From Marinosulfonomonas sp. (GTDB lineage Bacteria; Pseudomonadota; Alphaproteobacteria; Rhodobacterales; Rhodobacteraceae), in contig JAHRVC010000124.1 in NCBI GenBank assembly GCA_019090885.1, forward strand, positions 1 through 34,741: a stretch of DNA of 34,741 nucleotides, written 5' to 3'. Position numbers and translations under genes: made by a program. The stretch's first letter is position 1. Every line of letters starts with the position of its first letter. Shown piece after piece: positions 1 to 34,741 of the stretch. The notes beneath the pieces were generated by a model. The model worked only from the letters and a program-made list of their open reading frames with translations, made no database searches and was not told where the DNA came from.

Positions 1-1
1 A

Positions 2-1102
2 TTCCTGTCTGAAAACGCGAGTTTCGTGCAGATACTGGAAGACCACGACATTAAATTCATCGGCCCCACGGCTGAACATATCCGCATCATGGGCGACAAA
101 ATTTCGGCCATTGAGACGATGAAGGCGCTTGGCGTGCCTTGCGTGCCCGGATCGGGTGGCGGCGTGCCGGATGTTGCAACGGCACAAAAGATTGGCGCTG
201 AAATCGGCTATCCGGTGATCGTCAAGGCAACCGCTGGTGGTGGCGGGCGTGGCATGAAAGTGGCGATGAACGCCGGTGAAATGGAAATGGCATTCATGAC
301 CGCTGGCAGCGAGGCCAAGGCGGCCTTTGGCAACGGCGAATGTTATATTGAAAAATACCTGCAAAAACCGCGCCATATTGAAATTCAGGTTTTCGGCGAC
401 GGCAAAGGCAAAGCGGTGCATCTGGGTGAGCGCGATTGTTCACTGCAACGGCGCCACCAGAAAGTGTTTGAAGAGGCCCCCGGCCCGTCGATCGATGCTA
501 AAACCCGCGCCAAGATCGGTAAGATTTGCGCTGATGCGGTGGCCGACATCAATTACGCTGGCGCCGGCACAATCGAATTCCTGTTTGAGGATGGCGAGTT
601 CTATTTCATCGAAATGAACACCCGCCTTCAGGTCGAGCATCCGGTAACCGAAGCAATCTTTGGTGTTGATCTTGTGCGCGAACAAATCCGCGTCGCCGAA
701 GGGCTGCCAATGTCGTTCGGGCAAGATGATCTGGAAATCCATGGCCATGCAATCGAGGTGCGGATCAACGCAGAAAAGCTGCCCGATTTTGCGCCCTGCC
801 CCGGTCGTATCAGCCAATATCACGCCCCCGGCGGGCTGGGTGTGCGGATGGATTCAGCACTTTATGACGGCTATTCAATCCCACCTTATTACGACAGTTT
901 GATCGGCAAGCTGATCGTGCATGGTCGGGACCGGCAAGAAGCACTATCTCGCCTAAGCCGCGCCTTGGGCGAGCTGATTGTTGATGGCGTCGACACCACA
1001 ATTCCGCTGTTCCCCCAACTGTTGGCCGAAGAAGACATCCAGACCGGAAATTACGGCATTCACTGGCTGGAAGACTGGCTGGAACGCAATTTGACGGCCT
1101 GA
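2..1102 (+). CDS. accC: Acetyl-CoA carboxylase, biotin carboxylase subunit (5' truncated by window edge)
   Basis: Frame is open from base 2 ([33 protein letters not shown]). Biotin carboxylase ATP-grasp motifs [25 protein letters not shown]. Confidence 0.96.
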
Positions 1103-1106
1103 CATC

Positions 1107-1748
1107 GTGGAGCGCCCACTTACACCCGACTTATTGTTACGCGCCTATGGTGCGGGAATTTTCCCGATGGCCGAAAGCCGTGATGACCCAGAGGTGCATT
1201 GGGTTGACCCCAGTATTCGGGGCGTCCTGCCGCTGGATGGCTTTCACATCTCGCGCAGCCTTGCCCGCGTGATGCAGAATGGCACACTTGAGGCCCGGTT
1301 TGACACTGATTTCGAAGGTGTTGTGCGGGGATGTGCGGACCGGGAAGAAACCTGGATCAACGACACAATTTTTGACCTTTACCGCGATCTAAACCGAATG
1401 GGGCATGCCCATTGTCAGGAAATATGGGACGGCGACGAATTGGTTGGCGGCGTTTATGGCGTGTCTCTTGGATGCGCGTTTTTCGGTGAAAGCATGTTTT
1501 CGCGCCGCACGAACGCGTCAAAAGTAGCGCTCGCCTATCTGGTGGATCGCCTGCGTCAGACCGGGTTTACCCTGTTTGACACGCAGTTCCTGACAGCCCA
1601 TCTGAAATCGCTTGGTGGCGTTGAGGTTGAGCGCAACGATTATCTGCGCGCGTTGGAAAAGGCGGTTGCGGGCAAGGCGGATATCACGGCGCTGACCACA
1701 CTACAGACGGCTCAGGGCGTGATACAGCGTAACACCCAAACGTCGTAA
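1107..1748 (+). CDS. aat: Leucyl/phenylalanyl-tRNA--protein transferase (GTG start)
   Basis: [63 protein letters not shown]. Confidence 0.95.
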
Positions 1749-2095
1749 CGCGAATGATCCAGCCCGTTCAGCGCCGGGCTAGAGGCAATCATCCAGCCCT
1801 CAAACGCTGTGTCTGCGTCACCGGCATTGCGGATCAAAAGATAGGCAAACGCATCGCCTGCCGGGTTGCCCGTTGGAAAGCGGCATTCGTTCAGGGACAC
1901 CTGAATTCGGCCAAGCTGTTTTGTTTGCCCCGGCAACAGATCAAAATCCACAACCTCGCCTGAAATTTTATCCAGTGCACGTAACATGGCGCCATTTGGT
2001 GCAATGCTGGCCTGCTGGCCCAGTGCAGGCATCCCGCTGGAAACCAAAACCCCAAAAGCCAGCGCAATTAGGGTATGGCCAAAGCGTGCCATCAT
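1712..2095 (-). CDS. DUF2155 domain-containing exported protein
   Basis: Signal peptide, then [35 protein letters not shown]...[32 protein letters not shown] overlap with the upstream gene. Confidence 0.85.
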
Positions 2096-2544
2096 TCGTC
2101 CGAATTGCCGGTGACAAATTTCAGCATAAGCTGGATCAGGCTGACCGAGCTTTGCGTATCTTCAATTTCGGATCCCGGCTCTAGGTTAAAGGGCGAGCCA
2201 CCGGGCAGTAATTCGACAAAATTTCCGCCAAGAAGCCCCTCGGATGCCACGATGACAGCGGTATCTTCGGGCAACTCAATATCACTGGTGATGGATATAC
2301 GCGTTTGGGCACGAAAGGTTTGCGGATCCAGTTCCAGTTCGATCACCCGACCGACTTTCACCCCAGCAACGCGCACATCCGTTCCGACAGACACGCCCTC
2401 AATCGATCTGAACGACGCGGTAAATTCGTTCCCGGCAGAGGTATTTTGTGTGAAACCGCTCAGCTGCCCGGCGTAAAGCAAAAAACCCAGAGCGACGGTA
2501 AGAACCACGCCCCCGACGATGACCTCTGTTGTGTTTTCCGACAT
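2092..2544 (-). CDS. mlaD: MlaD/MCE-family outer-membrane lipid asymmetry protein
   Basis: MCE domain: GFTQNTSAGNEFTASFRSIEGVSVGTDVRVAGVKVGRV...LLGGNFVELLPGG. MSENTTEV start chosen within the longer ORF 2092..2577. Confidence 0.88.
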   Translation of the reverse strand: MSENTTEVIVGGVVLTVALGFLLYAGQLSGFTQNTSAGNEFTASFRSIEGVSVGTDVRVAGVKVGRVIELELDPQTFRAQTRISITSDIELPEDTAVIVASEGLLGGNFVELLPGGSPFNLEPGSEIEDTQSSVSLIQLMLKFVTGNSDE

Positions 2545-2548
2545 GACG

Positions 2549-2932
2549 CTATTCCGGCTGCCAAGCTTCGTAATCACGACGTTTCAGCGGATTATCCCGT
2601 CTGATTGATCCCGCCGGGGCATAGGCCGCTGGCGTTCCGGTCTGATTTTTCTGATGCGGCTTTTCCCATGTTTTATGGGCTAATGGGGCCTTGGTTGGAG
2701 GCTCGTCAAATGTGTGATGCAGCCATCCGTGCCATTCGGGCGAAACTTTGGTAGCTTCGGCATCGCCGGAAAAAATCACCCATCTGCGCTTCTGATCGCG
2801 GGTCTCAAAAAACCGGTTGCCCTCGGCATCCTCACCAACCTGCACGCCTTTGCGCCAAGTATAAAACTGAGTGTTCAGTGTTTGGCTGCCCCACCATGTG
2901 ACTGCGCGCAAAATCGATTTTAGAATACCCAT
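2549..2932 (-). CDS. NADH:ubiquinone oxidoreductase NDUFA12-family subunit
   Basis: [67 protein letters not shown]. Start at MGILKS within ORF 2549..2968. Confidence 0.9.
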
Positions 2933-3055
2933 CAGGTTCTCCGTTGGCCCGGTGTTGCCTTGCGCCATGATATGGCTGATTGGCGCATGAACGTCCAGTC
3001 AAAGGCCAGCCCCGGACACGAATAAGCAAAGTTGTGCGACTATCGCCGAGGGATG

Positions 3056-4318
3056 TTAACTGGCGCTGGCTTCTTCTTTGCGGCTTTCACCGTAAATCAA
3101 CAGCGGCTCGGCGTCGGATGTCACGGCCTCGTCCTTGACGACAACTTCAACCACGTTTTCCATGCCCGGCAATTCGAACATTGTGTCGAGCAGAATGTCT
3201 TCGAGGATTGAGCGTAAACCACGCGCACCGGTTTTGCGTTCAATCGCCCGTTTCGCGATCTCAACCAATGCACCGTCGGTGAATGTCAGTTCGGTGTCTT
3301 CAAGCTCGAACAGGCGCTGGTATTGCTTGACCAGCGCGTTCTTGGGCTGGGTCAGAATGGTTACAAGAGCATCCTCATCCAAGTCCTGCAGCGTGGCGAT
3401 AACCGGCAAACGGCCAACAAATTCCGGGATCAGGCCGAATTTCAGCAGATCTTCTGGTTCCAGCTCGGTGAATACTTCGCCCACACCACGGCTGTCGTTG
3501 TCTTTTACGTCCGCGCCAAAGCCAATGCCCGACCCCTTGCCACGTTGTGCAATGATCTTTTCCAGACCGGCGAATGCGCCGCCACAGATAAACAGAATAT
3601 TCGTGGTATCAACTTGCAGGAATTCCTGCTGCGGATGTTTGCGCCCACCTTGCGGGGGAACGCTGGCAACGGTGCCTTCCATGATTTTCAACAAAGCCTG
3701 CTGCACGCCCTCGCCCGAGACATCCCGCGTAATCGACGGATTGTCAGACTTGCGGGTGATCTTATCGACTTCGTCGATATAAACGATGCCACGTTGCGCG
3801 CGTTCGACGTTATATTCGCTGGCCTGAAGCAGTTTCAGAATGATGTTTTCAACATCCTCGCCCACATAACCGGCCTCGGTCAGGGTCGTGGCATCAGCCA
3901 TCGTAAACGGAACATCCAAAATGCGCGCCAACGTCTGCGCCAGCAGGGTTTTACCGCAACCAGTTGGACCGATCAGCATGATGTTGGATTTCGCCAGCTC
4001 AATCTCGTCCGATTTACCGGCATGGTTCAGGCGCTTGTAATGGTTGTGAACAGCGACCGACAAAACCCGTTTGGCATGGCTCTGCCCGATGACATAATCG
4101 TCCAGAACCTCGCAGATTTCGCGCGGCGTCGCGACGCCTTCGGTCGACTTCAGTCCGGCGGTTTTCGTTTCCTCACGGATGATATCCATGCACAGCTCAA
4201 CACATTCATCACAGATGAATACGGTCGGCCCGGCAATTAGTTTGCGCACCTCGTGCTGGCTTTTACCACAAAACGAACAGTAAAGCGTGTTTTTGCTATC
4301 GCCGGAATTACTTGCCAT
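3056..4318 (-). CDS. clpX: ATP-dependent Clp protease ATP-binding subunit ClpX
   Basis: N-terminal zinc-binding domain [11 protein letters not shown]...CDECVELC; Walker [13 protein letters not shown]; ClpX C-terminal region. Confidence 0.98.
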
Positions 4319-4408
4319 CTTAAATCCTTAAGGCCTGTGCCAATGTCGTTCGCACCCCGAAAGCTGCGCTGTGCCGCCCCTAGCGCAAAGTCTAGGACAG
4401 CGGTTTTT

Positions 4409-4439
4409 CCGCCGCAACGCCAAAATGGCATTGCAGCGG
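4409..4439 (-). other. Stem-loop in the clpP-clpX intercistronic gap
   Basis: Minus-strand RNA CCGCUGCAAUGCCA-UUU-UGGCGUUGCGGCGG: 14 pairs including two G-U, with loop UUU. Confidence 0.65.
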
Positions 4440-4464
4440 TTCTTCACACTCAGAAGTGTCTTAA

Positions 4465-5097
4465 TCAGCCGTCTTTACCTTCGGTTTTAGCGCGATTTTC
4501 AACAATCTCGTCAATCAGGCCCCATTCTTTAGCATCTTCCGGCGACATAAAGTTATCACGTTCCAGCCCAGCCTCGACTGCTTTGATCTTTTGTCCGGTA
4601 TGTTTGACATAAATCTGGTTCAGCCGATCCTTGAGCTTTTGGGTTTCCTGCGCATGGATCATGATATCCGTTGCCTGCCCCTGATAGCCACCAGATGGCT
4701 GATGAACCATGACGCGACTGTTGGGCAGCGAATACCGCATACCTTTTGAGCCAGCGGCAAGCAAAAGCGAGCCCATAGACGCCGCCTGCCCGACAACCAA
4801 TGTGGAAATGTTCGGTTTGATGTATTGCATGGTGTCATAGATCGACAGGCCGGACGTCACGACGCCACCGGGCGAGTTGATATACATCGAGATTTCTTTT
4901 TTCGGGTTCTCAGCCTCTAGGTGCAAAAGCTGTGCAACGATCAGCGATGACATGCCGTCATGCACCGGGCCGGTCAGAAAAATGATCCGTTCCTTAAGCA
5001 GCCGGGAAAAAATATCATAGGCCCGCTCGCCCCGGCTGGTCTGCTCAACCACCATCGGAACAAGGGTATTCATATAGGTATCAATTGGGTCTGTCAT
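4465..5097 (-). CDS. clpP: ATP-dependent Clp protease proteolytic subunit ClpP
   Basis: [36 protein letters not shown] (catalytic Ser); [10 protein letters not shown] (catalytic His). Confidence 0.98.
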
Positions 5098-5235
5098 GTC
5101 CGCGCCTCAAACTGTCTGGTTATGGTTATCGGGTAAATGCTTACACAAGTATTAGTGTTGCGCTCCAGCGGCTTCAAGAGCGTGAAATAAATTGTATCTA
5201 TTCATCTTTGTGACATTTTCGCGCGGGAGCCGGGT

Positions 5236-6279
5236 CTAGCCTGCTGCGCTGGCTTTGTTGTAGCGAATTGACGACCACAGAGCGAAGCCGATCAAACCGG
5301 CCCCAACCAGCCCGGTGATCATTTCAGGGATGTGCCAGAGCGTTTGTGCAAACATGATCATCGACAGCGCCAATATCGAATAAAACGCCCCGTGTTCCAG
5401 ATAACGGAACTGCGCCAATGTCTTTTTCTCGACCAGCATGATCGTCATCGAGCGCACATACATCGCGCCGATCCCAAGGCCGATCGCGATCAGGAAAATA
5501 TTCTGCGTCAGTGCGAATGCCCCGATTACACCATCGAAAGAAAAGCTGGCGTCCAGAACTTCAAGATAAAGGAACGCGCCCAATCCACCAGCGCGCGCAA
5601 TTTCAGCCGTTTTTTGTTTGCTATCCAGAAGTTGCGAGATAATTTCAACACCCGTAAAGACAACCAGCCCCAACAGCGCGGCAAGCAGGAAACGTCCAAC
5701 ATCGGGCGGCGGAATTTGCGTTGAAACCGTCAAGACCACCACCAGAACCATGGTTATTTGCAGCCCACGAATGCTGGCGCACCGGCGCAGCTGTTTTTCT
5801 AGGGCGGCGATCCAGTCGACTTCTTTGCCCTCATCAATGAAATAATTCAGCGCGACCATCATCAGAAACGAACCGCCAAAAGCGGCGATCGTCAGATGCG
5901 AATCCGTCATTATTTGCGCGTATTCCATCGGATGTCCGGCCGCCAGCTTGATCGTTGCAATTGGCCCGAGGCTGGCAGCGATTGCCACGATCGCCAGCGG
6001 AAATACGATCCGCATTCCAAAGACTGCGATCAATATACCCCAAGTCAGAAAGCGGCGTTGCCAGAGCGGCGACATGGTCTTTAATTTGTTGGCATTCACA
6101 ATTGCATTGTCAAAGGACAGCGAAATTTCAAGAATTGCCAAAACTGTGCCGATCAAAAGGTAGGACATCGCGCCGCTAAGGGTGTGCGTATAGGACCAAC
6201 CGACACAAACCGCCAAAAGCAGGCCAAGTATCGTCACCACAATGGACCAGCGGAAATACTGAACAGTGGTGGCAATCAT
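5236..6279 (-). CDS. DUF475 (TerC-like) integral membrane protein
   Basis: Multi-TM; LEISLSFDNAIVNANKLKTMSPLWQRRFLTWGILIAVFGMRIVFP; LEVLDASFSFDGVIGAFALT. Confidence 0.88.
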   Translation of the reverse strand: MIATTVQYFRWSIVVTILGLLLAVCVGWSYTHTLSGAMSYLLIGTVLAILEISLSFDNAIVNANKLKTMSPLWQRRFLTWGILIAVFGMRIVFPLAIVAIAASLGPIATIKLAAGHPMEYAQIMTDSHLTIAAFGGSFLMMVALNYFIDEGKEVDWIAALEKQLRRCASIRGLQITMVLVVVLTVSTQIPPPDVGRFLLAALLGLVVFTGVEIISQLLDSKQKTAEIARAGGLGAFLYLEVLDASFSFDGVIGAFALTQNIFLIAIGLGIGAMYVRSMTIMLVEKKTLAQFRYLEHGAFYSILALSMIMFAQTLWHIPEMITGLVGAGLIGFALWSSIRYNKASAAG

Positions 6280-6566
6280 GCTCGGCAGCTCCTTCAGGTC
6301 GGGACAACTGACACCCGATACCCTGCCAGAACGACAGGGGCAAGATGTGCTGCTATCCAGTTGCCGGCATTGGGTTTCAACAGATATCAGAAAGTTTGAA
6401 CATCACCCTCTGGCATAAGTGAAAAAGGCAATCGCAGGTCGGCTTTTGCTATCGACGATGACACCCGCACAATTGGAAGAAATCGCGCAGACTCAGCCGA
6501 CGAAAGCAATATTCAGAATTTAGCGCGTCACCAAAAGGCCTGAAACAAGCCAACCCAACAGGCGCA

Positions 6567-7472
6567 TCACACGTCGCCCGCAATGCGTTTTTCCAAAGCA
6601 TCCACGCATTGCCGCAACCCCGAATTAAGATCAAATTTAGCTTCAAACCCAAGGCTTTGAAGCCGTGATATGTCGGCGACAAGCCGGGGCGGATCATTCG
6701 GCGCATGTTCGCGTGGAATAAGGGATACAAGCTCGGGTCGCCCCATAAGTGCAGCTGTCGTCTGAATTATATCCCTGACCTTGGTCGCATTCCCGCTTGC
6801 AATATTCACCGCCCCTTCGACATCGCTTTCAAGCGCTATCGCCAAGGCTTCTCCAACATCGGCTGAATGCAAATAGTCGCGTTCTTGTTGCCCATCCGTA
6901 CAGGGAATGGGTTTTCCGGCAGACAGCCCATATAGCAAATCCCCAAGCAAACGTCCGCGCGGCTCTAATGGGCCATAACAGAAAAATAGCCGCGCCCAGA
7001 GCAATGACATGCCATAGCCCGGTGCCGCCGTGAGCAATTGTTTTCCTGTTTCCGCCTTGGCCTGACCATAGACGGTTGCTGGTCGCAGCGGCGTCGTTTC
7101 CGTCATCACTTCATATGACCAGTCGTATTCGGCACAACTGCCAGCGCAGACTACCCGCTCACCACCCAAGTCAGAAAACTCGCGCACTATATGTGCCGTC
7201 ACCGTTGCCCAGTCATGGTTTCGTTGCGAGGCCCAGCGATCACGCGGATCATCATGCCAGGCCAAGTGCAAAAGATGCGTCGCTTTGGCGTCGCGGATTG
7301 CGGCCAGTCGTGCAGTCGGATCGAGCAAATCGACCGCGATGGTGCGGATCCTTGGATCCCCCAGTTCGCTGCGACTAAACCCAACCACTTCATGCCCGCG
7401 ATCCAGCAGGGCATTCACTGCATGACGGCCAATCAAACCGGTGGCGCCAGTGACAAGAATACGTTTGTTCAT
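6567..7472 (-). CDS. NAD(P)-dependent epimerase/dehydratase (extended SDR)
   Basis: ILVTGATGLIGRHAV Rossmann motif; YGQAKAETGK (YxxxK); DYLHSADVGEAL. Start at MNKRIL within ORF 6567..7481. Confidence 0.85.
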   Translation of the reverse strand: MNKRILVTGATGLIGRHAVNALLDRGHEVVGFSRSELGDPRIRTIAVDLLDPTARLAAIRDAKATHLLHLAWHDDPRDRWASQRNHDWATVTAHIVREFSDLGGERVVCAGSCAEYDWSYEVMTETTPLRPATVYGQAKAETGKQLLTAAPGYGMSLLWARLFFCYGPLEPRGRLLGDLLYGLSAGKPIPCTDGQQERDYLHSADVGEALAIALESDVEGAVNIASGNATKVRDIIQTTAALMGRPELVSLIPREHAPNDPPRLVADISRLQSLGFEAKFDLNSGLRQCVDALEKRIAGDV

Positions 7473-7630
7473 TATCGGCAAATCTCAAGGGCTGGCAGCG
7501 GGCCCGCAACTAGCGGTCTGACGTCAGCCAAATGGCACGTCGCAATCATTGAATAAACTGCGTCAGGCGCTGCATCTTCAGTAAGTATCCGCCCGGCAAA
7601 ACGATTGCCGCGAAACAAAATAAGACTCAT
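7472..7630 (-). CDS. Possible small ORF (52 aa) overlapping the epimerase start by TAATG
   Basis: Hand translation: MSLILFRGNRFAGRILTEDAAPDAVYSMIATCHLADVRPLVAGPLPALEICR*. Absent from the supplied track, whose shortest ORFs are 60 aa. Confidence 0.25.
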   Translation of the reverse strand: MSLILFRGNRFAGRILTEDAAPDAVYSMIATCHLADVRPLVAGPLPALEICR

Positions 7631-7887
7631 ACTTTTACCCTTACGCCGCCCACCGGTTTTACGGGATCATACTCATGTTATCAGACCGGAAATATCACTA
7701 TAGGACCGACGAGTTGTATCCCAGTATCGGGCCAAGTTTGAGGCGAAAAAGGCTATTTTCGTGGTTTCAGGCATGCTGACTGCGTCCACAATGGCGACAA
7801 ATCGCTTTCGGGACGCCTATTGATGCCCTGCTGCAATCGGTTTGGAGTATCGAATCACATCGTCGGATTGGCCAGCGGGTCGCCGGT

Positions 7888-8328
7888 TTAGGGCGCTATG
7901 GCTTCGCGCACCAGACTATCAAGCAGCGCCTGAACATCTTGCATCGCACCATCCGGAAGATGGCGATAACCGATCTCAACCACACCATCCCGATCCGTGA
8001 CGAATACCCCATAAGGGCAGTGGGCGATGTTCAGCGGGTCAGCTTCCATCATTTTGCGTGACAAAACAGCCGAGCAAAACAGGAACACATCAGCCGCGTC
8101 ATAAATATGCACGTCGCTGCCCACATCGCCGCCCGTCCGGGCCAGCATTTCACCCACATGGCTGACGTAATCAATCACCAGGCCGCGATCCAGAATGGCA
8201 CTTTCGACCGAGAAAGTCGCATCATCAAAATCACCATCAAACGGATAGGTCGTTGTCGCGTCCTGTGCCATTGCCCCGGTGAACGCGGTAAAACCAAAGA
8301 TCATTGCCAGTGCAATGCGTCGCATCAT
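7888..8328 (-). CDS. Exported DUF302-like protein at the 3' end of the sox operon
   Basis: Signal peptide MMRRIALAMIFGFTAFTGAMAQ; DUF302-like CSAVLSRKMMEADPLNIAHCPYGVFV. Same strand as soxF with a gap of about 77 nt. Confidence 0.65.
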   Translation of the reverse strand: MMRRIALAMIFGFTAFTGAMAQDATTTYPFDGDFDDATFSVESAILDRGLVIDYVSHVGEMLARTGGDVGSDVHIYDAADVFLFCSAVLSRKMMEADPLNIAHCPYGVFVTDRDGVVEIGYRHLPDGAMQDVQALLDSLVREAIAP

Positions 8329-8405
8329 ATATCCTTTCGCTGCCACCTTTGGATAGGCGACAGCCGCGCGCCGGGCCGTGACATAGATCAGGCCCGGCAC
8401 ATTTT

Positions 8406-9674
8406 TTAGCCAAACATGTCGGCTGTGATACCAGCATACCAGCCGACTGACTCGGTATAGGTGGCTTCGCGAACGGCGGCTTCCTCGCCGGTTTTGGAAA
8501 TGAACCCATCAACTTTGGCGATTTTTTCCGCCGTCGCCTCATAGGTTGCGCCAACCTTAACGCCGTCATTTGTGTCGATCAGCGACCAGCAGGTGTTGGA
8601 GAACTTCGCCGGGAACACTTTGGACCCTGTCAAAGCGCCGCGCACCGCATTCGCGCAAACCTTGGCCTGACTGTTGGCCGAGAAGCCGGATTTTGGCATA
8701 TCGCCCTGACTGCTGGCATCCCCCAATACGTAGATGTCACCATCTGCTTTGGATGACATGTCGGCGGCATTCACAGGTGCCCAGTTGCCGTCTGTTACAC
8801 CGGCAATTTCTGCGATCCGCCCGGCTTTCATCGCCGGGATCACGTTGCAGACGTCAACATTGGTCACTTCGCCATCAATGCTCAGGGTCATCGCATGCGG
8901 ATCAACCACCACATTTCCACCGCCAAAATCCTCGCCAACCCAATCGATCATCCCGTCATAGTGATCCGCCCAGCCTTCCTGAAACAGCGCTTGCTTGGAA
9001 AACTTGGCTTTGGGGTCGGCGATAATGATCTTTGCCGTCGGATTGGTTTCTTTCAACAGATGCGCAACCATCGACACCCGTTCATAGGGGCCGGGCGGGC
9101 AGCGAAACGGGTTGGGCGGGGCAACCATCGCATATGTCCCGCCTTGCGGCATTGCCAAGACCTGTGCGCGCAGCAATTCGGTTTGCGAGCCGGCCTTATA
9201 GGCGTGCGGCATCTTGTTTTGCGAAGACAGATCCCAACCGGGAACCGCGCCATCAACAAAATCTATGCCCGGCGACAGGATAAGCTTGTCATAAGGCATC
9301 GATCCGCCACCCGCGAGCGAGACGGTCTTTGCATCCCGATCCACGCCAACCGCCCAGTCATGCACAACGTTGATGCCATATTCAGCCGCCAACGTGCCGT
9401 AGGAATGGCCAAGCGAGGCCATGTCGCGAAAACCACCGATATAGAGGTTTGAAAAGAAGCATGTGTAATAAGTGCGTGTCGGTTCAATCAACGTAACGTC
9501 GATCGCGCCCTTGCTGTCTTTGGCAATATAGCGGGCGGCAGTTGCCCCCCCTGCACCGCCGCCAATGACGACGACTTTGGGTTTGCCGTGTCCGGTCGCC
9601 ATCACCATTGATGCACTCAGCGAGGCGGCTGTGGCGGTGGCTGTTCCCAGAAATTTACGTCTGTTCAGTTTCAT
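8406..9674 (-). CDS. soxF: SoxF / flavocytochrome c sulfide dehydrogenase flavoprotein subunit
   Basis: Tat signal NRRKFLGTATATAASLSASM; FAD GxGxxG KVVVIGGGAGGATAARYI; FCSD-type C-terminus SLIDTNDGVKVGATYEATAEKIAKVDGFISKTGE. Confidence 0.92.
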   Translation of the reverse strand: MKLNRRKFLGTATATAASLSASMVMATGHGKPKVVVIGGGAGGATAARYIAKDSKGAIDVTLIEPTRTYYTCFFSNLYIGGFRDMASLGHSYGTLAAEYGINVVHDWAVGVDRDAKTVSLAGGGSMPYDKLILSPGIDFVDGAVPGWDLSSQNKMPHAYKAGSQTELLRAQVLAMPQGGTYAMVAPPNPFRCPPGPYERVSMVAHLLKETNPTAKIIIADPKAKFSKQALFQEGWADHYDGMIDWVGEDFGGGNVVVDPHAMTLSIDGEVTNVDVCNVIPAMKAGRIAEIAGVTDGNWAPVNAADMSSKADGDIYVLGDASSQGDMPKSGFSANSQAKVCANAVRGALTGSKVFPAKFSNTCWSLIDTNDGVKVGATYEATAEKIAKVDGFISKTGEEAAVREATYTESVGWYAGITADMFG

Positions 9675-9701
9675 CTTAAGTCTCCCTTTTGTTGATCGGG
9701 C

Positions 9702-10418
9702 CTAGTCTTCTAGGTCCCGGAAATAGGCCGCGAGGGCCGCAATTTCTTCGTCGGAAAGTCGCCCGGCTATAAGCTGCATCACAGGATGCGCCCGGGTCTT
9801 GTTTTTATAGGCTTGCATTGCAGTTACGAAGATATCTTCGGGCCACAATGTGATGGACGGAATGCCCTGATCGCCGCCCGATACCTGATGGCATGTGGTG
9901 CATTCACCAGACAGGTATTGGCCGTATTCCGGATCGCCTTGTATCGCCAGAATAGCCGGATCAACGGCATGATCTGTCTGTTGGGCCGTTGGATCAGCCT
10001 CGGGAATATCAGACGGCTTGTCCGAAAAATCTCGCAAATAAGCCAGCACATCGTCGCGGTCCTGCGCGCTCTTCAGGCCACGAAAACTCATTCTTGTGCC
10101 GGAAATCAGAACGCGCGGATTTTCGATGTAGGCATTCAGGCTGTCGGCATGCCAGACAAGCCCGCCGCTAGCCGCGCGCCGCATCGATTTGGAATAGGGG
10201 AAACCATCAACTGATCCGGCCTTTCGGTCGAAAACCCCGTTCAGATGTGGCCCGACCTTGTTTTTCGCACCCTCGCCGATTTGGTGACAGCCGGCACATT
10301 TGGAAAACACCCGCTTGCCCCGGGCAGCGTCGCCCGAGATTGCGGTTGTCGCCGTCAGCAAAAACGCCACGGCGACAAACATTTGCAAAAGGCGCGCAGG
10401 GTCATACATCCATGTCAC
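9702..10418 (-). CDS. soxE: SoxE-like diheme c-type cytochrome (GTG start, GTGA overlap with soxD)
   Basis: Two CxxCH motifs (CAGCH, CTTCH), signal peptide, position between soxD and soxF. Confidence 0.85.
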   Translation of the reverse strand: MTWMYDPARLLQMFVAVAFLLTATTAISGDAARGKRVFSKCAGCHQIGEGAKNKVGPHLNGVFDRKAGSVDGFPYSKSMRRAASGGLVWHADSLNAYIENPRVLISGTRMSFRGLKSAQDRDDVLAYLRDFSDKPSDIPEADPTAQQTDHAVDPAILAIQGDPEYGQYLSGECTTCHQVSGGDQGIPSITLWPEDIFVTAMQAYKNKTRAHPVMQLIAGRLSDEEIAALAAYFRDLED

Positions 10419-11431
10419 TCCATAACTGATTGCAAATACACCAGTATAGCTTCGATATCTGCCGGCTTTTTCAGGCCTGCAAAGGACATCTTGGTGCCTT
10501 TCAGGTATGCCCGTGGCTTGGTCAGGAACGCACCCAACGTTTCGTCATTCCAAATCAACCCATCAGCACCCGCGCCGGTCATTGCCTTAGAATACCGAAA
10601 ACCGTCGATTGTGCCTGCGGTCCGGCCCAAAATACCATTCAGTTGTGGCCCCGAACGGTTCTTAGCACCTTCCCCAATCTGATGGCAGGCTTTGCATTTT
10701 TTGAAAACCTTTGCGCCCGCAGCCACCAGTGCCGGATCAAGCGTTGCCACAGGTTCGGGGGCCGGTGTCGTCTGGGCGGCGTCTTGCTGCTCGGCTGGCG
10801 CTTCTTCGTCAGATTCGGGGGTCACATCCAGCACAAGCGCGCGCCCGGTGATTTCCACAGCACCCTTACAGTCTTGCATACAGACCTCGCCGGAAAAGAC
10901 CGACAGTTCGGTTTCGGGCCGATCATCAAAGAAAAACCCGCCCTCATTTGGAAGCGGTATTTCCATGAAATTTTCGTGACTTAACTCAAATTCTTCATCC
11001 ACAATGTCATTCACATACAGCAGATAGGCAGTGATCGCATAAACGTCGTCATTGGACAGCGACCGTGCGTTCCCAAATGGCATCGCGCGTTGAATATAAT
11101 CAAAAACCGTCGATAAATACGGCCAGTAGGATCCGATAGTTTTGACCGGGCGTTCGCTGCTTAGCGTATCGTGGCCACCTGCAAGAACCGGCCAGCGGTC
11201 AACGGCCTCGCCAAAATCGCCGTGGCAGATAGCGCAGGCTTCAGCGAAGACTTCTTCGCCGGTTTCCACGTTTCCACGCCCCTCGGGCAGACCCGCGCCA
11301 TCCGGGCGGATGTCTGTATCCCAAGCGGCGACCTCTTCGGGTAAAGCGGCGCGACCAAGGCCCAGACCATCGGCCATAGCCGGGTTTGAGATACATAAAG
11401 AAACGGCGGTAAGTTTAAGAAATTTCAACAT
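10415..11431 (-). CDS. soxD: SoxD, diheme cytochrome c subunit of sulfur dehydrogenase SoxCD
   Basis: CAICH and CKACH heme motifs; SoxD-type N-terminus GLGRAALPEEVAAWDTDIRPDGAGLPEGRGNVETGEEVF. Start at MLKFLK within ORF 10415..11602; 17-nt overlap with soxC. Confidence 0.93.
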   Translation of the reverse strand: MLKFLKLTAVSLCISNPAMADGLGLGRAALPEEVAAWDTDIRPDGAGLPEGRGNVETGEEVFAEACAICHGDFGEAVDRWPVLAGGHDTLSSERPVKTIGSYWPYLSTVFDYIQRAMPFGNARSLSNDDVYAITAYLLYVNDIVDEEFELSHENFMEIPLPNEGGFFFDDRPETELSVFSGEVCMQDCKGAVEITGRALVLDVTPESDEEAPAEQQDAAQTTPAPEPVATLDPALVAAGAKVFKKCKACHQIGEGAKNRSGPQLNGILGRTAGTIDGFRYSKAMTGAGADGLIWNDETLGAFLTKPRAYLKGTKMSFAGLKKPADIEAILVYLQSVME

Positions 11432-12683
11432 TTTCTGCCACTCCTTCTGCGTTAATCGCCCATGTCTGAATACCGTTATTATGGTAGATTGAATTCTCGC
11501 CCCGCAGCGCACGCAGCTGATCCTTGGTGGGTTGGACGTAGCCGGTGGAATCATGCGCCCGGCTTTGCAGCAACAAGGGCGAGCCGTCCCAATCAAATTC
11601 ATAGTAAAACCGGTGCATCGACTTGCTCAGGCTTGGCCCATCCATGCGTGCCTTGTGCCAGTTCACGCCGCCATCAATGGTGACATCAACGCGCGGGATC
11701 GTGCCCCGGCCCGACCACGCAAGACCTGTCAGAACCGTCGGCCCCTTACCGTGGGTGATCGGGGCCTGCGGACTGGGGTTGGTAATCACCGATTTTGCGT
11801 CCATTTCCCAAGTGAAATAGCGCGCCTGCCCGTTTGGCAGCAGGTCGGTGTATTTGCTGGTTTCCTCGCGGTGATGCCAGGGCTGGTCACCAACCTCGAT
11901 CCGGCGCAACCATTTGATCCAAGTGTTGCCTTCCCAGCCCGGCACGACCAGACGCAATGGATAGCCCTGCTCTGGGCGCAATGCCTCGCCGTTCATTGAA
12001 AACGCGACAAGGCAATCATCCAGCGCCTTTTCCATCGGGATCGAGCGGGTCATGCCAGCGGCGTCCGCGCCTTCAACCAACAGCCATTTCCCAGCCGTTT
12101 TTATCCCGGCTTCGGCAAGGATCAGCCGCAACGGCACCCCGGTATACATCACGTTATGGATCATTCCGTGGGTGAACTGGCAGCCGTTCAGCTGCGCACC
12201 GCGCCATTCCATGCCGGTATTGGCAGCGCATTCAAGGAAATAGACGTGGTTTTCGCGCGGGAAGCGTTTCAGATCGTCCATGGTGAACACCAAGGGCTTT
12301 TCAACCAGCCCGTTAATCATCAGGCGATGTTCAGCCGGGTCAATCTCGGCCACGCCGCTATGATGGCGTTCAAAACACAGGCCGTTCGGGGTGATGATCC
12401 CTTCCAGCGCATGCAAAGGCGTAAAGTTGATCGATGAGACAGGATCAGCCGTCAGCCATTCAACATTCTGACGACGCACGTGCTTTTCAAATTCCGATGG
12501 CACGCCGTAAGGGCTGACGTCAACGCCATCGCCAAGCTCTTGGTTCCACGGCTTGATCTGCGTAATTGCGCTGTCACCGGCAGCCATTGCGACACTGGCA
12601 CTGGCCAGCACCCCGCCCCCTGCTGCGGCCCCCTTCAGAAACGAACGGCGCGACGGTTTCATACCCTTAAATACATTTCCCAT
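11415..12683 (-). CDS. soxC: SoxC, molybdenum-cofactor sulfur dehydrogenase subunit
   Basis: Tat signal SRRSFLKGAAAGGG; Mo-ligand region HVYFLECAANTG; sulfite oxidase family fold; adjacent soxD. Confidence 0.95.
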   Translation of the reverse strand: MGNVFKGMKPSRRSFLKGAAAGGGVLASASVAMAAGDSAITQIKPWNQELGDGVDVSPYGVPSEFEKHVRRQNVEWLTADPVSSINFTPLHALEGIITPNGLCFERHHSGVAEIDPAEHRLMINGLVEKPLVFTMDDLKRFPRENHVYFLECAANTGMEWRGAQLNGCQFTHGMIHNVMYTGVPLRLILAEAGIKTAGKWLLVEGADAAGMTRSIPMEKALDDCLVAFSMNGEALRPEQGYPLRLVVPGWEGNTWIKWLRRIEVGDQPWHHREETSKYTDLLPNGQARYFTWEMDAKSVITNPSPQAPITHGKGPTVLTGLAWSGRGTIPRVDVTIDGGVNWHKARMDGPSLSKSMHRFYYEFDWDGSPLLLQSRAHDSTGYVQPTKDQLRALRGENSIYHNNGIQTWAINAEGVAENVEIS

Positions 12684-12710
12684 AACATTTCCTTAGTTCG
12701 TCGCGGCACC

Positions 12711-14405
12711 TTAGGTGCCAACAACCTTCACGCTTGAATTTGGATCAACAGACACCGTTCCGTGGCGGCGAATGTGGTTTTCCAGCACATCCCAGATCGG
12801 CGGCCCTTCGGTATCTTCGTTAACGCTGGCCCAACCGGCCACGACATAGGTTTTTGTTGGATCAATCAGTTCACCGGTTTTCAGCAACGTCATCTCGGTG
12901 ATGCGGCTGCCCTGTGGCTTGGAAATATCAATGCGATAGCCCATGCCCCCGACCCGCACCATGTCACCGCCCTGCTGGTAATAGGGGTCCGGGTTGAACA
13001 GGTTGTCGGCCACATCCTCTAAAATCAGGTGCAGACGTTCGCCTGTCATTTCGCTGCGATAGGCGGCCGGATACGTCATTGCGGTGGCGTTAAAGATATC
13101 TTCGCGGGTGATCGCCTGCCCCGGCAGGATCGATGCGCCCCAACGAAAGCCCGGTGACAGGGCGATATCGGCCTCGCGCTCTTCTATCAGGGCGTTACAA
13201 ATCAGATCATCCCATGTGCCATTAAAATTGCCGCGCCGGTAAAGCAGGCTATCAGTCTTGCCGATCACCTCGCTTAGATCCGCGGCGTAGGGCGCACGCT
13301 CGGCGTCAATCAATGCCGCCATTTCCGGATCGGGCGCGATTACGTCGGAAAATATCGGGATCAGCTTGTGTTTTAGCGATTTCAAACCACCGTCGCGCAC
13401 ATCCAGATCGATCCGGCTGACAAATTTGCTGTGGCTGCCCGAGGCGATCAGATAGGTGCCGTTGACCAGCAAAGGTTCGGGCAACGCGTCATGGGTGTGG
13501 CCGGTCAGGATAATGTCGATCCCATCCACGTTCGCGGCCAGTTTTCGGTCCACGTCAAACCCATTGTGACTAAGCAGAACCACAAGTTCGGCGCCCTTTG
13601 CGCGCACTTCGGCGACAACCTGCGCCATCCGGTCCTGGCGCACGCCAAAGCTAAGGTCAGGGAACATCCAGCCGGGATTGGCGATCGGCATATAAGGGAA
13701 GGCCTGCCCGATCACCGCGATTTTGACACCGCCCCGCTCGAACATTGAATACGGATCATAGGCCGGTTCATCCCACTCGGTGTCAAAGATATTGGCACCC
13801 AGAAACGGAAAGTTTAGCTCATTTTCGACGATCTCATTCACCCGGTCGATGCCAAGCGAGAATTCCCAGTGGCTGGTCATTGCCTCGACACCAAGCGCGT
13901 TCATCACGTTGACCATGTCCTGACCATCAGTTTTAAGCGCCGTATAGCTGCCCTGCCATGTGTCCCCACCGTCCAGAACCAGCGCGTCGGGGCGGTCAGC
14001 GCGGATCGATTTGACCACCGTTGCAACCCGGTCCATGCCGCCCATCCGCCCATAGCCTTTGGCCAGCGCGGCGAAATCCTGATAGGTCAGCGCATAATCA
14101 AGCGGCGCGCCTTGGGTGATGCCATAAAGCGCGCGGTAATCAGCGCCAGTCACATGCGGCGGCTGGCCTTTGGCCCCACCCACGCCAAGGTTAATCTCGG
14201 GTTCGCGAAAGTAGACCGGCTTTAGCTGCGCGTGCACATCGGTGATATGAACCAGCGTGACATTGCCCGTTGTTTCAAAATCCAGCAGATCGTTTTGCGT
14301 CAATGCCTGTTGGGCAGAAAGTTTGGCCCAGTTCCCGTATCCGGAAGCACCGATCAGCGCAGAGGCGGCCATACTGGCCTGAAAGAAATGGCGGCGTGAA
14401 ATCAT
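12711..14405 (-). CDS. soxB: SoxB, thiosulfohydrolase
   Basis: Tat signal ISRRHFFQASMAAS; 5'-nucleotidase-family metal motifs TLVHITDVHAQLKP, DGGDTWQGS, LTGHTHDALPEP. Confidence 0.96.
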   Translation of the reverse strand: MISRRHFFQASMAASALIGASGYGNWAKLSAQQALTQNDLLDFETTGNVTLVHITDVHAQLKPVYFREPEINLGVGGAKGQPPHVTGADYRALYGITQGAPLDYALTYQDFAALAKGYGRMGGMDRVATVVKSIRADRPDALVLDGGDTWQGSYTALKTDGQDMVNVMNALGVEAMTSHWEFSLGIDRVNEIVENELNFPFLGANIFDTEWDEPAYDPYSMFERGGVKIAVIGQAFPYMPIANPGWMFPDLSFGVRQDRMAQVVAEVRAKGAELVVLLSHNGFDVDRKLAANVDGIDIILTGHTHDALPEPLLVNGTYLIASGSHSKFVSRIDLDVRDGGLKSLKHKLIPIFSDVIAPDPEMAALIDAERAPYAADLSEVIGKTDSLLYRRGNFNGTWDDLICNALIEEREADIALSPGFRWGASILPGQAITREDIFNATAMTYPAAYRSEMTGERLHLILEDVADNLFNPDPYYQQGGDMVRVGGMGYRIDISKPQGSRITEMTLLKTGELIDPTKTYVVAGWASVNEDTEGPPIWDVLENHIRRHGTVSVDPNSSVKVVGT

Positions 14406-14435
14406 GGCTTATTCCATTAGGCAAAGTTGTAGCGT

Positions 14436-14459
14436 TCCCTTCCGCGAGCGCGGAAGGGA
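14436..14459. other. Strong stem-loop in the soxA-soxB intercistronic gap
   Basis: TCCCTTCCGCG-AG-CGCGGAAGGGA: 11-nt perfect inverted repeat, no U-tract following on either strand. Confidence 0.8.
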
Positions 14460-14482
14460 TGGTTATTTAAAGACAGGTATTT

Positions 14483-15334
14483 TTAGTTGCGGACAGAAGG
14501 CCCTTCGACCGAAAGACCATTGCCGCGCGATGCAACGTATAGCTCCAACGCGATAAACTCTGCCGATCCCGGCTTGTAGGTTTCGGCCCGTGTGTCACGA
14601 ACGCAGCCCTTAAAGCGGCTGTGCACAGAATTCAGCTTGGCATTTTTCAGCCGGTAGACAGGAAAGCCGTTGATCTGACCCTGACTGAGATGGTCGGCGC
14701 GGATCATGTTGCCATAGTTGTCTTCGTGGCAATTGGCACAGCTCATTTCCAGCTGACCGGTGCGGGTATAATAAAGTTCCTTGCCCTGCTCCCATGTCGA
14801 TTGCACCGGGCCGTCGATCGCAACATTAACCGGCATACCACGCGATACAGACGCAATCAGTGCCGTCATATTAACCATATCACCACCGGTGTATTTCCAG
14901 GGCTCGGCACCCATCCGGTTTTCGCGGCAATCGTTGATCTGCAATTCCAATGTGCGCAATTCGCCCGCCGTCTCGTTCCACTTTGGATAGACAGCCTTCA
15001 CACCGGCCATGCTGTCGGGATCGTCATGGCAGGAAGCACAGCTTTTGCCTTCGGACCCTTCGGCCTTGCCCCAGCTGGCGACGGCTTTATCGACCCAGAT
15101 CATGCCCGGGTTGTCAAAATCATCCATCTGAAACTGCTGGGTTTCATCGGCGCGAAACAGCCAGCCCGACAGAACTTCGCTGACGTTTTCCATATGCGCA
15201 GGCGCTGCGGCGCGAACGGTTATATTAATCTCGTCGTTGACAACCAGATTTGCATTTTCATCCGATATTGCGGGCGTTGCAGCCAGTGCAAACATCGCGA
15301 CCGCCGCCATCGGGTGGACTATTTTTATTCCCAT
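14483..15334 (-). CDS. soxA: SoxA, diheme cytochrome c (L-cysteine S-thiosulfotransferase subunit)
   Basis: CASCH and CANCH heme motifs, active-site cysteine region FKGCVRDTRAETYKPGS. GGAGGA RBS upstream of MGIKIV. Confidence 0.95.
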   Translation of the reverse strand: MGIKIVHPMAAVAMFALAATPAISDENANLVVNDEINITVRAAAPAHMENVSEVLSGWLFRADETQQFQMDDFDNPGMIWVDKAVASWGKAEGSEGKSCASCHDDPDSMAGVKAVYPKWNETAGELRTLELQINDCRENRMGAEPWKYTGGDMVNMTALIASVSRGMPVNVAIDGPVQSTWEQGKELYYTRTGQLEMSCANCHEDNYGNMIRADHLSQGQINGFPVYRLKNAKLNSVHSRFKGCVRDTRAETYKPGSAEFIALELYVASRGNGLSVEGPSVRN

Positions 15335-15361
15335 TATCTTTCCTCCCTGAAAGATCACCGG

Positions 15362-15691
15362 TTAGGTCGCCGCGATGGACTTGGCTGTTGTGTAGGTCTC
15401 GCCGTCATCGTCATACCAGGTGAATGTAAATTCGCCCGATGCCGGTACTTTGGCCTCGAACTGAAAATAGGGATTCGTCGAAATCGACGGCTCAAGCGCA
15501 ACATCAATAACGTTCTCACCGTTGAAATCGCAGGTGAAACGGTTGATGATCGAGCGCGGAATAGCATTGCCCGATTTGTCTTTGCGTTGCCCGCTTTCCA
15601 TTTTGTGGCTGATCAGCGTTTTGATCGTGACCACATCGCCGATAGCGGCCGTTTTGGGAACTTTAACCCGGGGTTTGACACCAGATGCCAT
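15362..15691 (-). CDS. soxZ: SoxZ, thiosulfate oxidation carrier complex protein
   Basis: No signal peptide; KPRVKVPKTAAIGDVVTIKTLISHKMESGQRKD; FTWYDDDGETYTT; next to soxY. Confidence 0.95.
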   Translation of the reverse strand: MASGVKPRVKVPKTAAIGDVVTIKTLISHKMESGQRKDKSGNAIPRSIINRFTCDFNGENVIDVALEPSISTNPYFQFEAKVPASGEFTFTWYDDDGETYTTAKSIAAT

Positions 15692-15708
15692 TTATCAATC
15701 TCCTCTGA

Positions 15709-16131
15709 TTAGCCGCCGCAGCCGCCAATTGTTACTTTCACGGCCTGAGATGCCTGCACAAAGCTGCCGTCGCTCATTTTTGCGACTGCAACCACATCCT
15801 GGGTTCCTGCCAGACGAATCCGTGTCGATGCCGACTGCGACCCGGCCATTGGGCCAAAGTTGAACGTCACGACCAGCGGGCTGGGGTTTTTCGTGGCCAA
15901 AATCATGACCGAAACAGCCCCCGGCGCGTCAACGGCGATTGGAACCGTGTTGCCGTTTTCGGCAATTTCCGGGGCGGTCAGTGTCAGCCCGCCCTCGCCG
16001 ACGGCTGCGCCGCCAGTAAATTCAGCCAGTATTTCTTCGGCGGATGCGGCCGCGAAGGCCTGAACTGGCAAAACCGAAGCTGCCGCTGCCCCCAAACTCA
16101 TTATCAATGCGTCACGTCGTGTGAATTGCAT
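15709..16131 (-). CDS. soxY: SoxY, sulfur carrier with GGCGG swinging-arm terminus
   Basis: Tat signal TRRDALIMSLGAAAAS; C-terminal KVTIGGCGG. Confidence 0.96.
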   Translation of the reverse strand: MQFTRRDALIMSLGAAAASVLPVQAFAAASAEEILAEFTGGAAVGEGGLTLTAPEIAENGNTVPIAVDAPGAVSVMILATKNPSPLVVTFNFGPMAGSQSASTRIRLAGTQDVVAVAKMSDGSFVQASQAVKVTIGGCGG

Positions 16132-16158
16132 GTTTATCTCCTTAAGAATTTCAGGCTG

Positions 16159-16632
16159 TCACTCTTTCAGTGTCAGCAAGTAGGCCACAACATCTTCGAT
16201 TTGCTGGGCCGTCAGCAACGGCGGCAGATCGCCCTCGGCGGCCTTTCCGGTAAAAGCTTTGCCGGGTCGGATATACCCTTTGGTTTTGTAAAACGCGGGC
16301 ATCATTGTGTCTTCGAAGGTCATTTTGGCATTGGCAACAATTCCGCGAAGCTCTGCTTCGCTCCAACGCTCGGAAACACCGTCAAGTGTCGGGCCAATTT
16401 CACCGTGGAACGGCGAGTTCAGCAATTCAGTGACTTCGTGACAAGCGATGCAGTTACCCTGCCCGCGCGTCGTCATCACAATTTTTCCGGCAGCGGCATC
16501 GCCAGTTGCCCCTGAAAGCGACTGTTCAACAGCGCCTTCTTTGTACATGACAGCGGTTGGATCAACTGTTTCGGCAGACACGAGCCCTGCCCCCGCTGCT
16601 GTCCATGCCATCGCAATCAAAATTCGCTTCAT
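16159..16632 (-). CDS. soxX: SoxX, monoheme cytochrome c
   Basis: Signal peptide; single heme motif GNCIACHEV; C-terminal QQIEDVVAYLLTLKE. Confidence 0.94.
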   Translation of the reverse strand: MKRILIAMAWTAAGAGLVSAETVDPTAVMYKEGAVEQSLSGATGDAAAGKIVMTTRGQGNCIACHEVTELLNSPFHGEIGPTLDGVSERWSEAELRGIVANAKMTFEDTMMPAFYKTKGYIRPGKAFTGKAAEGDLPPLLTAQQIEDVVAYLLTLKE

Positions 16633-16694
16633 GCGTCCTCCCGTTTATATTTTTTTTATACGATAGCCCAGTCACCCAAAATTTCGCAACAACA

Positions 16695-16712
16695 AATTCC
16701 ATTATTTGAATT
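16695..16712. promoter_or_regulatory. Putative SoxR operator in soxW/soxX gap: AATTC-N8-GAATT
   Basis: Perfect 5-bp inverted half-sites (AATTCCATTATTTGAATT), about 60 nt upstream of the soxX start. Confidence 0.6.
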
Positions 16713-16733
16713 TTTTTGCCTGCACTTCGGTGT

Positions 16734-17312
16734 TTAGTTGGCCTGTCCGTCCCTGCGTTCGTTAATTCGGCGCGCATGATAACGCTGAAAATCCTCTTCG
16801 TTATCAAGTAAATATCGTTCTTCATTAACCCATGTAAACATGTCGATCGTGGTGAAAAACTCAAAGGCGCCGGGCATGACTGCAACGGCTGCCTGTGTCG
16901 CGGATCGCCCGTCGGGCACGTCTTGCGGCATGAATAGAATCGTCGGTGTGAACAGCAGCCCCCACTTTCGCGCCAGTGCCTTTTCGCTCAGAATATCGCC
17001 GTCAAAATCGGTTACATCGACATCTCCGTGCAAGTTTAGCTGCACAACGAAAAAGTTTTCGCGGATATAGTCGGCAAGTTCGGGGCGGGGGAAAACCTCT
17101 TCGTGCATTTTCGTGCAGTAGATGCAGCCGCGTTGTTCAAAAATCAGCGCCAGGCGTTTGCCTTCACTGTTTGCTTCGGCCAGATCTTCGGCCAGATCCT
17201 TGAACGTGTCGCGCATCCAGTCGGTTTTGTGCAGCCCGTCGTCACCGATATCTGCTGCACCCAAGGGGCTGGCAATGATCAGTGCAAGGAACAGTGCAAA
17301 TAGTCGTTTCAT
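16734..17312 (-). CDS. soxW: SoxW, periplasmic thioredoxin-like protein
   Basis: Signal peptide; FEQRGCIYCTKMHEEVFP (CxxC); between soxV and soxX. Confidence 0.9.
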   Translation of the reverse strand: MKRLFALFLALIIASPLGAADIGDDGLHKTDWMRDTFKDLAEDLAEANSEGKRLALIFEQRGCIYCTKMHEEVFPRPELADYIRENFFVVQLNLHGDVDVTDFDGDILSEKALARKWGLLFTPTILFMPQDVPDGRSATQAAVAVMPGAFEFFTTIDMFTWVNEERYLLDNEEDFQRYHARRINERRDGQAN

Positions 17313-17327
17313 CTTATCCTCCTCGGA

Positions 17328-18071
17328 TTAACCAAGAGCGCCAATATTTGGCCAGAACTCAAGCATCCATTGTGCAATATAGTTGATGCTATCTGTCGCA
17401 ATAAGCACGCCGAAAACAATAAGAAACAGCCCCATGACTTTTTCCATGGTTCCCAGATGTCGGCGAAACCTGTGCATGAACCTCATGAACGGCCCAACAA
17501 AAAACGCCGCCAATATGAACGGCGATGTCATTGCGAACCCGTAGACAAACAACAAGGCCGCACCACGTGTAGCGCTTTCAGCACCGGCCGCCGCGAACAG
17601 GATCGCCGCCAGAACCGGGCCGACGCAGGGCGTCCAGCCAAAGGCAAAGGCCAGCCCGATGACATAAGAACCGATCAGGCTGGCATTCTTGGTCGAACCG
17701 GCATCAGAGCGAAACTGGCGATAAAGAAATCCAATGCGCAACACGCCCAGAAAATGCAGCCCCATCACGATGATGATCGCCGCGGCAATCCAGCGCAAAA
17801 CGCCGAACCACTCGCGCACCAGCTGGCCAAACAGGCTGGCCCCTGCCCCCAGCGCGACAAAGATAGTTATCACACCGGCTGCAAAAAATACTGATGAAAT
17901 CACCGCGCGTTTGCGCACAGCAGGCGTGAATCCGCCCCCACCAGCGCTTATCTCACTCATGCTCACTCCGGCCAGATAGCTTAGGTAAAACGGCACAATC
18001 GGCAGAATACAGGGCGACAGAAACGATAGCAGCCCTGCAACAGCCGCCCCGATAAACGATACATCCAGCAC
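17328..18071 (-). CDS. soxV: SoxV, CcdA-family transmembrane thiol transporter
   Basis: FLSPCILPIVPFYLSYLAG and GWTPCVGPVLAAIL CcdA motifs, multi-TM. Confidence 0.93.
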   Translation of the reverse strand: MLDVSFIGAAVAGLLSFLSPCILPIVPFYLSYLAGVSMSEISAGGGGFTPAVRKRAVISSVFFAAGVITIFVALGAGASLFGQLVREWFGVLRWIAAAIIIVMGLHFLGVLRIGFLYRQFRSDAGSTKNASLIGSYVIGLAFAFGWTPCVGPVLAAILFAAAGAESATRGAALLFVYGFAMTSPFILAAFFVGPFMRFMHRFRRHLGTMEKVMGLFLIVFGVLIATDSINYIAQWMLEFWPNIGALG

Positions 18072-18086
18072 AGCGATCCCTTGTCC

Positions 18087-18104
18087 AATTCACATATTCG
18101 AATT
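18087..18104. promoter_or_regulatory. Putative SoxR operator in soxV/soxS divergent gap: AATTC-N8-GAATT
   Basis: AATTCACATATTCGAATT, same half-sites and spacing as 16695-16712. Confidence 0.6.
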
Positions 18105-18140
18105 ATTACTCATTTTGAGCATTCGTCAATCGGAACAAAT

Positions 18141-18512
18141 ATGAAAACGATATTCCTTGTTACGATATCTGTCTGGCTGGCGCTGGTAGGCACCAGCGTT
18201 CAGGCCGCCGAACTGGTGATGATCGAGGAAGACGGCTGTGTCTGGTGTGCGCGATGGAATCAGGAGATTGCGCCTATCTATCCAAAAACTGCGGCCGGAA
18301 AATTTGCGCCGCTGCGCCGTTTCGACAAAAACGGCCCGTTTCCTGACACTCTGAAATTTAGCGGCAAGTTTTTTTACACGCCAACATTTGTTGTGATCGA
18401 AAATGGCGCGGAAATCGGCCGTATCGAGGGCTATCCCGGCGAAGATTTCTTTTGGGGGTTGCTTGAAAAAATTCTTTCCGACTTCACATCATTTCCGGAG
18501 GTTCAATCATGA
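18141..18512 (+). CDS. soxS: SoxS, periplasmic thioredoxin
   Basis: Signal peptide MKTIFLVTISVWLALVGTSVQA; MIEEDGCVWCARWNQEI (CxxC); FFYTPTFVVIENG. Start at ATG 18141 within ORF 18081..18512. Confidence 0.88.
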   Translation: MKTIFLVTISVWLALVGTSVQAAELVMIEEDGCVWCARWNQEIAPIYPKTAAGKFAPLRRFDKNGPFPDTLKFSGKFFYTPTFVVIENGAEIGRIEGYPGEDFFWGLLEKILSDFTSFPEVQS

Positions 18513-19018
18513 AAACCCACGCAATCGCCGCCCTGGCAGCGCTAGCAGTTTGCGCGACGCCGATACTTGCAGACGACGACGACAATGCATTCGTTGACTT
18601 CAAGGTTCTCAAACCAGAAGTGGCCCAAAAAATGGCGCAGGCCGCGCTGCTGGCATGCCGGGACATGGGCTTTCAGGTTGGCGTTATGGTGGTGGACCGC
18701 TTTGGTATCCCGCAGGTTTTTCTGCGCGACCGTTTTGCTGGTCTGCATGTTTTCGAAACCGCTCAGCGCAAGGCATGGACCTCCGTTAGCTTTCGCACCA
18801 ATACGACGGATCTGAACGAAGCGACCCAGCCGGGGTCTATATCCCTTGGCATTCGGGACCTGTCCAAAGCCCTGCCCCTTGGCGGCGGGCTGGTTGTGTT
18901 TGAGGGGGCGGGCAGTCTGGTGGCCGGCATCGGCGTTTCGGGCGCCCCGTCACCTGATATTGATGACGAGTGCGCGCAGGCCGGAATTGACGCCATCGAC
19001 GATATGATATCTTTTTAA
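18509..19018 (+). CDS. Exported HbpS/GlcG-family (DUF336) heme-binding-like protein
   Basis: Signal peptide; AQAALLACRDMGFQVGVMVVDRFGIPQVFLRD; GGGLVVFEGAGSLVAGIGVSGAPSPDIDDECAQAGIDAI. ATGA overlap with soxS. Confidence 0.85.
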   Translation: MKTHAIAALAALAVCATPILADDDDNAFVDFKVLKPEVAQKMAQAALLACRDMGFQVGVMVVDRFGIPQVFLRDRFAGLHVFETAQRKAWTSVSFRTNTTDLNEATQPGSISLGIRDLSKALPLGGGLVVFEGAGSLVAGIGVSGAPSPDIDDECAQAGIDAIDDMISF

Positions 19019-19039
19019 GCCGAGAAAACGGAGCACCCC

Positions 19040-19375
19040 ATGGCACTTCCGGTCATTGACGAAAACATGTCAGACGACGAAATCACCCGGATGATGGACA
19101 ACGCCTGCGAGGCGTCAAATTTCCTTAAGGCGATCAGCCATGAGGGGCGGTTGATGATCCTGTGCCATCTGGCGACGGGCGAGAAATCGGTTACCGAACT
19201 TGAAGACCTGTTATCCGCCCGGCAGGCAGCTGTTTCCCAGCAATTGTCACGCCTGCGGCTGGAAGGGCTGGTAAACCCGCGCCGGGACGGAAAGCTGATC
19301 TACTATTCGCTGGCCGATGAGCGCGCGACACAGGTTCTTGATGTGGTCTATGAATTGTTCTGCAAGGATTCTTGA
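19040..19375 (+). CDS. soxR: SoxR, ArsR-family thiol-responsive repressor
   Basis: Winged-helix ArsR: FLKAISHEGRLMILCHLATGEKSVTELEDLLSARQAAVSQQLSRLRLEGLV. Cys at 23, 42 and 108. Confidence 0.9.
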   Translation: MALPVIDENMSDDEITRMMDNACEASNFLKAISHEGRLMILCHLATGEKSVTELEDLLSARQAAVSQQLSRLRLEGLVNPRRDGKLIYYSLADERATQVLDVVYELFCKDS

Positions 19376-19438
19376 AATAAGCTAAACTATCAAAGGTGAC
19401 CGGGGGAACATCCGGCGCCGGGTCTGGGAGGGCCAGCA

Positions 19439-20494
19439 ATGTTAAGCGACGTTTCTGAACCGCAACTTGTTGCGGCTTTCGGCCTATTTGGCGGTATATT
19501 TTTGGGCCTTGCCGCAAGGTTTGGCCGGTTTTGCACCCTCGGCGCGATCGAAGACCTTCTTTATGGCAGCAGCGATACGCGCCTGCGCATGTGGGTGTTG
19601 GCCATCGGCGTGGCTATCGTCGGCAGTTTCGCGCTGTCGGGCGCAGGCCTTTTGGACATTGGGCAATCAATTTACCACAGCCAGCCATGGAGCCCGACGG
19701 CCAGCGTTCTGGGCGGGCTGATGTTTGGGTATGGCATGGCGCTGGCGGGCAATTGCGGCTTTGGCGCGCTGGCCCGGCTGGGCGGCGGTGACCTGCGATC
19801 TTTTGTGATTGTGCTGGTGATGGGGCTGGCGGCCTATGTCACGCTGTCAGGCCCACTGGCTGTCAGCCGGTTATGGTTCACGACGGCCACCACGGCCTAT
19901 TCCGGGCCAACGCTTGGCTATGCCGGATTGCTGGCAGATATATCAGGGCTGCCGCTGGTCATTCCCGGCGTGCTGATTGGGTTGATTATCATCGTGGCAG
20001 CGCTGTCTTCGCGCAGTTTCATTGCTGAGCGGTCCTCGGTCATCTGGGCGGCAATCGTTGGCCTTACAATTGTCAGCGGGTGGGCCGGAACCGCCTATGT
20101 ATCGGCCACCGGATTTGAAGGCACCCCGGTCGTTTCGCATACGTTTTCAGCCCCTATTGGCGAAAGCCTGCTGTTCCTGATGACGTCCAGCGGGGGCGGG
20201 CTTAGCTTTGGCGTCGGTTCGGTTGCAGGCGTGTTGTTTGGCGCGTTTATTGGCAGCTTGATAAAGGGGCATTTTCGTTGGGAGGCCTGCGAAGATCCGC
20301 GCGAATTGCGCCGCCAGATCGTTGGCGCGGCGATAATGGGCGTGGGCGCGGTTTTGGCGCTTGGCTGCACAATCGGTCAGGGGATTTCGGCCTTTTCGCT
20401 GCTGTCGTTTTCAGCACCGATCACATTTGCGAGCATATTTTTGGGCGCAACATTTGGCCTGCGACAGCTTATTTCCGGATTTGGCACCGTTTGA
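19439..20494 (+). CDS. YeeE/YedE (TsuA/SoxT-like) sulfur-compound transporter
   Basis: Multi-TM with conserved Cys motifs GRFCTLGAIEDLL, GNCGFGALARLGGGDLRS, GCTIGQGISAFS. Confidence 0.88.
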   Translation: MLSDVSEPQLVAAFGLFGGIFLGLAARFGRFCTLGAIEDLLYGSSDTRLRMWVLAIGVAIVGSFALSGAGLLDIGQSIYHSQPWSPTASVLGGLMFGYGMALAGNCGFGALARLGGGDLRSFVIVLVMGLAAYVTLSGPLAVSRLWFTTATTAYSGPTLGYAGLLADISGLPLVIPGVLIGLIIIVAALSSRSFIAERSSVIWAAIVGLTIVSGWAGTAYVSATGFEGTPVVSHTFSAPIGESLLFLMTSSGGGLSFGVGSVAGVLFGAFIGSLIKGHFRWEACEDPRELRRQIVGAAIMGVGAVLALGCTIGQGISAFSLLSFSAPITFASIFLGATFGLRQLISGFGTV

Positions 20495-20518
20495 TCCGGA
20501 TCGCACGGTGTAATCGAC

Positions 20519-21820
20519 CTAATTCATCGTATGGGGCAACCACAGCGCCAGCCCCGGTATTGCCACCAACAGCGCCAGCCGAATAATATCGACCACGATA
20601 AACGGCAGGATACCCCTGATGATTGTCTCTAGCTTCAAATCCTTGCTGATCGCCTGAATGACAAACAGGTTGATGCCAACGGGGGGCGTGATCAGCCCCA
20701 GCTCGGCCACAGTCACCACGATAATCCCGAACCAGATCGGATCAAAATTCAGCGCCACCATCAGCGGGTAAACAACCGGAATAGTCAGCAGGATCATCGA
20801 CAGACTGTCCATCAGGCAGCCCAGCACCATGTAAAACAGCAACACGATCAGCAAAATTCCGTAGGGTCCAAGGCCCATATCGGTAACGGTGCTGACCAGA
20901 AATTTCGGCAGGTTGGTGGATTCGATGAAAAAGTTGAACAGCCCGGCACCCACAAGGATCAGGAACATCATGCCCGTCGTGCTGGCCGCTTCCACGACGC
21001 AATCCTTGATGACATCGCGGTTCAGTGTCTTGCGCATCAAGGCCAGCCCAAAGGCACCAAACGCACCGAATGCCGCCGCTTCTGTCGGTGAAAAGAAGCC
21101 TGCATAGATACCGCCGATCACCACGATAAACAGCAGTGAAACCGGCCACATATCCGCCAACGCGCGGCGTTTTTCGTCCCGCTTCATCCGCGGGCCAGCC
21201 GGGCCAAGGGCTGGGTTGATGCGCGTCTGCACCGCCACCGCCGCCATATAAAGCAACGTGCCCAAGATGCCCGGAATGATCGCGGCGGCAAATAATTTTC
21301 CAACCGAGGTTTCTGTCAAGAACGCATAGATCACCAGCAGAACGCTTGGCGGGATCATCACCCCCAGCGTGCCAGCGGCCGCGATTGATGCCGAGGCCAG
21401 CCGATCATCATAACCATAGCGGCGCATCTCTGGCAGCGCGACTTTGCCCATTGTCGCTGCCGTGGCCAGGCTTGATCCACAAATCGCCCCGAAACCGGCA
21501 CAGGCACCGATTGTCGCCAAGGCCAGCCCGCCGCGATAGTGGCCGATCAGCGCGTAAAACCCATTGTATAAGCTGCGTGATAGCCCTGCCCGCGCCGCAA
21601 AAACGCCCATCAGAACGAACAGCGGAACTACCGACAGGGTGTAACGGTTCAGGCTTTCAAACGGGGCCGAGCCAAGGATAAACGCCGCACCCATCCAGTC
21701 GTTCAGCAGGAAATACCCGCCGACACCGACGACGCCCATCGCAATTGCCACAGGCACCCGCAGAAGGATCAGAACTAATGCCGCGACAAATCCCAGCAAC
21801 CCGAACAGAGGCGTTTCCAT
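20519..21820 (-). CDS. dctM: TRAP transporter large permease, DctM family
   Basis: Multi-TM; GAICGSSLATAATMGKVALPEMRRYGYD; ASIAAAGTLGVMIPPS; GLITPPVGINLFVIQ. Confidence 0.94.
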   Translation of the reverse strand: METPLFGLLGFVAALVLILLRVPVAIAMGVVGVGGYFLLNDWMGAAFILGSAPFESLNRYTLSVVPLFVLMGVFAARAGLSRSLYNGFYALIGHYRGGLALATIGACAGFGAICGSSLATAATMGKVALPEMRRYGYDDRLASASIAAAGTLGVMIPPSVLLVIYAFLTETSVGKLFAAAIIPGILGTLLYMAAVAVQTRINPALGPAGPRMKRDEKRRALADMWPVSLLFIVVIGGIYAGFFSPTEAAAFGAFGAFGLALMRKTLNRDVIKDCVVEAASTTGMMFLILVGAGLFNFFIESTNLPKFLVSTVTDMGLGPYGILLIVLLFYMVLGCLMDSLSMILLTIPVVYPLMVALNFDPIWFGIIVVTVAELGLITPPVGINLFVIQAISKDLKLETIIRGILPFIVVDIIRLALLVAIPGLALWLPHTMN

Positions 21821-21884
21821 TGTCGTATTACTTCCCAGTCCAGTATTTCACGCGCAATCTTTCCCTTGTCGTTACCGTAACCAA

Positions 21885-21904
21885 TTGCGGCCCAAAGACC
21901 GCAA
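21885..21904. other. Inverted repeat in the dctQ-dctM gap
   Basis: TTGCGG-N8-CCGCAA, adjacent to GTTAC-C-GTAAC at 21871-21881. Confidence 0.4.
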
Positions 21905-21921
21905 AACGTGCAATCCCCGGC

Positions 21922-22461
21922 CTATCTGGCCAGTCTCAGAAATCCAAAAGCAAAGTTTTCCACCGCGACAAGCACCGTCGCAAAGACCGACAGGGCAGAC
22001 CCCACAAGGATCGGCAACCAATACCAGATAATCGGAATTCCCACCGTCAGTGACCGGTCGCCATACCCATGCTGCAAGAATGCCTGCTCGGTGCAATAAA
22101 TAAGGATCAGGAACATCAGAACGGCGCTTAAAAGCGCGGCCATTGCGGCCAGCAACGCCCGTGATCGCTGCGACATTTGCTGCACGACGATATCCACACC
22201 CACGTGCGAGCCGATGGAAAATGCGTACGGAATAGCCATATAGGCCGCAGCCAAAATGAACAGTTGGACGATGTCGACGACCCCTAGAACCGCAAGGCTT
22301 AGGTTCTCGCCGGTTATCATCCCGACGCCGCGCGATATCCAGCGCAGCACAACATCCGTAATTGTAACGGCCATCGCCGCCATCAGAAAAGCGACGCAAA
22401 CCCATGCGCAAACCCAGGTAACTTTACCCGAGAGCGCATGGAGAAAGCGAAACAGTGCCAT
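21922..22461 (-). CDS. dctQ: TRAP transporter small permease, DctQ family
   Basis: Four predicted TMs; VTDVVLRWISRGVGM; HVGVDIVVQQMSQRSRA; between dctM and dctP. Confidence 0.88.
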   Translation of the reverse strand: MALFRFLHALSGKVTWVCAWVCVAFLMAAMAVTITDVVLRWISRGVGMITGENLSLAVLGVVDIVQLFILAAAYMAIPYAFSIGSHVGVDIVVQQMSQRSRALLAAMAALLSAVLMFLILIYCTEQAFLQHGYGDRSLTVGIPIIWYWLPILVGSALSVFATVLVAVENFAFGFLRLAR

Positions 22462-22469
22462 TGCTGGCG

Positions 22470-23504
22470 CTATTTTTCGAACTCAGCAGATAGGCGCTGA
22501 GCCTCGGAATAGATCTCGCGGGCATTGGCGATCCCGGACTCTTTTTCAAGTTTGGTCAGCCATTCGTCGGCCATCGGTGCCAGTGCTTCGCGCCACCGCT
22601 GACGCTCTTCTGGCGAAAGCTTAACGATCGTGTTGCCACGTTCTACGGCTTTTTCATGTCCCGGTACGTCCCATGCGTCCCACCATGGGCCAAATTTCGC
22701 AACGAGCGCATCACCAGACATTTCGTCGATTACTGCGCGTACATCTTCGGGCAGTGAATCATACTTTTTCTGGTTCATCGCAAAGTAGAACGAGACCGAA
22801 TAAACGCCCGCGTCCAGATGGTAATCAAGCACTTCGAACAGTTTGAACGAATTCACAGGATCCCATGGGAACAGGGTTCCGTCCAGAACGCCTTTTTGAA
22901 TGCTTTCATAAACCTGCGTTGGTGGCAGGCCCTGTGGTGTTGCACCCAGAAATGTCAGCATTTCGCTGGCAGCAGCACTTGGCGTGCGGATCCGCAGACC
23001 TTTCAGATCATCCATTGTTTTAACCTGACGACCTTTGGTGTGGATCAGGCCAGCGTTATGACCAAACAGGGCCAGCATTTTTACGCCGGGATGCTCCTCG
23101 GCCAGATATTTTGGATAGAGCGCCCACAGAACCTTGGATGCGCCATCAGCCGTTTCTGCAAGGAACGGCAGATCGGTGATCGAGGTGCGTGGGAAACGAC
23201 CGCGCGGGATGCCGTGCAGGCCCATTGCGATATCCACGATGCCCGACCGGACTTGGTCATATTGCTTGGTGATAACCCCAAGCTGCGTGCCGCCCGGATG
23301 GATCGTAACCTTGACCTGACCGTTGGTGCGTTTTTCAAGCTCACGCGCCCAAGGTTCCATGAAATCGCGGTGCATACCGTGGCCCGCGGGCACGTAATGG
23401 CTGAGTTTCAGCTCAATCACATCTGCCGAGATTGCCGGACCGGCAGCCCCGAGTAGCATGGCCGGCAATACCACCGCCCCTATAATTTTTTTGAGTAGTT
23501 TCAC
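22470..23504 (-). CDS. dctP: TRAP transporter substrate-binding protein, DctP family
   Basis: Signal peptide; FMEPWARELEKRTNGQVKVTIHPGGTQLG; GLRIRTPSAAASEML (conserved carboxylate-binding Arg region). Confidence 0.94.
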   Translation of the reverse strand: MKLLKKIIGAVVLPAMLLGAAGPAISADVIELKLSHYVPAGHGMHRDFMEPWARELEKRTNGQVKVTIHPGGTQLGVITKQYDQVRSGIVDIAMGLHGIPRGRFPRTSITDLPFLAETADGASKVLWALYPKYLAEEHPGVKMLALFGHNAGLIHTKGRQVKTMDDLKGLRIRTPSAAASEMLTFLGATPQGLPPTQVYESIQKGVLDGTLFPWDPVNSFKLFEVLDYHLDAGVYSVSFYFAMNQKKYDSLPEDVRAVIDEMSGDALVAKFGPWWDAWDVPGHEKAVERGNTIVKLSPEERQRWREALAPMADEWLTKLEKESGIANAREIYSEAQRLSAEFEK

Positions 23505-23680
23505 TGTGTTTTTCCTCCCAGATGATGCTTTTTTGTAATTTTTACGCTTGTACAGTCAACATCGCCGCTGTCAGCGCATCGTGCCCAAGATGGCGCGTTA
23601 TCGAAAATTCGCGGTCAAACCCTCCCACAATTCGACCAACGACGCGCCTTCATATCGAAGGCTATTCGAGATGATTTCCG

Positions 23681-23709
23681 TTTACAATATCAATTTCTTA
23701 TTGTGAAAT
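23681..23709. promoter_or_regulatory. Imperfect inverted repeat in the dctP/iclR divergent gap (candidate IclR operator)
   Basis: TTTACAATA ... TATTGTGAAA, and nested ATTTC-N7-GAAAT. Confidence 0.35.
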
Positions 23710-23766
23710 AAAATACCGGCGCGGATATTGAAGCGTCAGGAAACGACGCAGCCTTTGGGGGCAACC

Positions 23767-24555
23767 ATGGACGTTGAAGAAAAAAAACGCAGTGGCGTTC
23801 AGTCGATTGATGTCGGGCTACGTATTCTGATGTCTTTGGCCGAATTTCCCGGCCCCGTGGCGCTGAAAGACATCTCGGCGCGGGCAGAAATGTCGCCCAG
23901 TCGGTGCCACCGCTATCTTGTCAGCCTGATCCGCGGCGGGCTGGCGGTGCAGGAACCAGACACCGGGCATTACAACCTTGGCACCGGAGCGTTGAAGCTG
24001 GGGCTGGCCGCGCTGCGCCGTCTTGATGTGATGCATTTTTCTGTCGAGGCGCTGAAAACCCTGCAACGTCAGACCGGCCATACGGCGATGATGACGGTCT
24101 GGTCCGACAGTGGGCCGACGATTGTGCGGATGCTGGAATCGGATGCGCCGATCATTGTGAATATCCGTATTGGGTCTACCCTGCCGCTTTTGACCTCGGC
24201 CAGTGGTCAGGTGTTTCTGAGCTACCTGCCCCGCCTTGCAACCCAGCCGCTTGTTGATCTGGCGCTTGCCAATATACCCGCCGGGGCGGCCAATCCCAAG
24301 TTGCACGATGAAGCAAGCATCAACACGATGATTACTGAGGTTCGCGCCAGTGGGCTGTCGCGCATCAAAGGTGACCTTTTGCCCGGACTGGAAGCTATCT
24401 GCGCGCCCATATTTGACAGTCAGGATGATATTCTGGCCGGTCTTGCGCTGCTGGCACCAAGCGGTGGCCTTGCGGACGATCAGGGCGAAGCTGCGCAATT
24501 ACTGCGGTCGGTGGCGCAAGAAGTTTCCAACAAAATGGGCCATGAGAACGGCTAG
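23767..24555 (+). CDS. IclR-family transcriptional regulator
   Basis: N-terminal HTH SGVQSIDVGLRILMSLAEFPGPVALKDISARAEMSPSRCHRYLVSLIRGGL; IclR effector domain. ATG at 23767 preferred over the TTG at 23728. Confidence 0.92.
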   Translation: MDVEEKKRSGVQSIDVGLRILMSLAEFPGPVALKDISARAEMSPSRCHRYLVSLIRGGLAVQEPDTGHYNLGTGALKLGLAALRRLDVMHFSVEALKTLQRQTGHTAMMTVWSDSGPTIVRMLESDAPIIVNIRIGSTLPLLTSASGQVFLSYLPRLATQPLVDLALANIPAGAANPKLHDEASINTMITEVRASGLSRIKGDLLPGLEAICAPIFDSQDDILAGLALLAPSGGLADDQGEAAQLLRSVAQEVSNKMGHENG

Positions 24556-24684
24556 CACCGTTAGCCCGCCTGCCCCCTTTTGCGCACCTTTTCTGGCTGC
24601 GGAATTAAAACCTTGCCAACAAATCGACCATTTTGTATTAAGAAATCGATGTCTCTATAAGAAAAAATCAGGGAAAAGCACCAC

Positions 24685-25728
24685 ATGGCACAGTCACAAC
24701 CTATTGATGGTCCGATGAAACTTTCTATGTTTTCAGTCGTCGATTACTATCCGAATCAAGGCCGAAGCGTCGGCGAATTTTTCGGTCAGGTTCTTGATCA
24801 GATCGAGCTTGCAGATGATCTGGGCTACAATTCCTTTTTTGTCGCAGAGCATCACTTTACCGACTATGGCGATTTTCCAAACCCGGCCGTGGCATTGGCT
24901 GCTGCGGCGGCCCGAACCAGCCGGATCAAGCTGGGTGCCGCGGTTGTTGTATTGCCATTCCGCAACCCAATTCAGGTGGCTGAAGATTACGCAATGCTTG
25001 ACCAGATTTCTAATGGCCGGTTGGTCATGGGGGTTGGCTCTGGCTATCTGTCGCATGAATTCGACGGCTTCGGTGTGGCAGGTAAAACCAAACGCGAAAA
25101 TTTTGATGAATCGCTCGATATCATCCGCAAACTTTGGACCGGCGAAACGATCAGTTATGATGGTGAGTTTACCAAGATTGAGAATACCGCCATCAACGTA
25201 ACACCCGTAAGCAAAGACGGCCCCGGAATTTTTGTCGCCGCCTTGCGTATGGAATCGGTCTATTATGTCGGCAAAAACGGCGACAACATGATGATCGTGC
25301 CTTACGCTTCCATCGACACGATCGAGGGGATGGCCCCAATGATGGACGAATACAACCGGGGCTTTGCCGACTCCGGTAAAGATGGCGAAGGCGAAGTCAT
25401 CGCCGCGTTTCACACCTATATTTCGGACACCGATGAACTGGCCCGCGAGGAGGCGCAGGACGCGTTTGACCTATATGTCGAGACGCGCGACTACGCCAAA
25501 AGCCAAGTTTACGCCCAGATTGTGCAAAGCGAAGTTTGCATTTTTGGGTCGGTTGAAACAGCTGTTGATCGTCTGGTGAAAATGCATGATCTTGGGTTAC
25601 GCCATGTGTCGATGCTGATGAATTTCGGCGGTATGCCGAACGATCTTGTTTGCAAGTCCATGCGGCTGATGGCAACTGAGGTCGCACCAAGGGTTCAGGC
25701 AATTCTGGCAGAACGCAAGGGTGGCTGA
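24685..25728 (+). CDS. LLM-class (luciferase-like) flavin-dependent monooxygenase
   Basis: LGYNSFFVAEHHFTDYGDFPNPAVALAAAAARTSRIKLGAAVVVLPFRNPIQVAEDYAMLDQISNGRLVMGVGSGY. Confidence 0.92.
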   Translation: MAQSQPIDGPMKLSMFSVVDYYPNQGRSVGEFFGQVLDQIELADDLGYNSFFVAEHHFTDYGDFPNPAVALAAAAARTSRIKLGAAVVVLPFRNPIQVAEDYAMLDQISNGRLVMGVGSGYLSHEFDGFGVAGKTKRENFDESLDIIRKLWTGETISYDGEFTKIENTAINVTPVSKDGPGIFVAALRMESVYYVGKNGDNMMIVPYASIDTIEGMAPMMDEYNRGFADSGKDGEGEVIAAFHTYISDTDELAREEAQDAFDLYVETRDYAKSQVYAQIVQSEVCIFGSVETAVDRLVKMHDLGLRHVSMLMNFGGMPNDLVCKSMRLMATEVAPRVQAILAERKGG

Positions 25729-25761
25729 TACCGGCCACAAATTGTTTTGGAGACCGGTTTT

Positions 25762-26250
25762 ATGACCATCGACCCTGTTGCATTTCGAAATAACCTAGGC
25801 AGTTTTGTCACCGGGGTTACGGTTATTACGGCAGTCGATGCCAAAGGCGAGCACGTCGGGATCACAGCGAATTCTTTCAGTTCGCTGTCTCTTGACCCGC
25901 CGATGGTGTTGTTCAGCGTCGACCGCAAATCACAAAGCCTGTCAGTTTTTGAGAGCGCCGGGTGTTTCTCGATCAATATTCTGAGCGATACACAAAAAGA
26001 TCTGTCCAACTGTTTTGCCAAAAGCGGCACCGACAAATGGGCCGGTGTTCCCTGTTCAACAGGGCAAACCGGCTGTCGGCTGATCCAGGGCGCTCTGGCC
26101 ACATTTGATTGCACAACGCACGCGCAATATGATGGCGGCGATCATATCATTTTCGTTGGAAATGTTGTGGCGATGAATTCGAACAAAGAGGCAGAGCCAC
26201 TTGTCTTTTACAAAGGGGCTTACAACGGCCTTTCTGAGGGCGCGCAGTAA
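25762..26250 (+). CDS. Flavin reductase-like (HpaC/DIM6 family) protein
   Basis: FRNNLGSFVTGVTVITAVDAKGEHVGITANSFSSLSLDPPMVLFSVDRKSQSLSVFESAGCFSINILSDTQ. Start at MTIDPV within ORF 25747..26250. Confidence 0.93.
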   Translation: MTIDPVAFRNNLGSFVTGVTVITAVDAKGEHVGITANSFSSLSLDPPMVLFSVDRKSQSLSVFESAGCFSINILSDTQKDLSNCFAKSGTDKWAGVPCSTGQTGCRLIQGALATFDCTTHAQYDGGDHIIFVGNVVAMNSNKEAEPLVFYKGAYNGLSEGAQ

Positions 26251-26345
26251 GTTCGGATACCGGGGGCCTGTGTCAAATCCCTTTGCAAATCCAGATTGCG
26301 CGCCAATAATCAAAACCGACCGGCGAAAGCAAAAAGGAAGAAACC

Positions 26346-27515
26346 ATGTCCACCAAACTTCCCTCATTTCCTCATCTGGAAGGCAATGCGTCCCGTCAGG
26401 CCCATTGCGACCTGCCCGAAGGAACATTTGAACGCGAATTGGGCCGCGAAGGTTTCTTTGGCCCGGCAACGCAGATGTATCATTCCCATCCGCCAACCGG
26501 CTGGAACAGCTGGGCCGGACCGCTGCGCCCACGTTGTTTTGACCTCAACAAACTGACCGAAGAACAGGTGTCTTACTGGGATTCACCGGTCATCCTTTAC
26601 AATGACGCAACCAAAATGCGCCAGTGGCGGGTAACCAAGCCGATGGATCATCTGGTGCGCAATGGCGACGGGGATGAAATTCTGTTCATCCACCGGGGTG
26701 CGGGTTCGCTGTATTGCGATTATGGCCAGCTGAATTACAGCATGGGCGATTATATCATCATTCCACGCTCAACCATGTGGCGGCTGGAACCCACCGAGGC
26801 GACGACGATCCTTGGCATTGAATGCACCAACGGCAATTTCACCTTCCCGGATCGCGGAATGGTTGGCCGTCAGGCGCAGTTCGATCTGGGCATGCTGGAT
26901 CGTCCGGCGATCAACGAGGCGTTCAGGGATCAGCAAAGCGAAACCGAATGGCACGTTCACATTAAACGTCAAAACGCCATTTCCACCGTGATCTACCCGT
27001 TCAACCCGCTGGATGCAGTTGGCTGGCAGGGCGACCTTTCGGTGCTTCGCATCAACGTCAAAGACATCCGACCTTTGATGAGCCATCGCTACCACCTGCC
27101 CCCTTCGGCGCATTCCACATTTGTCGGCAACCGCTTTGTGATCTGCACTTTCCTGCCGCGTCCGTTTGAAAGCGATCCGGGCGTTCTGAAAGTGCCGTAT
27201 TTCCACAATAACGACGATTATGACGAGGTGCTGTTCTATCATGACGGCGATTTCTTTAGCCGCGATAATATCGACACCGGGATGATCACTTGGCACCCAT
27301 GCGGCTTTACCCACGGGCCACACCCCAAAGCGCTGGAAGGGATGTTTACGCCCAAGAAGAATTTCATTGATGAAACGGCTGTCATGCTGGACACCCGCGA
27401 CCCATTGAAGATGGGCGATGCGGCAGCGCAGGTTGAATGGACCGGTTACGCCGAAAGCTGGAAAGCCAGCGAACTGCCGGTTGTCGCGCCCAAGGTCGTT
27501 CCAGCCGCGAAATAA
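26346..27515 (+). CDS. Homogentisate 1,2-dioxygenase-like cupin
   Basis: NGDGDEILFIHRGAGSLYCDYGQLNYSMGDYIIIPRSTMWRLEP; KVPYFHNNDDYDEVLFYHDGDFFSR; TWHPCGFTHGPHPKAL. Confidence 0.85.
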   Translation: MSTKLPSFPHLEGNASRQAHCDLPEGTFERELGREGFFGPATQMYHSHPPTGWNSWAGPLRPRCFDLNKLTEEQVSYWDSPVILYNDATKMRQWRVTKPMDHLVRNGDGDEILFIHRGAGSLYCDYGQLNYSMGDYIIIPRSTMWRLEPTEATTILGIECTNGNFTFPDRGMVGRQAQFDLGMLDRPAINEAFRDQQSETEWHVHIKRQNAISTVIYPFNPLDAVGWQGDLSVLRINVKDIRPLMSHRYHLPPSAHSTFVGNRFVICTFLPRPFESDPGVLKVPYFHNNDDYDEVLFYHDGDFFSRDNIDTGMITWHPCGFTHGPHPKALEGMFTPKKNFIDETAVMLDTRDPLKMGDAAAQVEWTGYAESWKASELPVVAPKVVPAAK

Positions 27516-27523
27516 TCACATTT

Positions 27524-27546
27524 GCCCCGCGTCGCACACGCGGGGC
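27524..27546. other. Strong intercistronic stem-loop between HGO-like and FAH-family genes
   Basis: GCCCCGCGT-CGCAC-ACGCGGGGC: 9-bp perfect GC-rich stem, 5-nt loop, no U-tract. Confidence 0.75.
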
Positions 27547-27567
27547 GCAGTTTATGAAAGATGAGAT

Positions 27568-28581
27568 ATGAAACTCGCCACATTGCTGGACAACAGCCGC
27601 GACGGGCGGCTGGTCGTAGTCTCGACTGATCTGGAGCGTTACGTTCTGGCCACGGATATCAGCGCAACCCTGCAAGGTGCATTGGACGATTGGGCACAAG
27701 CCAAGCCAGCCCTGCAATCGCTGTCCGACCAGCTAAACAGCGGCGCCATCAAGGGCGAGGCTTTCGATCAGGTCAAGGCCGCCAGCCCCCTGCCCCGCGC
27801 CTATCAATGGCTCGACGGCTCGGCCTATCTTAACCATGGCGAATTGGTGCGAAAGGCGCGCAATGCCCAAATGCCCAAGGGCTATGAAACCGACCCGATC
27901 ATGTATCAGGGCGGCTCGGACAGTTTCACTCCGCCCCACCACCCGATCGAATTGATCACCGAAGACTGGGGCATCGACTTTGAATCCGAGATCGCGGTGA
28001 TTACCGATGATGTGCCCATGGGCGTCACACCGGCGCAGGCGGGCGAACACATCCAGTTGGTCGTGCTGGTCAATGACGTGTCTTTGCGCGCGCTTATCCC
28101 CGACGAAATGGCCAAAAGTCTGGGCCTGATCCACTCAAAGTCATCCTCGGCGTTTTCACCGGTTGCGGTCACACCCGATGAGCTGGGCAAAGCCTGGCAA
28201 GACGGCAAACTGCACTTGCCGCTGCTTTCGACATATAACGGTGCGCTTTTTGGCAAACCCAATGGCGGGCGCGACATGACGTTCAGCTTTCCCGATTTGA
28301 TAGCACATGCCGCCAAATCCCGGGTTCTTTCTGCCGGTTCGATCGTTGGATCTGGCACGGTGTCAAACAAACTGGATGGCGGGCCGGGCAAACCGGTTCC
28401 CTCGGGCGGCAGTGGCTATTCCTGCATCGCCGAAATCCGGATGATCGAAACGATCCTGGATGGTGCACCCAAAACGCCTTACATGAGTTTTGGCGACACC
28501 ATCCGCATTGAAATGAATGATGCAAACGGCAAGTCGATTTTCGGCTCTATTGATCAGGTGATTAAGAAACATGATGTCTGA
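27568..28581 (+). CDS. Fumarylacetoacetate hydrolase (FAH)-family protein
   Basis: DFESEIAVITDDVPMGVTPAQAGEHIQLVVLVNDVSLR; FSPVAVTPDELG; SAGSIVGSGTVSNK. Confidence 0.9.
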   Translation: MKLATLLDNSRDGRLVVVSTDLERYVLATDISATLQGALDDWAQAKPALQSLSDQLNSGAIKGEAFDQVKAASPLPRAYQWLDGSAYLNHGELVRKARNAQMPKGYETDPIMYQGGSDSFTPPHHPIELITEDWGIDFESEIAVITDDVPMGVTPAQAGEHIQLVVLVNDVSLRALIPDEMAKSLGLIHSKSSSAFSPVAVTPDELGKAWQDGKLHLPLLSTYNGALFGKPNGGRDMTFSFPDLIAHAAKSRVLSAGSIVGSGTVSNKLDGGPGKPVPSGGSGYSCIAEIRMIETILDGAPKTPYMSFGDTIRIEMNDANGKSIFGSIDQVIKKHDV

Positions 28582-29449
28582 AACTAACGGCCAGACTGCA
28601 ACGCCGGTGCAGGACCTTCGCACGCTTCTGGACAGTGGGGAATTACTTGTCACGCCCGCGTGTTGGGATGCGCTTTCGGCCAAGCTGATCCAGCAAGCGG
28701 GTTTCAAGCTGACCTTCATGAGCGGCTTTGCGGTGGCCGGGGCGCGGCTGGGCCTGCCCGATACTGGGCTAATTTCTTACGCAGAAATGGCCGATCAGCT
28801 ACGTAATATCGCCGCCTGCGTGTCGATCCCGGTTATCGGGGATGGGGACACAGGATATGGCAATGCGCTGAATGTGCGGCGCACGGTGCAGGGCTATGCG
28901 CAAGCCGGCGCTGCCTGCGTGATGATCGAGGATCAGCTTGCCCCAAAACGCTGCGGCCACACCAAGGGCAAACAGGTCGTCACCCGTGACGAGGCATTTG
29001 CCCGCATCCGCGCCGCAGTAGACGCGCGCAACGAAGGCGCCGACATCCTGATCCTTGCACGCACCGATGCACGCCAGGATCACGGGCTGGACGAAGCGAT
29101 TTCACGCGCCCGGATGTTTCGCGAAATTGGTGCCGACATCACCTTTGTCGAGGCCCCTCATACGCCTGACGAAATGCGCCGGATCTGCACCGAAGTCGAC
29201 GGCCCCTGCATGGCCAATCTGGTCGAGGGCGGGCTGACACCGATGCTGTCACACAAAGAGCTTCAGGATATCGGATATGCCCTTGTTACTTACCCGCTGA
29301 CAGCGCTGACCGCCTCGATCGCCGCGATAAACGAGGTGCTGGCGCAAACCAATGCCGACGATCTGCAAAAACCAGCGATGTCATTTGCTGATTTGCGCAA
29401 AACTGTCGGTTTTGACGACTATTACGAGGCCGAAGAGCGGTATCAGTAG
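28571..29449 (+). CDS. Isocitrate lyase/PEP mutase-family (methylisocitrate lyase-like) protein
   Basis: MSGFAVAGARLGLPDTGLISYAEM; PVIGDGDTGYGN; IEDQLAPKRCGHTKGK (KRCGH catalytic loop). Overlaps the FAH gene by 8-11 nt. Confidence 0.92.
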   Translation: MMSETNGQTATPVQDLRTLLDSGELLVTPACWDALSAKLIQQAGFKLTFMSGFAVAGARLGLPDTGLISYAEMADQLRNIAACVSIPVIGDGDTGYGNALNVRRTVQGYAQAGAACVMIEDQLAPKRCGHTKGKQVVTRDEAFARIRAAVDARNEGADILILARTDARQDHGLDEAISRARMFREIGADITFVEAPHTPDEMRRICTEVDGPCMANLVEGGLTPMLSHKELQDIGYALVTYPLTALTASIAAINEVLAQTNADDLQKPAMSFADLRKTVGFDDYYEAEERYQ

Positions 29450-29468
29450 CCGACAGGCACCAACCGGA

Positions 29469-30659
29469 TCATTTGGACAGGCCTTTGTCTGCCATCCAGC
29501 CTTTAACCAGCCCGACGGATTGGGCCAAAAGCTCTGGCTGGCCCTGATAATAATGCGTCGCACCTTTGATCAGATGATATTGGCGATCCGTCTGCGGGGC
29601 CGCGTCATAAACCATTTTCGGGTGGCTTGCGGGCGCTGCATCATCGGCAGAGTTTTCCACCACCAACAAAGGCACGGCAATTTTCGCCGCCCCCGCCAGC
29701 GCATCAGCGCGGGAATCATCATACGACCATTGCGACAGCCAACTGCGTAGCGAACTGTAACGCGCTAACCCCGCCGGGCTGACATTGGCAGCCTCTGGCA
29801 CACCCAGATAACATTGCCCCGCGACCCGGTCGTTTGCGTCAACGGCAGGGTCCAGCCAACGCAGATCGGCCATCGTGCGATGCACAACAAAGGCGCGTTC
29901 ATGTTCGGGTGAATTGCGTGACTTCAGGGTTTCAAGCGTTTCACGAACGGTTGTCGTAATGCGCCTTATGCGGGCCAGTTGGGCGGCGCGAAACTGGCTG
30001 ATGTATTCATTACTATAGGGCGGCTTATTTGGGTTATTCGGGTCGTATATATCCAGCTCAACCACACGGTCATCAGGGTTGAATTCATCGCTGACAGACG
30101 GATCAATCCATTCGCTAAGCGTGCGCGCGCGGCTGGCATGGGCAGCTATCATAATCACGCCGTCCGCCGGGATCAGGCCTGCAGACGTCAGATCATAGGG
30201 ATCACCTGCCGGCGTCGCGGTAATAGACGGTTTCTCCGCCTCGCCCTGATAAAAAAGCGACAGGGATGCACCACCGCTCCAGCCAATCAGAACGACCTTT
30301 TCGTAGCCAAGATCCTGCTTGGCGTGGCGGATATATTCGCCCATATCGCGCGCAACTTTTTCCATGATCAGCGCACTGTCATTGCGCGCATACCGCGAGC
30401 CCGCGCAAATCACGTGAACACCGGATTTTGCCAGTGCGGCGGGCATTGGCAACAGTTGAAGCGTCGTTGCCGGGTGCATGAAAATCACGACCGTTTTGGA
30501 TGGTCGCCCGGCCGGCTTCAGCAGTTGACCTTCCAGCCAAACAAACCCCTGCGAGCCACTAAACCCATAGGTTTCCACATTTTTTGCAGTTTCCTGAAAA
30601 CTCAGGGTAAGCGGCACACGCTCAAATTCAAAAGTCTGGTCTGACATTTTTCGGATCAA
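29469..30659 (-). CDS. Alpha/beta hydrolase
   Basis: Nucleophile elbow GWSGGAS; KTVVIFMHPATTLQLLPMPAALAKSGVHVICAGSRY; C-terminal LLVVENSADDAAP and His in KGATHYYQ. Confidence 0.8.
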   Translation of the reverse strand: MIRKMSDQTFEFERVPLTLSFQETAKNVETYGFSGSQGFVWLEGQLLKPAGRPSKTVVIFMHPATTLQLLPMPAALAKSGVHVICAGSRYARNDSALIMEKVARDMGEYIRHAKQDLGYEKVVLIGWSGGASLSLFYQGEAEKPSITATPAGDPYDLTSAGLIPADGVIMIAAHASRARTLSEWIDPSVSDEFNPDDRVVELDIYDPNNPNKPPYSNEYISQFRAAQLARIRRITTTVRETLETLKSRNSPEHERAFVVHRTMADLRWLDPAVDANDRVAGQCYLGVPEAANVSPAGLARYSSLRSWLSQWSYDDSRADALAGAAKIAVPLLVVENSADDAAPASHPKMVYDAAPQTDRQYHLIKGATHYYQGQPELLAQSVGLVKGWMADKGLSK

Positions 30660-30843
30660 GCCTTTTCGTTAGGGGTTTATGAAAGGTTATCACATTCCCC
30701 ACGGGGCTTGCACGGACATTAACGCAAATTATCCGCCGCAAAACGCCGGTTTGTTGGCCGGGAATATGGTCGCCCACACACGCGATCTTGCTTGCCAGTT
30801 ATTGTGAGGCCGACTAGCAAGAAGGTGCAAACGAGGGCAGCAA

Positions 30844-32112
30844 TTGATCGCTTACCGGATAATTTTATTTCTCGCACAGCCCTTCGTGGTCGGCTTTATG
30901 GTTTTGCGCGCGCTTGGCGGGCGGGAAAGCCGGACGGACCTGCGGCAGCGGTTCGCTGCGACTGCCAATGTTGCGCGTCAGACACCGACCATCTGGCTGC
31001 ACGGGGCCTCGATTGGCGAAATCACTTCGGCACGCCACTTGATCGACAGGCTGCTTGCCCAGTTTGATGGCACCAAGATCGTGGTGACGGTGAACACAAT
31101 CACGGCGCGTGATCTGGTCGATGGATGGGGCCTGGCACGCGTGGCTGCACGGCTTGCGCCATTGGAAATCGGGCGGGCGACAGAACGGTTTTTGGACGAC
31201 TGGAACCCTAAAGCCCTGATATCCTTGGAAAATGAGCTGTGGCCGAAACGGTTTCAGGCGTGCAAGTTGCGTAATATTCCGGTTTTGATCGCTGGTGGGC
31301 GGCTGTCAGAACGCTCGGCACGGCGTTGGTTGCGGATGGGAGGTTTGGCAACAAAAACAATGCAGACGCTGGATTTTGTCGCGCCGCTGGACCTGCAAAA
31401 CGGGGATCAGTTTCTGGCATTGGGCCTGCCCAAGGACCGGCTATCGCCCCCCTTGAACCTGAAGGCGACCGTGCAGCTTGCGCCGCTGCCAGCCGGGGCG
31501 GTCGATCGACTGAATGCCGCCTTTCCTAGGGCGCAAACGATACTGGCAGCCTCGACCCACGAAGGCGAAGAATTGGGAATTATCTCCGCTTTTTCCGAAG
31601 CTTACAAAACAAACCCGGATTTGCGATTGATTTTGGCCCCGCGCCACCCGCATCGCGCTGGCAGCGTGGCCGCATTATTGCAGGCACAGGGGTTAGAATT
31701 TTCCAGACGATCAGACACAGCCGCATCACCCGCCGATCACCCGGTGCTGCTGGCGGACACCCTTGGCGAAATGGCGCTTTGGTATTCATTGGCCGGTCTG
31801 ACTGTGATCGGCGGAACATTTACAGACAAAGGCGGGCACACACCTTTTGAACCGGTGCAGTTTGGTTCGGCTGTTGTGCACGGGCCTGACGTGGCGAACC
31901 ATCGTCCGGCATTTGATGCTTTGGCAGCGGCAAAAGGCGCAATCGCCCTGCCCGACCTTGACGGTTTACCGGCAGTTTTTCATCGTGTCGGAAAAACAGA
32001 CTGGCAGAAAATGTGCCAGAAAGCGACGTTTGCCTTGCAACAGCTGGCAAAGCATCAATCAGATGTTAACCCATTGATTGAAAGCCTGAAAAAATCCATC
32101 CGAATACCCTGA
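30844..32112 (+). CDS. waaA: 3-deoxy-D-manno-octulosonic acid (Kdo) transferase (TTG start)
   Basis: IWLHGASIGEITSARHLIDRLL; LISLENELWPKRFQACKLRNIPVLIAGGRLSERSARRW; TVIGGTFTDKGGHTPFEPVQFGSAVVHGPDVANH. Confidence 0.93.
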   Translation: MIAYRIILFLAQPFVVGFMVLRALGGRESRTDLRQRFAATANVARQTPTIWLHGASIGEITSARHLIDRLLAQFDGTKIVVTVNTITARDLVDGWGLARVAARLAPLEIGRATERFLDDWNPKALISLENELWPKRFQACKLRNIPVLIAGGRLSERSARRWLRMGGLATKTMQTLDFVAPLDLQNGDQFLALGLPKDRLSPPLNLKATVQLAPLPAGAVDRLNAAFPRAQTILAASTHEGEELGIISAFSEAYKTNPDLRLILAPRHPHRAGSVAALLQAQGLEFSRRSDTAASPADHPVLLADTLGEMALWYSLAGLTVIGGTFTDKGGHTPFEPVQFGSAVVHGPDVANHRPAFDALAAAKGAIALPDLDGLPAVFHRVGKTDWQKMCQKATFALQQLAKHQSDVNPLIESLKKSIRIP

Positions 32113-32195
32113 CATCCCCCAAAAGACAGCATCGACATAGACTTGTCGCAATCCCGTGCTAGGGTAGGAAAACAGGCAAAAAACAGAGCAGGCGA

Positions 32196-32687
32196 ATGCA
32201 GCCGCAAAATGACATGAGTTTACCAAAGGTAAAACAACGCCCGATCAAATTGCCCAGCGCGCAGAAACGCGAGTTGCGCACGCAATTTGGTGCATTGTGC
32301 TATCGGATCAGGAAAGACAAAACTCAGGTTTTGCTTGTTACCAGCCGGGGTAGCAAACGCTGGATTGTGCCCAAGGGCTGGCCGATGGACGATACGACAC
32401 CGGCAAAAGCCGCCGCGCAGGAAGCCTTTGAAGAAGCCGGGGTTGAGGGACGTTCAAGCAGCGTTTGTTTGGGGATTTATTCCTATACCAAAGGAATGCC
32501 GGGGCAAGATCTGCCCTGCGTGGTTGAGGTATTTCCAGTGAAAGTAAAGCGGTTGGCAAGCATTTACCCAGAGATGAAGCAACGCCAAAGAAAATGGTTC
32601 AGCCTTAAAAAAGCCGCGGCTCTTGTTGATGATCTAGAATTAAGCCAGATAATAAAAGGGTTCGATCCGCGTTTTTTGGGTCGCTGA
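32196..32687 (+). CDS. Nudix hydrolase
   Basis: RWIVPKGWPMDDTTPAKAAAQEAFEEAGVEG (degenerate Nudix box). Confidence 0.85.
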   Translation: MQPQNDMSLPKVKQRPIKLPSAQKRELRTQFGALCYRIRKDKTQVLLVTSRGSKRWIVPKGWPMDDTTPAKAAAQEAFEEAGVEGRSSSVCLGIYSYTKGMPGQDLPCVVEVFPVKVKRLASIYPEMKQRQRKWFSLKKAAALVDDLELSQIIKGFDPRFLGR

Positions 32688-32757
32688 CGGCGCCAATCGT
32701 TGATTGAAACCCGTTTAAAATGCACTATGTTCCTGCACGTTCCAAACCGAGCTTTTT

Positions 32758-33234
32758 ATGATCCGATATTCCTTAAAGTGCCCCGATGCGCATGAATTTG
32801 AAAGCTGGTTCCAGTCTGGCGAGGCGTTCGACAAGCTGGCCGCTGCCAGCATGTTGTCCTGTCCGCAATGCGGCAGCGCGGATGTGCACAAGGCGATCAT
32901 GGCCCCCAGGATTGGCCCGTCACATAAAGCAACAGGTGGCAGCGAAGAGACCACGCCAACTGATACCCCATCCCCCGAACCGGCTGATACGCACGCGCTG
33001 ACCGCGCCCGCGTCCCCTGCCGAAGCGGCGCTGAAAGAGTTGAAAGAGAAAATTCAGGAGCATTCGGAATATGTCGGCCCTGATTTTGCCAAGGAAGCCC
33101 GCAAAATTCATGATGGCGACGCGCCCGAACGGTCAATCTATGGCGAAGCGAAACCCGATGAAGCGCGTAAACTGGTTGAAGACGGCGTGCCGGTGGCACC
33201 GCTTCCGTTTATTCCAAACCGAAAAACCAACTGA
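32758..33234 (+). CDS. DUF1178 family protein
   Basis: MIRYSLKCPDAHEFESWFQSGEAFDKLAAASMLSCPQCGSADVHKAIMAPRI; C-terminal ERSIYGEAKPDEARKLVEDGVPVAPLPF. Confidence 0.92.
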   Translation: MIRYSLKCPDAHEFESWFQSGEAFDKLAAASMLSCPQCGSADVHKAIMAPRIGPSHKATGGSEETTPTDTPSPEPADTHALTAPASPAEAALKELKEKIQEHSEYVGPDFAKEARKIHDGDAPERSIYGEAKPDEARKLVEDGVPVAPLPFIPNRKTN

Positions 33235-33243
33235 GGGTCTGAC

Positions 33244-33891
33244 ATGGCTATTTTAATCACTGGCGCGAACCGCGGCGTGGGCCGCGCGTTGTTTGACGGA
33301 TATTCTGCTGCCGGTCGCCAAGTGATCGGCACGGCACGCACCGCAGGCGATGATTTCCTGCCATTGGATGTGACGCAAAGCGGTTCACATGCCGCGTTGG
33401 CTAGTTCGCTGGCTGGTCAGGAAATTGATCTGCTGATCTGCAACGCTGGTGTATATCTTGATCAGGGCCAAAATCTGGCCGACGGCTATCCCGCTGAAAT
33501 GTGGGCGCAAGCGTTTGCCACCAATGTGACGGGCGTTTTTTCGACCATTCAAAACCTTCTGCCAAATCTTAGGCAGGCCGCCACGCCGAAAATCGCGATC
33601 ATTTCATCCCATATGGGCAGTCAGGAAAATGCGCCGGGCGGCTCCTATATTTATCGGGCATCCAAAGCGGCGGCGCTTAATCTGGGGCGCAATCTGGCAT
33701 CTGATCTGAAGGCAGACGGGATATCTGTGGGCATTTATCATCCCGGCTGGGTGCAAACAGATATGGGCGGGCCCAGCGCTATGGTGACCCCGGCGCAATC
33801 GGCGAAAGGGTTGAGCGCGCGGTTTGATGCCCTTTCACTGGACACAACGGGTTGTTTTGAGACCTTCGAAGGTCAGGCCATCGCATTTTGA
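33244..33891 (+). CDS. Short-chain dehydrogenase/reductase
   Basis: ILITGANRGVGRALF; LLICNAGVY; YRASK catalytic motif. Confidence 0.9.
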   Translation: MAILITGANRGVGRALFDGYSAAGRQVIGTARTAGDDFLPLDVTQSGSHAALASSLAGQEIDLLICNAGVYLDQGQNLADGYPAEMWAQAFATNVTGVFSTIQNLLPNLRQAATPKIAIISSHMGSQENAPGGSYIYRASKAAALNLGRNLASDLKADGISVGIYHPGWVQTDMGGPSAMVTPAQSAKGLSARFDALSLDTTGCFETFEGQAIAF

Positions 33892-33963
33892 TCCAGCTTG
33901 CCCCCCGGCCAGCCTGCGCTTACTAAGCCCCTGACAGTTATTAATCGTTCAATAAGGCACGAC

Positions 33964-34741
33964 ATGCCCGTTTTGGTAATGAAATTCGGTGGCACTTCGG
34001 TGGCCACGCTTGATCGGATACGCCGCGCAGCAAAGCGTGTTGGGCGTGAAGTGGCCAATGGCTATGACGTGATCGTCGTGGTTTCGGCAATGTCCGGCAA
34101 AACCAATGAGTTGGTCGGTTTCGTTAATGAAACTTCGCCGATGTATGATGCCCGTGAATACGACGCCGTAGTTGCATCCGGCGAGCAGGTTACCGCCGGC
34201 CTTATGGCGCTGACTTTGCAGGAAATGGATGTGCCCGCGCGTAGTTGGCTGGGCTGGCAAGTGCCGCTGTTAACAACATCCGTTCATGGCGCGGCCCGGA
34301 TTGACGGCATTCCGACCGACAATATTGACTCCAAATTCGGCGAAGGAATGAAGGTGGCGGTTGTTGCAGGCTTTCAGGGCATTAGCCCCGAGGGGCGGAT
34401 TACCACCCTTGGACGCGGCGGCTCTGACACCACCGCCGTAGCATTTGCCGCAGCGTTTGAGGCCGAGCGATGTGACATCTACACCGATGTAGACGGCATC
34501 TATACCACCGACCCGCGGATCACCGACAAGGCCCGCAAACTGGACAAGATCGCGTTTGAGGAAATTCTGGAACTGGCGTCCCTTGGCGCGAAAGTTTTGC
34601 AAACCCGTTCGGTTGAACTGGCGATGCGCTATAAGGTTCGGCTTCGGGTTTTGTCGAGCTTTGAAGATAATGATGAAAACGCAGGCACGCTTGTCTGCGA
34701 CGAGGAGGATATCGTGGAAAGCAATGTGATTTCCGGCGTCG
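33964..34741 (+). CDS. lysC: Aspartate kinase (3' truncated by window edge)
   Basis: Hand translation [26 protein letters not shown]...[14 protein letters not shown]...[40 protein letters not shown]. Open to the window end, so absent from the ORF track. Confidence 0.96.

Follow-up and report, generated by a model that had tools for sequence, protein, structure and literature searches.

The type of switch considered here is already known, and it has been described in several bacteria. For the regulator SqrR, the motif ATTC-N8-GAAT was deduced, and it is common to SqrR and YgaV (PMC9774250). In Paracoccus pantotrophus and Pseudaminobacter, the divergent soxS and soxV promoters are SoxR-regulated (PMC5748708). 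In Hyphomicrobium denitrificans, SoxR is a sox repressor that is released from DNA by sulfane-sulfur bridging (PMC10451225), with SoxT1B relaying the signal (PMC11582611). What the present analysis adds is the wiring that becomes visible when relatives are compared, including a third site that appears to have been lost. The stretch of DNA analysed (34,741 bp; hereafter, the window) contains a sox locus in which a first-pass annotation had marked two AATTC-N8-GAATT palindromes as likely SoxR operators. The SqrR motif that it named agrees with PMC9774250, and the action of SoxR in the soxV/soxS gap of P. pantotrophus agrees with PMC5748708. The operator reading is supported here, with corrections concerning the degeneracy of the soxV/soxS site, a soxA-soxB site, and the position of the soxX site.

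The sox locus and its regulator

The genes around the two palindromes are as follows:

16159..16632, minus strand: soxX, cytochrome, first gene of soxXYZAB... (TIGR04485)
16734..17312, minus strand: soxW, thioredoxin (PF13098; synteny by tblastn)
17328..18071, minus strand: soxV, CcdA/DsbD-type, GTG start (PF02683; synteny)
18141..18512, plus strand: soxS, which opens the rightward unit soxS-hbpS-soxR-soxT (tblastn synteny with relatives)
19040..19375, plus strand: soxR, predicted persulfide-sensing repressor of the ArsR family, 111 aa, with Cys42 and Cys108
19439..20494, plus strand: soxT, YeeE/TsuA-like transporter (TsuA/YeeE family matches under the cut-off)

The best PDB match of SoxR is SqrR of R. 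capsulatus (6o8l set; 8e-37; 64/97 residues identical). The recognition helix is near-identical in the two proteins (RQAAVSQQL.RLRLEGLV), and both sensing cysteines of SoxR, Cys42 and Cys108, align with the SqrR pair. The protein also has the ArsR winged-helix fold (PF01022 HTH_5, E 1e-10). Against the NCBIfam BigR equivalog NF040642 it scores 98.2 bits, under the cut-off of 155, and it is therefore not considered to be BigR proper. A search of the genome (~92% complete) yielded no second gene of the SoxR/SqrR type. By analogy, SoxT is the likely supplier of the sulfur signal. An HbpS-like heme-binding protein gene (18509-19018) lies between soxS and soxR and is present in only a subset of relatives. 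SoxR-like genes that are 72-77% identical also occur outside sox clusters (L062, L086, L156, L159, and L177); no strong ATTC-N8-GAAT was found in the fetched flanks of these five distinct genes (six loci, L062 being the same as L144).

Palindromes and promoters in the sox gaps

The predicted operators and promoters are arranged as follows:

16660..16689, minus strand: predicted soxX promoter (-35 TTGCGA at 16689-16684, 18-nt spacer, -10 TATCGT at 16665-16660)
near 16653, minus strand: predicted soxX start
16695..16712, no strand: predicted SoxR operator O(WX), AATTC-CATTATTT-GAATT, around positions -59 to -42 in the soxX promoter
18081..18109, plus strand: predicted soxS promoter (-35 TTGTCC at 18081-18086, 17-nt spacer, -10 TATTAC at 18104-18109; predicted start near 18116)
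18087..18104, no strand: predicted SoxR operator O(VS), AATTC-ACATATTC-GAATT, filling the soxS spacer and overlapping the soxV -10
18102..18129, minus strand: predicted soxV promoter (-35 TTGACG at 18129-18124, 16-nt spacer, -10 AATAAT at 18107-18102; predicted start near 18095)

Both 18-mers are present where they had been annotated, with the same half-sites and an 8-nt spacer, and the exact pattern occurs nowhere else in the window; dinucleotide shuffles of the window (n=100) gave a mean of 0.09 copies and never two (0/100). A pattern search of the whole genome (2.96 Mb, ~92% complete) returned seven copies. Two of these are in the sox gaps, and none of the remaining five was found in a gap immediately 5' of a gene start; they sit within long open frames or at the 3' ends of ORFs. 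The motif as such is not placed at random. The shorter core ATTC-N8-GAAT has 41 copies in the genome, which indicates that the core by itself is unspecific and that specificity resides in the place and the flanking A/T. Over the whole window, core matches with at most one mismatch are not enriched (11 vs. 18 expected), so the signal lies in the exact sites and their position and not in loose counts. The two sites are located within the 101-bp soxW-soxX gap and the 69-bp soxV-soxS gap. These had been described as the only sizeable gaps of the sox locus, which is incorrect, since the soxA-soxB gap (77 bp) exceeds that of soxV-soxS and the soxR-soxT gap measures 63 bp.

SoxR relatives (80 named loci plus family genomes) served for comparison; their loci were placed by tblastn, and the gaps were extracted and deduplicated. 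Exact ATTC-N8-GAAT is present in 104/116 of the relatives' soxW-soxX gaps (0.55 in shuffles), and 114/116 contain it with at most one mismatch (9 in shuffles). These and all further gap counts stem from genomes that are related to one another, and they do not represent independent events. Spacers other than 8 nt gave almost no matches. The half-sites are invariant and do not covary, which points to DNA recognition, and the spacer sequence varies freely. On the soxX strand, the relatives have, in a constant register, the operator, 6 nt, TTGCGT, 18 nt, TAnnnT, and the Shine-Dalgarno sequence GGGAGGA. The soxX site is thus found just upstream of the -35, at a fixed phase, and not across the core promoter.

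The soxV/soxS palindrome is perfect in the window but degenerate in most relatives, with exact ATTC-N8-GAAT in 4/155 soxV-soxS gaps (0.7 in shuffles) and matches with at most one mismatch in 66/155 (10.6 in shuffles). The identical architecture of the two sites therefore holds within the window, whereas across relatives both half-sites are kept only at the soxX site. A score matrix built solely from the relatives' soxW-soxX sites found the soxV-soxS site blind: scores of at least 8 were obtained in 38% of the relatives' soxV-soxS gaps vs. 0.9% of shuffles, and 55/59 matches share one register, immediately 3' of the -35. In the window, the same matrix gives 24.2 for 18087-18104, 20.9 for 16695-16712, and 4.0 for the next-best match. 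A further clade keeps ATTC-N8-GATT at the soxV-soxS position. Conservation of the sites in orthologous sox gaps, on which the first-pass annotation had made its proposal depend, was thus found. By eye, a different palindrome, ACATAT-N10-ATATGT, was seen at the soxV/soxS position in L029 and other Roseovarius, Litoreibacter, and Roseobacter loci; these loci belong to the group whose SoxR proteins are closest, and their soxX site is still ATTC-N8-GAAT.

In 122 aligned gaps of relatives, the soxS promoter elements CTTG and TA are conserved at 93-98% and 100%, respectively. The soxV promoter matches sigma-70 at 10/12 positions, with its GTCAA conserved at 91-95% in aligned gaps, and the outer -35s of the soxV-soxS gap are conserved at 91-98%. 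The palindrome at 18087-18104 corresponds exactly to the 17-nt soxS spacer plus one base. Because it fills this spacer and overlaps the soxV -10, a single dimer bound there should block both promoters, judging from the sequence. The promoter elements identified are consistent with the proposal that one repressor controls three promoters (soxV, soxS, and soxX).

Between soxA and soxB, AT[GT]C-N8-GAAT occurs in 92/111 of the relatives' gaps (0.6 in shuffles), ~26 bp before soxB (e.g., in L142, L158, and L063), and, as seen by eye, a GC-rich terminator-like hairpin precedes it. An internal soxA-soxB operator is predicted, and no report of one was found in the papers searched. In the window, the soxA-soxB gap (14406..14482) and its surroundings contain no such site (best matrix score -2.2), and this third predicted operator position appears to have been lost from the genome.

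Loss of soxR, alternative readings and the proposed switch

Two family genomes without a SoxR match (G129 and G091, each at least 97% complete) have kept the soxSVWXYZAB order and lack soxR-soxT as well as the soxW-soxX, soxV-soxS, and soxA-soxB sites. In G129, the -35 before soxX (TTGTTGTTGCGT) is still present, as are both outer -35s. Site loss tracks soxR loss in these two lineages, and for the soxX site the association has a Fisher p of 9e-4 with relatedness ignored. The soxX site is kept and no soxR was detected in G213 (62% complete), the contig of which stops short of the expected soxR position. Relatives without soxR can be regarded as natural knockouts. In the loci L256 and L257, the sox cluster is kept and soxR-soxT and every operator site are lost, which suggests that thiosulfate oxidation may be constitutive or under different control there.

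It is improbable that O(WX) alone is a genuine operator and that the soxV/soxS palindrome is mostly promoter (-35, ACATATTCA element, and -10), perfect by chance. The right half-site does overlap the conserved -10, and part of the conservation may be that of the promoter; moreover, G18100 in this half is common to 9/122 relatives (A in 90%), the perfect half being nearly private to the window, and the exact palindrome is rare among the gaps, as given above. However, neither hexamer includes ATTC (18088-18091), which is located in the spacer between -35 and -10 and is still 67-77% conserved, and the independently trained matrix yields scores far in excess of shuffles, in a fixed register. Further arguments against a mere promoter are the SoxR-controlled promoters known in the soxV-soxS gap of other species (PMC5748708), the clade with ATTC-N8-GATT at the same place, and G129, which is without soxR and lost the site while retaining the -35s. 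There is a small but appreciable chance that SoxR is bound at soxX and acts other than by simple occlusion, e.g., by touching RNA polymerase and holding or helping it. The site at -59 to -42 is upstream of the -35, which is not a classical blocking position, its distance is constant in ~110 relatives, and the adjacent promoter (TTGCGT-N18-TACGGT) is weak. Yet SoxR is a repressor in the species studied, and the footprint of an ArsR dimer, ~30 bp, would extend over the -35.

The use of both sites by a different regulator of similar specificity (a separate SqrR or BigR) is very improbable: although SqrR and YgaV have the motif in common (PMC9774250), a single SoxR/SqrR-type gene was found in the ~92%-complete genome, soxR is adjacent, and site loss follows the loss of soxR-soxT. 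A role of the palindromes as terminators of transcription or as stem-loops in RNA can practically be discounted. The soxX site is situated ~22 nt after the soxW stop codon, but the arms are AT-rich and 5 bp long, and no terminator was called at either site; a terminator or RNA hairpin was rejected because the half-sites are invariant, covariation is absent, and the spacer is free.

The sites, their conservation, the way in which they are placed on promoter elements, their disappearance together with soxR, and the kinship of SoxR and SqrR are read directly from sequence, and both palindromes are very probably operators for the product of the local soxR (19040-19375). We infer SoxR binding, repression, and the sulfur trigger in this organism to proceed as follows. 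Without a sulfur signal, reduced SoxR dimers would occupy both sites. The dimer at 18087-18104 would cover the core of the overlapping divergent promoters, shutting off soxVW leftward and soxS-hbpS-soxR-soxT rightward, and hence soxR itself. The dimer at 16695-16712, at the upstream edge of the soxX -35, would block or hinder transcription of soxXYZAB. In the presence of thiosulfate or sulfide, sulfane sulfur, probably via SoxT, would bridge Cys42 and Cys108; the bridged SoxR would leave the DNA, and the soxV, soxS, and soxX promoters would open.

On another contig of the same genome (C219), CATTCACATAGTGGAATG is present at 3842-3859 of L213, ~100 bp before a pmpA-pmpB-blh operon, i.e., a sulfur transport pair and a metallo-beta-lactamase-type persulfide dioxygenase, named by resemblance to known operons. 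No regulator gene adjoins the operon on C219, and G061 of the same genus has a divergent SoxR-like gene there, which suggests that SoxR may act in trans on pmpA-pmpB-blh; a comparable site before pmpA exists in only a few of 30 relatives' loci, and this is a lead only. Other motif matches in the genome, close to the genes for a MerR protein and PGI, to a TetR/transposase pair, and to a 170-aa ORF, were set aside as convergent, coding, or uninformative. It is tentatively proposed that, across the family, SoxR may use a graded three-operator circuit (strong at soxX, weaker at soxV/soxS, and a further operator before soxB), and that the lineage of the window may have lost the third operator, perfected that of soxV/soxS, and recruited SoxR in trans to pmpAB-blh after the local regulator was lost. 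With the present analysis, a loosely described repressor target is converted into exact predicted operators with promoter coordinates, for marine thiosulfate oxidisers that form a widespread group.

Comparison with described regulators

SoxR of P. pantotrophus and Pseudaminobacter salicylatoxidans belongs to the same family and has the divergent soxSR/soxVW layout and the repressor role in common with the window (PMC10451225 and PMC5748708). In Paracoccus, a genus that has been studied experimentally, the sequences at these positions are degenerate (P. pantotrophus DSM 11072 and P. denitrificans), which indicates that the clean motif is a trait of roseobacter-type relatives and not of every SoxR system: P. 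pantotrophus DSM 11072 has ATTC-N8-AAAT in soxV/soxS and ATAG-N8-GAAT in soxW/soxX, whereas both sites of the window are perfect ATTC-N8-GAAT. SoxR/sHdrR of H. denitrificans is sulfane-sulfur-responsive and soxT-linked and binds several sox intergenic regions; its sites were selected for being repeats, either inverted or direct, and ATTC-N8-GAAT is not given in the text searched. BigR of Xylella and Agrobacterium has the same fold, and its cysteines are likewise numbered Cys42 and Cys108; it binds to its own operon at the -10 region and controls a persulfide dioxygenase gene. Its identity to the window SoxR is lower, and the blh-type operon is here located on a separate contig and has no regulator of its own. 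SqrR of R. capsulatus resembles the window SoxR in sequence (the 64/97 identity), recognition helix, both cysteines, and the ATTC-N8-GAAT motif. The targets of SqrR are sulfide-dependent photosynthesis and sulfide genes, whereas the SoxR of the window is encoded in, and predicted to be aimed at, the sox cluster.
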